A stretch of DNA of 64,000 nucleotides, from NCBI RefSeq assembly GCF_024628805.1, contig NZ_CP102382.1, forward strand, positions 2,666,001 to 2,730,000, given 5' to 3'. This document shows positions 1-64,000 of the stretch, in pieces. Position 1 is the first letter of the stretch. Every line of letters starts with the position of its first letter. Below the pieces are notes generated by a model that had not been told where the DNA came from, made no database searches, and saw nothing but the letters and a program-made list of their open reading frames with translations. The stretch comes from Paenimyroides aestuarii (GTDB taxonomy: Bacteria > Bacteroidota > Bacteroidia > Flavobacteriales > Flavobacteriaceae). Both the position numbers and the translations under genes were made by a program.

Positions 1-399
1 TACTCCAATAGCCACACCAAAAGGTAAACCAATTGCAAACAAACCAGGCTTTTTTAGGAGTACACCTGCAAGAACACCTAACGGTATGCCAAAAACAGTC
101 ATTCCTAGTGCTAACCAAAGATTTCTGTGATAATTCTTAGGAACTAACTTTAACTCGTTCTCTATCAACTTTAAAATTGCGGTTTGCTTTTTCTTGATCA
201 CTTTTCTTAAATCGTTAGTAGTTAACGAATTAGACGTGTTAATTTCTTCCACTTCACTGTTGATTGTTTCAACAATGGCATCTGGCAACTGCCTATTTCT
301 TAACTCGCTTAAAAGCGTATCAAACTGAGTGTAAAGCTGATTTAATCGGATATCGCTATCTAAATTTTTTACGCCTCGTAATTTATTTATCGTCTTCAT
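1..399 (-). CDS. Hypothetical membrane protein (3' end cut by window edge)
   Basis: An open frame reads from an ATG at 399 to the window edge without a stop (133 codons seen). The first 80 or so residues are charged and probably helical. After a Pro-Lys-Asn-Tyr stretch come two hydrophobic segments rich in Gly, Leu and Val, separated by a short Lys-Lys-Pro turn, so a small two-helix membrane anchor is likely. Its ATG shares one base with the rluD stop codon (TAATG), so the two are probably translated together. I do not recognise the family. Confidence 0.7.
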   Translation of the reverse strand, partial: MKTINKLRGVKNLDSDIRLNQLYTQFDTLLSELRNRQLPDAIVETINSEVEEINTSNSLTTNDLRKVIKKKQTAILKLIENELKLVPKNYHRNLWLALGMTVFGIPLGVLAGVLLKKPGLFAIGLPFGVAIGV

Positions 400-1439
400 T
401 AATCTTCTTCTTCAACTACTTCATGATTGTTGGAATAGTTGCGCCAACGTTCAATCGCCTGAACCATATCGGTTGGCAAATCAGTTTCAAAACGCATAAA
501 TTCTTTTTTCACAGGGTGCATAAAACCAAGTGTTTTGGCATGCAATGCTTGTCGGGGCAACACTTTAAAAGTGTTTTCTACAAATTGTTTGTATTTTGTA
601 AATGTGGTTCCTTTTAAAATTTTCTCGCCACCATAACGTTCGTCGTTAAACAAGGTATGCCCAATTGCCTTCATGTGCACGCGAATTTGGTGTGTTCTGC
701 CTGTTTCTAATCTGCATGAAACCAACGTAACATAGCCCAAACGCTCTAAAACCTTATAATGCGTAACTGCATATTTTGCTCCGGTGGAATCATCGGGAAA
801 TGAAGCCATTTGCATACGATCTACTTTATGACGACCAATATAACTTTCGATGGTTCCTTCATCGTCTTGTACATTTCCCCAAACAATAGCAACATATTCA
901 CGTTCGGTTGATTTTTCGGCAAACTGTTTTTGCAATTCGCTCATGGTCCAATCGGTTTTGGCAATAACCAATAAACCCGTGGTATCTTTATCAATTCTGT
1001 GCACCAATCCAGGGCGTTCGGAACTGTTTAACGGTAAATTTTCAAAATGATACGCCAATGCATTAACTAGAGTTCCGGTATAATTTCCATGACCGGGATG
1101 CACTACCAAACCTGCGGGTTTATTAATCACTAACAAATCATCGTCTTCATAAACAATATCCAAAGGAATATTTTCGGGGATAATGATATTTTCAAACGGT
1201 GGTTGTTCCATTAAAACGCGCACCACATCATTTGCTTTTACTTTGTGATTGGACTTCACAGGCACATCATTCACAAAAATATTTCCATTTTCGGCTGCCT
1301 TCTGAATTTTGTTTCGAGTAGCATTTTCTACCAAATTCATCAAGAATTTATCAACACGTAAGGGCGCTTGTCCTTTACCAGCTTCAAAACGGTAATGTTC
1401 GTATAGTTCGTCTTCTATTAAATTATTATCTTCTGTCAT
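399..1439 (-). CDS. rluD: RluA/RluD-family 23S rRNA pseudouridine synthase
   Basis: Predicted to isomerise uridines to pseudouridine in 23S rRNA (RluD acts on helix 69 in E. coli). An S4-type RNA-binding domain covers about residues 26-88, followed by the catalytic fold. The signature HRIDKDTTG lies at 147-155, with the catalytic Asp at D150, and the downstream GRTHQIRVH motif is intact. The length of 346 aa is normal for the family. It lies 3 bp after the PASTA-domain gene, a pairing common in Flavobacteria. The exact target uridines cannot be told from sequence; the RluA/C/D family assignment is very secure. Confidence 0.93.
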   Translation of the reverse strand: MTEDNNLIEDELYEHYRFEAGKGQAPLRVDKFLMNLVENATRNKIQKAAENGNIFVNDVPVKSNHKVKANDVVRVLMEQPPFENIIIPENIPLDIVYEDDDLLVINKPAGLVVHPGHGNYTGTLVNALAYHFENLPLNSSERPGLVHRIDKDTTGLLVIAKTDWTMSELQKQFAEKSTEREYVAIVWGNVQDDEGTIESYIGRHKVDRMQMASFPDDSTGAKYAVTHYKVLERLGYVTLVSCRLETGRTHQIRVHMKAIGHTLFNDERYGGEKILKGTTFTKYKQFVENTFKVLPRQALHAKTLGFMHPVKKEFMRFETDLPTDMVQAIERWRNYSNNHEVVEEED

Positions 1440-1442
1440 TCA

Positions 1443-2066
1443 TTAAAAAATTGAATCGATTTCGGGTGCCACATCTTCATACATTTCGCCTAATGTGTCC
1501 ACTTCGGGTTTGTACCCAAGCATTCCATCGCCCAAAACCAAATTGATTTTAGAATTTTTAAGTACTTTATCACCTGCTCGTAAAATTCTACCATCTTGTT
1601 CAATACGCATAACCACATCTTTTGCAAAATCGGGTTCATAAATAACTTCGCCTTTTTTCAAACCGAGCGATTCAATGATTGCAGTTGCATGTCGCAAGGT
1701 GCGTCCGTCTAGATTTGGCAATCGTATCGAAGAATATCCTTTGGCATTGATTTTTACATAAATTTTTCGCCCTTGTTTCACTGCGTCGTTCGGTTTTGGA
1801 TCTTGATCTGAAATAGTTAATGGTGGATATTTCGGATTAAAATCAACCGTATCAATGATAATAATTTCAAAACCATTTTCAGCAACGGCACCCATTGCAT
1901 TTTCAACCTTCATTTTTCTTAAATCGGGAATCGCAATTTCTTTGCCGTGGCGTGTATAAATATTTAAAAATTGTAAAGCCCCAAAAACCAGCAAACCCAT
2001 GATGATTACTGCGGTGATTAGCGAGAAAAAAAACTGTTTACTTTTTATAAATGATGTAAAACCCAT
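1443..2066 (-). CDS. PASTA domain-containing membrane protein
   Basis: One N-terminal membrane helix at about residues 13-33 is followed by an extracytoplasmic part made of about three PASTA-like repeats, with typical phrases such as IPDLRKM, GYSSIRLPNLDG and a short acidic tail. PASTA domains bind peptidoglycan or beta-lactams in other proteins, but no kinase domain is attached here. The frame is open further upstream, to 2195. I chose the ATG at 2066 because a -7 promoter element lies at 2084-2091 inside that extension and the extension would overlap ddl. It is divergent from ddl and co-directional with rluD. Confidence 0.85.
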   Translation of the reverse strand: MGFTSFIKSKQFFFSLITAVIIMGLLVFGALQFLNIYTRHGKEIAIPDLRKMKVENAMGAVAENGFEIIIIDTVDFNPKYPPLTISDQDPKPNDAVKQGRKIYVKINAKGYSSIRLPNLDGRTLRHATAIIESLGLKKGEVIYEPDFAKDVVMRIEQDGRILRAGDKVLKNSKINLVLGDGMLGYKPEVDTLGEMYEDVAPEIDSIF

Positions 2067-2083
2067 AGAGTTATTAATTTTAG

Positions 2084-2091
2084 CAAAGTTA
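2084..2091 (-). promoter_or_regulatory. Promoter -7 element for the PASTA gene
   Basis: TAACTTTG read on the minus strand matches the Bacteroidota TAnnTTTG element and lies 18 bp before the chosen ATG. No convincing -33 TTTG is seen. Confidence 0.45.
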
Positions 2092-2115
2092 TCAATTATG
2101 TTTCGTGTATTTTCA

Positions 2116-2123
2116 TAAATTTG
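2116..2123 (+). promoter_or_regulatory. Possible promoter -7 element for ddl
   Basis: TAAATTTG matches TAnnTTTG, about 57 bp before the ddl start. The -33 box is not clear. Confidence 0.35.
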
Positions 2124-2179
2124 TTCAAAGTAGCATAAATTGCTTCTCACAAAAATAAAATATAAAAATACATTATTAA

Positions 2180-3163
2180 ATGAAAAATGTAGCAATTATT
2201 ATGGGAGGATATTCTAGCGAGTATAAAATATCCTTAAAAAGCGGCGAAGTTGTTTATAATCATTTAGATAGTTCCAAATATAATTTATATAAAATTCACG
2301 TTTTAACGGAAGGTTGGTATTATGTTGATGCACAAGAAAACCAATTTCCTGTCGATAAAAATGATTTTTCTGTAATTATAGATGGAAACAAAATCAGGTT
2401 TGATGTAGTTTTTAATGCGATTCACGGCACACCTGGAGAAGACGGATTGATACAAGCTTATTTTAAATTATTGAATATTCCGCAAACTTCTTGTAATTAC
2501 TATCAAGCAGCACTCACTTTTAACAAACGCGACATGCTTTCTGTTTTGAAACCTTACGGAATTAAAACAGCCATTTCGTATTACTTGAACAATGGGGATT
2601 TTGTAGATGAAGACCAAATTATTCAACGTGTTGGGCTACCGTGTTTTGTGAAACCCAATAAATCCGGATCAAGTTTTGGAATTTCGATGGTGAAAGAAAG
2701 CGCAGAACTGCTTCCGGCTATTGAAAAAGCCTATGCAGAAGATGATGAAATCATTATTGAAAGTTATTTAAAAGGAACAGAAGTTTCGGTAGGCGTTATT
2801 AAATACCAAGGCGAAACAGTAGTTTTACCCATTACAGAAATTGTTTCGGAAAATGATTTTTTTGATTATGAAGCGAAATATGAAGGAAAATCGAGCGAGA
2901 TTACACCTGCAAGAATTTCTGAAGAAGAAAAAGCAAAGGTGGAAGATGTGGCCAAACGCATTTATACGATTTTAAAAATGGATGGTTTCTCTCGATCAGA
3001 ATTTATTTTGGTGAGTGGTGAACCTTTTTTGTTGGAAATGAATACCGTTCCGGGTTTAACTGCCGAAAGTATTTTGCCCCAACAAGCACGAGAAGCAGGA
3101 ATTTCTTTAAACGAACTATTTGATAACGCTATTGAATTAGCCCTAAACCGCAACCCATTTTAA
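2180..3163 (+). CDS. ddl: D-alanine--D-alanine ligase
   Basis: Joins two D-Ala residues using ATP for the peptidoglycan stem peptide, in the cytoplasm. The N-terminus has the family GGYSSEYKISLKSG motif (residues 9-22). A full ATP-grasp domain follows, with KPNKSGSSFG and the metal-binding end LLEMNTVPGLT. The length of 327 aa is typical. Its stop overlaps the coaD start (TAATG), so the two form a small operon. Ddl is an essential cell-wall enzyme; whether it prefers D-Ala-D-Ala over D-Ala-D-Lac cannot be settled by eye. Confidence 0.95.
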   Translation: MKNVAIIMGGYSSEYKISLKSGEVVYNHLDSSKYNLYKIHVLTEGWYYVDAQENQFPVDKNDFSVIIDGNKIRFDVVFNAIHGTPGEDGLIQAYFKLLNIPQTSCNYYQAALTFNKRDMLSVLKPYGIKTAISYYLNNGDFVDEDQIIQRVGLPCFVKPNKSGSSFGISMVKESAELLPAIEKAYAEDDEIIIESYLKGTEVSVGVIKYQGETVVLPITEIVSENDFFDYEAKYEGKSSEITPARISEEEKAKVEDVAKRIYTILKMDGFSRSEFILVSGEPFLLEMNTVPGLTAESILPQQAREAGISLNELFDNAIELALNRNPF

Positions 3164-3615
3164 TGAAAAAAGCTGTTTTTCCAGGTTCGTTTGACCCAAT
3201 AACAAACGGACACGTAGATGTTATAACACGCGCTTTGCCTTTGTTCGATGAAATTATTATTGCCATTGGAACAAATGCCGAAAAAAAGTATATGTTTAGC
3301 TTAAATGATCGCAAACGCTTTATTGAAGAGACTTTTGCCAACGAACCGAAGGTTAAAGTAGATTTATACGAAGGCTTAACTATTGATTACTGCAAAAAAC
3401 AAAATGCTGATTTTTTACTGAGAGGTTTGCGCAACCCAGCCGATTTTGAGTTTGAAAAAGCTATTGCACATGCCAACCGATTGGTTTCGGGGATTGAAAC
3501 TGTTTTCTTGCTAACTGCTGTTGATACTTCGTTTATCAGTTCAAGTATCGTGCGTGATTTTATCCGCAACAATGGTGATTACAGTTTGTTGGTTCCAAAG
3601 GCAGTGAAAAAGTAA
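3163..3615 (+). CDS. coaD: Phosphopantetheine adenylyltransferase
   Basis: Transfers AMP from ATP to 4'-phosphopantetheine in coenzyme A synthesis. It shows the nucleotidyltransferase signature FPGSFDPITNGH (residues 6-17, with H17 as the TxGH histidine) and the C-terminal SSSIVRD motif that closes on ATP. The length of 150 aa is slightly below the usual 160 but includes all core motifs. It is translationally coupled to ddl by a one-base overlap. Confidence 0.95.
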   Translation: MKKAVFPGSFDPITNGHVDVITRALPLFDEIIIAIGTNAEKKYMFSLNDRKRFIEETFANEPKVKVDLYEGLTIDYCKKQNADFLLRGLRNPADFEFEKAIAHANRLVSGIETVFLLTAVDTSFISSSIVRDFIRNNGDYSLLVPKAVKK

Positions 3616-3645
3616 ATTATTAATCCAAAAAAGATATTCACAGAT

Positions 3646-3912
3646 ATGAAAAAAGATATTTTCGAACATTTATCAACCGACCAACTCATTAAAAGAAGGG
3701 ATGTACTTAAAGGAGCATCAATTGGTTTAGGAATTGTTGCAATAGTAGCCATTGGTATTTTAATGTATATATTTACAACTAATGGGTTTGGGTTTGGAGA
3801 TATTCCATTTGCTGTGTTTATTCCTGTAATGATGTTGCCCGTATTTTTTTTACCGATGCTTATTCACATCGGTCAGTTAAATACTGAAATAAAAAAGAGA
3901 AATCAAAATTAG
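3646..3912 (+). CDS. Small two-helix membrane protein, unknown function
   Basis: An 88-aa protein with a charged N-terminus (STDQLIKRRDVLKG), two hydrophobic helices at about residues 26-46 and 54-76, and a short basic tail. It starts 30 bp after coaD on the same strand and ends just before a strong bidirectional terminator, so it may be the last gene of the ddl-coaD transcript. I do not recognise a family. Confidence 0.7.
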   Translation: MKKDIFEHLSTDQLIKRRDVLKGASIGLGIVAIVAIGILMYIFTTNGFGFGDIPFAVFIPVMMLPVFFLPMLIHIGQLNTEIKKRNQN

Positions 3913-3926
3913 AAAAATCTTTAAAC

Positions 3927-3960
3927 AAAAAAGCGATGACTATTAATCATCGCTTTTTTT
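3927..3960. terminator. Bidirectional intrinsic terminator
   Basis: A perfect 9-bp stem AAGCGATGA / TCATCGCTT (3931-3939 and 3947-3955) with a 7-nt loop has A-run and T-run flanks. It sits between the plus-strand 88-aa gene and the convergent sucD. Confidence 0.85.
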
Positions 3961-3976
3961 GTATGTTAAAAAAAAA

Positions 3977-4852
3977 TTATCCTAAAACTTCTTTTACTTT
4001 TTTACCGATTTCTGCTGGAGAATCTACAACATGGATACCACATTCTCTCATGATGCGTTTTTTAGCTTCTGCTGTGTCATCAGCTCCACCAACAATTGCA
4101 CCTGCATGTCCCATTGTACGTCCTTTAGGTGCTGTTTCACCTGCGATGAATCCGATAACTGGTTTTTTGTTTCCGTTTTCTTTGATCCAACGTGCTGCAT
4201 CTGCTTCTAATTGTCCTCCAATTTCACCAATCATAATGATTGCTTCGGTCTCTGAATCATTCATTAATAACTCAACCGCTTCTTTGGTTGTTGTTCCAAT
4301 AATTGGATCTCCACCAATACCAATTGCAGTTGTAATTCCTAAACCTTGTTTCACTACTTGGTCTGCTGCTTCATAAGTTAATGTTCCCGATTTAGAAACA
4401 ATGCCTACTGTTCCTTTTTTGAATACAAAACCTGGCATAATACCAACTTTTGCTTCACCTGGCGTGATTACACCTGGACAGTTAGGACCTACCAAACGAC
4501 AATTTTCTCTTGTTTTTACATAGTTATATGCCGTTACCATATCGGCAACCGGAATACCTTCTGTAATACAAATAATTACTTTTATTCCTGCTTCGGCTGC
4601 TTCCATAATTGCATCGGCAGCAAATGCTGGCGGTACAAAGATAATAGATGTATCTGCACCTGCTTTTTCAACAGCATCTTTTACTGTATTAAATACAGGA
4701 CGATCTAAATGCATAGTTCCACCTTTACCAGGAGTAACACCACCTACTACGTTTGTTCCGTATTCAATCATTTGTGAGGCGTGGAATGTTCCTTCGCTTC
4801 CTGTAAAACCTTGAACTATTATTTTAGAATCTTTGTTTACTAATACACTCAT
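3977..4852 (-). CDS. sucD: Succinyl-CoA synthetase alpha subunit
   Basis: Subunit of the TCA-cycle enzyme that turns succinyl-CoA into succinate with formation of ATP or GTP. The N-terminal CoA-binding Rossmann part has [10 protein letters not shown] (residues 15-24). The C-terminal part carries the active-site phosphohistidine in [13 protein letters not shown] (H249). The length of 291 aa is standard. The beta subunit gene sucC is not adjacent, so the two subunits are encoded apart. Confidence 0.95.
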
Positions 4853-4888
4853 AATTTATTTTTAATTATCGTTTTTTGAATTATTTTA

Positions 4889-4896
4889 CAAAAATA
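4889..4896 (-). promoter_or_regulatory. Promoter -7 element for sucD
   Basis: TATTTTTG on the minus strand matches TAnnTTTG and lies 37 bp upstream of the sucD ATG. Confidence 0.45.
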
Positions 4897-4936
4897 AGGG
4901 TTACTGAATAATATTAAAATTTTTTGGTTTAATTTT

Positions 4937-5308
4937 TTACAAATTTGCCAACTGACTCATTTGAACACCTTTGTATAATTTGTCTTCTTTTACTTCCCAA
5001 AGCGTGAAAAAGGTTGCAAGCACCATTTCTTCTTCAGGATTTTCGAAAGTTCGCACGTAATATGTATAACGAATCATTACTTTATTTCCTTGACTCATTA
5101 TATCATGAACATTGGCACGCAAATCAAAGTAAGAGTGTTTTAAATCTTTAGACAATGCCAAAAGATCAGGCAATTCTAAAAACAAATGTCCTTTAGAACT
5201 GTGCCATTCCAGCTGAATATCTTCATGAAAAACGTCTAAACAATAGGTTTTGCTTAAGATTCCTGCCGATTCGTAAAACTTTCTTACAATTTGTAATGCG
5301 TTACTCAT
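4937..5308 (-). CDS. NTF2/SnoaL-like small protein
   Basis: A 123-aa cytoplasmic protein with the pattern of the cone-shaped NTF2-like fold: an N-terminal helix with a Phe-Tyr pair, then strands ending in VMIRYTYYVRTF and FFTLWEVKEDKLYKGV. Such proteins range from ketosteroid isomerases to polyketide cyclases and unknowns, and no catalytic pair is obvious here. It is the last gene of the lpx-efp operon, only 6 bp after the second lpxD-like gene. Function unknown. Confidence 0.75.
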   Translation of the reverse strand: MSNALQIVRKFYESAGILSKTYCLDVFHEDIQLEWHSSKGHLFLELPDLLALSKDLKHSYFDLRANVHDIMSQGNKVMIRYTYYVRTFENPEEEMVLATFFTLWEVKEDKLYKGVQMSQLANL

Positions 5309-5314
5309 ACGTTG

Positions 5315-6226
5315 CTATTTTACTAATTTTTTCACCTTGGCAATGTGTTTATAATATTCGCGCGCTTCTTCTGCTGGTGCACCAAAATATACTTTATTGC
5401 CTTCTAAACTTTTTGAAACGCCCGATTTTGCTAAAACCACCGTGTGTGCACCAATTGTGATGCCACTCGTGGTTCCAACTTGACCCCATAAAGTTACATG
5501 ATTTTCAATTACTACACAACCTGCAATACCACATTGCGCTGCAATTAAACACATTTCGCCAATTATGGTATCGTGACCTATATGCACTTGGTTGTCAATT
5601 TTGGTACCTTTTTTTATGCGCGTTTCACCTGTTACACCGCGGTCTATGGTGCATAATGCGCCAAGTGTTACATCATTTTCGATTACTACCGAACCACAGG
5701 ATACCAACGGATCGAAAAAATCGGTTCGCTTTTTGTAATAAAAAGCATCGGCTCCTAAAACGGTTCCTGCATGAACCACTACGTTATCACCTATTATGGT
5801 ATGATCATTTATAACTACATTTGCATGAATGATACAGTTTTTACCAATTTTTACATGATTTCCAACAAAAGCATTGGGCTGAATAACGGTTCCCTCACCT
5901 ATTTCGGCTGTTGATGCTATTGCTGTTGATGAAGCTTGAAACGGACGAAAATAAACCGACAGTTTGTTAAAATCGCGGAACGGATCATCTGAAATTAAGA
6001 GCGCTTTACCTTCTGGGCATTCTACATCCTTATTTATTAAAATGATGGTTGCATTTGATTGTAAAGCTTTATCATAATATTTTGGATGATCTACAAAAAC
6101 GATTTCACCGGGTTGCACCACATGAATTTCGTTCATTCCTAAAACAGGAAAATCGGGTGCACCCACAAAAGTACACCCCATTATTTCTGCAATATTTTCT
6201 AAACGATATGTTTTAGGAAATCTCAT
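5315..6226 (-). CDS. LpxD-like hexapeptide-repeat acyltransferase (second paralogue)
   Basis: 303 aa with an LpxD-type N-terminal domain (about 1-95) followed by left-handed beta-helix hexapeptide repeats such as IGENTV-like turns (about 105-270). The catalytic-His neighbourhood of LpxD is kept as NQVHIGHD. It is shorter and more divergent than the main lpxD at 9025-10059. It follows efp by 9 bp at the end of the lipid A operon. It may N-acylate another UDP-amino sugar or give a second chain-length specificity; the substrate is not deducible from sequence. Confidence 0.85.
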   Translation of the reverse strand: MRFPKTYRLENIAEIMGCTFVGAPDFPVLGMNEIHVVQPGEIVFVDHPKYYDKALQSNATIILINKDVECPEGKALLISDDPFRDFNKLSVYFRPFQASSTAIASTAEIGEGTVIQPNAFVGNHVKIGKNCIIHANVVINDHTIIGDNVVVHAGTVLGADAFYYKKRTDFFDPLVSCGSVVIENDVTLGALCTIDRGVTGETRIKKGTKIDNQVHIGHDTIIGEMCLIAAQCGIAGCVVIENHVTLWGQVGTTSGITIGAHTVVLAKSGVSKSLEGNKVYFGAPAEEAREYYKHIAKVKKLVK

Positions 6227-6235
6227 CTAAACAAT

Positions 6236-6802
6236 TTATTCTTTAATACGTTCGATATAACTTCCAGAAGCAGTATCGATTTTAATTTTATCACCTTCAT
6301 TAATAAACAACGGCACATTTACTTGTGCACCTGTTTCAACCGTTGCAGGTTTTGTTGCGTTTGTTGCTGTGTTTCCTTTTACGCCTGGTTCGGTGTAGGT
6401 TACTTCTAAAACAATAGAAGCAGGCATATCAACAGACAAAGGTGCTTCGGTTTCGGTATTGATTTGAACCATTACATTTGTTCCTTCTTTTAACAATTCA
6501 GGTGCATCTAGAATGTTTTTTTCTAATGTAATTTGCTCAAATGTTTCATTGTTCATGAAATGGTAATCATTTCCTTCATTGTATAAATACTGAAAAGTGT
6601 GTGTTTCCACGCGTACCACATCAATTTTGTGACCTGCAGAAAAAGTGTTGTCTAATGTTTTTCCCGATGTTAAACTTTTCATTTTGGTACGAACAAATGC
6701 AGGTCCTTTTCCTGGTTTTACATGTAGAAATTCTACAATTTTAAAAATATCGTTGTTGTACTTAATACATAAACCATTTCTTATATCTGATGTACTTGCC
6801 AT
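6236..6802 (-). CDS. efp: Elongation factor P
   Basis: Relieves ribosome stalling at polyproline stretches. It shows the standard three-domain layout over 188 aa. Domain I carries the loop HVKPGKGPAF with Lys at position 32, the usual modification site. The C-terminal KIDTASGSYIERIKE tail is typical. It sits inside the lipid A gene cluster between lpxA and the second lpxD-like gene. The modification enzyme (EpmA or EarP type) is not in the window. Confidence 0.95.
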   Translation of the reverse strand: MASTSDIRNGLCIKYNNDIFKIVEFLHVKPGKGPAFVRTKMKSLTSGKTLDNTFSAGHKIDVVRVETHTFQYLYNEGNDYHFMNNETFEQITLEKNILDAPELLKEGTNVMVQINTETEAPLSVDMPASIVLEVTYTEPGVKGNTATNATKPATVETGAQVNVPLFINEGDKIKIDTASGSYIERIKE

Positions 6803-6825
6803 AATATGATTTTAATTTTATTTTT

Positions 6826-7611
6826 TTAATATACTCCTGTGTAACCTTTCATAATTCCGCGAGATGAATTTCGAACAAATTGTATGATTTCATCGCGTTC
6901 TGGTGTTGCTTCCATTTCTGTTTCAATAAGCTCTATTGCCTGTGAATTGTTATAATTCTTTTGATACAACACTCGGTAAATGTTTTGTATTTCTCTTATT
7001 TTATCTGAATCGAACCCTCTGCGGCGCAAGCCCACGGAATTGATTCCAACATATGAAATGGGTTCACGAGCTGCTTTGATATACGGCGGAACATCTTTGC
7101 GAACCAAGGTACCACCGGTTATAAAAGAATGCGAACCTATCGTACAAAATTGATGCACGGCAACCATTCCTGCAAGAACCACATAATCGCCAACAGTAAC
7201 ATGCCCCGCTAATGTGCTTGAGTTTGAAAAGATGCAATTATCGCCCACAATGCAATCATGTGCCACGTGGCTGTATGCCTGAATTAAGCAGTTTTTACCA
7301 ATAACGGTTCGGTAACGGTCTTTTGTTCCGCGGTTAATGGTAACGCATTCGCGTATGGTTGTGTTATCACCAATTTCGGCAGTAGTGTCTTCTCCGTCAA
7401 ATTTTAAATCTTGTGGTTCAGCCGATATTACAGCGCCTGGAAAAATACGACAGTTTTTTCCGATTCGTGCGCCTTCCATAATGGTAACATTCGACCCTAT
7501 CCAAGTCCCCTCGCCTATTTCCACATTATTGTGAATGGTTGTAAAGGGTTCTATTACCACATTTTTAGCAATTTTTGCTCCGGGATGAACGTATGCTAAT
7601 GGTTGATTCAT
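6826..7611 (-). CDS. lpxA: UDP-N-acetylglucosamine acyltransferase
   Basis: First step of lipid A synthesis: transfer of a 3-hydroxyacyl chain from ACP to UDP-GlcNAc O-3. It is a hexapeptide-repeat beta helix of 261 aa with the catalytic-histidine segment QAYSHVAHDC (H118), an RGT loop at 94-96 and a helical C-terminal domain. It lies 18 bp downstream of the lpxC/fabZ fusion, so acyl supply and the first two lipid A steps are co-transcribed. Confidence 0.95.
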   Translation of the reverse strand: MNQPLAYVHPGAKIAKNVVIEPFTTIHNNVEIGEGTWIGSNVTIMEGARIGKNCRIFPGAVISAEPQDLKFDGEDTTAEIGDNTTIRECVTINRGTKDRYRTVIGKNCLIQAYSHVAHDCIVGDNCIFSNSSTLAGHVTVGDYVVLAGMVAVHQFCTIGSHSFITGGTLVRKDVPPYIKAAREPISYVGINSVGLRRRGFDSDKIREIQNIYRVLYQKNYNNSQAIELIETEMEATPERDEIIQFVRNSSRGIMKGYTGVY

Positions 7612-7629
7612 TCTATAAAATATTAATTA

Positions 7630-9018
7630 CTACTTTGCTTTTACTATTTGTGCCATTAATTCGGCTTCGGTTACAATTTTACCGTTTGCGTAAGCAACTG
7701 CTTGCATGTGGCAAATACCTCTGCGAATAGGGCTTATTAAATCTAACTTAAAGATTAATGTATCGCCTGGCAACACTTGTTGTTTAAAGCGAACATTGTC
7801 TATCTTCATGAAATAGGTTAAATAATTTTCAGGATCTTCTACGGTGCTTAAGGCTAAAATTCCGCCTGTTTGCGCCATTGCTTCGATAATTAAAACACCT
7901 GGCATTACGGGTGCTCCGGGAAAATGTCCTTGAAAGAATTCTTCGTTCATGGTTACGTTTTTCATTCCCACAACGTGCGAATCAGACAATTCTAGAATAC
8001 GATCTACCAAAAGCATTGGAAATCTGTGAGGCAACATTGCCATGATTTTCGTAATATCCATTAATGGTTCTTTGTTCAAATCAAAAACGGGTACTTGATT
8101 TCTGCGTTCGGTTTTAATGATTTTTGCCATTTTTTTGGCAAATTGCGTGTTTACGAAATGTCCGGGTTTGTTTGCAATAACTTTTCCGCGGATACGGGTG
8201 CCTATCAAAGCTAAATCACCAACCACGTCTAACAACTTATGCCGTGCGGCTTCGTTTGGATAATGAAGCGTTAGGTTGTCTAAAATTCCGTTTGGTTTAA
8301 CAGCGATATCCTCTTTGCCAAAAGCCACTTTTAAACGCTCTAAGGTTTCGTTTGAAATTTCTTTATCTACATATACAATGGCATTGTTCAAATCGCCCCC
8401 TTTTATCAATCCGTGAGCCAACAAGGTTTCAATTTCATGTAAAAAACTGAATGTTCTTGCTTCTGAAATTTCTTCCTTAAAATCGCTCATACTTTTTAAT
8501 GTGGCATTTTGTGTACCTAATACTTTGGTTCCAAAATCAACCATAGCGGTGACTTGATACTCATCTGCAGGCATTACGATGATTTCACTACCAGTGCGTT
8601 CGTCCACATACGAAATCACTTCTTTAACAATGTATTCGTTGCGTTCTGCATCTTGTTCTACAATTCCGGCTTTTTCTACAGCTTCAACAAAAAATTTAGA
8701 AGAACCGTCCATTATTGGTGGTTCTGAAGCGTTTAGCTCGATAATAACATTGTCTAAATCGCAACCAATAAAGGCTGCTAAAACATGCTCTGTGGTGTGC
8801 AATTGAACGCCTTTGTGCTCTAAATTAGTACCGCGTTCTGTAGAAACCACAAAATTAGCATCTGCTTCGATCACCGGATTGCCTGGTAAATCTACTCGAA
8901 CAAAAGTAAAGCCATTGTTCACAGGTGCTGGTTTTAAAGTCATTACAACTTGTTGTCCGGTATGCAAGCCTACTCCGTTAATGGTTACTTCGTGGGCGAT
9001 GGTTTTTTGTTTAACCAT
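7630..9018 (-). CDS. lpxC: Bifunctional LpxC deacetylase / FabZ dehydratase
   Basis: A fusion of two enzymes seen in Bacteroidota. Residues 1 to about 305 are LpxC, the Zn-dependent deacetylase: TTEH (E77, H78), HKLLD (H260, D264) and KPGH (H287) provide the metal and catalytic residues. Residues from about 318 to 462 are FabZ, the 3-hydroxyacyl-ACP dehydratase, with LPHRFPMLLVDRI and catalytic GHFPGAPVMPG (H365) plus E379. Fusion links fatty acid elongation with commitment to lipid A. It starts 7 bp after the lpxD stop. Confidence 0.96.
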   Translation of the reverse strand: MVKQKTIAHEVTINGVGLHTGQQVVMTLKPAPVNNGFTFVRVDLPGNPVIEADANFVVSTERGTNLEHKGVQLHTTEHVLAAFIGCDLDNVIIELNASEPPIMDGSSKFFVEAVEKAGIVEQDAERNEYIVKEVISYVDERTGSEIIVMPADEYQVTAMVDFGTKVLGTQNATLKSMSDFKEEISEARTFSFLHEIETLLAHGLIKGGDLNNAIVYVDKEISNETLERLKVAFGKEDIAVKPNGILDNLTLHYPNEAARHKLLDVVGDLALIGTRIRGKVIANKPGHFVNTQFAKKMAKIIKTERRNQVPVFDLNKEPLMDITKIMAMLPHRFPMLLVDRILELSDSHVVGMKNVTMNEEFFQGHFPGAPVMPGVLIIEAMAQTGGILALSTVEDPENYLTYFMKIDNVRFKQQVLPGDTLIFKLDLISPIRRGICHMQAVAYANGKIVTEAELMAQIVKAK

Positions 9019-9024
9019 AACTAT

Positions 9025-10059
9025 TTAACTTAAATTTTCTTTATCTTTTATTTTTTTTAATTCTTCTACATCTTTCACTATATTCGGCAGTTTTCTGAAA
9101 TATACATACGATTTAGAAAAATCGTTATAAGCCATTGCGGGAGATCCTTGAATAATTTCGCCGTCTTTGATGCTTTTTCCTACGCCAGATTGTGCCTGAA
9201 TTCGAACATTATCGCCAATGGTAATGTGCCCAACGATTCCCACTTGACCGCCAATAATGCAATTTTTACCAATTTTTGTAGAACCTGCCACGCCTGTTTG
9301 CGATGCAATCACGGTGTGCTCGCCTACTTCTACATTGTGTGCTATTTGAATTTGATTATCTAATTTCACACCTTTTCTTATAATGGTTGATCCTAATGTA
9401 GCACGGTCTATGGTGGTACATGAACCTATCTCTACATGATCTTCAATCACCACATTTCCTATTTGCGGAATTTTATCATAAGTTCCATCGGTGTTTGGTG
9501 CGAAACCAAAACCATCTGAACCAATAATTGTTCCTGAATGGATGACACATTTTTTACCGATAATTGTTTCCGAATAAATGCGTGCTCCGGCAAAAAGTAT
9601 CGTATCATCACCAATTACTACATTGTCTCCTACGAATGAATTGGGATAAATTTTAACATTGTCACCTATTTTCGTGTTTTTGCCAATATACGAAAAACTG
9701 CCCAAATACAAATCGGTTCCATAAGATACACCTTCGGAAATCACAGAAGGTTGTTCAATACCCGATTTCATCAATTTTATTTGATTGGCATATTCTAAAA
9801 TCTTTGTGAATGCTTTGTATGAATCTTCTACCTGAATCATTGTAGCCTTTACGGGTTGCAACGGCTGAAATGTTTTGTTTACAATTACGATAGACGCTTT
9901 GGTGGTATAGAGATAATTGTTATACTTAGCATTTGACAAAAAGGTAATAGCCCCTTGTTCGCCTTCTTCGATTTTGGCCAACTTAAAAACCTCAACCGTA
10001 GAATCGCCCACAACGGTTCCGTTTAAAACTTCGGCAATTTGTTCTGCTGTAATCTTCAT
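9025..10059 (-). CDS. lpxD: UDP-3-O-acylglucosamine N-acyltransferase
   Basis: Third step of lipid A synthesis: N-acylation of the deacetylated UDP-sugar. It has an N-terminal LpxD domain (about 1-95), hexapeptide repeats, the catalytic histidine in NQIQIAHNV and a helical C-terminus ending around ELKKIKDKEN. I chose the ATG at 10059 (MKITAEQIAE). The frame extends three codons upstream but only to a TTG. It lies 21 bp downstream of the HD-domain gene. Confidence 0.95.
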   Translation of the reverse strand: MKITAEQIAEVLNGTVVGDSTVEVFKLAKIEEGEQGAITFLSNAKYNNYLYTTKASIVIVNKTFQPLQPVKATMIQVEDSYKAFTKILEYANQIKLMKSGIEQPSVISEGVSYGTDLYLGSFSYIGKNTKIGDNVKIYPNSFVGDNVVIGDDTILFAGARIYSETIIGKKCVIHSGTIIGSDGFGFAPNTDGTYDKIPQIGNVVIEDHVEIGSCTTIDRATLGSTIIRKGVKLDNQIQIAHNVEVGEHTVIASQTGVAGSTKIGKNCIIGGQVGIVGHITIGDNVRIQAQSGVGKSIKDGEIIQGSPAMAYNDFSKSYVYFRKLPNIVKDVEELKKIKDKENLS

Positions 10060-10080
10060 CGAGTACAAAAATATTAATTT

Positions 10081-11319
10081 TTAATCAACTTTATGTATTC
10101 CTTTTGGATAGCATATAAAGTATTTATAAACTGGCTCTGATAAAGCCCTTAAATTATACTGGTCTGATGCTTCTAAAACATCAACAATTTCGTTATTCTT
10201 CTTATAGATTCTTATGGGATCAGCTGCTAAATCATACGCCTGATTTTTTAATTTATCACCAAAAACAAAGTAGTCTAATTCATCAGTTTCTACTTGAAGT
10301 TTTTCTTTACATAAATGTTGATAGGTGTTTAATTTTGAATACATTTCTTCTTTAGCAACCAATTTTACTTGAAACAATTTTCGGTTTACAATGGCACTGC
10401 TTAAATACGACAAAACCCTATCTTCATGAAATTGCCAGTTTTTTAATGCGGTGTATATGTCTGCATCGTCTAATAACGCAAAATTGTTTAAAATATTGGT
10501 GTTAAAATTATTTTTTGAAACGGAATTTTTTAAGAAAAAAGTGAGTGCATTGCTTGCCTGTAAATCAATTCCTTGCAAAGTGAGTTGTTTGGCACGTTTT
10601 AGTATTTTTGACAATAACAGTTCTGCACCAACGCTTGTTTTGTGCAAATAGCATTGCCAATACATTAAACGGCGTGCTACCAAAAATTTTTCTACTGAAT
10701 ATACGCCTTTTTCTTCAACTACCAACACATCATTATGCACATTAATCATTTGTATCAATCGTTCGGAGTTGATATTTCCTTCGGCAACACCGCTGTAAAA
10801 ACTATCGCGTTTAAGATAATCCATTCGGTCCATATCCATCTGTGAAGATATGAGCTGAATGAGGAATTTGCGCGGATAATTTCCTTTAAAAATCTGAATT
10901 GCCAATGAAAGCATTCCTTCAAATTCTTTATTTAAAGCTTCCATAAAAAGCAAAGAAATTTCTTCGTGATGAATATTTTCTACAATGCTGTGTTCCATTG
11001 CGTGGGAAAAGGGTCCGTGCCCAATATCGTGCAATAAAATGGCAATATATAGCGCTTCTTCTTCTTCTTTTGATATTTCTACATTTTTAAAACGCAATAC
11101 CTGAACGGCTTTTTGCATCATGTGCATACAACCCAATGCATGGTGAAAACGGGTGTGCTCGGCTCCCGGATAAACTAAAGACGACAACCCCATTTGTTTA
11201 ATTCTACGCAAACGTTGAAAATATGGATGCTGCATTAAATCGTACAACAAAGTTGATGGTATGGTTATAAAGCCATAAATAGGGTCGTTTAAAATTTTTA
11301 GTTTATTTTCGGATGTCAA
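10081..11319 (-). CDS. HD-domain phosphohydrolase (dNTPase/SAMHD1-like, COG1078)
   Basis: A metal-dependent HD hydrolase of the family that includes deoxynucleoside triphosphatases. Metal ligands are visible in RFHHALG and LHDIGHGPFSHAMEH, with a later conserved DRMDYLKRDSFYSG. About 412 aa. There is no ATG near the conserved NKLKILNDPIYGF start. Two in-frame TTG codons, at 11334 and 11319, are the options. I prefer 11319 because the promoter -7 element at 11343-11350 leaves almost no leader for the first. It heads the lpx operon, as in other Flavobacteria. The substrate is unknown. Confidence 0.85.
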   Translation of the reverse strand: MTSENKLKILNDPIYGFITIPSTLLYDLMQHPYFQRLRRIKQMGLSSLVYPGAEHTRFHHALGCMHMMQKAVQVLRFKNVEISKEEEEALYIAILLHDIGHGPFSHAMEHSIVENIHHEEISLLFMEALNKEFEGMLSLAIQIFKGNYPRKFLIQLISSQMDMDRMDYLKRDSFYSGVAEGNINSERLIQMINVHNDVLVVEEKGVYSVEKFLVARRLMYWQCYLHKTSVGAELLLSKILKRAKQLTLQGIDLQASNALTFFLKNSVSKNNFNTNILNNFALLDDADIYTALKNWQFHEDRVLSYLSSAIVNRKLFQVKLVAKEEMYSKLNTYQHLCKEKLQVETDELDYFVFGDKLKNQAYDLAADPIRIYKKNNEIVDVLEASDQYNLRALSEPVYKYFICYPKGIHKVD

Positions 11320-11342
11320 AACAATTTCTTTCAAATATCAGG

Positions 11343-11350
11343 CAAATATA
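11343..11350 (-). promoter_or_regulatory. Promoter -7 element of the HD-lpx operon
   Basis: TATATTTG followed by C on the minus strand is a perfect TAnnTTTG match just upstream of the HD-domain gene. It should drive HD, lpxD, lpxC/fabZ, lpxA, efp and downstream genes. Confidence 0.6.
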
Positions 11351-11368
11351 ACGATTTTCAGAAAAGAA

Positions 11369-11400
11369 AAATGCACTTTTCTTTAACAAAAAGTGCATTT
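11369..11400 (-). terminator. Intrinsic terminator after hutH
   Basis: A 12-bp stem AAATGCACTTTT / AAAAGTGCATTT with a short loop is followed by a T-rich tract on the minus strand. It separates hutH from the HD-lpx operon promoter. Confidence 0.8.
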
Positions 11401-11407
11401 ATATGTT

Positions 11408-12901
11408 TTAGTTGAAGTTATAATTGTTTAAAAACTGTATGCTTTTTTGAATATCGTAGTGCAAAATGCGGTCATTTTGAACCGTTGGAACCACTTTTCG
11501 GTATTCTGAAACAAAATTTTCTATAAAATCGCTCGATTTTCTTGGTCTTCTAAATTCCAGTGCTTGTGTGGCATTGAACAACTCGATTGCTAAAATTCGT
11601 TCTAAATTTTCAACAATTTTCAGGGTTTTAGTGGCAGCATTGGCACCCATACTCACGTGATCTTCTTGTCCGTTGCTCGACACAATACTGTCGATACTTG
11701 CCGGAGTTGCCAATTGCTTGTTTTGGCTCACAATGCTTGCGGCGGTGTATTGTGGTATCATAAAACCTGAATTTAACCCGGGATTGTTTACTAAAAACGG
11801 AGGTAAATTGCGCAAGCCCGAAATGAGCTGATAGGTTCTGCGTTCTGAAATACTTCCTAATTCTGATAAGGCAATGCCTAAAAAGTCTAACGCCAAAGCT
11901 AATGGTTGTCCGTGGAAATTTCCGCCCGAAACAATTACATCTTCCTCTACAAAAATATTTGGATTATCGGTTACGGAATTGATTTCGGTTTTAAAAACTC
12001 TTTCTACATATTCAATGGCATCTTTCGAAGCACCGTGTACCTGAGGAATACAACGGAACGAATACGGGTCTTGAACGTGTTTTTTTGGTTGATTAATCAA
12101 TTCGCTTCCTTCTAAAATCGAACGCATATAATTGGCCGTATTCACCTGACCTTTGTGTGGGCGAACAATATGAATTAAATTGTTAAAAGGATCGATTCTT
12201 CCATCAAAACCTTCTAAAGAAACGGCTCCAATCACATCCGCCAATTGAGTGAGTTTTTCGGTTTTTATCAAAATATAAGCTCCATAGGCACTCATAAACT
12301 GCGTACCGTTTAGCAATGCTAAACCTTCTTTCGATTTCAAAGTAATCGTTTCCCAGCCTTTTTCAGCAAGCATTTGTTTTGCAGCAATGCGTTTGCCATC
12401 AACAAAAACCTCTCCTTCGCCAATTAAAGGCAAACACAAATGCGCCAACGGAGACAAATCGCCCGATGCACCCAATGAACCTTGTGTATAAACAACTGGT
12501 AAAATATCATTATTATAAAAATCGATCAAACGTTCCACCGTAACCAATTGAACGCCCGAATTACCATAACTTAACGACTTAATTTTAAGCAAAAGCATGA
12601 TTTTTACAATTTCGTGAGGCACTTCGTCTCCGGTTCCGCAAGCGTGCGATTTCATTAAATTTTCTTGTAGTGTAGTTAAATCTTCCGAAGATATTTTAAC
12701 GCTGTACAATGATCCAAAACCCGTATTGATACCGTAAATGGGGTTGGTTTCGGTTTGCATTTTATGGTCTAAATATTCGCGGCATTTATTAATATTGGCT
12801 ATTGCTTCTTCGGATAAAGCCAACTTTTGATTTTGACTAATAATTAAGTGTAATTCTTCTAAACTTAATGTGTTGTTGCTGATATAATATGTTGCAGACA
12901 T
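11408..12901 (-). CDS. hutH: Histidine ammonia-lyase
   Basis: Non-oxidative deamination of histidine to urocanate. The Ala-Ser-Gly triad that forms the MIO cofactor is at 145-147 in GSLGASGDLSPLAHL. The selectivity pair after the Tyr loop is Ser-His (S85-H86 in NLMKSHACG), as in histidine lyases rather than tyrosine lyases, which carry His-Leu. 497 aa, normal for the family. No other hut genes (hutU, hutI, hutG) are adjacent, so it is a stand-alone copy here. Confidence 0.92.
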   Translation of the reverse strand: MSATYYISNNTLSLEELHLIISQNQKLALSEEAIANINKCREYLDHKMQTETNPIYGINTGFGSLYSVKISSEDLTTLQENLMKSHACGTGDEVPHEIVKIMLLLKIKSLSYGNSGVQLVTVERLIDFYNNDILPVVYTQGSLGASGDLSPLAHLCLPLIGEGEVFVDGKRIAAKQMLAEKGWETITLKSKEGLALLNGTQFMSAYGAYILIKTEKLTQLADVIGAVSLEGFDGRIDPFNNLIHIVRPHKGQVNTANYMRSILEGSELINQPKKHVQDPYSFRCIPQVHGASKDAIEYVERVFKTEINSVTDNPNIFVEEDVIVSGGNFHGQPLALALDFLGIALSELGSISERRTYQLISGLRNLPPFLVNNPGLNSGFMIPQYTAASIVSQNKQLATPASIDSIVSSNGQEDHVSMGANAATKTLKIVENLERILAIELFNATQALEFRRPRKSSDFIENFVSEYRKVVPTVQNDRILHYDIQKSIQFLNNYNFN

Positions 12902-13124
12902 GGATTTTTTAAATTGATTGTCAAAATTGCTAAAAGTAATCTATAAATCAAAATGTTTTATGGTAATATTAGAAGCATCTAACAAAAACCTCGCATTAGA
13001 GGGTACAAAATTCTCATTATGAAACAGATAAATATTTGCCTCAATAAAAAAAATTTATTTTTCACTACAAAATGAATTAAAATTGATTATTTTCGCACCG
13101 AATTAATTAGAAAAATTTTATCAA

Positions 13125-13559
13125 ATGAAAAAAAATGTTTTTATGTCGTTTGCCGCAATGGCACTTTTACTTGGGCTTTCTTCTTGTAACAAAGATGATG
13201 AAGCAACCCCTTCAAACGCCAATTCTATTGTAGGAAAATGGGAATGGTCTAAAGAAACTATTTACAATGACGGTAATCCTATTTTAGTTGATTACGAGCA
13301 TACTGAAGAATGTGGTAGAGATTATATGGTTTTTGAGGCAAGCGGTAATTTAACCGAGGTTTACTATGAAATACCTCCTAATTCGGGCTGTGAAGAGTAC
13401 GACTCAATGGCGAGTTATACAATTTCAGGAAATACTCTTACAATTACTGATGATTTAGAAACCTATTCAGCAAATTATTCTATTTCTAACAATCAGTTAA
13501 CAATTGTTAGTGAAGGTACTGATGGCATCGAATATACTAGTATTTTAGTAAGAAAATAA
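13125..13559 (+). CDS. Lipocalin-like lipoprotein
   Basis: 144 aa with a lipoprotein signal: a basic start, a hydrophobic core and the lipobox GLSSC at residues 17-21. The mature part begins with a Ser/Asn-rich linker and then SIVGKWEWSKE, the usual opening of lipocalin-like Bacteroidota lipoproteins. Strands alternate to a C-terminal Val-Arg-Lys. It is exported and lipid-anchored. The ligand is unknown. Single-gene unit closed by a terminator. Confidence 0.8.
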   Translation: MKKNVFMSFAAMALLLGLSSCNKDDEATPSNANSIVGKWEWSKETIYNDGNPILVDYEHTEECGRDYMVFEASGNLTEVYYEIPPNSGCEEYDSMASYTISGNTLTITDDLETYSANYSISNNQLTIVSEGTDGIEYTSILVRK

Positions 13560-13566
13560 AAAATCG

Positions 13567-13599
13567 AAATGAGCACCAAAAAAAGGTGCTCATTTTGTT
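13567..13599. terminator. Bidirectional intrinsic terminator
   Basis: A perfect 11-bp stem AAATGAGCACC / GGTGCTCATTT with an A7 loop (13578-13584), shared by the convergent lipoprotein gene and yaaA. Confidence 0.85.
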
Positions 13600-14364
13600 T
13601 TACCTCGTAAAAACCCATTTGGTATCGGTGGATAAATTTGCATCGAAAACATAACCTTCTTCATTGAACTGTTTGATATCTTCAACATTCGTAATATTAT
13701 TTTCTGCCATGTATCGCACCATCAACCCACGTGCTTTTTTAGCGAAAAAGCTAATCATTTTTAGTTTTCCGTCTTTGTAATCTTTAAATTCGGGCGTAAT
13801 GATTTTTGCTTTCAGTGTTTTTTTATCAACTGCACCGAAATATTCATTACTGGCTAAGTTTACCAACACATCGCCTTTTTTATACCCTTTGTTTAAAGCT
13901 GTTGTAACGGTATCTTTCCAAAAATCGTGTAAATCTTTTTTATCGGCAATTGGCAGTTTTATCCCCATTTCCAATCGATAAGCTTCTATTAAATCTAAAG
14001 GTTTGAGCAAACCATACAAACCTGAAAGTATGTTAAGGTGTTTTTGCAAATAGTCTATTTCGTCTTCCTTTAATGTGTAAGCATTCAACCCTGTATAAAC
14101 ATCGCCGTTGAAAGCAAAAACTGCCTGGCGAACTGTATGGTTTAGTTCCGTCAACTTATATTTTCTTGCTTTATTTCGTTGCCAATTTAAATCTGCCAAC
14201 GCAGCAGAAATAGCCATCAAATTGCTTAATTCTGCCGGTTTTAAGGTTTTTAAAACTTTATGCACCTCTTTACTTTGCTTGATAAATGCAGGCTTAGTAA
14301 AGTTTTGCGTAGGTAATTCGGTTTCAAAGTCTAAAGATTTTGCTGGTGATATGATTATTTTCAT
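13600..14364 (-). CDS. yaaA: YaaA-family peroxide stress protein
   Basis: 254 aa matching the UPF0246/YaaA family from end to end: N-terminal KIIISPAKSLDFE, central FNGDVYTGLNA, and C-terminal MISFFAKKARGLMVRYM followed by FNEEGYVFD. In E. coli YaaA lowers free intracellular iron during hydrogen peroxide stress and has a DNA-binding fold. It is monocistronic with a possible promoter at 14414-14421. Confidence 0.93.
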   Translation of the reverse strand: MKIIISPAKSLDFETELPTQNFTKPAFIKQSKEVHKVLKTLKPAELSNLMAISAALADLNWQRNKARKYKLTELNHTVRQAVFAFNGDVYTGLNAYTLKEDEIDYLQKHLNILSGLYGLLKPLDLIEAYRLEMGIKLPIADKKDLHDFWKDTVTTALNKGYKKGDVLVNLASNEYFGAVDKKTLKAKIITPEFKDYKDGKLKMISFFAKKARGLMVRYMAENNITNVEDIKQFNEEGYVFDANLSTDTKWVFTR

Positions 14365-14413
14365 TTTTCTGTTTAATTTTCTAATATTTTATCGTGATGA
14401 ACCCCATATTTCA

Positions 14414-14421
14414 CAAATTTA
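14414..14421 (-). promoter_or_regulatory. Possible promoter -7 element for yaaA
   Basis: TAAATTTG on the minus strand matches TAnnTTTG, about 50 bp before the yaaA start. No OxyR-type site is evident by eye. Confidence 0.35.
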
Positions 14422-14450
14422 CACAGATTAAACTTTTAAAAAGCAACACT

Positions 14451-15437
14451 TCACCTATTAAAAATTCGATTCCATATATTTTTTAAAAGTTGCATGCCGT
14501 CGCGTTTATCTTTTGGAAGTTCTTTCACAGCATATCCATTTTTTGTAGGAATTAACTGATAGGAAAAAGCAAATTGTGTTTCGCTATTGGTATTCTTCAA
14601 TAATCCAAAACGCAAATCGTTGAAAACCAATCCGTTTTTATTTTCTGTTATAATGTATTGATTTTCGGATAGTTCTTTTAATCGATTGATGTTCTTATCA
14701 TTCAAATGATTGATTAATTTTTTGTTTTGAGGAAAATATTGAAATTTCATTTCTTTTGAATCAAAAATAGCATAATCTGAAATATAAAAACCATTGGTAT
14801 CTTGAATAATTACATTCCACAAAAAACTGTTTGAAAAAGTGGGTTTTATGGTTGTTTGAACGGTTTTAGAGGGAAATTGTTTATAAAACTGACCTTCCAC
14901 CCTACTTTTTACCATTTGTTGAACACTCAATCCCCAAATTAAATACAAGGTGCTTAAACCTAAACCTGCGTATGTTATTGCTGTTTTCTTCTTCTTCAAA
15001 CCAAAAGAAACAGCTATTAATAATGGTAGGGTGTAAAACAAATCGACTACAAAAACTGATTTTAAGGCTATTTTATTTGAAACAGGCCAAAAAAGTTGAG
15101 TGCCCCAAGTGGTAAAAACATCCAATAATGAATGCGTAAGCAAAATTAAAAATACGGTTGAATATAGTTGTTTTACCGAAGTTTCTTGAAACCAGCGTTT
15201 AATTAGAAAAGTTAGGAGCACGCTTAACATTAAAAAGAACAAAATGGAATGGGAAAATCCCCGATGGATTTCGATTTCGGTAAGCGGATCATTAAAAATC
15301 TTAGCAATGTAAATGTCCAAATCAGGCAAAGTAGCAACGATTGCACCCAATAAAAATATCTTTTTGGTGCTTACACTTTTATTTAAAGCTACATGTGCAA
15401 CGCTTACTCCTAAAACAATCTGGGTAAATGAATCCAT
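14451..15437 (-). CDS. YdjM/DUF457-type membrane-bound metal-dependent hydrolase
   Basis: About 328 aa. It starts MDSFTQIVLG with the family pattern of conserved Asp and His residues: PDLDIYI, HRGFSHS and THSLLDVFTTWG. At least four membrane helices fill the N-terminal half, and a soluble C-terminal domain follows. The frame is open five codons further, but those codons (MSSFF) fall in a terminator hairpin, so I chose the ATG at 15437. Function in Bacteroidota is not known; membrane lipid or cell-wall turnover has been suggested for relatives. Confidence 0.8.
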   Translation of the reverse strand: MDSFTQIVLGVSVAHVALNKSVSTKKIFLLGAIVATLPDLDIYIAKIFNDPLTEIEIHRGFSHSILFFLMLSVLLTFLIKRWFQETSVKQLYSTVFLILLTHSLLDVFTTWGTQLFWPVSNKIALKSVFVVDLFYTLPLLIAVSFGLKKKKTAITYAGLGLSTLYLIWGLSVQQMVKSRVEGQFYKQFPSKTVQTTIKPTFSNSFLWNVIIQDTNGFYISDYAIFDSKEMKFQYFPQNKKLINHLNDKNINRLKELSENQYIITENKNGLVFNDLRFGLLKNTNSETQFAFSYQLIPTKNGYAVKELPKDKRDGMQLLKNIWNRIFNR

Positions 15438-15470
15438 AAAAAAACTGCTCATTTATAGGAATGAGCAGTT
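15438..15470 (-). terminator. Hairpin terminator abutting the next start codon
   Basis: A perfect 11-bp stem AACTGCTCATT / AATGAGCAGTT (15443-15453 and 15460-15470) with a 6-nt loop is followed on the minus strand by a T7 tract. It ends the Lrp-type regulator gene, and the T tract runs straight into the ATG of the DUF457 gene at 15437. Confidence 0.75.
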
Positions 15471-15493
15471 CAAAAATACAATATATTTCTTAA

Positions 15494-15973
15494 TTACATA
15501 TCTTTAAAAATCGTGTGCATTAAGCGTTTTTTATCGTTAATGCTTTCTTCTAAAGAAATCATCGACTCGGTTCTGTAAACCCCTTCAATATCGTCGATCA
15601 TAAAAATTACTTCTTTCGCATGACGAGTGTTTTTTGCACGAATTTTACAGAAAATGTTGAATTTACCTGTAGTAACGTGTGCTACCGTTACAAATGGAAT
15701 TTCATTGATACGCTCTAAAACAAATTTTGTTTGTGAGGTATTGTGTAAGAAAATTCCTACATAAGCTATAAATGAATATCCTAATTTTTCGTAATCTAAC
15801 GTTAAAGAAGAACCTTGGATAATACCTGCATCTTCCATTTTTTTAACGCGCACATGGACTGTTCCTGCAGATATTAACAATTTTTTTGCAATGTCTGTAA
15901 AAGGCACCCTTGTGTTATCAATCAACATATCTAATATCTGGTGATCAATTTCATCTAATCGAAACTTACTCAT
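15494..15973 (-). CDS. Lrp/AsnC-family transcriptional regulator
   Basis: 159 aa. Residues about 6-60 form the AsnC-type winged helix-turn-helix (LDEIDHQILDMLIDN, then ISAGTVHVRVKKME). The C-terminal half is the RAM/effector-binding domain with the typical ending on hydrophobic strands. Binding of an amino acid effector is expected. The frame extends 14 codons upstream, but the -7 element at 16013-16020 would put the transcript start there, so the ATG at 15973 (MSKFRLDEID) is chosen. Confidence 0.9.
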   Translation of the reverse strand: MSKFRLDEIDHQILDMLIDNTRVPFTDIAKKLLISAGTVHVRVKKMEDAGIIQGSSLTLDYEKLGYSFIAYVGIFLHNTSQTKFVLERINEIPFVTVAHVTTGKFNIFCKIRAKNTRHAKEVIFMIDDIEGVYRTESMISLEESINDKKRLMHTIFKDM

Positions 15974-16012
15974 ATAACAATTTTTATCAATTATTTTTTT
16001 TATTTGTGAGTG

Positions 16013-16020
16013 CAAAAGTA
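16013..16020 (-). promoter_or_regulatory. Promoter -7 element for the Lrp-type gene
   Basis: TACTTTTG followed by C on the minus strand is a perfect TAnnTTTG match, 40 bp before the chosen start. Confidence 0.5.
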
Positions 16021-16102
16021 CAATGAATTATTATAAAAAATATATTTTATAGTAATTATTTTTTAGATTTTAGCAAAGCATTAACATCTATATACTAAAT
16101 TA

Positions 16103-17191
16103 CTAAGAAATCATCACATTTTTTAGAGCATTTTCAAGGTCTTTTGAACTATTTACTACTTTGTTAGTAACATTTACAATGTTGTGTGCAAATTGATAGG
16201 CAGGCGCCGACTCAAAATCTACTTCGGGTTTTAACAACAATTCACCCTTCTCTATATGTTCTTTAAAAACAATAGGAAGCTTTGAAAAGGCAGCATAATC
16301 GGGGTTTTCGGTAGCAAAATTTTCAATCAATAGATCGACAAAATTCTTCTGATTTTCAGGTATTTCCATATATTGTTCGATCGAAAAATTCTTATAATCT
16401 TCAGACAATAAGGAATTCAATAAGGTAATTAAGCTATCAAACACCATTTTTTTGGCAACCAAACGTTGGTAATCATTGGGATAAAACCCAGCTTCAAACA
16501 AAATAGTAGGTGTGTTTAAATGGGTAAATAAATCACCAATACAATTAATATTGAAGCCATCATCGAACCGGCCAATATGTTCCGGAACCGACTTTTTTAA
16601 TGATTGATGCATAGCAGCGATTAACTGCATAGCAAATTTTCGGGTATGGTTGATGCTGCGCTCTTCGTTGTATGCAGGAGCTAAAAAAGAAAGCGTAGCA
16701 GCATTTGAAGTGTTTCCCGCAGAAAAAATAGTGCGTTGATCATGCATATTCAATGCTAAATTTGGTTGCGTTTCATTAAAAACAGCACGCAACAATTGCG
16801 ACTCTGGCTGTGAAAGGTTTACCGAATCTCTATTTAAATCAACCGCATTGGCATTTACACGAGTAAAGGCTTCTGCTCCATCAGGATTTAAAATCGGGAT
16901 AAATGTAAAAGAAAAATTTTCTAACCAATGCGTATTTTTTCCTTCACTCACATAGTGCAAAAAATCAACAATTGCCCGAGTAGTCGTTGTTTCGTTTCCA
17001 TGCATTTGAGACCAAAGCAAAATCTTAAAATCACCCGTACCAAAATCAACTCTGTAAATATTTTTTTGTTGCACACTTTTCCCTGAAATTGAAATTTTGA
17101 AAATGAATGCATCCAATTGCTGAAAGACTTTTTCTAAGTGAAAATTTGTAAAATATCGCTGATTGATTTCGGCTTGTTTTAGGAATTGCAT
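16103..17191 (-). CDS. M14-family zinc carboxypeptidase-like protein
   Basis: 362 aa. Zn ligands of the M14 fold are visible: HGNE (H64, E67) and NMHD (H150), with the substrate-binding NPDGAEAF and VDLNRD motifs between them, and a likely catalytic Glu in ILFEAGFYP. There is no signal peptide, so it may act in the cytoplasm on small peptides or amino acid conjugates, like succinylglutamate desuccinylase relatives. The ATG at 17191 is chosen because the upstream extension crosses the -7 element at 17212-17219. Confidence 0.88.
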   Translation of the reverse strand: MQFLKQAEINQRYFTNFHLEKVFQQLDAFIFKISISGKSVQQKNIYRVDFGTGDFKILLWSQMHGNETTTTRAIVDFLHYVSEGKNTHWLENFSFTFIPILNPDGAEAFTRVNANAVDLNRDSVNLSQPESQLLRAVFNETQPNLALNMHDQRTIFSAGNTSNAATLSFLAPAYNEERSINHTRKFAMQLIAAMHQSLKKSVPEHIGRFDDGFNINCIGDLFTHLNTPTILFEAGFYPNDYQRLVAKKMVFDSLITLLNSLLSEDYKNFSIEQYMEIPENQKNFVDLLIENFATENPDYAAFSKLPIVFKEHIEKGELLLKPEVDFESAPAYQFAHNIVNVTNKVVNSSKDLENALKNVMIS

Positions 17192-17211
17192 ATGGCACTT
17201 TAAATTTTTAT

Positions 17212-17219
17212 CAAATATA
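17212..17219 (-). promoter_or_regulatory. Promoter -7 element for the M14 peptidase
   Basis: TATATTTG on the minus strand matches TAnnTTTG and lies 20 bp before the chosen ATG. Confidence 0.45.
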
Positions 17220-17380
17220 AGAGCATTTATCCAACAGTTTGCACGCGAAGCGGTGTTTATTTTTGTAAACAAGTCAGTAAGACTATAACATATAATAAAA
17301 TAAATATTAAGTTCAAAATATTTAAAATCAAATAAATAAACATTATAAATTAAACATTTAGTTTATGTAAAATACTCACA

Positions 17381-17440
17381 TTACAATTGTAAATATTTTA
17401 TTGTTTACATTTGTAAAAATTCGTAAGTTTACAATTGTAA
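17381..17440 (+). promoter_or_regulatory. Three regularly spaced operators overlapping a promoter
   Basis: TTACAATTGTAA at 17381-17392, TTACATTTGTAA at 17405-17416 and TTACAATTGTAA at 17429-17440. Copies 1 and 3 are perfect palindromes and copy 2 differs at one base. All three start exactly 24 bp apart. The middle copy contains the -7 element TACATTTG (17406-17413), so binding would block the promoter. The XRE regulator encoded directly downstream is the natural candidate ligand (inference). Confidence 0.7.
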
Positions 17441-17475
17441 CAGCATTTTTAAGCATTTATCAATCTTTTTTAGCA

Positions 17476-17919
17476 ATGAAATTCAGTTTGCAACTTCAAA
17501 AAATAATGCATCATTTTAAACTTTCTACCACCGAAATGGCAGATAAAATTAATGTGCCAAAAGCCACCATTTCGCACCTAATTTCAGAGCGAAACAAACC
17601 CAGTTTAGAATTTATCACGAAGGTGCATACTACCTTTCCATCGATCAATTTGGAGTGGCTGATATATGCAAAAGAACCTTTTTTGATGGCTGAAAAAACT
17701 TCAGAAAATAATGTTTTGCATCCATCCCCTACTTATGATTTAGAAAAAAAATCGGAACCCGAAATAGCAATCGCAGATGAAAATTTGACCACTAATAATG
17801 AAAATAGTTCTGAAAAATTAATTACAAATGAAGAAAACATTTTATCTTTCGGCTCTAAAAAAATTGACAGTATTGTGATTTTTTACAATGATGGCAGTTT
17901 TAAGCAATACCAACCCTGA
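17476..17919 (+). CDS. XRE-family helix-turn-helix regulator
   Basis: 147 aa. Residues about 5-60 form a Cro/CI-type HTH (LQKIMHHFKLSTTEMADKI, then KATISHLISERNKPSLEF). The C-terminal half is acidic, Asn/Ser-rich and looks disordered, ending in an aromatic strand (VIFYNDGSFKQYQP). The frame is open 25 codons upstream, but that part lies in the operator region, so the ATG at 17476 is chosen. Its TGA is followed directly by the ATG of the next gene. Likely autoregulated through the three palindromes upstream. Confidence 0.85.
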   Translation: MKFSLQLQKIMHHFKLSTTEMADKINVPKATISHLISERNKPSLEFITKVHTTFPSINLEWLIYAKEPFLMAEKTSENNVLHPSPTYDLEKKSEPEIAIADENLTTNNENSSEKLITNEENILSFGSKKIDSIVIFYNDGSFKQYQP

Positions 17920-18588
17920 ATGAATTTCTTTAAAAAATACCTAAGTTATTTGAATGTAATTCCCGAAAAAACCTATTCTTCGGCATACAGCGGTATTTTA
18001 GAAATTAATTGGCTAAACGGCAAAAAAGTTTTAGACACACAAAACACCAATTATTCTTATGGAAACTTAGGAAAAGTGCTAAAAAAAGCGCTGCAAGCTA
18101 CCAAAACCGATTTTCGCAGCAATGAAGCATCAATACTTGTTTTGGGTTTGGGTGGCGGTGATGTGGTGCAACAATTGCGGAAAAATTTTCAATCAAATGC
18201 TGTAATTACCGCAGTTGAAATCGATCCAATGGTGATTCAAGTGGCTATGAATGAATTTGGAATTATTCCCAATCACTCGCTTGAAATTGTAAATAATGAC
18301 GCATTTCAATTCATAAAATATACTTCAAAAAGATACCATGTAGTAATTGTTGATTTGTTTAACGATACCGAAATTCCTGAATTTGTTTTTCAAAACAGCT
18401 TTGTAGAGCAAATTTACAAGGTGCTTTACACAAATGGAACGGCAATTTTTAATACTTTTATACTCAATGAAGTACACAATTTGCGAAATGAAAAATTGCT
18501 TGCACTGCTAAAAAAGCATTTTGAAGTGCAATCGTTTAAAAATTTATACGGACACAATCATTTAATGGTTACTCAAAAAATAAAATGA
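17920..18588 (+). CDS. Spermidine-synthase-like SAM-dependent methyltransferase fold protein
   Basis: 222 aa with the Rossmann SAM-binding motif LVLGLGGGD (residues 73-81) and the acidic ribose-binding VEIDPMV (E100). The later VVIVDLFND matches the position of the catalytic region in SpeE-like proteins. The usual GGGDG of spermidine synthases is GGGDV, and the N-terminal beta domain is short, so true aminopropyl transfer is doubtful. It is the second gene of the XRE operon, with 0 bp spacing before it and a 4-bp overlap after it. Confidence 0.8.
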   Translation: MNFFKKYLSYLNVIPEKTYSSAYSGILEINWLNGKKVLDTQNTNYSYGNLGKVLKKALQATKTDFRSNEASILVLGLGGGDVVQQLRKNFQSNAVITAVEIDPMVIQVAMNEFGIIPNHSLEIVNNDAFQFIKYTSKRYHVVIVDLFNDTEIPEFVFQNSFVEQIYKVLYTNGTAIFNTFILNEVHNLRNEKLLALLKKHFEVQSFKNLYGHNHLMVTQKIK

Positions 18589-19478
18589 AAAAATACAGTT
18601 ACATAGCAATTGCTTTGTTGGGTTTTATAACCGCAAATGCACAATATACAAAGGATATCAACACCAATCGCCCCAGTTCTTCAATGGGCGCTTATAGTGT
18701 GAGCAAAGGAATTTTTCAGATAGAAGGTGGATACACTTATCAAAACGATGAATTTCATAGTGATAAAACCAATACTTTTAATAATTTTCAGGTGCAATTG
18801 CGCTATGGAGATATGTTGGAAAACTTAGAGTTTGTTGGCGATTTTTATTTCACAAATTACAACCAAACAGATTATGGAATTGATATAACAAACAGCGGGT
18901 TTAGACAGTTGAACTTTGGTATAAAATACCTGATTTATGATCACTATAAATATTATGTAGAAAAACGAAATGTGTACAGCTGGAAAGCCAATCAACGTTT
19001 TAAATGGGGCAGATTGATTCCGGCACTAGCACTTTACGTTGGTGGGCAGTTTAATTTTAAGCACAATTTGTACTACCCTAATTTACCCGAAATTGGCTTA
19101 AAAACCATGTTGATTGCACAGCAACACATAAGCAAACGCTTTAGCATGACCTACAATTTTATTGGCGAAAATGTTACCGAAGATGCATACAGAAACATTA
19201 GTTACATTGTAACAGCGTCGTTGGGATTAAGCGACAGATGGAGTATTTTTGGCGAACACCAAGGAATTATTGACCGCAAATATGAAAACATTTCAGTTCC
19301 TTTTATGAACGAAGCTTCGTTGAAAGGTGGATTAACTTATAAAATTCATAAAAATTTACAGATTGATGCGTTCGGTGGAACAAGCCTTGAAAACAGTCCG
19401 CATAAAATTCAGGCTGGAATGGGTGTTTCATGGCGCAATCACAAAAAATTCCAGTTTAAAGATCCTACCGAATTATAA
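18585..19478 (+). CDS. Outer-membrane beta-barrel protein (transporter/porin-like)
   Basis: 297 aa with a Sec signal peptide (MKKYSYIAIALLG, cleavage after ANA). The mature protein starts DINTNRPSSSMGAYSVSKG and has many amphipathic strands ending in aromatic residues. This is the pattern of the MetA/phenol-degradation-type outer-membrane barrels that Bacteroidota encode in number. It ends near a Phe-rich segment. It overlaps the methyltransferase stop by 4 bp and so is the third gene of the XRE operon. The substrate is unknown. Confidence 0.75.
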   Translation: MKKYSYIAIALLGFITANAQYTKDINTNRPSSSMGAYSVSKGIFQIEGGYTYQNDEFHSDKTNTFNNFQVQLRYGDMLENLEFVGDFYFTNYNQTDYGIDITNSGFRQLNFGIKYLIYDHYKYYVEKRNVYSWKANQRFKWGRLIPALALYVGGQFNFKHNLYYPNLPEIGLKTMLIAQQHISKRFSMTYNFIGENVTEDAYRNISYIVTASLGLSDRWSIFGEHQGIIDRKYENISVPFMNEASLKGGLTYKIHKNLQIDAFGGTSLENSPHKIQAGMGVSWRNHKKFQFKDPTEL

Positions 19479-19488
19479 TTTTTTATTT

Positions 19489-19496
19489 TATATTTG
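19489..19496 (+). promoter_or_regulatory. Promoter -7 element for fabG
   Basis: TATATTTG followed by CC is a perfect TAnnTTTG match, 26 bp before the fabG start. It suggests fabG is not dependent on the XRE operon. Confidence 0.5.
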
Positions 19497-19522
19497 CCTA
19501 AATGTGTTAAAAAACGTATTAC

Positions 19523-20269
19523 ATGAAATTATTAGAAGGAAAAACTGCAATCATAACAGGTGCAACCCGCGGAATTGGTAGAGGAATTGCTTTAACATTT
19601 GCAAAACAAGGTGCAAACGTGGCATTTACATACAGCTCGTCTGAAGAAGCTGCTATTTCTTTAGAAAATGAATTAACAGCTATGGGCGTTCAAGCAAAAT
19701 CGTACAAATCAAACGCAGCAGACTTTAATGAGGCGCAAAGTTTGGTGGATAGTGTATTGGCTAGTTTTGGAACTGTTGATGTTTTAATCAACAATGCAGG
19801 AATCACCAAAGACAATTTGTTGATGCGTATGAGCGAAGAAGATTTTGACAATGTAATGGATGTAAACTTAAAATCGGTTTTTAACATGACCAAAGCCGTG
19901 CAAAAAACCATGCTTAAAAACAGAAACGGTGTGATTATTAACATGAGTTCTGTGGTGGGTGTAAAAGGAAATGCAGGTCAGGCAAACTATGCGGCATCAA
20001 AAGCCGGAATTATTGGTTTTTCTAAGTCGGTAGCATTGGAATTAGGTTCTAGAAACATTCGTTGCAACGTGGTGGCGCCAGGGTTTATCGAAACCGAAAT
20101 GACTGCAAAATTGGGCGAAGAAACAGTAAAAGGCTGGACAGACGCTATTCCTTTGAAACGCGGTGGTACACCAGAAGATATTGCAAACGCTTGTGTGTTT
20201 TTATCATCAGATTTGGCTACCTACATTACGGGTCAGGTTATAAATGTTGATGGCGGAATGCTTACATAA
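19523..20269 (+). CDS. fabG: 3-oxoacyl-[acyl-carrier-protein] reductase
   Basis: NADPH-dependent reduction step of type II fatty acid synthesis. A short-chain dehydrogenase of 248 aa with cofactor motif TGATRGIGRG (12-21), NNAG (90-93), and catalytic Ser (about 142-143), Y156 and K160. The C-terminus VINVDGGM is typical of FabG. It has its own promoter and terminator, away from other fab genes. Confidence 0.94.
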   Translation: MKLLEGKTAIITGATRGIGRGIALTFAKQGANVAFTYSSSEEAAISLENELTAMGVQAKSYKSNAADFNEAQSLVDSVLASFGTVDVLINNAGITKDNLLMRMSEEDFDNVMDVNLKSVFNMTKAVQKTMLKNRNGVIINMSSVVGVKGNAGQANYAASKAGIIGFSKSVALELGSRNIRCNVVAPGFIETEMTAKLGEETVKGWTDAIPLKRGGTPEDIANACVFLSSDLATYITGQVINVDGGMLT

Positions 20270-20292
20270 AATAAACAATCATCTAAAAATAT

Positions 20293-20329
20293 AAACCGTT
20301 GGATTTTTTAAGTACCAGCGGTTTTTTTT
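20293..20329 (+). terminator. Intrinsic terminator after fabG
   Basis: AACCGTTGG pairs with CCAGCGGTT (one G-U pair) and is followed by a T8 tract. Confidence 0.7.
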
Positions 20330-20356
20330 GTATCTTTAATAGAAAATTATCTAGCT

Positions 20357-21118
20357 ATGAAAAAAATCTATTTATTACTCATTTTTGCTCTGTTAACAGC
20401 GATTTTTTCGTGTAAAAGCAAACAAACTGCAACCGATAACAGCAAAACTACAGTTAACTTCGATGAAAAAACATTTGATCCTTATTTTAAAGGATTAGGT
20501 ACGGAACCTTTTTGGAATATTGAAATAAACGACAATTTTGTTGTTTATAAAGATATTAACGGAAAACTAGAAGTATTTGCCATTCAAAACACCCACCAAG
20601 CCCAAGATGCAAATGTGCGATTGATTAGGTCGGAAAACAACAACAAACAGTTAGAAATCACGATTGCTCAAAAACCATGCTCTGATGGCATGTCGGATCA
20701 ATCTTTTGATTACAAAACCGATGTTTCGATCATTTCAAAAGATAAAGAGTTGCGATTAAACGGTTGTGGAAATTATGTAATTCCTGCAAAAATGCAAGGA
20801 AAATGGGAGCTTATTTCGTTTAAAGGAAATGAAATTCCTGCTAATAAATTTTTAAAAACACCCTATTTACAATTTGAAAATGAAGAAAATCATGTGAGCG
20901 GCAATGCGAGTTGTAATGGTTTTAGTGGTGCTGTTTTTTTTGATAACGAAAACATTCGCTTTTCCAAATTAGGGGTAACACGCATGATGTGTGTTCACGA
21001 AAATATGGAAACTGATTTTTTGAAAGTTTTAGAAACCATAACCCATTACGAACTTGAGAATGATGAATTGCATTTATTCTCTGGAACTGATTTGCAAATG
21101 ATACTAAAGAAAAACTAA
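20357..21118 (+). CDS. META-domain lipoprotein (COG3650 + HslJ-like)
   Basis: 253 aa. A lipoprotein signal ends in IFSC (Cys at about 19). The first domain (about 45-135) has GTEPFWNIEI and a Cys pair, like COG3650 lipoproteins. The second (about 145-250) is a META domain with GKWELISFKG, GNASCNGFSG and TRMMC, as in HslJ. The matched Cys residues probably form disulfides in the periplasm. HslJ relatives affect novobiocin resistance in E. coli, but the molecular role is unknown. Confidence 0.87.
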   Translation: MKKIYLLLIFALLTAIFSCKSKQTATDNSKTTVNFDEKTFDPYFKGLGTEPFWNIEINDNFVVYKDINGKLEVFAIQNTHQAQDANVRLIRSENNNKQLEITIAQKPCSDGMSDQSFDYKTDVSIISKDKELRLNGCGNYVIPAKMQGKWELISFKGNEIPANKFLKTPYLQFENEENHVSGNASCNGFSGAVFFDNENIRFSKLGVTRMMCVHENMETDFLKVLETITHYELENDELHLFSGTDLQMILKKN

Positions 21119-21150
21119 CAAAAAAAGAAGACATTTGGTCTTCTTTTTTG
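21119..21150. terminator. Bidirectional intrinsic terminator
   Basis: A 12-bp stem AAAAAAGAAGAC / GTCTTCTTTTTT around a short ATTTG loop separates two convergent genes. Confidence 0.85.
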
Positions 21151-21161
21151 TTGATATACTC

Positions 21162-22055
21162 TTATCGCGTTTTAAACTGTTGCTTTTGACCTTTGTGTTT
21201 CCAGCGTTTGTGCGTCCAAAAATAATATGCAGGAGCCGCTTTTATTTGTTCTTCCACTTTATCCAAAAACATTCGGGTGGGTTTATATTTAGGCTCGTTC
21301 TTAATATCGTCGGTAATTTCAGAAAAAGTAGCTTGATAATGTCCGCGTTTCGTTTTTTCCACCTTTAAATACAAAATATTCATATTTAATTTTCTTGCCA
21401 AAGCTTCAGCACCCATGTGAACCGGCACTTCTACTCCCATAAACGGTTCCCAATGCAAGTTTTCTCGTAATAACGGCGTTTGATCGCTTAAAAACAAGTA
21501 CGTTCCATATAATCCCTTTGTTTGATTTTCACGAATAGTTCCTGTTGTGTGATGTGTATCAATCAATTCAGCATTAAAACGCGAGCGAATATCTCTAAAA
21601 AGCTTATCGAAATGTTTATTTTTTAACGCTTTATAAATTCCAAAACCTTTAAAATCTAAATGTTGCCCCAAACCAATCACCCACTCCCAATTTCCGTAAT
21701 GCGGCAACATTAAAATAATGCTTTTTTGTTTTTGTTCGTAGGCTTTCATTAGTTCCACATTTGTAAAAACAAAGCGTTTATCTAACTCTTTTGGAGAAAT
21801 GGTAATGGTTTTAATCATTTCAAGAAACAAATCGCACAGATGAATGTAAAATTTTCGTTCGATTGCTTTTCTTTCAATTACCGATAAATGTGGAAATGTT
21901 AGTTCTAAATTGTATCGAACCGTTTTAACGCGATACTTTACTACTTTATATATTAAAAAATAAAAAACGTTCGAAAGTAGATACAATACTTTAAATGGCA
22001 ACTTTGAAACACACCACAACAACGCATATATAACGATAAATAAAAGATATTTCAT
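21162..22055 (-). CDS. Lysophospholipid/lipid A acyltransferase (HtrB/LpxL family)
   Basis: 297 aa with an N-terminal membrane helix and the catalytic H-x4-E motif HYGNWE (H119, E124), typical of late lipid A acyltransferases. Later conserved parts include the LFLSDQTP region. It probably adds a secondary acyl chain to lipid A or an ornithine-type lipid at the inner membrane. The gene stands alone, far from the lpx operon. Confidence 0.9.
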   Translation of the reverse strand: MKYLLFIVIYALLWCVSKLPFKVLYLLSNVFYFLIYKVVKYRVKTVRYNLELTFPHLSVIERKAIERKFYIHLCDLFLEMIKTITISPKELDKRFVFTNVELMKAYEQKQKSIILMLPHYGNWEWVIGLGQHLDFKGFGIYKALKNKHFDKLFRDIRSRFNAELIDTHHTTGTIRENQTKGLYGTYLFLSDQTPLLRENLHWEPFMGVEVPVHMGAEALARKLNMNILYLKVEKTKRGHYQATFSEITDDIKNEPKYKPTRMFLDKVEEQIKAAPAYYFWTHKRWKHKGQKQQFKTR

Positions 22056-22069
22056 TAATGAAATTTTTG

Positions 22070-22098
22070 CAAAGATAAAGCTATCTGTTTATACACAA
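22070..22098 (-). promoter_or_regulatory. Promoter of the lipid A acyltransferase gene
   Basis: The -7 element TATCTTTG (22070-22077) and a -33 TTG (22096-22098) have an 18-bp spacer on the minus strand. This is a good Bacteroidota promoter. Confidence 0.6.
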
Positions 22099-22232
22099 GA
22101 ATTTATTTGAATTGTTTTATCAGATTGCATTATAAAATTTATTAAAATAAAATTTGGATTTTTAATTTTTTTTAGCTAATATTTGCTTTATAAACATATC
22201 GGAAAAAATTAAGCGTTAGCTTCTATTTCTAC

Positions 22233-22370
22233 CTTACAGGAATCTGGTAAATTCAAAAAAGAGATGTAGAATAGATAGGTGAACGCTCACGCTTCGGCGT
22301 GGGCTTACCTATTTATATCTCAACGGCTTACCAGAGCCTCTGTAAGAATAAATAAGGTTAAGTCCCACGC
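22233..22370. ncRNA. Candidate structured RNA or palindromic element
   Basis: Nested complementary segments form one long hairpin: CTTACAG/CTGTAAG (22233 and 22340), TCTGGTAA/TTACCAGA (22243 and 22328), GAGAT/ATCTC (22261 and 22317), ATAGGT/ACCTAT (22275 and 22307), and CACGC-TTCG-GCGTG (22288-22301) at the tip. AAGTCCCACGC at 22360-22370 could pair instead with GCGTGGGCTT at 22297-22306. I do not recognise a known RNA family. It fills most of the 373-bp gap before the next gene. The strand is not determined. Confidence 0.4.
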
Positions 22371-22428
22371 TTTGTTGTTTTATAAACTTTTCGTTTTGGG
22401 GCTGAATGAAATGTAATAAAAACTTAAC

Positions 22429-22857
22429 ATGAAAAAATTACTACTTATGGCAAGTGCAATGGTGTTCACACTATCTTGCTCCTCTTCTGATGATTCTTCA
22501 TCTAACAATTCTAACAGCAACTCTTCTTCAAAAATTACACCGCCTGCTTGGATTCAAGGGACATGGGTTGATAAAGATACCTATGATTTAACTAATTACA
22601 AAGTCGGCTATATTTTTAGGGCTGATGATATATGCATGTTGAATATATCTCATGAAACTTGTTGGAAGGAATCAATTAATTTACATAACAATGTTCCAAA
22701 TTCACCTAAAGCAATAGTGAACGAGAGTATTTCCGACACGGAGTATAAGTGCTCTATAACATTAGCTTCCCAGACCATATATTATAATTTTCAAAAAATT
22801 AGCTCTAATACAATAAAAAATATTGACAATGGAGGCATTTATACTAAAATTAATTAA
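22429..22857 (+). CDS. Small lipoprotein, unknown function
   Basis: 142 aa with the signal MKKLLLMASAMVFTLSC (lipobox Cys 17), then a low-complexity Ser/Asn/Asp linker to about residue 37, and a compact domain starting TPPAWIQGTWVDKD. That start resembles lipocalin-like lipoproteins, but the rest is not recognised. First of several unrecognised co-directional genes (22429-24176). Confidence 0.7.
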   Translation: MKKLLLMASAMVFTLSCSSSDDSSSNNSNSNSSSKITPPAWIQGTWVDKDTYDLTNYKVGYIFRADDICMLNISHETCWKESINLHNNVPNSPKAIVNESISDTEYKCSITLASQTIYYNFQKISSNTIKNIDNGGIYTKIN

Positions 22858-22865
22858 AAGAGATT

Positions 22866-23060
22866 ATGTTTGAATTTATTAAATGGGTTGTAATAATTAT
22901 TATTGCATTTGCTGTATTAGGTTTCATTTTCAGTAAGGATGGTAAACGTGAAGACGGGGCTAAATTAGGTGCTATTATTGGTGGAAGTGTAATTTTAGAA
23001 CTTCTTCCGATAGCGTTACTCATCTTCTTCGTAATATTAATCTTTAAAGCTTGTACTTAA
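22866..23060 (+). CDS. Small membrane protein, unknown function
   Basis: 64 aa. Two hydrophobic helices (about 4-22 and 36-60) are joined by a charged loop KDGKREDGAKLGA. It lies 8 bp after the lipoprotein gene and its TAA overlaps the next ATG by one base. No family recognised. Confidence 0.6.
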   Translation: MFEFIKWVVIIIIAFAVLGFIFSKDGKREDGAKLGAIIGGSVILELLPIALLIFFVILIFKACT

Positions 23061-23905
23061 TGAGAAATAGAAAAATATATTTTATATCACTTGTGTTTTT
23101 TGTAATAGTAGGTTTATCTGCATTTTCTTACATCAATTCAAGAACACCCGAACTTATAAATTATTGGGGTACAGATTATCTTAATGAGATATACATTCAC
23201 GACTACTCAACAGACAAGTTTTTTATTCAACTATTTTTCTTATCGCTTTCCTTAATACCAAGTTCTATCATATTGCTTGCTTTCAATATAAAAAGAAATT
23301 TACCTTTTTATTCAGTGATTACACTCGGTATATTATTCTTTGTAATATTTCACATTGGGCTGTCTATTAATAACACTGATAGAAATTTGTCAGAATTAGG
23401 AGCGATTGATTTAGGTACATCTAATACAGAAACTTTATCAACACAAACTGTAGTCGATGAAACTACTCCCTCAACAACTGAGACAATTGATAATTATGTG
23501 CCTGAACCTATAAACAATACACAATTTGTACTTGTAGTGTTTGAAACAGAAGAACCAACATTGTTTTACCAAGAACCTATTAGAAGTGTTGTTCCTGGTA
23601 TTGAAGATATGGCTGAATTTTACACAGTCTCTTGGAAACCAAACTTAACTGTTTCTAAGGTTTTAGAATTTGACTCTTTTACAATTGATGACGGTTACAT
23701 GTTAATGGATGAAATTGAAAAATTCGCAACAATAGTGCCAGAACATTTCAGCCACGAAGTTAATGCAAAAATATCTCGATATACAGAAAGAGATAGACTT
23801 TTACTTAACAAAACAAAAATCACTAAAAGGTATTATCTAACTTTCACTACTTACACCGAAGCAAGTATAAAAAGACAAGAACTACTTAAACCAGAATCAA
23901 ATTAA
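23060..23905 (+). CDS. Membrane protein with soluble C-terminal domain, unknown function
   Basis: 281 aa. Three membrane helices (about 5-25, 55-78 and 84-104) are followed by a Thr/Ser-rich linker (about 115-145) and a soluble domain with LVVFETEEPTLFYQEP. The domain is not recognised. I chose the ATG at 23060 over an in-frame TTG three codons earlier because it couples to the previous stop. Confidence 0.65.
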   Translation: MRNRKIYFISLVFFVIVGLSAFSYINSRTPELINYWGTDYLNEIYIHDYSTDKFFIQLFFLSLSLIPSSIILLAFNIKRNLPFYSVITLGILFFVIFHIGLSINNTDRNLSELGAIDLGTSNTETLSTQTVVDETTPSTTETIDNYVPEPINNTQFVLVVFETEEPTLFYQEPIRSVVPGIEDMAEFYTVSWKPNLTVSKVLEFDSFTIDDGYMLMDEIEKFATIVPEHFSHEVNAKISRYTERDRLLLNKTKITKRYYLTFTTYTEASIKRQELLKPESN

Positions 23906-23936
23906 TTTATATATTTAATAATTAAAAACTTAAACT

Positions 23937-24176
23937 ATGGGATTCACTGTAATTACAAACCTTGCTAAAATTGATGACTCAATGAGTCCTCAACAGAAAA
24001 TTAATTTAGAAGTTTCAAATAACTCTGTTGTAACGATGGCTGAATCACTCCGAAATTCTCCTATGTTGAAATTAGACCCTAAAGATGGTAGACATATAAC
24101 TATTACAATGTCTGTAGACCAAGAAACAGGTGAAATATCAACAAAAAGAGATTTTAAATTTTCCGATAGGAAATGA
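23937..24176 (+). CDS. Small soluble protein, unknown function
   Basis: 79 aa, acidic to neutral, no signal or membrane helix. It ends with a strand-rich stretch HITITMSVDQETGEIS. It follows the three-helix membrane gene by 31 bp on the same strand. No family recognised. Confidence 0.5.
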   Translation: MGFTVITNLAKIDDSMSPQQKINLEVSNNSVVTMAESLRNSPMLKLDPKDGRHITITMSVDQETGEISTKRDFKFSDRK

Positions 24177-24455
24177 AATTAAAAATTAATTTATTTATCA
24201 TATCTTTTAAAGTTTCTTCCAACTCAATTTGACCCTTTTCTTGTGCATCCTTTAAAGATGCTAAGATTGGTGATAAATTTGAGCAAAATGTTGAGAAATA
24301 TCTGACCATTTTTGACTTGGATGAACAAATGTTTCTAGCTGTGGTAACATATTATTATCTACAATGTAATCTAAAACGCTCACAAGTAGTTTTTGGTTCT
24401 CTTCTAACTTACACTCATCAATTAAATCTGGTGAGTGTTTTTTAATATATAGCAT
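24154..24455 (-). pseudogene. Possible frameshifted small helical protein gene
   Basis: An ATG-started frame (24455 to 24261) encodes 64 aa of helical character ending SDISQHFAQ and then a short tail. In another frame of the same strand the reading continues as protein-like sequence (NLSPILASLKDAQEKGQ, then ELEETLKDMINK) to a stop at 24154-24156. One frameshift near 24275-24285 would join them into about 95 aa. The 3' end would overlap the convergent gene. Family unknown; it could instead be a short intact ORF plus chance sequence. Confidence 0.35.
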
Positions 24456-24515
24456 TTAATTGCAGAGTGTGTAAAAAAAGAAAATATGCGACACACAGTT
24501 GTCAAACCCGCTTCA

Positions 24516-24523
24516 TACTTTTG
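24516..24523 (+). promoter_or_regulatory. Promoter -7 element for the DinB gene
   Basis: TACTTTTG matches TAnnTTTG and lies 29 bp before the chosen start. It lies inside the longer open frame and so argues for the ATG at 24553. Confidence 0.5.
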
Positions 24524-24552
24524 AACTGAAAATAACATTAAAATCAATTAGT

Positions 24553-25023
24553 ATGAAAGCAAACATTGTAACAAACGAAGAGTTATTAAACCATTGGCAA
24601 GGTCACCGAACCTTAACGCGAAAAGTAATAGAGGCTTTCCCCGAAAAAGAACTTTTTGAATACAGTATTGGTGGCATGCGTACGTTTGCCGATTTGGTAA
24701 AAGAGCTGTTGTCTATCGCTGTTCCGGGCTTAGAAGGCATAGTAAACAATACCACAGAAGCCCATAACCATAATTTACCTCTTGCAACAAAGGCAGATTT
24801 ATTAAACGCTTGGGACGAAGCTACGCCGAAAATCAACGCATTGTTTATGCAGATTTCTGAAGAACGCTTTCAGGAAGAATTCAATTTGTTTGGTGCATAC
24901 AAATTTCCGGTGCTTCATAATATTCTGTATTTTATTGATAACGAAGTACATCACCGCGGACAAGGGTATGTGTATTTGAGAAGTTTAGGCATTGAACCTC
25001 CCTTTTTCTGGGAACGTTCTTAA
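24553..25023 (+). CDS. DinB-family protein
   Basis: 156 aa four-helix bundle of the DinB/YfiT type. Candidate metal-binding histidines are an N-terminal His (NHWQGH) and the C-terminal VHHRGQGYVYLR motif, which is diagnostic. Such proteins are thiol-dependent transferases or stress-linked in other bacteria; the substrate here is unknown. The start at 24553 is chosen because the longer frame begins with TTG ahead of the promoter element. Confidence 0.85.
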   Translation: MKANIVTNEELLNHWQGHRTLTRKVIEAFPEKELFEYSIGGMRTFADLVKELLSIAVPGLEGIVNNTTEAHNHNLPLATKADLLNAWDEATPKINALFMQISEERFQEEFNLFGAYKFPVLHNILYFIDNEVHHRGQGYVYLRSLGIEPPFFWERS

Positions 25024-25051
25024 AAAAAGAGAGCAAATTTGCTCTCTTTTT
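25024..25051. terminator. Bidirectional intrinsic terminator
   Basis: A perfect inverted repeat AAAAAGAGAGCAAA / TTTGCTCTCTTTTT lies between the convergent DinB and WYL-regulator genes and overlaps the end of the latter. Confidence 0.8.
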
Positions 25052-26006
25052 ATATTTTTTCAACTGCTTTTTGCAATATATCGGCAACAATATGTTTTAA
25101 TTCTAAAGGTTCAACAATCGTTGCATCATCGCTAAACATTAAAAACCAACGTGCAAAATACTTTAAGGGAATAGTAGTTTCAAAAGTGAGCTCTACTTCC
25201 CTTTTTAGTACTTTTTCTGACACAAAACCGTAGGAAGATCGATCCCAATTAAAATAATGTGCCATTTTTTTGGGTGCACGAATCCGCACAAGAGTTGTTT
25301 TTTGAGTTTCTATTTTCCTCTTATTTAAAAAACATTCTAATGATTGGTGTTCGGTTTCAAAGTGATTTACTGTTTTCGAAATACCTTTTACTCGGTCAAT
25401 TCTAAACTGGCGGTAATCATTTCGCAAAAAGCAAAACGCCATAAAATACCAATAATTATGCTCGTAAAAAATGCCGATGGGCTCTAAAAGCCGTTTATCT
25501 GCTTTATTATTTCCTGGTTTTTGGTATAAAATTTCTATCTGGATTTTTGAAACCATACTGTCTAACAGAACCGAAAGCAGTTCAGTGCTTGGCTCAGACG
25601 AAGTGGTATCAAAAATTAAATAGCGATCTTCGATCAAAGCTACATTTTCTTTTTCGGTGGTTCGCAAAACGGCTTTCATCTTATGCATTGCTGATGAAAA
25701 TTGAAAACTCAATTGTTTATCGGCATATTTTGCCATCAGCTTTTCAGCAATTGCAAAGCTTAAAGCCTCTTCTTTAGTAAAAATAGTCGGCGGAATTTTG
25801 TATCCTTCTACTAACGCAAAACCTTTTCCGGGTTCGTTATACAATGGCACACCCGCATTTTCTAGCGCTTTTAAATCACGGTAGATGGTTCTCGTACTCA
25901 CTTGATAGCGATTTGCAAATTGCTGTGCTGTGATCCAGTTTCGCGATTGCAACTGTACATAAATACTTAAGATTCGGTTGAATTTCTTTATATCAAGTTC
26001 ACTCAT
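25050..26006 (-). CDS. YafY-type HTH + WYL domain transcriptional regulator
   Basis: 318 aa. The N-terminal winged HTH (about 5-60) contains ARQ-like turn sequences QVSTRTIYRDLKALE. A central WYL domain (about 145-225) has YWYFMAFCFLRNDYRQFRIDRV, and a WCX-type C-terminal part follows. WYL domains sense nucleic acid or nucleotide ligands, and relatives respond to DNA damage. It lies 3 bp after ogt on the same strand, which fits a DNA-repair link. Confidence 0.9.
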   Translation of the reverse strand: MSELDIKKFNRILSIYVQLQSRNWITAQQFANRYQVSTRTIYRDLKALENAGVPLYNEPGKGFALVEGYKIPPTIFTKEEALSFAIAEKLMAKYADKQLSFQFSSAMHKMKAVLRTTEKENVALIEDRYLIFDTTSSEPSTELLSVLLDSMVSKIQIEILYQKPGNNKADKRLLEPIGIFYEHNYWYFMAFCFLRNDYRQFRIDRVKGISKTVNHFETEHQSLECFLNKRKIETQKTTLVRIRAPKKMAHYFNWDRSSYGFVSEKVLKREVELTFETTIPLKYFARWFLMFSDDATIVEPLELKHIVADILQKAVEKI

Positions 26007-26009
26007 AAG

Positions 26010-26579
26010 CTACAATAAACGTAATTGCGTATTTTGCAAAGCACCTTCTAGCTGCAATAAAGCTTCTTTTCTATGAATTCCTCCTGCGTAACCAACCATT
26101 GAGCCATCGCTTCCAATAATTCTATGACACGGAATTAAAACGGCTATTTTGTTCAAACCATTCGCGGTTGCAACTGCACGAATCGCTTTTTCATCGCCCA
26201 AAAAAATTGCTTGTTTTTTGTAGGTTGATGTATTTCCATACGGAATTTGTAGCAACGATTGAAACACTTTTTGTTGAAAATCGGTTCCTGTAAATACCAA
26301 TGGAACCTTAAAATTCTGTAGTTTTTTATCGAAATATAAAGCAAGTTCGTCTTTTAATTGACTTAAATGTTGATTTTCTTGCTCAACAAACTGCGCATTC
26401 AAGCTTTCAGCTAACTTTAAAAGCGTTTTTTCTAAATGAATACGATCGTGAAATTCCACCAGACAAATTCCATTTTCAGTAGCACCTAAAAACATCAAAC
26501 CCAACGGAGATTGATAGGTTGATACAGCAATATGGTTGGAATTACTGGTAAGTTTCTGGTTTAAATCTAAAAAATTCAT
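26010..26579 (-). CDS. ogt: Methylated-DNA--protein-cysteine S-methyltransferase
   Basis: Suicide repair of O6-alkylguanine. The active-site motif IPCHRIIGSDG has the acceptor Cys at C151. A helix-turn-helix region (FQQKVFQSLLQIPYGNTSTY) and the N-terminal Ogt domain precede it. 189 aa, no Ada sensor domain. Probably co-transcribed with the WYL regulator. Confidence 0.94.
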   Translation of the reverse strand: MNFLDLNQKLTSNSNHIAVSTYQSPLGLMFLGATENGICLVEFHDRIHLEKTLLKLAESLNAQFVEQENQHLSQLKDELALYFDKKLQNFKVPLVFTGTDFQQKVFQSLLQIPYGNTSTYKKQAIFLGDEKAIRAVATANGLNKIAVLIPCHRIIGSDGSMVGYAGGIHRKEALLQLEGALQNTQLRLL

Positions 26580-26593
26580 TCGATAAATTTAAT

Positions 26594-26625
26594 AAAAAAA
26601 ACCTTCTTAAAAAAGAAGGCTTTCA
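26594..26625 (-). terminator. Intrinsic terminator of the rpsF-rpsR-rplI operon
   Basis: CCTTCTT / AAGAAGG stem (26602-26608 and 26613-26619) with a T8 tract on the minus strand, 21-44 bp after rplI. Confidence 0.75.
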
Positions 26626-26645
26626 TTATACTATCTTGCAGCAAA

Positions 26646-27086
26646 TTACTCAGCAGCAACAACTTCGTATGGTAATTCAACGATTACATCGCGGTGTAAA
26701 CGAACGTTTGCAGTATATTTACCTAAACGTTTGATAGTACCAGAAGTGATGAATTTTTTGTCGATTGATTGACCGTTTGATTCTAAAGCAGCAGCAATAT
26801 CAGCATTCGTTACAGAACCAAATAATTTTTCACCACCAGCTTTAACAGCAATCTTGATCTCTAAAGCTTTTAATGCTTCTGCAGTAGTGTTTGCATCAGC
26901 GATTAATTTAGCTTCTTTGTGAGCTCTTTGTCTTAAATTTTCAGCTAAAACTTTTTTAGCAGACGGTGTAGCTAAAACAGCCATACCTTGAGGAATTAAG
27001 AAATTACGACCGTAACCAGGTTTTACAGTTACCACATCATCTTTAAATCCTAATTTTTGAACATCTTGTTTTAAGATAATTTCCAT
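26646..27086 (-). CDS. rplI: 50S ribosomal protein L9
   Basis: 146 aa with the N-terminal L9 motif GYGRNFLIPQGMAV, a long central helix and a C-terminal RNA-binding domain ending EVVAAE. Third gene of the conserved rpsF-rpsR-rplI operon, which has a terminator after it. Confidence 0.97.
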   Translation of the reverse strand: MEIILKQDVQKLGFKDDVVTVKPGYGRNFLIPQGMAVLATPSAKKVLAENLRQRAHKEAKLIADANTTAEALKALEIKIAVKAGGEKLFGSVTNADIAAALESNGQSIDKKFITSGTIKRLGKYTANVRLHRDVIVELPYEVVAAE

Positions 27087-27149
27087 GTTGTTGTCCTTTT
27101 TAAAGAGAAGTTAGCCCGCCAATGACGAGGCAACAACTTTAATTTGTTA

Positions 27150-27446
27150 TTATTTTAATAAATCTGCAACGTAAGGCATTAAAGCTAAGTGACGCGCACG
27201 TTTTACAGCTACAGATACTTTTCTTTGGTATTTTAAAGAAGTTCCTGTTAAACGACGTGGTAAAATTTTACCTTGCTCGTTAACGAATTTCAATAAGAAA
27301 TCAGCATCTTTATAATCGATGTATTTGATTCCAGATTTTTTGAAACGACAATATTTTTTAGTTTTGTTTGTTTCAATGTTTAAAGGCGTTAAATATCTGA
27401 TATCTCCGTCTTTTTTTCCTTTTGCAGATTGCTCAATTGTTGACAT
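27150..27446 (-). CDS. rpsR: 30S ribosomal protein S18
   Basis: 98 aa with the characteristic [15 protein letters not shown] opening and [20 protein letters not shown] core. In the assembled 30S subunit S18 pairs with S6, encoded just upstream. Confidence 0.97.
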
Positions 27447-27451
27447 GATAA

Positions 27452-27793
27452 TTACGCTTTTTTAGTTTTTAATTTTTCTCTTCTTCTCTCTGCCCAAGAA
27501 ATTGCATGCTTGTCTAAAGCTACTGTTAAGAAACGCATTACACGCTCATCGCGACGGAATTCTGTTTCTAAACCAATAATTGCATCACCTGGTACAGTGT
27601 ACTCGAATAAATGGTAAAAACCACTTTTTTTGTTTTGAATTTCGTAAGCTAATTTTTTTAAGCCCCAATCTTCTTTAGAGATCATTTTAGCCCCTTTTGA
27701 AGCAAGAAAATCTTCGAATTTCTGTACTGTTTCCTTTACCTGAGTTTCAGATAAAACGGGATTCAAAATGAAAACAGTTTCATAATGATTCAT
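27452..27793 (-). CDS. rpsF: 30S ribosomal protein S6
   Basis: 113 aa starting [16 protein letters not shown], with the S6 fold and the conserved [15 protein letters not shown] segment ([18 protein letters not shown]). The frame is open 38 codons further upstream, but the promoter at 27828-27859 lies in that part, so the ATG at 27793 is right. Confidence 0.96.
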
Positions 27794-27827
27794 AATAATT
27801 CTATTTAATTTGTTATAAAATTGGGTG

Positions 27828-27859
27828 CAAATATATAACAGTTTTTTGTTGAAAACAAA
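27828..27859 (-). promoter_or_regulatory. Strong Bacteroidota promoter of rpsF-rpsR-rplI
   Basis: -7 TATATTTG followed by C (27828-27835) and -33 TTTG (27856-27859) with a 20-bp spacer on the minus strand, close to the consensus for this phylum. A 19-bp minisatellite starts 38 bp upstream of the -33 box. Confidence 0.75.
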
Positions 27860-27897
27860 TGGTTTTGAGATTTTTTTACTATGATTAATGATGTAAA

Positions 27898-28259
27898 GCA
27901 AATTCAAATATCAATAGCAAATTCAAATAGCAATAGCAAATTCAAATAGCAATAGCAAATTCAAATAGCAATAGCAAATTCAAATAGCAATAGCAAATTC
28001 AAATAGCAATAGCAAATTCAAATAGCAATAGCAAATTCAAATAGCAATAGCAAATTCAAATAGCAATAGCAAATTCAAATATCAATAGCAAATTCAAATA
28101 GCAATAGCAAATTCAAATAGCAATAGCAAATTCAAATATCAATAGCAAATTCAAATATCAATAGCAAATTCAAATATCAATAGCAAATTCAAATATCAAT
28201 AGCAAATTCAAATATCAATAGCAAATTCAAATAGCAAATTCAAATAGCAAATTCAAATA
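27898..28259. repeat. 19-bp minisatellite (17 full units plus three 13-bp units)
   Basis: The unit GCAAATTCAAATAGCAATA is repeated head to tail at 19-bp steps from 27898 to 28220. Then come three shortened 13-bp units GCAAATTCAAATA at 28221, 28234 and 28247. Units vary at one site (TAGC or TATC): units 1, 10 and 13-17 have TATC, the others TAGC. No ORF is convincing. It fills the gap between the BCCT gene and the rpsF promoter. Confidence 0.95.
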
Positions 28260-28294
28260 GCATAATATTAAAGAAAAATCTTTCTTCAAAATTG

Positions 28295-30307
28295 CTATAA
28301 CCTTTTATTAGCATTACTACTCACAAACATTTCATTATTTTCTTCGGAAATGATCTCTAAAAAGCGCTCGTAGTGTTTTAAAACATCAGAAATCAATTCG
28401 TTTTTGGTAAATAATTGTACATCATAACCATCTCTGTTATCTCCAAAATAAGATTTCGGAAAATGGGCAATATTGTTTTTTACTTCAGGAAGATTGTCTT
28501 CTGTCAATAAATAATCTGAGATAATTCTGGATTCATTTTTTACGCCATAAAGAAAATTATTAACTATATCGTGCTTGATCTCAATTTCCATTTTTAAAGG
28601 GCTTTCGTAAGAATTAATTGTAGCTTCAATATTATTTTTTGCAAATTCAGTCCGCAGCTCTTCAAAAGCTATTTTTACTCTTTCTTGGATAAAAACATCC
28701 ACAGAAGCATCATCATAAAAGGAAACCACCTGTTTCAATCGTGCTTTCCAAGAAGCACCTGACCAAGGTACTGTAGTGCTTGAAAAATCTTTTTCGTAAT
28801 AATTTCGGTCAATCGAAAGTGCTTTCACAAGACTTACAATAAACAACAGCATAATTAGAGAGAACGGAAGTGCCGTAATAAGCGTCATACTTTGCAAGGC
28901 AGCCAAACCACCTGCATTGAGGAGCATCAAAGCCAGCACTGCCAGCAAAATTCCCCATCCGATGGTCTGCCACTTTGGAGAAACCTTGGCGTTTTTGGTT
29001 GCAATACTGTTCATTACAAAAATTCCGCTGTCTGCCGAAGTCACAAAGAAAATAATGATAATAGAAATCACCAGAAAACTCACGATTTTAGTCAAAGGAA
29101 GATATTCCAAGAAACGAAACATTAATGCATCTGGATTATCTGCTAATTGACTCAGAACTCCATTGGCACTATTCAAATCAAACCAAATGGCACTGTTTCC
29201 AAACACCGACATCCATACAAAATTGAACAAAGTCGGCAAAATCAAAACAGCTGCAATAAACTCTCTAATTGTTCTTCCTTTAGAAATTTTCGCAATAAAA
29301 AGTCCCACATAAGGCGACCAAGAAATCCACCAAGCCCAGTACAAAATTGTCCAATCATAAAACCACGGCTGTGTATTTTCTTCGTAAACGTGTGTATTAA
29401 AAGTAAGACTGAAAAAACTGTTGATGTATGTTCCGATGCCTTCGGTAAAACTTCCAATTAAATAAACGGTTGGTCCTAAAATTAAAACAAACAGAAGCAA
29501 AGTCAATACACTTACAATATTGATACTGCTGAGAATTTTAACACCTTTATCCAAACCGCTCACTGCTGAAAATATAGATAATGAAACCAAAACCGCCACG
29601 ATAATTACCTGGTACACAAAACTGCTTTCCGGCAAAATATTAAGTGTCTGCAACCCAGAATTGATCTGAACGACCCCAAATCCTAAAGTTGTTGTAATTC
29701 CAAAAAAAGTGCTGCATAGAGCAAAAACATCGATTAAATTGCCCCATCTTCCTTTAATTTTATCTTTCAGTAAAGGATAGAAACAGCTTCTGAGCGACAA
29801 TGGCAAACGATAACGATACGTGAAATATGCCAAAGACAAACCTACCACGCCGTAAATTGCCCAAGCGTGAATTCCCCAATGGAAAAAGGTGTAAAGTTGC
29901 GCGTTTTGCGCTCTCTGAACAACTGATTTTCCGGCAAAAACTTCATTGGAATAATGCTGCATGGGTTCTGCCACGCTAAAATACATCAAACCAATTCCCA
30001 TTCCGGCTGCGAATAGCATTGATATCCAAGAGAAAAACGAATAATCCGGTCGGCTGTCGTTTCGTCCCAAACGGATATTTCCATATTTACTGGTCATCAG
30101 ATAAATTAAAAACAAAACAAAAATCGTTACCGACCAAACATAAACCCAATTTAGATTTACGAAAATGAAGTTTTTCACTACGGTTAAAACGTCGTTGGTT
30201 AGTTTAGGATAAATCGCCGAAAGCAAGCAAACACCTACGATAAAAATCAAGCTTGGAACAATAATTCCTTTATTTAGTGTGGTTTTGAGGGTAGGCTTTT
30301 TAATCAT
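28295..30307 (-). CDS. BCCT-family choline/betaine transporter (BetT-like)
   Basis: 670 aa with about 12 membrane helices and the BCCT signature around WWISWSPYVGLFIAKIS, in which the Trp-rich segment contributes to substrate binding. The first 500 residues are the transporter. The last 160 form a soluble tail (DNRDGYDVQLF, DVLKHYERFLE), like the long osmosensing C-terminus of BetT. It probably imports choline or betaine with a cation for osmoprotection. No bet genes are adjacent. By eye its GC content is a little higher than its neighbours, so transfer is possible. Confidence 0.9.
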   Translation of the reverse strand: MIKKPTLKTTLNKGIIVPSLIFIVGVCLLSAIYPKLTNDVLTVVKNFIFVNLNWVYVWSVTIFVLFLIYLMTSKYGNIRLGRNDSRPDYSFFSWISMLFAAGMGIGLMYFSVAEPMQHYSNEVFAGKSVVQRAQNAQLYTFFHWGIHAWAIYGVVGLSLAYFTYRYRLPLSLRSCFYPLLKDKIKGRWGNLIDVFALCSTFFGITTTLGFGVVQINSGLQTLNILPESSFVYQVIIVAVLVSLSIFSAVSGLDKGVKILSSINIVSVLTLLLFVLILGPTVYLIGSFTEGIGTYINSFFSLTFNTHVYEENTQPWFYDWTILYWAWWISWSPYVGLFIAKISKGRTIREFIAAVLILPTLFNFVWMSVFGNSAIWFDLNSANGVLSQLADNPDALMFRFLEYLPLTKIVSFLVISIIIIFFVTSADSGIFVMNSIATKNAKVSPKWQTIGWGILLAVLALMLLNAGGLAALQSMTLITALPFSLIMLLFIVSLVKALSIDRNYYEKDFSSTTVPWSGASWKARLKQVVSFYDDASVDVFIQERVKIAFEELRTEFAKNNIEATINSYESPLKMEIEIKHDIVNNFLYGVKNESRIISDYLLTEDNLPEVKNNIAHFPKSYFGDNRDGYDVQLFTKNELISDVLKHYERFLEIISEENNEMFVSSNANKRL

Positions 30308-30516
30308 AATTAATGGTTTGCTTTATGAATTGACAAATAGTTTAATCAAACTCATACTAATGACTATCTTTGATTAGAATCAATAAAATCTCAAAAAAGG
30401 TTGATAGCGCAGTTTTAATGAATATTTGTTTACGAAAAATATATTGAAATCTTGACACTGCAAAGATAAAAAAATGAAATGAACTAGGTTTTGAAGGTAT
30501 AGTATCTAAAAATTTC

Positions 30517-31041
30517 TCATTTTTTTTTATAATTTTCGTAGCTAACGAGCTGAATTTTTCCAAACCCAAAATAAATTGTGGCTACTTCAATCAGTTTTTC
30601 ATCTGTCAAATCAAAATTACCATTTTCAAGAAGTTTGAGGTAGCAAAGTTCGTGGGCAATCGCAGCAATTACCCAGTCGGCATATTCAAAAACGGAAGCG
30701 TTGAAATTTAGACTATAGCGTTTGACAGGACTTTGATAGTCTGTCAGCGTGGATTTTTTCTCATTTTTAAACCGTAAAAAAATGGAGCTTGGGTTTTCAA
30801 CATCGTCTTCTGGATATTGCTCATAAAACATAAGCTCAATACGTTTGTGATTTAAGCTCATGTGCCGGGCAAGCATTTTCAGGACATTGTCGGCAGCCTT
30901 TAAAGGGTCTTTCCAAGAAAAGGGGAAATCTGTTTCCGTGAGTTCAAATATCTTTTTGTCCTCCGTGTCAAATTCAGGAAATTCTGCTTTTAATTGGTTT
31001 AGGTAGCTGTTTTTTTGTTTTTCTTCTTTATTCATATTCAT
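30517..31041 (-). CDS. Hypothetical protein with metallopeptidase-like HEL motif
   Basis: 174 aa, soluble. Residues about 138-150 read AIAHELCYLKLLE, the pattern of a zincin helix but with Tyr where the second zinc His of HExxH would be. An acidic segment DEKLIEVATIYFGFG follows, where zincins place their third ligand. It could be an inactive or atypical member, or an unrelated helix. The start could also be the ATG at 31035. The 81-bp repeat array begins 9 bp upstream. Confidence 0.6.
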   Translation of the reverse strand: MNMNKEEKQKNSYLNQLKAEFPEFDTEDKKIFELTETDFPFSWKDPLKAADNVLKMLARHMSLNHKRIELMFYEQYPEDDVENPSSIFLRFKNEKKSTLTDYQSPVKRYSLNFNASVFEYADWVIAAIAHELCYLKLLENGNFDLTDEKLIEVATIYFGFGKIQLVSYENYKKK

Positions 31042-31049
31042 TTATATCT

Positions 31050-31640
31050 ACCACATAGACACATAGTTGCGCATAGTTTTCTGTGTATATTAGCTATGTT
31101 TTCTATCATACTATGTGGTTTTATTTTTCTACCACATAGACACATAGTTGCACATAGTTTCTGTTTTCATTTACTATGTTTTCTATCATACTATGTGGTT
31201 TTATTTTTCTACCACATAGACACATAGTTGCGCATAGTTTTCTGTGTTTATTAGCTATGTTTTCTATCATACTATGTGGTTTTATTTTTCTACCACATAG
31301 ACACATAGTTGCACATAGTTTTCTGTGTTTATTAGCTATGTTTTCTATCATACTATGTGGTTTTATATTTCTATCACATAGACACATAGTTGCGCATAGT
31401 TTTCTGTGTTTATTAGCTATGTTTTCTATCATACTATGTGGTTTTAGTTTTTTCTACCACATAGGCACATAGTTGCACATAGTTTTTGCGTTCATTTTCT
31501 ATGTTTTCTATGATACTATGTAGTTTATTTTTTTTTACCACATAGACACATAGTTGCACATATTTTTCTGTATTAATTAGCTATGTTTTCTATGTGACTA
31601 TGTGGTTTATTATTTTTAACACATAGTTGCACATAGTTTT
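31050..31640. repeat. 81-bp palindromic repeat array, cluster A (7 units plus remnant)
   Basis: Units start at 31050, 31131, 31211, 31292, 31373, 31456 and 31537, with a truncated piece at about 31618-31640. Each unit opens ACCACATAG and closes CTATGTGGT (9-bp inverted ends, about 70 bp). Inside are further CACATAG and CTATG steps, and units are joined by an 11-bp T-rich spacer. Because 81 is divisible by 3, the array is open in several frames on both strands, but the translations are repeats and not real proteins. Confidence 0.93.
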
Positions 31641-31656
31641 CGTGCGAAATGCGGTT

Positions 31657-32067
31657 TTATTTCTCATCTAAATATTTGTACTTTTCTGTAACGTATGTCT
31701 TTTGTCCGTTATGAAAAATATTGGTACAATTGAAATTTACTAAAATTCCTTTAGGTGCGTCAAGCAATTTCAAATAAGTTATCAATTGGGCTTCGTGTAT
31801 CGGCAGCACCGCTTCCACGGCTTTTAATTCAATTACTAAACAATCTTCAACTAAAAAGTCAGCTCGCAATAACGCATCTAATTGCACATTGCGGTACTCA
31901 ATAGGAACGATAAGTTCTGAACTAAAACGGATGCCTTGATACTTAAATTCTTCAAGTAAACATTTGTGATAAACGCTTTCAAGTAATCCCGGTCCTAATG
32001 CATTGTGTACGGTGATACAACATCCAATCACTTTGTAAGTTAATTCGTCTAAATATTTCTTGGTCAT
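31657..32067 (-). CDS. GxxExxY protein (PD-(D/E)XK nuclease-like)
   Basis: 136 aa. The family signature GLLESVY is at residues 27-33. A nuclease-like core follows: RADFLVED (D70), VIELKA (E80, K82), then HEAQLITYLK (H91, Q94, K100). These match the D...ExK pattern of the PD-(D/E)XK fold. The ATG at 32067 is chosen because the longer frame (MCLCGRK...) is translated repeat sequence. The gene is enclosed by two clusters of the 81-bp palindromic repeat, 17 bp after its stop and 28 bp before its start. Function of the family is not established. Confidence 0.88.
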   Translation of the reverse strand: MTKKYLDELTYKVIGCCITVHNALGPGLLESVYHKCLLEEFKYQGIRFSSELIVPIEYRNVQLDALLRADFLVEDCLVIELKAVEAVLPIHEAQLITYLKLLDAPKGILVNFNCTNIFHNGQKTYVTEKYKYLDEK

Positions 32068-32094
32068 ATCGATTTGTTTTAGGCGCTTTTTTCT

Positions 32095-32409
32095 ACCACA
32101 TAGACACATAGCTGCACATAGTTTCTGTGTTCATTTGCTATGTTTTCTATGATACTATGTGGTTTTATTTTTCTACCACATAGACACATAGTTGCACATA
32201 GTTTTCTGTGTTTATTAGCTATGTTTTCTATCATACTATGTGGTTTTATATTTCTATCACATAGACACATAGTTGCACATAGTTTCTGTTTTCATTTACT
32301 ATGTTTTCTATGTTACTATGTGGTTTTAGTTTTTTCTACCACATAAGACACATAGTTGCAAATAGTTTTTGCGTTCATTTTCTATGTTTTCTATGTGACT
32401 ATGTGGTTT
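32095..32409. repeat. 81-bp palindromic repeat array, cluster B (4 units)
   Basis: Units start at 32095, 32175, 32256 and 32338, in the same orientation and with the same ACCACATAG...CTATGTGGT ends as cluster A. The last unit contains the stop codon of the lipoprotein gene at 32408-32998, so the repeats fill the whole gap between genes. Confidence 0.93.
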
Positions 32410-32998
32410 ATTCTTCCGTTTGAGCCATCAATTCAAGAAAATAGCTATGGAAATCGTTGATTTCTTTCGGAATTGTTTCTGAACCGATTTGATAGCTAAC
32501 TTGATAAAACCGATTGTTTCGGTACACTTTTAAACCTTTTGTTTGCCCATCATGAACGGGCGGACTGCCTGCTTCCTTGTTTTTTTGCTCCGCGAGTGTT
32601 TCCATCGGGATGGATTTAAGCTGTCGATGCAAGTTTTCCAATTGTTCGGTGGACAGTTGATAGGCTGCGGAACTGTAGGTGTTTCCCGGCAGTGAAATGT
32701 GCCCATCGGCATAAACTGCATAGGCATAACTGTGGCTTTCGGGAGCTCCGGGCGAAAGCGTTACTTCTAAAATGAGTTGGTCTTTTTTTGAATTCATTGT
32801 CGAGTTATTGTCTTTTTCGGTGTGTTGTGCACAGGCGTTGAACGTGATCAATGCAAGAAGCAACAGGACTATCTTGCTGAAGCGTAGGTTTGCGTGAGGG
32901 ATAGAAGCGGCATCCTTTTGTGGAGCGTAGCGGAACAAAAGATACAGCGGATAGCCCGCCCCGCCTTGGCGGGACACGCCCAAATGTTTATTTTCCAT
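32408..32998 (-). CDS. Putative lipoprotein with an inserted N-terminal palindromic element
   Basis: 196 aa. A lipobox-like core FSKIVLLLLALITFNAC puts the modified Cys at residue 56, far too deep for a lipoprotein signal. Residues about 8-39 (SRQGGAGYPLYLLFRY, then KDAASIPHANLR) are encoded by a GC-rich palindromic element at 32883-32981. Without it the start would read MENKHLG plus FSKIVLL, a normal 20-25-residue signal. So an element seems to have inserted in frame. The mature domain (about 70-195) is not recognised. It overlaps the upstream lipoprotein gene by 11 bp. Confidence 0.6.
   Translation of the reverse strand: MENKHLGVSRQGGAGYPLYLLFRYAPQKDAASIPHANLRFSKIVLLLLALITFNACAQHTEKDNNSTMNSKKDQLILEVTLSPGAPESHSYAYAVYADGHISLPGNTYSSAAYQLSTEQLENLHRQLKSIPMETLAEQKNKEAGSPPVHDGQTKGLKVYRNNRFYQVSYQIGSETIPKEINDFHSYFLELMAQTEE
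32883..32981. repeat. GC-rich REP-like palindromic element
   Basis: It contains two hairpins: CTTTTGT / ACAAAAG (32915-32921 and 32935-32941, loop 13 nt) and CCCGCC-TT-GGCGGG (32960-32973). It is far richer in GC than its surroundings. From memory, very similar blocks are scattered through Flavobacteriia genomes; only one copy is seen in this window. Confidence 0.6.
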
Positions 32999-33587
32999 AA
33001 TATTTCATATAAAATTCGTCGGGTGTTTCGCTGCTGAAATGGGTAGCGTTTTCCTGTAAAAATGTGTTGAGTTTGGTGGTGTGTGCATTCCAACTCAATT
33101 GTACCTGATTAGGATCAATGCGAAGTACGGTGGCGGCTTGGTCATCGACAAAAAACAGTGTAGGAAGCTCCTGAAGGCTGTTTCCAACAGGTTTTTTATC
33201 GAGCGGTTGGTTGTGGATTTCGGTGAGTTTGGCTGTGTTTTGGTTGTACAAATGCTCCAAGTATTCTTGCAGGCTTACCGTGTTGTTTACTTTTATACTT
33301 TGAAGATATTCATTAATAATAACCTGAAATTCAGCGTTTTTACTTGAATTGTTTCCGTCAAAAAAGCTGTACTTGTAAACCGATGGAAACTGCTCTTTTT
33401 GAACAGAACCACCATAATTTCCAGACTTCACATAGCCTGTTGCCATTGATTTGATTTTCATAGTCGTATTGGATTTTTGTTGTTGATGAATAGACGATTT
33501 TCCGGTTTGTTGTGCCGTGCAACCCGAGCAACTTACCAGAAGTAAACTCCAGATCAGAACGGGCATTATTTGTAATTTATTTATCAT
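32988..33587 (-). CDS. Putative lipoprotein, unknown function
   Basis: 199 aa with a hydrophobic N-terminus and Cys-rich signal end (LLLVSCSGC, candidate lipid Cys at 20 or 23), a Gln/Ser linker, then a soluble domain. The segment TLFFVDDQAATVLRIDPNQ may be the start of a conserved beta unit. It precedes the second lipoprotein and follows a SMI1-type gene by 21 bp, all on one strand. The three could form an operon. Function not recognised. Confidence 0.7.
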   Translation of the reverse strand: MINKLQIMPVLIWSLLLVSCSGCTAQQTGKSSIHQQQKSNTTMKIKSMATGYVKSGNYGGSVQKEQFPSVYKYSFFDGNNSSKNAEFQVIINEYLQSIKVNNTVSLQEYLEHLYNQNTAKLTEIHNQPLDKKPVGNSLQELPTLFFVDDQAATVLRIDPNQVQLSWNAHTTKLNTFLQENATHFSSETPDEFYMKYYGK

Positions 33588-33608
33588 AAAACAATTATTT
33601 TCAATGGA

Positions 33609-34709
33609 TTAAAGTGGCAAACTGCCGGAAATGAGTTGCCGTAAAAAGTCTTCCAGATTCGGTGCAATCCATCGGATTTTAACTTCATCGGCTCCAAAAG
33701 CGATAATTTGTCCGGGTGTTCCTTGCACGCCAGGGGCATAGTCGATGGCGTAAAAATTGCCGCCACCTGTGCTGTAAAATGGTACCCAAAAAGGGTTGGT
33801 ATAAACGCCAATGGTTTTAAGTCCATCGGCTTGGTTGTTACCAGTCAGGTCTTGCAAGGTCCAATTGGGGTCATCATAAATTCCTTTCCAAATTTTCCAT
33901 TCTGCGAGTATTTTTGCAGCGGAAAGAAACCCAGTATTTTCGATGCCATTGTGCCATTTCAGCAAGGTTTTTAGTGCTTCTGGGAATTTATAATTTGCCA
34001 AGGATTCAAATTCGACAAATACTTTTTGATTGTCTTCGGGTTCATTTGGCAGTAGATTTTTAGCTTGCAAAAGCTCTTGAAATAATGGCTCCAAGTTTTC
34101 AGCATTTACGATTTCCGCATTTGGTTTAGTGTAAATCTTAATAAAGTGGTCTTTTTCATTGGTCAATGCGGCTTGGTTATATTCTGCAGGTGCTTTTTTG
34201 TGCAAATAAGCACCGGTATTTTCATACGGTTTTTCGTCAAATAACATTCCTGAATTGGCCATTTTTATAGAAAAACTGCCTCTGCCTAACTCTAATAAAA
34301 ATTGTGGATTAGGATTGAGTTCGGGTTGGCGTTCAAAAATGCCATCAGCACGGTCTTCTTCAAGATCTTCGTAGCTTTCTTTAAAAATGTCGTCCATCCA
34401 TCGTTTAAAGTTCCCGGAATTAGGAATGTGTATGGCTACAATATTTTGATTGGCCAAAAAGGCAAAGCCATCAAAGGGCGATTGCTGGTCTTTGGGTGTA
34501 ATGATCATCAACTTGAGCACGTTGCTGCCTAGCAAATCGGTGAATTTTGCTAAAAGTATTGTTCTAAATGCTTTTTTGTCATACTCGTCGCTTCCTTCAT
34601 ATCTATAGAATGGCTCTGTAATGTCATCAAGTGTGATGGGGTTGAATGGAATGTCAGTAAGTTGTAATTGCTGAAGTTGGGCGTTGTAGGGAATAGATTT
34701 GATGGACAT
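33609..34709 (-). CDS. SMI1/KNR4-family protein
   Basis: About 366 aa. The C-terminal half (from about 230) fits SMI1/KNR4: FPEALKTLLKWHNGIEN, WKGIYDDPNW, VPFYSTGGGNFYAIDY and the final PNLEDFLRQLI. SMI1/KNR4 proteins are often immunity proteins against polymorphic toxins, but many are not. The N-terminal half has its own unrecognised domain, so this is longer than a simple immunity protein. No toxin gene is seen nearby. The start could also be the ATG at 34733; the one at 34709 gives the better leader. Confidence 0.8.
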   Translation of the reverse strand: MSIKSIPYNAQLQQLQLTDIPFNPITLDDITEPFYRYEGSDEYDKKAFRTILLAKFTDLLGSNVLKLMIITPKDQQSPFDGFAFLANQNIVAIHIPNSGNFKRWMDDIFKESYEDLEEDRADGIFERQPELNPNPQFLLELGRGSFSIKMANSGMLFDEKPYENTGAYLHKKAPAEYNQAALTNEKDHFIKIYTKPNAEIVNAENLEPLFQELLQAKNLLPNEPEDNQKVFVEFESLANYKFPEALKTLLKWHNGIENTGFLSAAKILAEWKIWKGIYDDPNWTLQDLTGNNQADGLKTIGVYTNPFWVPFYSTGGGNFYAIDYAPGVQGTPGQIIAFGADEVKIRWIAPNLEDFLRQLISGSLPL

Positions 34710-34930
34710 AAATATTTTTTTAATTAATGTCATAAATTTACAATATTATTTTTATAATTTTCATTTTACAAGTTAATTATAGAAATATATATTTGTATTT
34801 TAAACAATCTATGTTATTCTGAAATTCTTTAAAAAGAAATTGCGACCTACCCTATTTGTTTATTGGAGCTTTTTGGAGTGTTTGTATTTTTGATGTAAAT
34901 ATTTCTTCTTAAGAAATCAAAAAAAAAGGT

Positions 34931-35626
34931 TTAATATTCTTTCAATGCTTTATTGGCTTTTGTATGTTTTAGCAACCATTCGTACAATTCCATGTGGCGG
35001 TACAAATCTTCTACACTGCCATGATTTCCTCCTTTGACAATTTCTAACTCAATTGGTGCATTTTTGTCACATTTTTTTACTGCCTTCACAATTTTTTGCG
35101 ACTCCGAAAGCGGAACAATAAAATCTTTATCGCCGTGAATAACCTTTATGGGAACTTGAGCTAAATTACATGCATCATTCACATCACCACCACCACAAAT
35201 TGATACCGCTGCAGCTACTCTATTTGGGTATTCACCTATATACTTCATGGTTCCATACGAACCTAAACTCATTCCTGTGACATAAATGCGGGCTTCATCA
35301 ATGGAATAATTATTAATCATATATTGCACAATTTCATCCACTTTATCTGCGTTCCATGGTCCTGATGGAAGTTGCGGTGCAACTATATAAGCCGGAATAT
35401 CTAATCCTTTCTCAATACCTTTTAAAGCACCGTAACGTTTCACGCGTTCTATATTTGTGCCCGATAAACTTTTTCCATGTAAGAATACAATTAATGGTGC
35501 TTTATCAGTTGTATTTTGGGGTTCATTCATCCAAAAATTATAGGCTGTTTTGTTTACAATTGCAGTCGGTTGTCCAAAAGCGCTTATGGTTAAAAACAAA
35601 AAAACGACTTTATAAAAGATTTTCAT
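34931..35626 (-). CDS. Secreted alpha/beta hydrolase (esterase/peptidase-like)
   Basis: 231 aa with a Sec signal peptide (MKIFYKVVFLFLTISAFG). The nucleophile elbow GMSLGSYG gives Ser 120; Asp in HGDKDFIVP (D168) and His in GGNHGS (H202) complete the triad. An oxyanion loop FLHGKSLSG precedes it. It probably works in the periplasm on an ester of unknown type. Chosen start 35626: the longer frame crosses the -7 element at 35642-35649. Confidence 0.87.
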   Translation of the reverse strand: MKIFYKVVFLFLTISAFGQPTAIVNKTAYNFWMNEPQNTTDKAPLIVFLHGKSLSGTNIERVKRYGALKGIEKGLDIPAYIVAPQLPSGPWNADKVDEIVQYMINNYSIDEARIYVTGMSLGSYGTMKYIGEYPNRVAAAVSICGGGDVNDACNLAQVPIKVIHGDKDFIVPLSESQKIVKAVKKCDKNAPIELEIVKGGNHGSVEDLYRHMELYEWLLKHTKANKALKEY

Positions 35627-35641
35627 CAACAATTTTTGCCA

Positions 35642-35649
35642 CAAATATA
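35642..35649 (-). promoter_or_regulatory. Promoter -7 element for the secreted hydrolase
   Basis: TATATTTG on the minus strand matches TAnnTTTG exactly, 16 bp before the chosen start. Confidence 0.5.
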
Positions 35650-35741
35650 CCATTATTTGTTTTAAAAAAAGAAGGTGTTTTTTGAACTAAATTGCTAATT
35701 TCGTTTAAAATAGTACCTATATAATTCTTATTGCACTCCAA

Positions 35742-36329
35742 ATGAGTAAAATTTTAATAACCTTGTTGCTTTTTGCTTCGCATTGCATGTATGCACAACA
35801 CTTCACAAATGAAATAACTATTGTGCAAAATGGTGTAGAGGAAAAAATTACATCAGAAAACATAAAAATTCATTTAAAAAAGCAGCCTTTTGTTATACAA
35901 TTTCAAAGTAGATTGCATAATTCTTCAAGAGAAATTTTTAATGGATTAAAGGTTACCATCGTTAAAGAAAATAATAATATGCCAGTGATTGAAGAAGGCA
36001 ATCTCATAAATTTGATTCCGTTTTTAGAAGAAGTTGCTGTAGTATTGCCTGATAACAATGGGTACTATACAACTGCAGAAATTAGCAAGTATGCCCACCA
36101 TTATCTATTTTATGAAAACGAATCGCATAAAAACGTAGAATTAATGGCTAAAAAAAAGGAGATAGGTTTGTTTCAGTGGAACATAAACCGTTTTAATTTT
36201 GAAGGAAAACAATTTCCTATTGAAAAATGGAACGAAAACCAATTGACATTTATTTTTTTAAATGATTTTAACAGCAATAAAGTAATTGATGCCGATGAAT
36301 TGCGAATCGTTCAAATTCAATTTGAATAG
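35742..36329 (+). CDS. Exported protein, unknown function
   Basis: 195 aa with a signal peptide (MSKILITLLLFASHCMYA, cleavage before QHF). The mature part is soluble and strand-rich, ending FLNDFNSNKVIDADELRIVQIQFE, which looks like a calcium-binding DxNxN-type loop. No family recognised. Convergent with pdxH, whose stop is 11 bp away. Confidence 0.65.
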   Translation: MSKILITLLLFASHCMYAQHFTNEITIVQNGVEEKITSENIKIHLKKQPFVIQFQSRLHNSSREIFNGLKVTIVKENNNMPVIEEGNLINLIPFLEEVAVVLPDNNGYYTTAEISKYAHHYLFYENESHKNVELMAKKKEIGLFQWNINRFNFEGKQFPIEKWNENQLTFIFLNDFNSNKVIDADELRIVQIQFE

Positions 36330-36339
36330 TTTATGACTT

Positions 36340-36984
36340 TTAAGGCGCTAAACGTTCTATAAACCAATCGCCATCAGGTTTTAGCGTATATTTAATGCGG
36401 TCGTGCAGCCTATTGGGTCTGCCTTGCCAAAATTCAATTGAAACCGGTTTTACTAAAATACCGCCCCAATTTGGTGGTCGATTCACTTCGGTATTTGCAA
36501 ATTTCTTTTCTAATTCTTTTAGTTTTGTGTCTAAAAATTCACGGTTTGGAATCACTTCGCTTTGAGGTGAAACCACAGCACCTAACTGACTTCCTTTGGG
36601 GCGCGAATGAAAATATCCATCGGAATATGCTTCGCTTTGCTTTTCAGCTATACCTTTAATGATAACCTGACGCTCTAAAGAATGCCAAAAAAACGACAAG
36701 CAAACCTGCGGATTTTGCAACAATGCTTTGCCTTTTTCAGAATCATAATTGGTTACGAATGTAAAACCGTTTTCATCGTACTTTTTAAGCAAAACAATGC
36801 GCGATTTTGGAAATCCGTCTAAACCAAGTGTTGAAAGCGTCATGGCATTCACCTCTTCTACTCCACCAAATTCTTCGGTTTCATGGAACCATTTTTTAAA
36901 TTGCATGAGCGGATTTTCGTCGATCATCGACTCCAACAATTCACTTTTTTCGTATGATTTTCTATAATTACTTAAATCTGTCAT
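36340..36984 (-). CDS. pdxH: Pyridoxamine 5'-phosphate oxidase
   Basis: FMN-dependent oxidation of pyridoxine or pyridoxamine phosphate to PLP. 214 aa with the family motifs DGFPKSRIVLLKKYDENGFTF, PQSEVIPNRE and C-terminal EFWQGRPNRLHDR...RLAP, including the conserved substrate-binding Arg-x-His. It follows rnz by 5 bp and is likely in the same transcript. Confidence 0.95.
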   Translation of the reverse strand: MTDLSNYRKSYEKSELLESMIDENPLMQFKKWFHETEEFGGVEEVNAMTLSTLGLDGFPKSRIVLLKKYDENGFTFVTNYDSEKGKALLQNPQVCLSFFWHSLERQVIIKGIAEKQSEAYSDGYFHSRPKGSQLGAVVSPQSEVIPNREFLDTKLKELEKKFANTEVNRPPNWGGILVKPVSIEFWQGRPNRLHDRIKYTLKPDGDWFIERLAP

Positions 36985-36989
36985 TTTTC

Positions 36990-37895
36990 TTAAAATTTAA
37001 AAACCAATCCATCATCTGCTAGTAGCACGGGTTGAAAAACCGTTTCGGCTTCTTGTTTAAACAAATTAATATCGGCATATCGTGTGGAATAATGTCCTAA
37101 AATCAAGTTTTTAACACCCGCTTTTTTTGCAATAGTGGCTGCCTGAATGGCGGTGGAATGCCCCGTTGGCAAACACTTGTCGATATCTTTTTCTAAAAAA
37201 GTACTTTCGTGATACAGCACATCCACATTTTCAATCAACGAAATCAGTGCTTCATTATAAATAGTATCCGAGCAAAATGCGTAGGTTTGGGTGGGCAGTG
37301 GATCAAAAGTTACAGTTTCATTTTTAATAATTGTACCGTCTTCTTTTTTTAAATCACTGCCTTGTTTTAGCTTGTTAAAATAGCAAACATCAATTTTTTG
37401 CTCAGTAGCGGCATCGATATTTATACGGCGCAAACCTGGTTTTTCTTTAAACAAAAATCCATTAGCATATACGCGGTGTTTTAAAGGAAGCGTGTGTACT
37501 GCGACCTTATCATCTTCAAAAATCAGTTCCGATTTGTCGGATTCCAACTCATGAAAAAACAGATTGTATTTGGTGTATGATTTGCTTAATTTAATTTGCA
37601 ACAAAATAATTTCTTTAATGCCTTTTGGGCCATAAATATGCAAATCGTTCGGGCGGTTTAGAAGTGAAAATGTAGAAATTAATCCAATCAATCCAAAAAA
37701 ATGATCGCCGTGCAAATGCGATATAAAGATATGATTGATACGCGAAAATTTAATTTTGTGCTTGCGCAACTGCACTTGTGTTCCTTCTCCGCAATCAATT
37801 AAATACATTTGGTTGTTGATTTCCAATACTTGTGATGTGGGATTTGTGATGGTGCGCGGTGTTGCCGAATAGCAACCTAAAATACTTACTTTCAT
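36990..37895 (-). CDS. rnz: Ribonuclease Z
   Basis: 3' processing endonuclease for tRNA precursors, metallo-beta-lactamase fold. Zn ligands are visible in ISHLHGDHFFG (H60, H62, D64, H65) and in CSDT, YHEST and GHYSTRY. 301 aa is normal for the short bacterial form. It lies between the STAS-like gene and pdxH, a conserved flavobacterial neighbourhood. Confidence 0.95.
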   Translation of the reverse strand: MKVSILGCYSATPRTITNPTSQVLEINNQMYLIDCGEGTQVQLRKHKIKFSRINHIFISHLHGDHFFGLIGLISTFSLLNRPNDLHIYGPKGIKEIILLQIKLSKSYTKYNLFFHELESDKSELIFEDDKVAVHTLPLKHRVYANGFLFKEKPGLRRINIDAATEQKIDVCYFNKLKQGSDLKKEDGTIIKNETVTFDPLPTQTYAFCSDTIYNEALISLIENVDVLYHESTFLEKDIDKCLPTGHSTAIQAATIAKKAGVKNLILGHYSTRYADINLFKQEAETVFQPVLLADDGLVFKF

Positions 37896-37918
37896 GAATG
37901 TTTTTTTCTGAAAAGGAT

Positions 37919-38245
37919 TTAGAACCCCAAATCTCTTTCAATTTCTTCCATTTCGATGATATCGAAACCTTCCTGAAGTGTTGGAACAACAATTATCTCT
38001 TCTGAAACTTCATCAAAATCAATATCGGCTACAATTACAAACGATTTTTTTTGTTTTTTTTGAAGTACTGCCAATGGTTCAAAAGGAATAATTTCAGACG
38101 GTCGCAATGCTATTTCTTCTAAATCGATAATGATGTTTTTGCCTTTGAAAACATTGGGTTGATCCATGATTTTTTCAGCAAAATCAGCAAAATCTTCGCT
38201 GCTTTTTTTAAATACAACAATGTTATTTTTCTCTTTTACTTTCAT
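37919..38245 (-). CDS. STAS-like small protein next to rnz
   Basis: 108 aa, alternating strands and helices. The ending PTLQEGFDIIEMEEIERDLGF resembles the C-terminal helix of STAS/anti-sigma antagonist folds, and IDLEEIALRPSEI fits a STAS core strand. The usual phosphorylatable Ser is not obvious. Its place 23 bp before rnz recurs in Flavobacteria (from memory). Role unknown. Confidence 0.7.
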   Translation of the reverse strand: MKVKEKNNIVVFKKSSEDFADFAEKIMDQPNVFKGKNIIIDLEEIALRPSEIIPFEPLAVLQKKQKKSFVIVADIDFDEVSEEIIVVPTLQEGFDIIEMEEIERDLGF

Positions 38246-38359
38246 ATTTATACAGTTATGTTTTTATTGGAGCTCATGGAATCGCTATATATTTATATGT
38301 TTATGTTTGCAACAAATAATTTGGGTAAGGCGATTTTCCTTTTTCTTCTAAAAATACAA

Positions 38360-39286
38360 TTATTTTATTTTAGATGCAAGTAAATAAATCACTGCCATAC
38401 GAATTGCTACACCATTTTCCACTTGATCCAAAATTACAGACTGTTGCGAATCGGCTACATCAGAAGTAATTTCAACGCCTCTGTTGATCGGGCCGGGGTG
38501 CATAATTACAATTTCTTTATCCAAAGAATCCAACAATACTTTGTCCACACCATATTGCTGTGCATATTCGCGGGTTGATGGAAAATAATTCACATCCAAA
38601 CGCTCGTTTTGTACACGGAGCATATTGGCAACATCGCACCATTCCAATGCTTTTCGCAAGTTAGGTTCGTATTTCACTCCCAAATCGGTAATGTATCGCG
38701 GCATCAATGTTTTCGGGCCGCATACCATTACTTCTGCTCCCTGCATTTGGAGTGCAAAAATGTTTGATAAGGCTACGCGAGAGTGCAATATATCGCCCAC
38801 AATAACTACTTTTTTTCCGCCTACTTCTCCCAAACGTTCTCTAATTGAAAAACTATCTAGCAAAGCTTGTGTGGGATGCTCGTGTGCACCATCGCCTGCG
38901 TTTACGATACTGGCTTTTACATTGCGCGACAAAAAGTGGGCTGCTCCCGGATTGCTGTGGCGCATCACCACCATATCTACTTTCATGGAAAGGATATTGT
39001 TTACGGTATCAATCAAAGTTTCGCCTTTTTTTACAGAAGATTGTGCTGCCGAAAAACTAATCACATCTGCAGACAAACGCTTTTGTGCCAGTTCAAATGA
39101 CAATTTGGTTCGCGTGCTGTTTTCAAAGAAAATATTGGCAATGGTGATATCGCGTAACGAAGGTACTTTTTTTATGGGACGGTTGATAACTTCTTTGAAC
39201 TGATCGGCAGTTTCAAAGATTAATTCAATATCATTTTTATTGATGTATTTTATACCTAATAAATGGTTAACGCTTAATTCTTTCAT
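38360..39286 (-). CDS. pyrB: Aspartate carbamoyltransferase catalytic chain
   Basis: First committed pyrimidine step: carbamoyl phosphate + aspartate. 308 aa with the carbamoyl-phosphate loop FENSTRTKLSFE, HEHPTQALLD and aspartate-side HPGPINRGVEI motifs. No pyrI regulatory subunit is adjacent. Encoded 31 bp after pyrR. Confidence 0.95.
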   Translation of the reverse strand: MKELSVNHLLGIKYINKNDIELIFETADQFKEVINRPIKKVPSLRDITIANIFFENSTRTKLSFELAQKRLSADVISFSAAQSSVKKGETLIDTVNNILSMKVDMVVMRHSNPGAAHFLSRNVKASIVNAGDGAHEHPTQALLDSFSIRERLGEVGGKKVVIVGDILHSRVALSNIFALQMQGAEVMVCGPKTLMPRYITDLGVKYEPNLRKALEWCDVANMLRVQNERLDVNYFPSTREYAQQYGVDKVLLDSLDKEIVIMHPGPINRGVEITSDVADSQQSVILDQVENGVAIRMAVIYLLASKIK

Positions 39287-39317
39287 TTTGAATTTGCTGT
39301 TGAATCGTTTTGATTAT

Positions 39318-39866
39318 TTATACGGGATTTGATAAAAGATATACTTCATCGGCAGTGGCATCTTCGTCTTTCCATTGCACTTTCACTTTTTCATTGTTAA
39401 AAGCATCTACTTGTCTGCCTCGGTAATCGGGTTGAATGGGTAAATGCCTGCTGAAACGACGGTCTATCAATACCAAAAGCTCAATTTCACTTGGTCTTCC
39501 AAACGATTGAATGGCTGTTAAAGCCGCACGAATACTTCTGCCAGTGTAAAGCACATCATCTATAAAAACTACGTTTTTATTTTCCACCAAAAAGTCGATT
39601 TGTGTTTTGTTGGCTTCTAATGGTTTGTTGCTTCGGCGGAAATCATCTCTAAAAAAAGTAATATCTAAAAACCCTAACTGAATAGCTGCAATTCCGTAAT
39701 GAGCCGAAAGAATATGCGCAATACGCTGTGCTAAAAATTTTCCACGCGGTTGAATGCCTATTAAAACGGTATTCGAAAAATCGTTGTGTTTTTCAATTAA
39801 TTGGCACGCTAAACGATGTAAGATGATATCAACCTCTTGCGAAGTTAACAGTATTTTTGAACTCAT
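39318..39866 (-). CDS. pyrR: PyrR-type pyrimidine regulator/uracil phosphoribosyltransferase
   Basis: 182 aa with the PRPP motif VVFIDDVLYTGRSIRAAL and the N-terminal HEI-type region of PyrR. In Firmicutes PyrR binds an mRNA anti-antiterminator and also has UPRTase activity. Here no clear attenuator hairpin pair lies before pyrR or between pyrR and pyrB, so RNA-level control is not visible and enzyme activity may be the main role. Confidence 0.9.
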   Translation of the reverse strand: MSSKILLTSQEVDIILHRLACQLIEKHNDFSNTVLIGIQPRGKFLAQRIAHILSAHYGIAAIQLGFLDITFFRDDFRRSNKPLEANKTQIDFLVENKNVVFIDDVLYTGRSIRAALTAIQSFGRPSEIELLVLIDRRFSRHLPIQPDYRGRQVDAFNNEKVKVQWKDEDATADEVYLLSNPV

Positions 39867-39963
39867 AGCGATGTGTTGTTTGGGTGTAAATTTACAATTT
39901 TTATGGCTATTTACTACATTTTAATTATTGATTTTAAGCAAGTCTTTACAAATGTTTTAACGC

Positions 39964-39998
39964 AAAAAAATCTAACTTAAAAAAGTTAGATTTTTTTA
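39964..39998 (-). terminator. Intrinsic terminator after the acidic-tail gene
   Basis: TCTAACTT / AAGTTAGA stem (39971-39978 and 39983-39990) with A7 before and T7 after. Confidence 0.8.
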
Positions 39999-40430
39999 TT
40001 ACTCTTCTTCATCGTCAAAATCGTCGTCGTCATCGAAGTCGTCGTCATCGTCAAAATCATCATCGTCTGAGTCATAATCTTCGTCCTCGTCGTCGTCGTT
40101 TTTGCGCTTGTCGGCTTTTTTCTTTGATGCTTTTTTAGGCTTACTCTCTTCTTCGTCTTCGTCTATGTCTAAATCTTTCACATTGATAGAATCAACGGCT
40201 GGCAACTCCTCTTCTTCTTCAAAGTTTTCAATTCGGTCTTGCAGTTTTGTACTTACTTTCACTAAGTATATGGTATCTTCTGTACGCACCTCAACAGCTT
40301 CAATTAATTCGCCTTTTGCATTGGTAAACTGAATAACGTCTGCATCGTCGTATCCGTCAGGAAATTTATCAACTAACAGGGTTAAAATTTCGTTTGTTAA
40401 TTTTGCGTAATCAACAATTATTCGTTTCAT
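39999..40430 (-). CDS. Protein with a long acidic Asp/Glu tail
   Basis: 143 aa. The first 70 residues form a folded domain (MKRIIVDYAKLTNEIL, then EAVEVRTEDTIYLVKVSTK). The last 60 are nearly all Asp and Glu with a Lys-rich patch, like the disordered tail of the RNA polymerase delta subunit. I cannot tell if it plays such a role. Start 40430 is supported by the promoter just upstream. Confidence 0.8.
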   Translation of the reverse strand: MKRIIVDYAKLTNEILTLLVDKFPDGYDDADVIQFTNAKGELIEAVEVRTEDTIYLVKVSTKLQDRIENFEEEEELPAVDSINVKDLDIDEDEEESKPKKASKKKADKRKNDDDEDEDYDSDDDDFDDDDDFDDDDDFDDEEE

Positions 40431-40451
40431 TATTGTAGTAATTAGGTGCTT

Positions 40452-40484
40452 CAAAAATACTATAGCTACACGGAATTATGCAAA
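40452..40484 (-). promoter_or_regulatory. Promoter of the acidic-tail gene
   Basis: -7 TATTTTTG (40452-40459) and -33 TTTG (40481-40484) with a 21-bp spacer on the minus strand. Confidence 0.65.
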
Positions 40485-40511
40485 TGTTTTGAAGCTTTTT
40501 TTTGATTTTTT

Positions 40512-41483
40512 TTATTGTCCTAATATATAAGCAAATACAAGTGGTGCCACGATTGTTGCATCTGATTCGATCATAAATTTTGGTGTATCAATGTCTAGTT
40601 TACCCCAAGTAATTTTCTCATTTGGAACGGCACCTGAATAAGAACCGTAAGAAGTGGTAGAATCGGAAATCTGACAGAAATACGACCAGAAAGGTACATC
40701 TTCCCATTCTAAATCTTGATACATCATTGGAACCACACAAATTGGGAAGTCACCTGAAATTCCGCCTGCAATTTGGAAAAACCCAACGCCTTTTCCTGCT
40801 GAATTGGCACGGTACCACTCTGTTAAATAAATCATGTATTCAATACCCGATTTTACAGTCGATGCTTGTAAATTTCCTTTGATCACGTTTGCTGCAAAGA
40901 TGTTTCCTGTGGTAGAATCTTCCCAACCCGGACAAACAATTGGTAAATTTTTCTCTGCTGCTGCAACAATCCATGAATCTTTTGGATCGATCTCATAATA
41001 TTGTTCCAACACGCCAGAATTCACAACTTGATACAAAAATTCATGTGGTAAATAGCGTTCTCCTTTTGCTTCTGCAGCATGCCAAACATCTTCTAAATGT
41101 TGTTGCAAACGGCGAAAAGCTTCTTCTTCAGGAATACAGGTATCTGTAACACGGTTAAAATGCGTGTCTAACAATTCGCGTTCTTGTTCCGGTGTTAAAT
41201 CTCTCCAATTAGGTATTCTTTTATAGTGCGAATGTGCCACCAAATTCATCACATCTTCTTCTAAATTGGCACCTGTACACGAAATAATATGTACTTTATC
41301 CTGACGAATCATTTCTGCCAACGAAACGCCTAATTCAGCTGTTGACATGGCACCGCCTAAAGAAATAAGCATTTTACCGCCTTCTAATAAATGTTGTTCA
41401 TAACCTTTTGCGGCATCAACCAAAGCTGCAGCATTGAAATGACGGTAATTATGTTCGATAAATTGCGAAATGGGTCCTTTCAT
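40512..41483 (-). CDS. Deoxyhypusine-synthase-like protein without the catalytic Lys
   Basis: 323 aa with the DHS fold signatures: ISLGGAMSTAELGVSLAEMI near the NAD site, SWIVAAAEKNLPIVCPGWEDSTTG, and the C-terminal ITWGKLDIDTPKFMIESDAT. The active-site stretch GGGVxK of true deoxyhypusine synthases is AGGISGDF (239-246), so the essential Lys is absent. Bacteria lack eIF5A, and EF-P is not its substrate. It is 110 bp downstream of an arginine decarboxylase gene, so a polyamine reaction such as homospermidine formation or an agmatine conversion is a reasonable guess. Confidence 0.88.
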   Translation of the reverse strand: MKGPISQFIEHNYRHFNAAALVDAAKGYEQHLLEGGKMLISLGGAMSTAELGVSLAEMIRQDKVHIISCTGANLEEDVMNLVAHSHYKRIPNWRDLTPEQERELLDTHFNRVTDTCIPEEEAFRRLQQHLEDVWHAAEAKGERYLPHEFLYQVVNSGVLEQYYEIDPKDSWIVAAAEKNLPIVCPGWEDSTTGNIFAANVIKGNLQASTVKSGIEYMIYLTEWYRANSAGKGVGFFQIAGGISGDFPICVVPMMYQDLEWEDVPFWSYFCQISDSTTSYGSYSGAVPNEKITWGKLDIDTPKFMIESDATIVAPLVFAYILGQ

Positions 41484-41593
41484 ATTTTTATTCTTGTTTA
41501 AGTTTTCTTTGTTTAAAGTTTGTTGATTTTTAAAATTGTTTATTTGCTAATTACCTAATCTGCAAATTATCTTCTTTATAAATCGGGAAATTA

Positions 41594-42991
41594 TTATTTA
41601 TTATAACCTAATATTTTTAAAACATCGTCTGCGGTTTGCTGTTCCGAAAAAACTTCGGTTGCCAGAATGCCGTTTTCATCGCGGTCTATCAATATGTGTT
41701 TGGGTTGCGGAATCAAACAGTGGTGAATGCCTCCTTGCCCGCCAATGGTTTCTTGATAGGCACCCGTATTGAAAAAGCCAATGTATAAAGGTTTTTCTTT
41801 GTTGAATTTAGGCAGATATATCGCATTCCAGTTTTGTTCTGAATTGTAATAATCATCTGAATCACAGGTTAATCCACCTAAAAGAACGCGTTCATAAGAA
41901 TCATTCCAGCGGTTAACAGCCAACATGATGAAGCGTTTGTTAATTGCCCAAGTGTCGGGTAAAGTAGTGATGAAAGACGAATCGATCATGTTCCACTTCT
42001 CTCGGTCGTTTTGTTGTTTTTGATACAACACTTTATAAATGGCTCCACCCGATTCACCTACTGTAAACGAACCAAATTCGGTAAAAATATTCGGCATGTC
42101 CACATCGGCTTCCTCACACGCCATTTTTATTTGATTAATGATTTCATCAACCATATAAGCATAATCGTAATCAAAATTCAACGAGTTTTTAATCGGGAAA
42201 CCGCCGCCAATGTTTAATCCTGTTAACGATGGACATTCTTTTTTAAGGCTGGTGTACACTTTTAAACATTTTCCTAATTCGTTCCAATAATAGGCGGTGT
42301 CGCGAATGCCGGTATTGATAAAAAAATGCAGCATTTTAAGCTCTACATTCGTATTCTCGGCTACGGTTTTTCTGTAGAAAGGAAGAATATTTTTGTAACC
42401 AATTCCCAAACGCGAGGTGTAAAACTCGAATTTAGGCTCTTCTTCTGATGCAATGCGGATTCCGATTTGAAATTTTCCTTTTATGCGTTCTTGCAACAAA
42501 TCCAATTCTTCGTAATTATCAATAATCGGAATGGTGTTTTTGTGGCCGCCGTTTATCAATCGTGCAATATTCTCCACGTATTGGTCGCGCTTGAAACCGT
42601 TGCAAATTACAATCGTTTTTTTGTTGATTTTGCCATTTGCCAATAAATTCTCTACAATATTAATGTCAAAAGCCGATGATGTTTCCACATGGATATCATT
42701 TTTAAAAGCTTCGTTCATTACATATTCAAAATGCGAACTTTTAGTACAATAGCAATAGTAGTAATTGCCTTCGTACTTGTGTTTTTCCATTGCTTTTCTA
42801 AACCAACCTTTTGCTTTGTTGATGTTGTTTGAAATTTGCGGAAGGTATGTGAATTTTAAAGGTGTTCCGTATTGTTCTACCAATTTCATTAAATCGATAT
42901 TGTGGAACATTAAATGGTCTTTATTTAATGTAAACTCTTCTTGCGGAAAATAAAAAGTTTGGTTTATTAAGTCGAAATATTTAGTATTCAT
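41594..42991 (-). CDS. speA: Short arginine decarboxylase (SpeA-like, PLP fold III)
   Basis: 465 aa, an alanine-racemase-fold decarboxylase. The PLP Lys is in YYYCYCTKSSHFEY (K84), and a Gly-rich phosphate site GLNIGGGFPIKN and CDSDD active-site region near the C-terminus are present. It is shorter than classical SpeA (about 630 aa), as in other Bacteroidota. Substrate Arg rather than Lys or diaminopimelate is assigned by overall similarity from memory, so moderately sure. Next to the DHS-like gene, suggesting a polyamine route from agmatine. Confidence 0.85.
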   Translation of the reverse strand: MNTKYFDLINQTFYFPQEEFTLNKDHLMFHNIDLMKLVEQYGTPLKFTYLPQISNNINKAKGWFRKAMEKHKYEGNYYYCYCTKSSHFEYVMNEAFKNDIHVETSSAFDINIVENLLANGKINKKTIVICNGFKRDQYVENIARLINGGHKNTIPIIDNYEELDLLQERIKGKFQIGIRIASEEEPKFEFYTSRLGIGYKNILPFYRKTVAENTNVELKMLHFFINTGIRDTAYYWNELGKCLKVYTSLKKECPSLTGLNIGGGFPIKNSLNFDYDYAYMVDEIINQIKMACEEADVDMPNIFTEFGSFTVGESGGAIYKVLYQKQQNDREKWNMIDSSFITTLPDTWAINKRFIMLAVNRWNDSYERVLLGGLTCDSDDYYNSEQNWNAIYLPKFNKEKPLYIGFFNTGAYQETIGGQGGIHHCLIPQPKHILIDRDENGILATEVFSEQQTADDVLKILGYNK

Positions 42992-43053
42992 AAAAAAAAT
43001 CCTGCGTTAAAAATTAATAATGGGTGGTGTGTATTTGTTTATGAATACATTTT

Positions 43054-43140
43054 TCAAACCCGGATATTGGCAAAAGCAATCGAGAGTTTTTCGTGATACA
43101 TCTGATTCTTGGTTACTGCCTTTAAAGGTTTGTATCCCAT
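43054..43140 (-). CDS. Possible 28-aa small ORF upstream of speA
   Basis: ATG at 43140 to TGA at 43054, encoding MGYKPLKAVTKNQMYHEKLS and 8 more residues. The same frame is open all the way back to the aroB stop and the sequence before the ATG also looks protein-like (WVQNQWGASS). It could be a leader peptide for speA, a small conserved protein or the remnant of a lost gene. The aroB-speA gap (42992-43257) holds nothing else I can support. Confidence 0.3.
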   Translation of the reverse strand: MGYKPLKAVTKNQMYHEKLSIAFANIRV

Positions 43141-43257
43141 GCTAGATGCTCCCCATTGATTTTGAACCCAATTCGAGATTTTTAGGAATGGTTTAATTAT
43201 TTTTTTGCTGTAAATGTTACAAGTTTTGTTCACTAAAAAAATGTAATAACGTTTAAA

Positions 43258-44325
43258 CTAATTTGTTAAATAATCGTTGAAAGCATCATAAATCATAGCA
43301 GTTTCAACCGTTTCATTAATAACGCCGCTCCCAATTTCGTTTAAGAGCGTAAACTGTATATTGCCGTTTTCGTTCTTCTTGTCGTGTATCAGTAAATTGC
43401 AGCAAATTTCTATATCATTTTTGGTAAAAACAACACTTTCAAACATCAAAGTTAAAGTTTCTTTTATTTCTGCGTATATTTTTTTTGTTAACAAGTTCTT
43501 TTTATACGAAATAAAAGCCTCTAAAATCATTCCCACAGCAATTGCTTCGCCGTGTAGCAAAGGAGCAATTCCTTTTCCGGAATGACTATAAGTTTCAATT
43601 ACATGACCTAAAGTGTGCCCAAAATTAAGCAGTTTCCGAACGTTTTTTTCAAAAGGATCTTGCAAAACAATCTCATTTTTAATCGAAACCGAATGGTAGA
43701 TTAGCAATAACAAATCTTCGGTGGTTAATTCACTCAAATTTTTCAGTTGGTTCCAATAAGATGCATCGGCAATTAATCCATGCTTATACATTTCTGCCAA
43801 ACCCGAACGCATTTGGTTTCCCGGCAACGTTTCCAAAAAAGCGGCATCAATCAAAACCATTTGCGGTTGTGAAAAACTGCCCACCATGTTTTTTAATCCG
43901 CCTAAATTCACCCCGGTTTTTGTACCAACCGAAGCATCAACCATTGCCAGTAAACTTGTTGGTATGTTCACAAAATCGATTCCTCTTTTATAGGTTGCCG
44001 CAACAAATCCGCCCAAATCACACACCATTCCGCCGCCAACATTTATAAGAAGTGCTTTTCTGTCTATGTTCATCTCCACCAGAGTTTCCCAAACAGCATT
44101 ACAGGTTTCAATGGTTTTGTTCTCTTCGCCTGCTTCTATCTCAATAATTTCAAAGGATACATCAATCGCCAACCATTGCAATACGGTATTCAAACAATAT
44201 TTCGCCGTGTTTTCATCAACTAACAGTACCACTTTACTGTATTTTTTTTCGCCAATAAACTGCGACAGCCTTGCGTAGTAGTCGGTTCCAAAAAAAACAG
44301 GATAATTAGATGCTTGTATGTGCAT
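43258..44325 (-). CDS. aroB: 3-dehydroquinate synthase
   Basis: Second step of the shikimate pathway, NAD-dependent. 355 aa from the ATG at 44325 (MHIQASNYPVFFG); the longer frame starts at 44388. Motifs: GGGMVCDLGGFVAATYKRGID (NAD/substrate), PTSLLAMVDASVGTKTG, KHG and the HTLGHVIE metal histidine segment. It is divergent from the proline dehydrogenase gene. Confidence 0.94.
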   Translation of the reverse strand: MHIQASNYPVFFGTDYYARLSQFIGEKKYSKVVLLVDENTAKYCLNTVLQWLAIDVSFEIIEIEAGEENKTIETCNAVWETLVEMNIDRKALLINVGGGMVCDLGGFVAATYKRGIDFVNIPTSLLAMVDASVGTKTGVNLGGLKNMVGSFSQPQMVLIDAAFLETLPGNQMRSGLAEMYKHGLIADASYWNQLKNLSELTTEDLLLLIYHSVSIKNEIVLQDPFEKNVRKLLNFGHTLGHVIETYSHSGKGIAPLLHGEAIAVGMILEAFISYKKNLLTKKIYAEIKETLTLMFESVVFTKNDIEICCNLLIHDKKNENGNIQFTLLNEIGSGVINETVETAMIYDAFNDYLTN

Positions 44326-44372
44326 GCTTAAAAAAATTTGCTGTAAAAATAAATCAATTTTTAGAACTATTG

Positions 44373-44380
44373 TATCTTTG
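44373..44380 (+). promoter_or_regulatory. Promoter -7 element for proline dehydrogenase
   Basis: TATCTTTG followed by C matches TAnnTTTG exactly, 20 bp before the start codon. Confidence 0.5.
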
Positions 44381-44400
44381 CAGCACAACTTTAAACCAAA

Positions 44401-45573
44401 ATGGAAAAGATATTTGATAATACCGCGGTTGCTTTTGCATTAAAAAACAATACCGAATTAAATAAGGCCTATTATTTATTCAAATTAATCAGCAGCAACA
44501 CCTTGGTAAAATTGGGTACTTCGTTGACCAATTTCGCCATTTCTACCAATCTGCCTGTGAAAGGGTTGATAAAATCTACTGTTTTTGATCATTTTTGTGG
44601 CGGTGTTACCGAAGAAGATTGTTTAAAGGTGGTTGATAAAATGTACACCAAAGGCGTATCGTCGGTTTTAGATTATTCTGTGGAAGGAAAAGAAACCGAA
44701 CAGCAGTTTGACCATGCATTGCAAATGACTCTGAAAACCATTGAATTTGCCAAAGAACGAGCAGCCATTCCATTTGCGGTTTTTAAACCAACTGGTGTGG
44801 GTCGTTTTTTTCTATTTGAAAAAAAGGGCGAAAACAAAGCTTTTACCGATGCCGAACAGCAAGAATGGAACCGAGTGGTTGAACGTTTTGACTTGATTTG
44901 CCGAACAGCTTATGAAAAAGATGTTTTGTTGCTGATAGATGCGGAAGAAAGCTGGATGCAAGACGCTGCCGATGATTTGGTTTTGGATATGATGCGCACA
45001 TACAACAAAGAAAAATGCATTGTTTTTAACACGGCACAAACCTATCGTTGGGACCGTTTTGATTTTGTTAAAAACACACATGCTGTTGGTCTTCGTGAAG
45101 GTTTTCATGTGGGTTTTAAAGTAGTTCGTGGTGCGTATATGGAAAAAGAACGTGCACGTGCAGAAGAAAAGGGATATCCATCGCCTATTTGTGCTACCAA
45201 AGCACAAACCGATGCTACTTTTAACAAAACCATGACTTATATTGCTGAGAATTTAGAGAATAAAATGGCATTGTTTGCTGGTACTCACAATGAAGAAAGC
45301 AGCTATTTATTGATGGATTTAATGACCCAAAACAACATTCCACATACAGACAAACGTGTATGGTTTGGACAGTTGTACGGCATGAGTGACAATATCAGCT
45401 ATAATCTTTCCAATCACAATTACAATGTGGCGAAATACTTGCCTTTTGGACCAGTATATGATGTGGTGCCGTATTTAATTCGCCGTGCCAACGAAAACAC
45501 ATCGGTAGCCGGACAAACCAATCGCGAGTTGGATTTGCTGGATAAAGAACTGAAACGAAGAAGATCGAAGTAA
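44401..45573 (+). CDS. Proline dehydrogenase (monofunctional)
   Basis: FAD enzyme oxidising proline to pyrroline-5-carboxylate. 390 aa TIM barrel with VVRGAYMEKERARAEEKGYPSPI near the active site, LFAGTHNE, and the C-terminal VPYLIRRANENTSVAGQ motif, all diagnostic. It lacks the PutA DNA-binding and P5C-dehydrogenase parts. Transcript ends in the repeat-rich gap downstream; no clear terminator is seen apart from the palindromic repeat at 45588. Confidence 0.94.
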   Translation: MEKIFDNTAVAFALKNNTELNKAYYLFKLISSNTLVKLGTSLTNFAISTNLPVKGLIKSTVFDHFCGGVTEEDCLKVVDKMYTKGVSSVLDYSVEGKETEQQFDHALQMTLKTIEFAKERAAIPFAVFKPTGVGRFFLFEKKGENKAFTDAEQQEWNRVVERFDLICRTAYEKDVLLLIDAEESWMQDAADDLVLDMMRTYNKEKCIVFNTAQTYRWDRFDFVKNTHAVGLREGFHVGFKVVRGAYMEKERARAEEKGYPSPICATKAQTDATFNKTMTYIAENLENKMALFAGTHNEESSYLLMDLMTQNNIPHTDKRVWFGQLYGMSDNISYNLSNHNYNVAKYLPFGPVYDVVPYLIRRANENTSVAGQTNRELDLLDKELKRRRSK

Positions 45574-45587
45574 ATAGATAAATGCTG

Positions 45588-45658
45588 ACATCCCCCTTAG
45601 TCCCCCTTCAAAGGGGGAATTTTGTGGAGTGATGTTATCTCTGTTTTACGATAAACAT
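45588..45658. repeat. Palindromic intergenic repeat (copy 1)
   Basis: About 70 bp. It has a core CCCCCTTCAAAGGGGG hairpin preceded by a CCCCCTTAGT half, inside a longer ACATC...GATGT arm. Near-identical copies are at 45683, 49099 and 49372, with degenerate ones at 47421 and 49858. It could act as a terminator for the proline dehydrogenase gene. Confidence 0.8.
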
Positions 45659-45682
45659 AAATACAAAATACATTTAAAAAAC

Positions 45683-45752
45683 ACATCCCCCTTAGTCCCC
45701 CTTCAAAGGGGGAGTTTTGTGGAGTGATGTTATCTCTGTTTTACGATAAACA
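45683..45752. repeat. Palindromic intergenic repeat (copy 2)
   Basis: Nearly the same sequence as 45588-45658, again with CCCCCTTCAAAGGGGG. Confidence 0.8.
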
Positions 45753-45782
45753 TTTACAGTAATACATTTTACAGCATTACAA

Positions 45783-45900
45783 TATACATTCATACGCTAT
45801 ACAGCAAACAAAACCTTAAAATTTAAACAAATCAACCACAGATTAAAAGGTTTTCTCAAATTGCTTTACGAATTGCATTATTACAGCAATACAAAACACA
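45783..45900. repeat. AT-rich composite repeat (copy 1)
   Basis: An about 120-bp block containing CATACGCTATACAGCAAAC, a TTTAAACAAATCAACCACAG core and a run of ATTACAGCAAT-type steps. It recurs at 47311, 49226, 49485 and 49608, and in part at 49799. It touches the stop codon of the first DUF4143 ATPase. Confidence 0.75.
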
Positions 45901-47094
45901 TCAATACATCAATCCGAAAAGCCAAAGTGGGATCTTGTTTCCAAATCCCGTTTCTGTCTTATCCACTACAATAAAACTGTTTTTAATATTTTTTATCTGT
46001 TTAAAGCTTTTCCCTGCTCCTCCCACTTCAAATAGGTATTTATCATTCACCAAAAAATCGCCTTGTTTTGAAGCACTCATTTGATGCAATCCATTCATTT
46101 GATTTGCAAAAAATGTTTCTCTCAAATTGCCTTCATTTACACCAGAAATAGCTAACGCATATTGCAAATTGGTATTATCAAGGTACATTTTATCAGGTTT
46201 ATTCATCAAACTCATTCCCTTTTTAGAAGACATCAAATTGATCGTTAGTCCTGCCTTTTGTAAATAATCCAGGTAGCGAACCGCATTGGCTCTGTTGGTT
46301 TCTATCTCAGCACTGAGCTTGGCAACATTCGGAGAAAAAGGCACTAACGAAGCCACAATCATCAGCATTTTTTTTATTTTGTGCACGGTAACATATTCAA
46401 TATTTTCTACTGCTGGCAAATCATTTTCCAAAATGGTATTGACCACATTTTGCAATCGTAACGGATATACTTTTATCCCCTCTTTGTAAAACGGATAATA
46501 ACCATATTCGAGGTATTTTTTAAACTCGGGCAACACTTTGATTTTAGCGATTATCTCTCCTGCAATATTTTGATGGTTTTGCAAAATATCTTCCAATGCA
46601 AATGGTTTTAAATTGAGGTTGTTTTCAAAATTTAGAAACTCTCGAAACGATAATCCTTGCAAATGATACGTCACGGCTCTTCGGGAAAGGTCGGCATTAG
46701 AACGGTAGATTTCCAATATAGACGAACCGGTAAAAACCACATACAAATCGGGATAACTGTCATAAATATTTTTGAGTTCAACAGACCAGTTGGGATAGCG
46801 GTGCACTTCATCCAAAAACAAATGCGTGCCTCCGTGTGCCTGAAAATAATCTACCAAATCTAAAAGCGTGTTTTGAGCAAACCAAATATTATCCAAACTA
46901 ACATAAAGCGCTTTACTTTTATCCGAAAAATTCTCGACAATATGCTGTAACAATAAAGTTGTTTTACCTGTTCCTCTTGCGCCTTTGATACCAATCAAAC
47001 GATTGCTCCAATCAATTTGATGATACAAATAGCGGTAGTGCTTCGTTTCTACCGAATTCAGCAAACGTGTATAACTTTGAAATAGTGCTTCCAT
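45901..47094 (-). CDS. DUF4143-type AAA ATPase (paralogue 1)
   Basis: 397 aa. Walker A GARGTGKTT (38-46), Walker B HLFLDEVHRYP (D95, E96), sensor-like VVFTGSSILEI and a C-terminal DUF4143 domain with ATP-independent nuclease-like fold, ending VDKTETGFGNKIPLWLFGLMY. The family is common in Bacteroidota, often in many copies, with unknown role. It is about half identical by eye to the ATPase at 47614-48783. Flanked by interspersed repeats. Confidence 0.9.
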   Translation of the reverse strand: MEALFQSYTRLLNSVETKHYRYLYHQIDWSNRLIGIKGARGTGKTTLLLQHIVENFSDKSKALYVSLDNIWFAQNTLLDLVDYFQAHGGTHLFLDEVHRYPNWSVELKNIYDSYPDLYVVFTGSSILEIYRSNADLSRRAVTYHLQGLSFREFLNFENNLNLKPFALEDILQNHQNIAGEIIAKIKVLPEFKKYLEYGYYPFYKEGIKVYPLRLQNVVNTILENDLPAVENIEYVTVHKIKKMLMIVASLVPFSPNVAKLSAEIETNRANAVRYLDYLQKAGLTINLMSSKKGMSLMNKPDKMYLDNTNLQYALAISGVNEGNLRETFFANQMNGLHQMSASKQGDFLVNDKYLFEVGGAGKSFKQIKNIKNSFIVVDKTETGFGNKIPLWLFGLMY

Positions 47095-47110
47095 AGCAAT
47101 TTACTTTTAA

Positions 47111-47118
47111 CAAAAATA
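47111..47118 (-). promoter_or_regulatory. Promoter -7 element for ATPase paralogue 1
   Basis: TATTTTTG on the minus strand fits TAnnTTTG, 17 bp before the start. The 33-bp repeats begin directly upstream. Confidence 0.5.
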
Positions 47119-47126
47119 CACAAAAA

Positions 47127-47213
47127 GTTCTTTAAAAAGAACGTTTTTACCATAAAAGTGTATTTTTAAAAGAACGTTTTTTGATAAAAAGTGTGTTTTT
47201 AAAAGAACATTTT
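47127..47213 (-). promoter_or_regulatory. Three 33-bp direct repeats upstream of ATPase paralogue 1
   Basis: AAAAGAACG, AAAAGAACG and AAAAGAACA (plus strand) start at 47135, 47168 and 47201, exactly 33 bp apart. The surrounding bases also repeat (AAAAGTG...TTTTTAAAAGAAC). The copy nearest the gene also has an inverted partner, GTTCTTT at 47127. This looks like an operator array for a DNA-binding protein. Confidence 0.55.
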
Positions 47214-47310
47214 ATGTACAAAATTGTATTACTTTTTTATCTCGATACATAAATGACTACGATACTTGTTAGATGGTTAAATGTTGATTTGGTTATAAGA
47301 ACTTTAGATA

Positions 47311-47420
47311 TTAAACTTTAAACAAATCAACCACAGATTAAAAGGTTTTCAAAAATTGCTTTACGAATTGCATTATTGCAGCAATACATTATTACAGCAT
47401 TACAATATACATTTAAAAAA
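47311..47420. repeat. AT-rich composite repeat (copy 2)
   Basis: It shares the TTTAAACAAATCAACCACAG core, GCTTTACGAATTGCATTATT and CAGCAATACATTATTACAG with the other copies. The copy leads into a degenerate CCCC repeat. Confidence 0.75.
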
Positions 47421-47457
47421 CACATCCCCTTAGTCTTCCTTCAAAGGGGGAAATTTG
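47421..47457. repeat. Degenerate palindromic intergenic repeat (copy 3)
   Basis: CACATCCCCTTAGT then TTCCTTCAAAGGGGG. The left arm of the hairpin has two changes, so pairing is weakened. Confidence 0.65.
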
Positions 47458-47498
47458 AAAAAAAGACTGATTAAGGTGATAGCAACTTTAAACCTCAT

Positions 47499-47594
47499 CA
47501 ATTCAACAGTTTGTCAGTTCAACTGTTCAACAGTTCGTCAATTCATCAGTTCGTCAATTCATCAGTTCAACAATTCATCAGTTCAACAATTCGT
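47499..47594. repeat. 8-bp periodic repeat, 12 units
   Basis: Twelve consecutive octamers of the form CARTTCRW (for example CAGTTCGT, CAATTCAT, CAGTTCAA) run from 47499 to 47594, just after the stop of ATPase paralogue 2 on its strand. No coding sense. Confidence 0.75.
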
Positions 47595-47613
47595 TACTTG
47601 TTCGACTTTCGAC

Positions 47614-48783
47614 TCAATACATCAGCCCAAAGTGCCATAAGGGAATGGTGTTTAAAAAACCTCTTTCGATGCCGTCTTTGACGATAAAACCTTTTTCGGC
47701 ATTTTTAATTTGTTTTAAACCTTTGTTTTTTCCGCCGACTTCAAAATCCATTGTATCAATTTTAAAGTCTGCTAATGTGGAAGAAACTATTGGGTGATTT
47801 ATTTTTGTTTGATTAAGAAAAAATGTTTCTCTAACGTTTCCGATATTTTGGTTTTCTTTGGCTAAACTATAAACCAAATTGGTATTGTCTAAATAGACTT
47901 TGTTTAACTTTCCTAAACTACGAATTCCGCTTGTTTCATCTCTCAACTGCGCTACCATTCCGGCTTCTTCCATATAAAGAAGGTAGTCGGCAATATTGTT
48001 TCGGCTAATGTTTAGCATCGCAGCAATTTTACTCATGTTAGGTTTAAACGGAACACTTTCTGCTACAATTGCCAAGAGTTGTTTCAATTTTCTACCTGTT
48101 GAAATATTCATATCGGCATATACCGGAATGTCTATTTCTAGGCTTTGATTGACAACTTGCTGTAATTTCAAATCATAGTCGTCTTCGATAGCAAAAGGGT
48201 AATACCCCTTTTTCAAATAATCAGCGAACAAAGGCAACGGATGTGGTATTTGTGGCACATCAACTTGATGATTTACGATTTCATCCAAAGTAAATTTTGG
48301 AACTTTTATTTGATGAAATAGCGCTAAATACTCCCGAAAAGACAATCCTTGCATGTTGTAAACTACTGCTCTACGGCTAAGATCAGCACTGCCTTTTTTT
48401 ATATCAAGCACAGAAGAACCCGTAAAAACTACTTTTAAGTCTTTATGGTAATCATAAATTAATTTAAGCTCTTTAGACCAATCGGGATATTTGTGTATTT
48501 CGTCTATGAATAAATTTTTACCGCCCAATTTAACAAAATTATTCGCCAGATCTGTTAAGCGATTTTTGGCAAAATAAAAGTCTTCAGCAGTAACATACAA
48601 TGTCTGATGAATGTTGAGATTATTTTTGATGTGCTGCAAAACCAAGGTAGTTTTGCCAACACCCCGAGGACCAATCAGCCCAACCAATCTGTTTTGCCAG
48701 TTAATCTGCTCATATAAATAACGCCTAAAATCGGTATTTGCTTCAGCAATCAACCGACTAGAATATTCTAATAAAGCATCCAT
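47614..48783 (-). CDS. DUF4143-type AAA ATPase (paralogue 2)
   Basis: 389 aa from the ATG at 48783 (MDALLEYSSRL); a further ATG upstream is less likely. Walker A GPRGVGKTT (38-46), Walker B NLFIDEIHKYP, then VVFTGSSVLDI and a DUF4143 domain ending FLNTIPLWHFGLMY. Same architecture as its neighbour. The two likely arose by duplication, but their promoter operators differ. Confidence 0.9.
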   Translation of the reverse strand: MDALLEYSSRLIAEANTDFRRYLYEQINWQNRLVGLIGPRGVGKTTLVLQHIKNNLNIHQTLYVTAEDFYFAKNRLTDLANNFVKLGGKNLFIDEIHKYPDWSKELKLIYDYHKDLKVVFTGSSVLDIKKGSADLSRRAVVYNMQGLSFREYLALFHQIKVPKFTLDEIVNHQVDVPQIPHPLPLFADYLKKGYYPFAIEDDYDLKLQQVVNQSLEIDIPVYADMNISTGRKLKQLLAIVAESVPFKPNMSKIAAMLNISRNNIADYLLYMEEAGMVAQLRDETSGIRSLGKLNKVYLDNTNLVYSLAKENQNIGNVRETFFLNQTKINHPIVSSTLADFKIDTMDFEVGGKNKGLKQIKNAEKGFIVKDGIERGFLNTIPLWHFGLMY

Positions 48784-48799
48784 TTGTAGATTGTTTTCA

Positions 48800-48863
48800 C
48801 AAATATACATTATTTTGCACTAAGTGCGTGCAATTTTTATCGTTTTTTGCACTGCGATAGTGC
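48800..48863 (-). promoter_or_regulatory. Promoter and two dyad operators of ATPase paralogue 2
   Basis: -7 TATATTTG (48800-48807) and -33 TTG 23 bp upstream (48831-48833). A perfect palindrome GCACTAAGTGC (48817-48827) lies between the boxes. A second site with the same half-sites, GCACTGCGATAGTGC (48849-48863), sits 32 bp upstream. Confidence 0.55.
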
Positions 48864-48996
48864 GAAAATACATTATACATTACGTACCCCCTGCACTCAT
48901 TGTATATGTATATTGTAAATTGTATTGTTGTATAATGTAAAAAAGTGTAAGTAAACAGTTGAATCCGCTTTTCACTCCAACTTTAAACTTTAAACT

Positions 48997-49028
48997 AGTA
49001 AGCAAGTGAGGCAGTAAACGAGTGAACA
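48997..49028. repeat. 8-bp periodic tract (4 units)
   Basis: AGTAAGCA, AGTGAGGC, AGTAAACG, AGTGAACA in succession, the same type of octamer repeat as at 47499 and 50141. Confidence 0.6.
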
Positions 49029-49098
49029 CCAGGTTAAAAAATTCACACGAATTAATCAATTTACCACATCACCTGAACATACAATATACATTTAAAAA

Positions 49099-49166
49099 AC
49101 ACATCCCCCTTAGTCCCCCTTCAAAGGGGGAGTTTTGTGAAGGGATGTTATCTCTGTTATACAAAA
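49099..49166. repeat. Palindromic intergenic repeat (copy 4)
   Basis: ACATCCCCCTTAGT followed by CCCCCTTCAAAGGGGG and AGTTTTGTGAAGGGATGT. Confidence 0.8.
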
Positions 49167-49225
49167 TACATTTTACAGTAATACATTATACCGTAATACA
49201 TTATACCGTAATACATTTTACAGCA

Positions 49226-49344
49226 TTACAATATACATTCATACGCTATACAGCAAACAAAACCTTAAACTTTAAACAAATCAACCACAGAATAATTCAT
49301 TGCCACAAATTGCTTTATGAGCTTCATTATTACAGAAATACAAT
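49226..49344. repeat. AT-rich composite repeat (copy 3)
   Basis: CATACGCTATACAGCAAAC then the TTTAAACAAATCAACCACAG core; the part after it (AATAATTCATTGCC) has diverged. Confidence 0.75.
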
Positions 49345-49371
49345 ATACAACATTACAATATACATTTAAAA

Positions 49372-49446
49372 ACACATCCCCCTTTAGTCCCCCTTCAAAG
49401 AGGGTAGTTTTGTGGAGGGATGTTATCTCTGTTTTACGATATACAT
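49372..49446. repeat. Palindromic intergenic repeat (copy 5)
   Basis: Same layout, with CCCCCTTCAAAGAGGG: one change in the right arm. Confidence 0.8.
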
Positions 49447-49484
49447 TATACAGTAATACATTATACAGTAATACATTTTACAGC

Positions 49485-49605
49485 ATTACAATATACATTT
49501 ATACACTATACAGCAAACAAAACCTTAAACTTTAAACAAATCAACCACAGATTAAAAGTTTTTCTCAAATTGCTTTATGAACTACATTATTACAGCAATA
49601 CATTA
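49485..49605. repeat. AT-rich composite repeat (copy 4)
   Basis: The block from CAGCATTACAATATACAT to ACTACATTATTACAG repeats the same order of motifs. Confidence 0.75.
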
Positions 49606-49607
49606 TA

Positions 49608-49710
49608 CAACAATACAATATACATTCATACGCTATACAGCAAACAAAACCTTAAACTTTAAACAAATCAACCACAGATTAAAAGGTTTCTCAAAATTGC
49701 TTTATGAACT
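49608..49710. repeat. AT-rich composite repeat (copy 5)
   Basis: Same block again, running into the 16-bp tandem array at 49711. Confidence 0.75.
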
Positions 49711-49790
49711 ACATTATTACAGCAATACATTATTACAGCAATACATTATTACAGCAATACATTATTACAGCAATACATTATTACAGCAGT
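49711..49790. repeat. 16-bp tandem repeat, 5 units
   Basis: ACATTATTACAGCAAT at 49711, 49727, 49743, 49759 and 49775; the fifth ends CAGT. One unit exists in the other composite copies, so this is a local expansion. Confidence 0.9.
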
Positions 49791-49857
49791 ACATTATACA
49801 ACAATACAATATACATTCATACGCTATACAGCAAACAAAACCTTAAACTTTAAACAA

Positions 49858-49917
49858 ATCCCCCTCCAAAGGGGGGAATTTTGTGGAGTGATGTTATCTC
49901 AGCTTTACGATATACAA
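49858..49917. repeat. Degenerate palindromic intergenic repeat (copy 6)
   Basis: CCCCCTCCAAAGGGGGG with the downstream GTGATGTTATCTC segment kept; the CCCCCTTAGT half is missing. A partial AT-rich composite repeat (49799-49860) precedes it. Confidence 0.7.
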
Positions 49918-50140
49918 TACACAACAATACACTATACAGTATACAAAATACAGCAATACAATATACCCTTTTAAAGTTTGGATATCCTAATTTAATTTGG
50001 ACTTAAAATCATTATTTTAGGTTATAACCACAAAAACAGTGATTTATTATTAGTTTTTAGGGTTATAAGCATAAAAGTTAGACACTATCCCTTTAACCTC
50101 ATCGCCTAAACACCTATATCCTTTAGTCTCGATCACCACA

Positions 50141-50187
50141 TTACTTAGCGACTTGGTTACTTCGTTACTTAGTTCTTAGTTACTTCA
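50141..50187. repeat. 8-bp periodic tract by the sugar-transferase 3' end
   Basis: TTACTTAG, CGACTTGG, TTACTTCG, TTACTTAG, a 7-mer, then TTACTTCA. It reaches the last codons of the sugar transferase. Confidence 0.55.
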
Positions 50188-50731
50188 CCACTCGATCTCC
50201 CTGACCTTTACCACCAACGGTAGCGAAGATGTATTTAAAATAATCTACAATCGTTAAGCTTTTAATCATTTCGGCATCTTTGATTGCCAACTCTTTAGGA
50301 GTTGACATATCAATTTCATTGATTTGTGCCAACCCAGTGATACCAGGAACTACGTTGTAAACACCACGGCTGTCACGTTCTTCGATTAATTCGGTTTGGT
50401 TGAATAAATTTGGGCGCGGTCCCACCAAACTCATATCGCCAAAAAGCACGTTGAACAATTGCGGTAATTCGTCTAGCTTAGATTTTCGCAAAAAACTGCC
50501 AAATTTTGTGATTTCTGCGGTATTCGCCAAGTGCGTAGCCACCGATTGTGCCTTCACATTCATGGTGCGGAACTTATACAAAGTAAATGGCTTTTTATTT
50601 TTACCTACACGCTCTTGTTTAAAAACAGGCGAACCCGTATCAAACAAGCCAATGATGTATAATACCAACATTATTGGCAGTAAAAACAATATTCCGAAGA
50701 ATGAAAATAGAAAATCGAAAAAGCGTATCAT
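50180..50731 (-). CDS. Priming sugar transferase (monotopic phosphoglycosyl transferase)
   Basis: 183 aa, short form of the bacterial sugar transferase family (PglC-like core). The N-terminal re-entrant hydrophobic segment (about 1-27), the SKLDELPQL catalytic Asp-Glu pair and SLVGPRPNL are present. It puts a phosphosugar on undecaprenyl phosphate to start the repeat unit. It is the last gene of the polysaccharide locus on this strand; the epimerase two positions upstream could make or edit its product, with the three-gene TAC-like module between them. Confidence 0.92.
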   Translation of the reverse strand: MIRFFDFLFSFFGILFLLPIMLVLYIIGLFDTGSPVFKQERVGKNKKPFTLYKFRTMNVKAQSVATHLANTAEITKFGSFLRKSKLDELPQLFNVLFGDMSLVGPRPNLFNQTELIEERDSRGVYNVVPGITGLAQINEIDMSTPKELAIKDAEMIKSLTIVDYFKYIFATVGGKGQGDRVVK

Positions 50732-50751
50732 AAAATACTGAGGTTTGAGAC

Positions 50752-51195
50752 TTATTTATTATTACTTGTTATTATAATATCTTCACTAAAAATCTTATCT
50801 ACATTAATAAGACCAACAATGTACTTGCTAAAATCAGTATTTTTTGTGTTGGCAAATAAAATGCCTCTTGCAGTTCCTATAGTAATCATTGCTAAATGTT
50901 TTACAATACTACAAGGTAATACTATTTCATCAGCTTGTACCAATTTATCTTGAAACGCTTGCTGTTCGATTTCAAAGTAACAAGTAATTTCTAATTTTAG
51001 CAATGGTTGATTTTGTTTGAATAAAACAAACTTCATTGACACCGCAATTATATTGTTTTCAGCATCTGCTCCAAAACCAAAACCAATTTCTTGTTGAATT
51101 CTTTCTTCAATAGCGAGTGTTTCTTCAAAAACCGAAAATTGGTTTTCTTCTACTTTTACTATTTTGAAAGGAATAGGTAATTCTTTTTCACTCAT
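50752..51195 (-). CDS. SecB-like chaperone candidate of a TAC module
   Basis: 147 aa, acidic, strand-rich first half (FKFVLFK, KLEITCYFEIEQQ) and a helix-rich end with GTARGILFANTKNTDFSKYIVGLINVDKIF (107-136). This order and the ending resemble SecB, whose C-terminal part reads ...ARG...; SecB-like proteins are partners of toxin-antitoxin pairs in TAC systems. It is 2 bp after the XRE antitoxin gene. The SecB assignment is by pattern only and is the weakest part of the module. Confidence 0.6.
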   Translation of the reverse strand: MSEKELPIPFKIVKVEENQFSVFEETLAIEERIQQEIGFGFGADAENNIIAVSMKFVLFKQNQPLLKLEITCYFEIEQQAFQDKLVQADEIVLPCSIVKHLAMITIGTARGILFANTKNTDFSKYIVGLINVDKIFSEDIIITSNNK

Positions 51196-51197
51196 CT

Positions 51198-51632
51198 TTA
51201 TGCAGTTGCGTATTGATTTTCATACATTGTTGTATCTCTTAATATAATATGTGGTTTTGGCATTTTTATAGATACCGCAGGTGTGTATTCTTCTGAAGAA
51301 ATAATCGTTACCCCTTCCACTTTATTTGCACTTTGTTTGGATGCTACTTGAATTAATTCTATCCCTAAAACGGCACTTAATTTTACTAAAGTTTCTAAGG
51401 TAAAATTTTCATTTCCTTTTACCCATTTATTTACCTGCTGCGGAGAAACTTTCATTTCTTCTGCAAGCCGAACTTGTTTCCAGTTCAATACATCTAAACG
51501 TTCTAATATTTCAAACGCAATCTTGTTCGACAACTTCGAATACTTCTTATTTCCTAAACGTGCTTTTGCTCTTTCAACGGTCTTTGTTTCTTCTTTAGAA
51601 ACTAAAGCCAAAAACTTTTCTTTGTTAGTCAT
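51198..51632 (-). CDS. XRE-family antitoxin candidate with C-terminal extension
   Basis: 144 aa. An N-terminal helical arm (1-40), then a Cro/CI HTH at 41-97 (RLDVLNWKQVRLAEEM, SPQQVNKWVKGNENF). Residues 98-144 form an extra tail rich in Tyr, Ile and Pro (GVTIISSEEYTPAVSIKMP, DTTMYENQYATA). In TAC systems such tails are the chaperone-addiction segments bound by the SecB-like partner. It overlaps the upstream toxin gene by 8 bp. Confidence 0.8.
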   Translation of the reverse strand: MTNKEKFLALVSKEETKTVERAKARLGNKKYSKLSNKIAFEILERLDVLNWKQVRLAEEMKVSPQQVNKWVKGNENFTLETLVKLSAVLGIELIQVASKQSANKVEGVTIISSEEYTPAVSIKMPKPHIILRDTTMYENQYATA

Positions 51633-52161
51633 GGGATTTGTTATTTAAAAATTCAAAAAAAGAGTCCTCATCTATGATTTCGTTTGCTCTCAGATAATCT
51701 TGAGCTTTTTTTATTTTTTGCAGTTCTTTTAAAGTATGCGCTCTCTCGATCATTAAATGATGTAAGGGTAATTTTATAGCTCCACCAGTAATTACAAATG
51801 TATCATCATCTATTTTTATGGCATATAGCCGTAAACAATTTTGCCTACCTTTTTGCAAGGATAATATCTTTACTTGGTATTCACTATTGTGTAATGGTTG
51901 AAAAAAATATGATAATTTCTCGTTTTCCTCTTCAGTAATCGTTATTAATTGCTCATCAATGGCAATGGCATCCTCTCGAATATACCTTATATATTGCTCA
52001 ATTGATTCGTGTTTAGGTATATCTTGTTTATTAGCCAATAGAAATTCACGCACATACTCCGTATCTGTCCATAAATCTAACAATCTATCATATTCATTAT
52101 CTACTTCTCCCGCATCGTGAAAAGCAAATAATCTATATGCAAAGATATTAACTATTCTCAT
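51625..52161 (-). CDS. HigB/RelE-type toxin candidate
   Basis: 178 aa from the ATG at 52161 (the frame extends 5 codons to a TTG). The C-terminal half fits a RelE/HigB RNase fold: CLRLYAIKIDDDTFVITGGAIKL then MIERAHTLKELQKIKKAQ. The long N-terminal half (about 1-95) is unusual. Toxin-before-antitoxin order is that of HigBA. It lies between an epimerase (20 bp upstream gap) and the sugar transferase of the polysaccharide locus. Confidence 0.72.
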   Translation of the reverse strand: MRIVNIFAYRLFAFHDAGEVDNEYDRLLDLWTDTEYVREFLLANKQDIPKHESIEQYIRYIREDAIAIDEQLITITEEENEKLSYFFQPLHNSEYQVKILSLQKGRQNCLRLYAIKIDDDTFVITGGAIKLPLHHLMIERAHTLKELQKIKKAQDYLRANEIIDEDSFFEFLNNKSHD

Positions 52162-52196
52162 AAAATCAACCTGCAAGTTTATTTTTTTTTACTAAA

Positions 52197-53096
52197 CTAT
52201 TTAAAACTCTCGATGGTCTTCACCAATCCCTCTTCAACAGACAAAGGTAATTTATTTATATGTAAGGCTGTTTTTATTTTTTTGTTAGAAACCACATAAC
52301 TTTCCGTCAGTTTTTTTAACCGCTCAGAATTTAAGGGTAATTTTATCTTGTCTCCTATTTTAGCTACCCCAGTTATAAGGCTGCTAGAAATATTCAACAA
52401 TTTTGCATTTCTACCTGATGCTTTTCCAATAATTTCAATCAGTTGATTAGTTGAAATGGTTTCGTCATCTGCAAAATTGTAAATACCCGACGCAACTTCT
52501 ATGTTTCGCAACATTTCTACAATTAGAAACGAAAGGTTATCAATACTTAAGAAAGAACGTTGATTTTCAAAAGCTGCCAATGGCCAAGGAATCCCTTTTT
52601 CAACAACTTTATATAATAAATTAAGATTGCCCTTATTACCAGCACCATGAATCATACACGGACGAATAATAAACAAGCGCTTGCCTGCTGGCAGTTGTTG
52701 GTTCAATAGATAGGTTTCAGCTTCTAACTTAGATTGTCCGTAAGGTGTAACCGCTTTAGGCATAATATCTTCATACAAAACGCCATCAACCGTATCTGCA
52801 ACCGCTTTTACCGAGCTGAAAAAGAAAAAATCCTGAATATTTGATTTTAAAAACTCATTAAACAATTCAATCGTTAAATCCCGGTTTACTTTAAAATACT
52901 CATCAGCAGATGATGTATTGGCAGTATCATGGGCTTTGCCTGCCAAATGAATAATGGCGGTTGCATGTTTATCGATATGGTTTTTCCAATCGGTTGCTCG
53001 CAACGACAAATCTTGTACTTCAATATTTTGTTTATTAAGATATGCGGTTAGATTTTTGCCTACGAAGCCCGATGAACCTGTGATGATTGTTTTCAT
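52197..53096 (-). CDS. NAD-dependent sugar epimerase/dehydratase
   Basis: 299 aa SDR-extended enzyme with GSSGFVGKNL near the N-terminus, catalytic YGQSKLEAE (Y-x3-K) and a UDP-sugar-type C-terminal part. Similar genes commonly sit beside short sugar transferases in O-antigen loci, where they epimerise the priming sugar such as GlcNAc to GalNAc or QuiNAc. The exact product is unknown. Overlaps the GT2 gene by 4 bp. Confidence 0.88.
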   Translation of the reverse strand: MKTIITGSSGFVGKNLTAYLNKQNIEVQDLSLRATDWKNHIDKHATAIIHLAGKAHDTANTSSADEYFKVNRDLTIELFNEFLKSNIQDFFFFSSVKAVADTVDGVLYEDIMPKAVTPYGQSKLEAETYLLNQQLPAGKRLFIIRPCMIHGAGNKGNLNLLYKVVEKGIPWPLAAFENQRSFLSIDNLSFLIVEMLRNIEVASGIYNFADDETISTNQLIEIIGKASGRNAKLLNISSSLITGVAKIGDKIKLPLNSERLKKLTESYVVSNKKIKTALHINKLPLSVEEGLVKTIESFK

Positions 53097-53902
53097 TTGA
53101 ATTGAGCTAATGTTTTCTCATTAATTTTTCTTCTTTCTGAATCGAAAAACCAACCCCATTTATTAAAATAGTGAACTGCCGATTGTAAGAAAATTTTAAA
53201 CAATTTTTTGCTTTTATTAGCACCTGATTCATAACCGTGATAGACCGATACTTTTGGAAAATATATTGTTTTATATTTTTGGTTCATTCTCCTAGATAAG
53301 TCCCAATCTTCAAAATACATAAAAAAACGGTCATCATACTCTCCAACTTCTTTTATTGCGTCGAGATTTAATAACGTAAAACAACCAGACAATATAGGTG
53401 CCTCATAAATTATATTTTGAGGAACAGTACGTAGTTCATAATTATTAATAAAAGGCTTATATATAAAACTAGGTCTTTTAAATTTTCGTAGCAAGATACT
53501 AAAAGGTGAAGGTAATAACTTGGGGAGATTTTGCACTGTAGCATCATCATTCAATATTTGAGGCATCATCATACCAATTTTAGCATCCTCTTCCATAAAT
53601 TTAACCATAGGACTAATTACATCTTCTGAAAAATAGATATCAGGATTTACTATAAAATGATATTTTGATCCTTCATTGATGGATTCTTGTATTGCAATAT
53701 TATGTGCCGCACCGAAACCAGGGTTTGACGGATTATGGATATATTCTATACGAATATCATCACAAATATTTTTAAGTTCATCTGTTGGTGAATTATCTAT
53801 TAAATATAATTTTTTAACTAATTCAGAAAATAGAAAGCTATTAATAGCCTTTAATAATACCTCAGAATTACTTTTATAAAGAACAATACTACCTGTTAGC
53901 AT
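53093..53902 (-). CDS. Glycosyltransferase family 2
   Basis: 269 aa of GT-A fold: an N-terminal nucleotide-binding strand start (MLTGSIVLYKSNSEVL), the NPDIYFSEDV segment with a DxD-like metal site, a FMYFEDWDLSRR catalytic-base motif typical of rhamnosyltransferase-type GT2, and an end in a basic helix. No signal or membrane anchor, so it acts at the cytoplasmic face on the lipid-linked repeat unit. Confidence 0.9.
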   Translation of the reverse strand: MLTGSIVLYKSNSEVLLKAINSFLFSELVKKLYLIDNSPTDELKNICDDIRIEYIHNPSNPGFGAAHNIAIQESINEGSKYHFIVNPDIYFSEDVISPMVKFMEEDAKIGMMMPQILNDDATVQNLPKLLPSPFSILLRKFKRPSFIYKPFINNYELRTVPQNIIYEAPILSGCFTLLNLDAIKEVGEYDDRFFMYFEDWDLSRRMNQKYKTIYFPKVSVYHGYESGANKSKKLFKIFLQSAVHYFNKWGWFFDSERRKINEKTLAQFK

Positions 53903-53903
53903 T

Positions 53904-55049
53904 TTATCTAATTTTGTTAAAATGAATAATTTTTAACACTTCGAGATATCTAGAAGCTCTAGTCTTTGCATCGCCGAAGTCAAGCACCCGCTTTTTACCT
54001 TTAAGCACTAAATTTCTACGCAATTCAATATTTTGAACAATCTCTACTATCGTTTCGACAACAGCCTCTGGATTTCGAGGGTCAAAATACATCGCCGCAT
54101 CTCGACAAATCGATTTTGCAAAAGAATAGTTTGATGTTAAAATTGGTCTTTCCATAATCATAGCTTCAGGGTAATTAGCAGAAAATGATTCAATCAAAGT
54201 TGGAAGGAAAAGCGCATCACATTCATGATAGAGCTGTGGACATTTTTTCACATCAACCCTTCCTAAATTGATAATTCGTGATTTCGCATCTATAGAAAAT
54301 GCATTTTCGTACATTTGGTGATCTATGGTTAGTACGAATCGAACATTTAATTCGGGATATTTACTAATCAACGTCGGAATTACTTTATTTAAAATTGTAA
54401 GGTTTTTGTGTACCTCAAATGATGCCAATGTAATAAATCTAAACTCATTATTAGTTCGTGGAGGAAGTATTGATTTATTATCCAAAAGTTTAAAATTAAC
54501 AAAATAATTATTATAAGTATTACTTACAGTGAATACTTCGGATCGAGATATTTCGAGATATTTGTGCAAACGCTCAGTCATATCTTCCGTTTCACAAATG
54601 AAATATTTGCCATTTCTTTTCAAGAAAAACTTATGCGCAAATTTCATTATATTAATTCGCAAATAGTCAATTTTCGAAATAACATCAAAAAAAGGAGAAT
54701 CTGGATATACATAATATGAATTTGCAAAACCACACACATGTTTTGATGTCGGTGTCCAACAAGCAGGGCCAAAAACTGTAAAGACAATATCAGGATTAAT
54801 TTTGTTCTCCATTTCGTGCAATTGTTTCCTGATTGCAAAACCTTTAATACCATACAGAGGGTGACTGTCAAAATAATAAAAACAAAAATTATTAGGAAAC
54901 TGATTGATATGCAGTTCTCTAGCAACCGTTTTACTTAAAAAGACATGATAATAGTTTTCAGGGAAATCAATGCATTCGTTAATGAATGACACAGCAACTT
55001 GAGTTACACCTGTCCCACTAAGAGTGGTTGTATTTATTATTATTTTCAT
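53904..55049 (-). CDS. Glycosyltransferase (GT4-type)
   Basis: 381 aa with GT-B fold. C-terminal half: FRFITLASFEVHKN, then LPTLIESFSANYPEAM, the E-x7-E-type motif of GT4 enzymes. The N-terminal part GTGVTQVAVSFI is the acceptor domain. It overlaps the polymerase gene by 4 bp. Donor sugar unknown. Confidence 0.88.
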   Translation of the reverse strand: MKIIINTTTLSGTGVTQVAVSFINECIDFPENYYHVFLSKTVARELHINQFPNNFCFYYFDSHPLYGIKGFAIRKQLHEMENKINPDIVFTVFGPACWTPTSKHVCGFANSYYVYPDSPFFDVISKIDYLRINIMKFAHKFFLKRNGKYFICETEDMTERLHKYLEISRSEVFTVSNTYNNYFVNFKLLDNKSILPPRTNNEFRFITLASFEVHKNLTILNKVIPTLISKYPELNVRFVLTIDHQMYENAFSIDAKSRIINLGRVDVKKCPQLYHECDALFLPTLIESFSANYPEAMIMERPILTSNYSFAKSICRDAAMYFDPRNPEAVVETIVEIVQNIELRRNLVLKGKKRVLDFGDAKTRASRYLEVLKIIHFNKIR

Positions 55050-56362
55050 TTTAGAATAAATTTATAAATAAAATAAAATGACAAAATATAACCTACAGTA
55101 AAGGAAAATGAACTCAACAAGTCACCTCTCAACATAAAAAATATCATCCCCAATAAAATAAAATAAGGAATAATAATGATATTGGTACTACTAGTACCTA
55201 AAACATAATTGCTTAATACATCTAATTTTGCAGATAAATATGCTAAAATAAAAATAAATAATACTATTCCTAAATATCCAAAATTTATATATCCTTCTGC
55301 AAAAAAATTAGCACTAACATTGTTAAAAGAATAACCTTCATAATACGCAATATAGTATCCTGATCCAACAGGTTTATCAGACCAATAGCTTCGAGGAACC
55401 CAAAAAAAGATTACGCCAAGTAGCTGCTTTCCATAGGTTATATAATTTTCTAATACAATTATTGCAAAATTATAGTAGCTATCAAAGTTACCTGTACCAA
55501 ACATAGAATAATCTAATTTTAATTCTAATTTTGTATATTTATTCAAGTGTCTAAAATTTTCTAAAAATGGAAAAATTATTAAAAATGATATTATAAAAAA
55601 CAATGCAAAATTTTTAGAATCTCTAAATTTTTTAAAGACAATACATAAAACAGGTATATAGACCGCGGCGGCATAAAATCTTGGAACTCCTAAGGGAAAA
55701 GTAGTTAATATAGCTATTATAAATAAATAAAATTTTAAAAACCAGTTTTTGTTTTTTCTAGTACTAATCGCTATACAAAAAGATATTATTGGAATCGGTC
55801 TAATAAATTGACTTACAATTAATGATGAGGTACTACCAATATCCACTCTATCTATAGATGATTCACCTCCTCTTACAAGTAAACTAAATACATTAAAATT
55901 ATTTAAATAAAAAACTAATATAAAACATAAAGTAGATATAACTGATAATTTGATTAAATGAGTAAAAGCTAAGTATTGAGATAAATTGCTAACTTTACTA
56001 AAATCATAACTCTTTTTAGAAGTTTTAGTAAAAAAATTATACATTAGAGAATATAAAAGAATAATAGCAATAATTAAAATATTCATATTGAAATACTCAT
56101 ATTCATTTAATATTCTTCCACCAAAAATAACAGTCTTTTGATAAAATTGGAGTAAAGGGGCTATGCCAAAGAAAAAGAAAAAAAACAAATTAATCATTAA
56201 ATTCAAGGAAACATATTTGTTTTTTTTATGAAAAATATGATAGAGTGTAAATATTTGAATACCATAGCTGCTTAAAAAAACCCTCGTTGAAAAATGAGGA
56301 ACTTCCGGATTATAGAATAATAAAAAACATAGGATAGTCGATATAATAAAAATAATATTCAT
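55046..56362 (-). CDS. O-antigen repeat-unit polymerase (Wzy-like)
   Basis: 438 aa with about 11-12 membrane helices and the loop typical of Wzy proteins (YWSDKPVGSGYYIAYYEGYSFNN) between later helices. Very AT-rich. Such proteins have little sequence conservation, and assignment rests on topology and place between flippase/transferase genes. Confidence 0.8.
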   Translation of the reverse strand: MNIIFIISTILCFLLFYNPEVPHFSTRVFLSSYGIQIFTLYHIFHKKNKYVSLNLMINLFFFFFFGIAPLLQFYQKTVIFGGRILNEYEYFNMNILIIAIILLYSLMYNFFTKTSKKSYDFSKVSNLSQYLAFTHLIKLSVISTLCFILVFYLNNFNVFSLLVRGGESSIDRVDIGSTSSLIVSQFIRPIPIISFCIAISTRKNKNWFLKFYLFIIAILTTFPLGVPRFYAAAVYIPVLCIVFKKFRDSKNFALFFIISFLIIFPFLENFRHLNKYTKLELKLDYSMFGTGNFDSYYNFAIIVLENYITYGKQLLGVIFFWVPRSYWSDKPVGSGYYIAYYEGYSFNNVSANFFAEGYINFGYLGIVLFIFILAYLSAKLDVLSNYVLGTSSTNIIIIPYFILLGMIFFMLRGDLLSSFSFTVGYILSFYFIYKFILK

Positions 56363-57229
56363 TTACAATTTTTTAAAATTTAAATTTAAAACTTCTAAGT
56401 TTTCTACTGAACTTGAACCTTCATGATAAATTATGATTTTACGTTTGGAGTCAAATAAATTAATTATAAATAACTCAAATAAAATATCTGGACTTAATAA
56501 AATATCAAAATTTTCTATAAATTCTTCATCGATTTCTAACATGTGAGGGTGTGGTTTTATAATATTTATAGTATTTTCAGATTTAGAAATGTACTTTAAT
56601 GCACTTTTATTAAATTTCCAACTACTCAAATAAATTATTATTTTATTGATTTTATTATCTATTTGAATATTGCTATACTCACTCAAATGATATCTATAAT
56701 CTATCAAATTCTCTATCAGATTATTTGGGAATGCAAATCTTTTTTTTCTGTAATTAGGAAATATTTCTTTATGATAATTAATTCTGTATAAATATATTCC
56801 TGAGCATAAAATACTACTCCCATAGTGATTAAATTTTCTAAAAAAAAATTTCATTATATTTCTCGCAAATAAATTTTTATGTAAAGTATAAAGATTATCT
56901 CTATAACTACCTATTCCTTCTTCATATACAAAAATTACCCCCCCTTTTATCACAACCTTTAATTGAAAAATAAAATTCTGTAATCCATAATCAGAATCTA
57001 CAAATATTAAATCATTTTTTTTTATTGATTTACTGAGAAAATCATATGCTTCTTTTAGATTATTAAAAAAAACGCTTCTATCCCAAAAGTTAGCTTTACC
57101 AACCTTTCTACTAAATTCTATCGCATTATAAAATGAGTTAACAATAATGATAGTGTTATTAGTTTTATTGGATGCTATATTAAGACAATTATAATATTGC
57201 AAAGGTTTAGTAGCTATATAGTAATTCAT
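56363..57229 (-). CDS. Sialyltransferase-like glycosyltransferase (POLYST/GT52-type)
   Basis: 288 aa. It has the two hallmark motifs of bacterial sialyltransferase clans: a D/E-D/E-G motif in FVYEEGIGSYRD (EEG at 103-105) and an HP motif in IIKPHPHM (225-229), with the later YHEGSSSV supplying the Ser-Ser pair. Because CMP-nonulosonate genes (pseF, pseI) are in the same operon, it likely transfers pseudaminic acid or a relative to the repeat unit. It is a low-similarity assignment based on motifs. Confidence 0.6.
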   Translation of the reverse strand: MNYYIATKPLQYYNCLNIASNKTNNTIIIVNSFYNAIEFSRKVGKANFWDRSVFFNNLKEAYDFLSKSIKKNDLIFVDSDYGLQNFIFQLKVVIKGGVIFVYEEGIGSYRDNLYTLHKNLFARNIMKFFFRKFNHYGSSILCSGIYLYRINYHKEIFPNYRKKRFAFPNNLIENLIDYRYHLSEYSNIQIDNKINKIIIYLSSWKFNKSALKYISKSENTINIIKPHPHMLEIDEEFIENFDILLSPDILFELFIINLFDSKRKIIIYHEGSSSVENLEVLNLNFKKL

Positions 57230-57232
57230 AAG

Positions 57233-58699
57233 TTAGATTTCTAAGATTTTATTATTTTTAATAATATTTATCATTTTTTCGACCAAAAACTTAATATCGT
57301 TAACACTTAAAACAAGAAAAATACATAATGGTAATATTATAAGATAATCTAAATTAAAAACAATTAAGAATAGAGAAAACACATAAGGAATAAGAATATT
57401 AAAACCGAAACAATCTTTTAAATTATTTAAAAATTTTCTTGAACTACAATTTATTTTTTTCTTTGTAAATGATACAGTTAAATATGTGTAAACAAAATAA
57501 GAAATCATGGTTGCAAAAATTACTAATTCATAAGAAAATTTTAAAATTACAATGAATATATAACATAGAAATATATTTAGCAGTAAACAAGATATAGATA
57601 TCAAAGCATTAAGTTTTTCATATCCGTTTGCTATAAGAAATGTACCATAACCAAAAGAATTAGAATACAAAACAATTGTAAGTGAACAAAGTCCAATTAA
57701 TTTAAAAGAATTTGTATATTCGGGAATCAAAACAATACCATAAGATATAATAGCTAAACCTATATAAAGCATTAAATAAGTCAAAGTTAAATATACTCTT
57801 CGTATATCCTGCAATGATTCTAGAACTTTATTTTCATTTAAAGTATTTAGAATTGAAACAACTTTAGGGTATATAAGAAATGAAATAGCCTGTAAAAATA
57901 ATAATATTGAATTTCCTAATGTAAAAGCAAATGCAAATAAGCCAAATTCTTCTACTGAATAATAAGCACTAATAAAAGACCTCAGCGATAAAACAATTAA
58001 ATAAAAAGATACATTGTAAAGAAACAGAAAAAAGCCTCTTTTCATTACTTCTTTGAAATCACTTGTAGGTGGTAATTGTAAACTAGGCAATACCTTTCCT
58101 TTAAGAAAATACAACGTTGAGGATAAATTTCCGATCACATAACATAAAATAAGATTTTTTAAAAGTTTCTCCCCATGAAAAATCATTACAACAACTAACA
58201 TAAATATAGGAACTATCGATTGATAAAATGATATTTGAGATAACTTATTATTAATTCTATACAAATGCATTAATAAATTATTATAATTTACATTTAGAGC
58301 TATAAGACCTAATAACCAAATTTCATTATTAAGGTTATACTTACTAAAAATTTTAATTGGTAAAAAAAAATAATTGTAAAGAAAAAAAATTAAAACTAAA
58401 ATATTTAAAAAAGAAACTAATATAAATCCTGTAGAAAAATATCGCCTCACTAATGGAAGATTCTCTTTATTTTTAATAATTAGAATATTGACTGCATTGG
58501 CAAAGCCAAAATCAAGAACTCCAAAATAATTAATAATTAACAAAATAAACCCCCAAATACCAAAATAATAGGGCCCTAAAGCGACTGCTATAAATATTGA
58601 AACAAAAAACTGTATACCGTAGGTTAAATATCTGGTCAACAGATATATTACATTCTTGTTTTTAAGAATACTTACAGTTTTATTAAAGAATTTAAACAT
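57233..58699 (-). CDS. Oligosaccharide flippase (Wzx-like)
   Basis: 488 aa, 12 or more membrane helices, with an N-terminal YLTRYLTYGIQFFVSIFIA segment and early Gly-Phe-Tyr turn typical of the MOP polysaccharide flippases. AT-rich like its neighbours. It moves lipid-linked units across the inner membrane before Wzy polymerisation. ATG overlaps the pseI stop by one base. Confidence 0.87.
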   Translation of the reverse strand: MFKFFNKTVSILKNKNVIYLLTRYLTYGIQFFVSIFIAVALGPYYFGIWGFILLIINYFGVLDFGFANAVNILIIKNKENLPLVRRYFSTGFILVSFLNILVLIFFLYNYFFLPIKIFSKYNLNNEIWLLGLIALNVNYNNLLMHLYRINNKLSQISFYQSIVPIFMLVVVMIFHGEKLLKNLILCYVIGNLSSTLYFLKGKVLPSLQLPPTSDFKEVMKRGFFLFLYNVSFYLIVLSLRSFISAYYSVEEFGLFAFAFTLGNSILLFLQAISFLIYPKVVSILNTLNENKVLESLQDIRRVYLTLTYLMLYIGLAIISYGIVLIPEYTNSFKLIGLCSLTIVLYSNSFGYGTFLIANGYEKLNALISISCLLLNIFLCYIFIVILKFSYELVIFATMISYFVYTYLTVSFTKKKINCSSRKFLNNLKDCFGFNILIPYVFSLFLIVFNLDYLIILPLCIFLVLSVNDIKFLVEKMINIIKNNKILEI

Positions 58700-59736
58700 T
58701 AGTATATGTCTGTAAATGAAATAGTACTTCCTTTGCTAATATCTCTCTTTGAGATTTTACCTAAAACATCTTTATAATGTTTTGGGTGCAATCCAAAGCC
58801 CGGTCTTATAGAACGTACATTTTTTTCGTTAATCACATCTCCTGCTTTAATATCTTCTACAACATAAAGTGATCTGGAAAAATCACGTCCTTTGATTTGC
58901 TTCTCGGTCAACGTATAATCTACTACTCCAATTGCTTTTTCTGCTTCACGAACTTCTTTTACCATTGTAGTAAACTCCTGCTCATTCATAGAAAAAGAAG
59001 CATCAGGTCCTCCAATAGAACGATCTAAGATAAAATGTTTTTCTATAATTTTTGCTCCAAAACAAGTTGCAACAACTGGTACTGTACTACCCATTGTATG
59101 GTCAGACAAACCACTAATTACATTAAAACGCTCAGCTAAATCTTTAACCATTAACATATTAGCTTCCTCTATTGGTGCAGGATAACTAGACGTACACTTT
59201 AACAAAGCAATATCATAATTTCCCATGCGATGGCACGCATCTATAGCCAATTCAATATCTTCTACTGTAGCAATACCTGTAGATATAATAACAGGCTTCC
59301 CTTTTGAGGCAACATATTCTATTAAAGGAATATCTGTAATTTCAAAAGAAGCAATTTTATAAGCCGACACATTTAGTTCTTCTAAAAAATCTACACTAGT
59401 TGGATCGAAAGGAGAAGAAAAACAAATTAATCCTTCCTCTTCTGCAACTCTCATAATCTCAGTATGCCATTCCCAAGGCGTATAGGCTTCTTGGTACAAA
59501 TCATATAAATTTTTTCCTTCCCAAATAGTGCCTTTTATCATAAAATCCTCTTTGCGAGAATTGATAGTTATGGTGTCTGCTGTATAGGTTTGTAATTTTA
59601 TACAGTCAGCTCCTGCACGTTTTGCAGCTCTTACTGTCTCTAATGCAGTCTCCAAACTGCCATTGTGATTAGCCGATAATTCTGCAATTATGAACACTGG
59701 GCTATTATTTCCTATATTAAAATTTGCTATTTTCAT
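58699..59736 (-). CDS. pseI: Pseudaminic acid synthase (NeuB family)
   Basis: 345 aa. The NeuB-type TIM barrel (about 15-270) condenses a 6-carbon 2,4-diacetamido sugar with PEP; motifs AELSANHNGSLETA, KLQTYTADTIT and GLSDHTMGSTVPV are visible. A C-terminal SAF antifreeze-like domain (about 285-345) carries VRSIRPGFGLHPK. Choice of PseI over NeuB or LegI is based on its close PseB/C/F neighbours. Confidence 0.9.
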   Translation of the reverse strand: MKIANFNIGNNSPVFIIAELSANHNGSLETALETVRAAKRAGADCIKLQTYTADTITINSRKEDFMIKGTIWEGKNLYDLYQEAYTPWEWHTEIMRVAEEEGLICFSSPFDPTSVDFLEELNVSAYKIASFEITDIPLIEYVASKGKPVIISTGIATVEDIELAIDACHRMGNYDIALLKCTSSYPAPIEEANMLMVKDLAERFNVISGLSDHTMGSTVPVVATCFGAKIIEKHFILDRSIGGPDASFSMNEQEFTTMVKEVREAEKAIGVVDYTLTEKQIKGRDFSRSLYVVEDIKAGDVINEKNVRSIRPGFGLHPKHYKDVLGKISKRDISKGSTISFTDIY

Positions 59737-60734
59737 TGTATTATTTTTGTGAACTTTAATACACCATTTTCGGTTGTGGTATTATACCCTAGCTTATTGA
59801 ATATTCGTATTGAAGCCGCATTTTCCTTTTGAACTAAGCCCACCAATCGTAAAGGTTTTAAATTAGAACTTACGATCTCATCTTCTATTAATATAAGTAT
59901 TTCTGTTCCGAGTCCTTTTCCAAAGAAACTACTATCAATTAAATAACTTATCATAGCTTCATTTTCATTTAGATCTAATCTTATTGAACCTAAGGGAGTA
60001 CCTAAAATATTTTCAAGAATGTAATAATGGCAATCATGATCTTCTATTTTACTTTTAAACCACTTACCATGCTCTTCTTTCCTAATTTGAGACTGGTTAA
60101 AAGAATATTTTCTAATTTGTGGATCTGTTGCCCATTCAAATGTTTTGTCATTATCTTTTGTAGTTGCTATGCGCAATCTTAACTTATTTATTATTGAGTG
60201 AATCACCACATCTTTGAATTCATAATTAAAAATACAATGTTCTTTTAAAACAGCTTCTTTTATAAATCCACATTTTTCAATAACCTCATAAAGGTGTGGT
60301 CTCAAATCAAATGCAAAGGTATATATCTTATGCAGACTTAAATCTTCAAAAGCTATTTTTTGAATAAGTCTTAAAAAAGTTTGCCAATGTAATCCGAAAA
60401 AATTCTTTTCCAATTCGGTATTCATTATAAAAGATATTTCAGCATTCTTGTCTAACCAATTAATATGTACTAAACCGCCATATCCAATACATTCTCCATT
60501 TTTTAAATATGAAAATAATAATTGATTAGGTGTTTCTTCTTCAAATAATTTAGAAACTACATTACTAAAATAACGCTCTTGATCAGATTCTGTTAATGGT
60601 TTGCTTTGTCGTAAATGATAAATCTGCTCATTACGCCATTTCATTATATCATATCTATCTTCAAACCTAATAGGCACAATACTATAATCACCAATAGAAT
60701 AAGACTGCTTATTTAATACTTTGTAAGAGTTCAT
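59733..60734 (-). CDS. Tandem GNAT acetyltransferase (PseH-like, in place of PseG)
   Basis: 333 aa with two GNAT domains. The first (about 15-165) has RFEDRYDIMKWRNE, the pattern of RimJ-type acetyltransferases. The second (about 185-330) has ATDPQIRKYSF, then FGKGLGTEILIL as acetyl-CoA site and IRIFNKLGY. One is a candidate for PseH, which acetylates the C4 amine. PseG, the UDP-sugar hydrolase that normally sits here, is not recognisable in either domain. It overlaps pseI (4 bp) and pseF (26 bp). Confidence 0.8.
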   Translation of the reverse strand: MNSYKVLNKQSYSIGDYSIVPIRFEDRYDIMKWRNEQIYHLRQSKPLTESDQERYFSNVVSKLFEEETPNQLLFSYLKNGECIGYGGLVHINWLDKNAEISFIMNTELEKNFFGLHWQTFLRLIQKIAFEDLSLHKIYTFAFDLRPHLYEVIEKCGFIKEAVLKEHCIFNYEFKDVVIHSIINKLRLRIATTKDNDKTFEWATDPQIRKYSFNQSQIRKEEHGKWFKSKIEDHDCHYYILENILGTPLGSIRLDLNENEAMISYLIDSSFFGKGLGTEILILIEDEIVSSNLKPLRLVGLVQKENAASIRIFNKLGYNTTTENGVLKFTKIIQ

Positions 60735-61413
60735 ATTTTAATTCTGCTAATTTCCAATCCAACTCGTTATCTATATCTTGTCCTTGAAGCTCACTAATCT
60801 CGTAAGCACCAGTGTTCTTAGTTACTAAAACCGCTCCTTTGCAAATCAAATTTTCTTTCATCCAATAAAACTGTCCGGCATCATGAAAAGAATCATTTAA
60901 ATCTTGACTACGTTTATTAGCATTCTCAGGATAGTTAAATGTTATTTTATCATCATTTACACTTAGTGAACGCTGAATAGGAAAACTATACTTGATTACA
61001 GAAAATAATGAATCAAATTTTTTTTCATTATAAACATCGAAGGACTTTTTCAATATTTCTGGAGATACCAAAGGAGATGTTGCATATATACAGCAAACGT
61101 TTTTAAAGTACTTTCCTTCCTTTTTGTATTTATCTACTACCTCTACTAAAACATCCATAGTAGTCGCAAAATCATCCGCCGTTTTTTCGGTTCGCATAAA
61201 AGGAACCTTTGCACCGTATTTTTTTGCCACCTCTGCAATTTCCTCATCATCTGTTGAAACCATCACTTCCGAAAATAAACCGGAGTCAAGGGCTACTTCT
61301 ATAGAATAAGCGATAATCGGCTTTCCCAAAAAATCTTTGATGTTTTTTCGGGGAATCCGTTTGCTACCACCTCTAGCAGGAATAATACATAAGTTATTTT
61401 GTGTAGTACTCAT
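60709..61413 (-). CDS. pseF: CMP-pseudaminic acid synthetase
   Basis: 234 aa. A cytidylyltransferase with IIPARGGSKRIPRKNIKDFLGKPI at the N-terminus (CTP site), then VSTDDEEIAEVA and PFMRTEKTADD. Activates the nonulosonic acid with CTP. The ATG at 61413 is chosen; one upstream codon is a TTG. It overlaps pseC by 20 bp. Confidence 0.92.
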   Translation of the reverse strand: MSTTQNNLCIIPARGGSKRIPRKNIKDFLGKPIIAYSIEVALDSGLFSEVMVSTDDEEIAEVAKKYGAKVPFMRTEKTADDFATTMDVLVEVVDKYKKEGKYFKNVCCIYATSPLVSPEILKKSFDVYNEKKFDSLFSVIKYSFPIQRSLSVNDDKITFNYPENANKRSQDLNDSFHDAGQFYWMKENLICKGAVLVTKNTGAYEISELQGQDIDNELDWKLAELKYELLQSIK

Positions 61414-62581
61414 CAATTGTATCGATTACAAATTGTTGTTCTTCTTCTGTCAATGTAGGGTACATAGGTAAACTGATGCAATGCTTATAATACATTTCTG
61501 CATTTACTCTATCCCCTTCTTTCCAGCCAAATTGTCTATAATAAGGCATTAAATGACAAGGTATATAATGTATTTGGGCAAAAATATTTTTTGTTCTTAA
61601 AAAATTATATAACCCTAAGCGGTCTTCTACTTCGATGACATACAAATGATAAGCATGTCCTTCTATTGCTCCTGACTGTCCTTTGATAAAAGCTTGGTTT
61701 TTGAAAGCTTGGTTGTAGGTTGATGCGATTTCTCTTCTTCTTTGGAGACCTTCGTCAGCTCGATTCAATTGACTGTTTCCGAGCGCTGCCTGAAAATCGG
61801 TAATCCGATAATTGTATCCCAATTCCTGCATTTCCATATACCATAGCGGATAATTCTCTTTTCCGCCTGCAAATTCAATAGTATTAGTATATAAATCATT
61901 ATTTTTTACAATACCATGTGTACGCAATTGTAACAATTTATTATACAAATTTTTGTCGTTGGTTGTAATCATTCCTCCTTCACCAGAAGCAATGTGTTTT
62001 ACCGGGTGAAAAGAAAAAATAGCTAATTCAGCAAAATTTCCGTTTCCACAAAATTGTTTATTATTTTTGCTGTCAACAAAATAACCGCCTGGTGCGTGAC
62101 AAGCATCTTCAATAATCCAAAGCTCGTATTCATCTGCTAATTTTCTATACTCTTCAAGGTTTACTGCACGTCCTGCAAAATCAACGGGAATAATACCTTT
62201 ATATGTACCTTTTGGTGCTGCTTCTAATAACTTTTTTACAGAATTAATATCCAATAAATACGTTTCCGGATTGATATCTCCAAAAACGACTTCACCTCCA
62301 CAATATCTTACACAATTCGCTGATGCTGCAAATGTAATGGGAGTTGTAATTACTTTGTCTCCTTTTTGGACATCTAATGCCATTGCACAAAGATGCAAAG
62401 CCGCCGTACCATTAGATAATGCCACAGCATACTTAGCTCCTACATAATTTGCAAAATTATCTTCGAACTCTTTAATTTTTGGCCCTTGAGTAAGATAATC
62501 AGATTTTAGCGCTTCAATTACTACCTTAATATCCTCTTCGGTAATATTTTGCTTTCCGTATGGTATTACTTTATTTTCCAT
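61394..62581 (-). CDS. pseC: UDP-4-amino-4,6-dideoxy-sugar aminotransferase
   Basis: 395 aa DegT/DnrJ-type PLP enzyme. The PLP Lys is in FHPVKHIASGEGGM, and IEDACHAPGG carries the Asp of the cofactor pocket. It adds the C4 amine to the PseB product. It lies 2 bp after pseB. Confidence 0.93.
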   Translation of the reverse strand: MENKVIPYGKQNITEEDIKVVIEALKSDYLTQGPKIKEFEDNFANYVGAKYAVALSNGTAALHLCAMALDVQKGDKVITTPITFAASANCVRYCGGEVVFGDINPETYLLDINSVKKLLEAAPKGTYKGIIPVDFAGRAVNLEEYRKLADEYELWIIEDACHAPGGYFVDSKNNKQFCGNGNFAELAIFSFHPVKHIASGEGGMITTNDKNLYNKLLQLRTHGIVKNNDLYTNTIEFAGGKENYPLWYMEMQELGYNYRITDFQAALGNSQLNRADEGLQRRREIASTYNQAFKNQAFIKGQSGAIEGHAYHLYVIEVEDRLGLYNFLRTKNIFAQIHYIPCHLMPYYRQFGWKEGDRVNAEMYYKHCISLPMYPTLTEEEQQFVIDTIDEYYTK

Positions 62582-62583
62582 AA

Positions 62584-63594
62584 TTATACTTCAAATGTGG
62601 AATCAACGTGTTCCTTAATCAATACTCTTAAACCCTCAACAGTTTCCCATTCTGTATTATCACCCGAGTTATAAGCAAATCCTTCTTCCACTTTAGAACC
62701 ATTAAACTCATTAAGAAAATCCTGTAAATTCCATTTTGGAACTGATGGTAAAATAGTATAATATTTACCCAAATCATAAGTATAAAAAGAGTCTGACGGT
62801 GTAATCATTTCTTCATGTACTTTTTCACCGGGACGAATACCTACCACCTTATGTTCACATTCTGGCGCAACAGCCATTGCTACATCTAAAATTTTATAAG
62901 ATGGAATTTTTGGAATAAATATTTCTCCACCCCAAGCATTAAATAGTGCATGCATTACCATATCAACACCTCCTTGTAAACTAATATTAAAACGAGTCAT
63001 GTTTACATCAGTAATTGGCAATACTCCTTCTTTCTTTTTATTGATAAAAAATGGTATTACAGAACCATTTGAACCCATTACATTTCCGTAACGAACCACG
63101 GAAAAACGAATAGGATTATTGCCTCGAATATTATTTGCAGCTACAAACAACTTATCAGAAGCTAACTTCGTAGCACCATATAGATTAATTGGGGCACATG
63201 CTTTATCTGTTGATAAGGCAACAACTCTCTCCACTTCTGTATCAAAACAAGCATCGATTACATTTTGAGCACCATGAATATTAGTTTTCACACATTCATC
63301 AGGGTTGTACTCTGCAATTGGCACATGTTTCATTGCCGCAGCATGAATTACATAATCTACTCCTTTCATAGCTCTTATCAAACGTTCTTTATCACGCACA
63401 TCACCAATGAAGAATCTAATTTGAGGAAATTCATTCGCGGGATATTCCTGAGCCATCTGAAATTGCTTTTGCTCATCCCTTGAAAAAATAACTAATCTCT
63501 TTATATTAGGATAGTTTTTTAATATATGTGCTGTTAATGCTTTTCCTAACGAACCTGTACCACCAGTAATTAAAATTGATTTATTTTCCACCAT
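62584..63594 (-). CDS. pseB: UDP-N-acetylglucosamine 4,6-dehydratase (inverting)
   Basis: 336 aa SDR-extended enzyme. It has GGTGSLGKAL at the N-terminus, AAMKHVPIAEYNP (the Lys-containing active-site loop of PseB/FlaA1) and YGATKLASDKL (Y-x3-K). First enzyme of pseudaminic acid synthesis: 4,6-dehydration with C5 inversion. Confidence 0.95.
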   Translation of the reverse strand: MVENKSILITGGTGSLGKALTAHILKNYPNIKRLVIFSRDEQKQFQMAQEYPANEFPQIRFFIGDVRDKERLIRAMKGVDYVIHAAAMKHVPIAEYNPDECVKTNIHGAQNVIDACFDTEVERVVALSTDKACAPINLYGATKLASDKLFVAANNIRGNNPIRFSVVRYGNVMGSNGSVIPFFINKKKEGVLPITDVNMTRFNISLQGGVDMVMHALFNAWGGEIFIPKIPSYKILDVAMAVAPECEHKVVGIRPGEKVHEEMITPSDSFYTYDLGKYYTILPSVPKWNLQDFLNEFNGSKVEEGFAYNSGDNTEWETVEGLRVLIKEHVDSTFEV

Positions 63595-63633
63595 TTTAAT
63601 GTCATTAATTTTACAAAATAATATATTTATTGT

Positions 63634-64000
63634 CTATTTTAGATTTTGAAGGTATTTACCATAACCACTTTTTTTCAGTGGATTAGCAACTTGAAATAAT
63701 TGTTCTTTATTGATGTAGCCCATACGATAAGCCACTTCTTCAATAGCACCAATCTTCATACCTTGACGTTCTTCGATTACTTGTACAAACTGCCCCGCCT
63801 GCATTAAGGAAGCAAACGTACCAGTATCTAACCAAGCGGTGCCACGATCGAAAACGCCTACACGCAACTTCCCGCGTTTTAAATACTCTTTGTTTACATC
63901 GGTAATTTCGTATTCGCCACGAGCTGATGGTTGAATGTTTTTAGCAATTTCCACCACCGAATTGTCGTAAAAATACAGGCCTGGTACAGCATAATTTGAT
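63634..64000 (-). CDS. rfbA: Glucose-1-phosphate thymidylyltransferase (C-terminal part)
   Basis: 122 codons visible; the 5' end lies beyond the window. The end of RmlA is clear: [39 protein letters not shown] and the C-terminal helix [10 protein letters not shown]. It makes dTDP-glucose for dTDP-rhamnose or other 6-deoxy sugars. A 39-bp gap separates its stop from pseB. The GTG at 63955-63957 is internal, not the start. Confidence 0.94.

Follow-up and report, generated by a model that had tools for sequence, protein, structure and literature searches.

The window, a stretch of 64,000 nucleotides of the Paenimyroides aestuarii genome, carries a GxxExxY gene enclosed by 11 complete palindromic units of 69–70 bp and a remnant, which span positions 31050–32407 (Table 1). 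Seven units lie beyond the 3′ end of the gene and 4 before its 5′ end, in a single orientation throughout. The inverted ends of the units are 9 bp long (ACCACATAG / CTATGTGGT), with changes in a few units, and the spacers between them measure 11–13 bp. The word variant in this array is CACATAG. A sequence-only reading of this DNA had counted 7 units plus a remnant downstream and 4 upstream, in one orientation and with 9-bp inverted ends, all of which unit mapping bears out. It also proposed an 81-bp repeat with 11-bp spacers; the repeating array is there, but the unit is really a 70-bp palindrome plus a spacer of variable length. Similarly, the array does fill its gap, but more tightly than the 9–28 bp from genes first estimated: it runs from the stop codon (32408–32410) of ORF 32408–32998, on which unit 11 directly abuts, to 8 bp before the ATG of ORF 30517–31041.

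Table 1. Features of the GxxExxY locus, in window coordinates
Feature	Position	Strand	Remarks
Palindromic unit 1	31050..31119	+	70 bp; 8 bp before ATG of ORF 30517-31041
Palindromic unit 2	31131..31199	+	69 bp
Palindromic unit 3	31211..31280	+	70 bp
Palindromic unit 4	31292..31361	+	70 bp
Palindromic unit 5	31373..31442	+	70 bp
Palindromic unit 6	31456..31524	+	69 bp
Palindromic unit 7	31537..31606	+	70 bp
Half-unit remnant, two words	31619..31641	+	beside gene 3′ end
GxxExxY PD-(D/E)XK nuclease gene	31657..32067	-	likely start ATG at 32067; longest ORF to 32109
Palindromic unit 8	32095..32163	+	69 bp; 27 bp from likely gene start
Palindromic unit 9	32175..32244	+	70 bp
Palindromic unit 10	32256..32324	+	69 bp
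Palindromic unit 11	32338..32407	+	70 bp; abuts stop codon of ORF 32408-32998

The gene product matches TIGR04256 (E 4e-40; 136.8 bits against a curated cut-off of 35) and PF13366 (PDDEXK_3; E 1e-38; 132.4 bits against a curated cut-off of 22). The longest ORF begins with 5 codons inside unit 8, followed by 9 in the gap, which makes the ATG at 32067 the likely start. The D...ExK core noted earlier in the translation is indeed kept: among 17 aligned sequences D84 is invariant, as are Q108 and Y112, and E94 and K96 are present in at least 90%. In a Pfam scan at E≤0.001, PF13366 was the sole match, with neither Transposase_17 nor PF04754; Pfam and NCBIfam together yielded PF13366 and TIGR04256 only, and hence no known transposase domain. 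The model's best matches are PD-(D/E)XK nucleases; for a fold family beyond that class the matches are modest. A RecB/Cas4-like active site is part of our proposal below; a PDB search at E up to 1 returned no sequence relative.

Neither neighbouring ORF matched a Pfam or NCBIfam family above cut-off. No full-length match to ORF 32408–32998 turned up in the 60 other genus genomes searched, which left the window locus without an empty site for comparison. Matches to this ORF, mostly to its N-terminal stretch, occur in 19 of 61 genus genomes, with 3 matches (itself included) in its own genome. Those to window positions 32849–32971, which encode residues ~10–50, are scattered across the genus. The ORF probably reads through another dispersed repeat here, in which case its true start may be further in.

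The units are concentrated at the gene. With up to 3 mismatches allowed, ACCACATAGACACATAG is found 14 times in the window, whereas 100 shuffles average 0.14 matches. When one unit was searched by BLAST through the complete 2.96-Mb, one-contig genome, all 12 matches fell within ~680 bp of the conserved domain of the gene, and 10 of the 11 genome copies of the exact half-site ACCACATAGnCACATAG lie there too. The remaining copy is a lone ACCACATAGTCACATAG at G000:C1:561309–561325, far from any GxxExxY gene. A 198-bp piece of the 3′ cluster is found again in the 5′ cluster at 96% identity. Folded as single-stranded DNA, unit 3 with 2 extra bases reaches −8 kcal/mol (z −2.9 relative to shuffles).

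PF13366 occurs at two further places in this genome. At one (L001), an intact gene lies within one split palindrome of CACAAAG words, with ACCACAAAG..CACAAAG on one side and CTTTGTG..CTTTTGTGG on the other. The second (L003) is a decayed GxxExxY relic with degenerate CATAG-type words alongside; an apparent older palindrome remnant is also seen at L003:165–300. Since CACATAG stands at the window gene and CACAAAG at L001, the word varies between genes of one genome while the plan is constant.

GxxExxY genes are associated with a directed 7-bp word

We collected family loci from Flavobacteriaceae (25 of 120 genomes with a match), from Bacteroidota (122 of 247), from the best 80 matches of a contig scan and from further regions. 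Bacteroidota genomes hold up to 12 matches each, fragments counted. The first batch comprised 193 loci, 190 of them with a gene match (up to 12 of these being duplicates of the window locus), and 168 with a complete gene and flanks were kept. Each was given an inverted-flank score by aligning the 200 bp upstream with the reverse-complemented 200 bp downstream. The median score was 20; permuted pairs and 80 control ORFs both had a median of 12 (p 3e-48). Scores exceeded the control-ORF 99th percentile (18.8) at 98 of the 168 loci and the permuted-pair 99th percentile (25) at 40, the latter being a strict control because permuted pairs share words. Inverted flanks are absent at some loci, for example L282, L300 and L309.

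Word counts around the family genes yielded the consensus C-R-C-N-R-A-G/T. Directed at the gene and next to it, CRCNRAG occurs 1.14 times per 50 bp upstream and 1.62 times downstream. Beyond 500 bp this falls to ~0.05, placing the flank density 20- to 30-fold above background; directed away from the gene, the word reaches 0.19 upstream and 0.32 downstream. Spacing from word to word is mostly 8–12 bp with a peak at 9–10 and a second peak at 21, equivalent to one or two helical turns. At least one CRCNRAG lies on both sides within 150 bp at 118 of 168 loci, compared with 23 for words directed away and 14 for the reversed-word control. The looser word, ending in G or T, flanks both sides at 135 of 168 (away 35), with a reversed control that is higher in this batch (54 of 168) than for the strict word. 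The 81-bp repeat itself is local to the window, and it is the word and its architecture that form the general part. A chance origin of the repeats was ruled out by the shuffles, the inverted-flank scores and the word density around family genes.

A second batch of 80 lower-scoring loci gave 78 usable genes, after removal of one short flank and two duplicates and with one locus holding two genes. Inverted flanks were again found (median 19.5 against 11, p 3e-21), with 43 of 78 above 18.8 compared with 7 of 305 permuted pairs. The strict word stood on both sides at only 25 of 78 (away 6, reversed 6) and the looser word at 43 of 78 (away 10, reversed 16). Several divergent genes in this batch carry other words (for example CCGAAT or CACAGAT) on the same plan and some carry none. 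At three loci with divergent GxxExxY genes (L029, L300 and L312), GTCTGAA / TTCAGAC stands beside the gene in place of the CRC word. Eleven of the 12 loci titled as other phyla (Planctomycetota, Chloroflexi, Proteobacteria, Acidobacteria, Verrucomicrobia and one archaeal metagenome-assembled genome, MAG) have at least 3 words, all 12 being MAGs and possibly misbinned.

The control family TIGR02436 has the word on both sides at 2 of 30 loci (away, 4 of 30), and on this count we rejected the word as a general feature of gaps around small orphan genes. These loci (L427–L456) encode four-helix-bundle, 23S IVP-like proteins and are without the GxxExxY word. By eye, several of them (for example L448, L436, L428, L456 and L447) show inverted, seemingly phased words of their own, including GTATCAAGAT, CTTAGAA, TTGCCTA and TTGGTACA, and 8 of the 30 score above 18.8. 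They are possibly a second, parallel element class.

The position of the words bears on two other accounts of them. Phased, same-strand, lineage-specific sites just upstream of the start are what would be expected if the words were binding sites through which the protein controls its own transcription. Against such operators stand the downstream mirror arrays, which are denser in the first 50 bp, and the arrays that lie alone, away from such genes, so that this account is very unlikely. We regard as highly improbable that the palindromes are RNA-level spacers, terminators or mRNA-stabilizing operon hairpins unrelated to the nuclease. The fold of the window unit (z −2.9) would suit this, as would the co-directional neighbours at 173 of 223 loci, a count with no background rate. 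A hairpin, however, needs no helically spaced 7-bp word that crosses phyla and is tied to one protein family. Moreover, in gene-bearing elements its arms would be ~400 bp apart, and the control family has other sequences.

Word and protein also vary together. Among 119 loci with at least 2 words per side, the window excluded, the majority letters on the left and right agree at word position 2 in 103 cases, at position 5 in 101 and at position 7 in 113 (means for permuted pairs 61, 58 and 91); agreement at position 4 is less clear (81 against 66 permuted). On a protein tree of 152 loci with at least 3 words, positions 2, 5 and 7 change 20, 28 and 5 times, against 47, 53 and 17 when shuffled. 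Position 4 carries no signal on this tree (31 against 34 changes). In L019 numbering, the protein column with most information on word position 2 is residue 122; on position 5 it is residue 7 and on position 7 residue 113. The resulting rules pair A at position 2 with I122 and G with V122, pair A at position 5 with S/A7 and G with T7, and set G or T at position 7 against residue 113.

The rules were fixed and then run on the second batch, where 49 of the 78 loci have at least 3 words. They were right in 36 of 44, 33 of 44 and 33 of 43 cases (Fisher p 1e-5, 8e-5 and 0.01), the rows being related by descent and not independent. Excluded from these counts were 5 loci with other residues for the first rule, 5 with other residues or a T word for the second and 6 with a gap for the third; taken literally, with a gap read as G, the third rule is right in 34 of 49. 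Independent pairs, averaged over pairings, went the same way at position 5 in a mean of 4.7 and the opposite way in 0.2 of 11 pairs (median p 0.06). For position 2 the values were 2.3 against 0.9 of 10 and for position 7, 2.1 against 0.1 of 3. This phylogeny-corrected test has too little power, since so short a protein yields a weak tree. The window gene itself, with T7, N113 and V122 beside the word CACATAG, breaks all three rules. Hence the residue–word code may serve as a lead and is at best partial.

Presence and absence at operon junctions

In one genus (g166), 8 genomes could be compared at a single locus, L062. Four are filled (G219, G173, G145 and G280), one is decayed (G157) and three are empty (G292, G188 and G184). 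The filled genomes carry a ~450-bp element right after a TGA stop codon and before the next ATG, which in G219 reads ACCACAGAGGGCACAAAG – gene – CTTTGTGAACTTTGTGGTTAA and in G280 has additional sequence at the far end. In the empty genomes the ATG and the stop codon overlap or are at most 3 bp apart.

A junction in the genus of the window (g1), between methionine-aminopeptidase-like and methyltransferase-like genes (identities read from translations), was searched in 61 genomes, fetched from 58 and parsed in 50, with 8 left out. It is empty in 24 of the 50, with a gap of 0–30 bp and no word array; in 12 of these, the genome of the window included, the stop codon and ATG abut. Sixteen have a GxxExxY gene, always on the operon strand, and a further 2 contain part of such a gene. 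In another 2 the junction is occupied by gene-less palindromes (81 and 113 bp), one holds a 1.9-kb insert with an element-like beginning and 5 have other sequence. At the same operon junction an ~800-bp insert without a GxxExxY gene was seen in three genomes (L407, L408 and L418), and the junction may thus accept insertions generally. The G402 junction (L383) has a 145-bp insert with no CRC words and an inverted CCTGCAAGGTTTTCAAAACCTTG-like repeat, another palindromic repeat family.

Sorted by their words, the 16 genes at this junction form groups of 10 and 6. Median protein identity is 35% between the groups and 72 and 70% within them, which indicates that the two are real lineages. In the first lineage 71 of 73 words end in G, and in the second 43 of 44 end in T. 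Word and protein therefore differ together at a single site within one genus. The junction pattern could also have arisen by vertical descent with repeated loss. Ungapped flank identity at the junction (72% between types, 55% within one type) was discarded on account of register shifts.

The elements measure ~0.45–0.6 kb and are present or absent as whole units between the stop codon of one gene and the start codon that follows. A neighbouring ORF was found on each side at 223 of 246 loci, and at 173 of these 223 both are co-directional with the gene. The outermost word starts 0–20 bp past the upstream stop codon in 80 of 170 cases and, at the other end, stops 0–30 bp short of the downstream start codon in 75 of 165; like the neighbour counts, these are raw, with no background rate. 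This flush position in operons may reflect target choice, or it may be the survivor of selection. No clear target-site duplication was seen at the junctions read, where the ends are not base-exact.

Free-standing homing endonucleases spread by repair from a filled copy. If the GxxExxY gene were of this type, its nuclease would cut the empty junction instead of its own ends, and the words would be no more than by-products or binding sites. The presence of two divergent lineages at one junction, the lack of a visible target duplication and the coding of a nuclease alone all fit, and another PD-(D/E)XK gene, rpnC, is inferred in the available part of the source to have entered panC–panD twice (PMC5350276). 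The empty junctions, however, of 0–30 bp, have no word array, yet word and protein covary. Homing also leaves the inverted phased arrays and the gene-less palindromes elsewhere in the genome unexplained, and we consider it unlikely.

The precision with which elements are present or absent between operon genes suggests mobility, and this speaks against a defence or toxin nuclease for which the arrays would be self-recognition or decoy sites. PD-(D/E)XK nucleases are common in defence. In favour of such a role, Rpn proteins are reported, in the portion of the source available, as toxin–antitoxin systems that combat phage (PMC10327210). On the presence/absence pattern, a defence function of this kind for the GxxExxY gene seems highly improbable.

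Dispersed arrays and a probable compact mobile element

Gene and repeat were also compared across genomes. Of the 120 Flavobacteriaceae genomes, 5 contain ACCACAnAGnCACAnAG, and every one of these belongs to the 25 gene carriers (p 0.0003); read backwards, the pattern occurs in 5 genomes, 1 of which has the gene. Among Bacteroidota, three words at 9-bp spacing are found in 30 of the 122 genomes with the gene and in 9 of the 125 without it (p 0.0002). A hand count from the table, with some overlap, gives 201 matches in gene-positive and 19 in gene-negative genomes, and with the pattern reversed there are 27, spread over 3 gene-positive and 6 gene-negative genomes. The sequence-only reading had held that the link would be chance if the repeat were common in genomes without the gene or if the gene occurred mostly without repeats. 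Instead, the repeat is concentrated in carriers, and the looser word stands on both sides at 135 of 168 genes in the first batch and 43 of 78 in the second. A RAYT/REP-like selfish unit thereby gains strong comparative support. The same reading had also offered the repeats as substrates or products of the nuclease, which they may be.

Many arrays stand alone: 27 of 30 sampled loci, one per genome, have no GxxExxY gene within 1.5 kb. Of 25 sampled arrays in gene-positive genomes, 19 are accompanied by opposite-strand words no more than 120 bp away, and 4 fall inside open frames of 200 codons or more. The 5 sampled from gene-negative genomes include 1 with opposite-strand words and 4 in open frames over 200 codons. 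A single genome can hold 84 three-word matches (G356) or 36 (G300). The only GxxExxY gene of G300 has no words of the three-word type beside it, despite these 36 matches, and in only part of the genomes examined are the array words those of the resident gene; in several they differ. Both observations count against a simple model of action in trans. There was little sign of spread by phages or plasmids: one query matched 7 of 72,556 plasmid records, another 0 of 50,697 phage records, and two peptide patterns found 1 locus on viral contigs.

These comparisons establish the association of the gene with the word and its presence and absence at fixed places. Words that are mirrored, phased and lineage-matched, and that end an all-or-none unit, are as expected of the recognition sites of a mobile element. 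On this comparative evidence the GxxExxY gene and its flanking repeats probably form a single compact mobile element of the chromosome. It would use its PD-(D/E)XK nuclease much as RAYT/REP systems use an HUH enzyme. At both ends the phased words would be bound by several protein copies, in register on one face of the helix, and the RecB/Cas4-like PD-(D/E)XK active site would cut at the words, in duplex DNA or in an extruded hairpin. Host repair or replication would then copy or move the cut piece. Only a nuclease is encoded, so the joining step would come from the host, or there would be no such step. Gene-less units would be non-autonomous derivatives, comparable to the MITEs of transposons and the REPs of RAYTs, and in the window 11 of them would have multiplied in tandem around the gene.

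Insertion sequences and MITEs consist of a gene between inverted ends and its gene-less derivatives. The GxxExxY gene likewise lies between inverted ends and has gene-less derivatives at the same site; unlike insertion sequences, it has no known transposase domain, shows no clear target duplication at the junctions read and is rare on plasmids and viral contigs in the queries above. RAYT genes are flanked by two inverted palindromic repeats, repeats and protein covary, and REP-related repeats are scattered or accumulate near the RAYT gene (PMC2817692, in the passages available). IS200/IS605, the parent family of RAYTs, makes no larger target-site duplications according to the same passages (PMC2817692). 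The GxxExxY gene resembles this system in lying between inverted palindromic flanks, although not at every locus, and in the covariation of repeats and protein. The enzymes differ, an IS200/IS605-type domain (Pfam Transposase_17) in RAYTs as described in those passages and PD-(D/E)XK here. So do the repeats, which in GxxExxY are a mirrored array of 7-bp words at 8–12-bp spacing and not one hairpin. Repeats elsewhere in the genome reach the 84 three-word matches noted above, whereas all 12 unit matches in the window genome are at the gene. By analogy RAYT/REP would be the closest working parallel, but the enzyme domain that defines it is absent from the GxxExxY product.

Rpn or YhgA-like nucleases (PF04754) share the PD-(D/E)XK class and an inferred double entry into one intergenic place. 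They belong to another Pfam family, which GxxExxY does not match, and the available part of their description reports little, if any, sequence specificity in vitro and no cognate flanking repeats (PMC5350276). Within that part, Rpn is the nearest PD-(D/E)XK precedent that we found for recurrent entry into one operon gap. In the literature covered, no described role for GxxExxY genes was found; the passages there that name GxxExxY do not deal with repeats, and no paper links these genes to repeats or contains the word strings. The REP literature passages name no PD-(D/E)XK nuclease of this kind.

We tentatively propose that a single PD-(D/E)XK nuclease could mobilize itself and gene-less palindromes through helically phased 7-bp end words, with a readable protein-to-word code. 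This would be a new class of mobile element, a counterpart of REP/RAYT in several phyla that has long gone unnoticed. GxxExxY genes are common, with matches in 122 of 247 sampled Bacteroidota genomes, and the lineage-matched DNA word provides a proposed substrate for the family that is testable with short duplexes. If the proposal is true, a class of palindromic repeats would be explained and a small nuclease with traceably varying DNA specificity would be at hand. Moreover, the filling of bacterial intergenic DNA by REP-type repeats would then have a second enzyme superfamily behind it.
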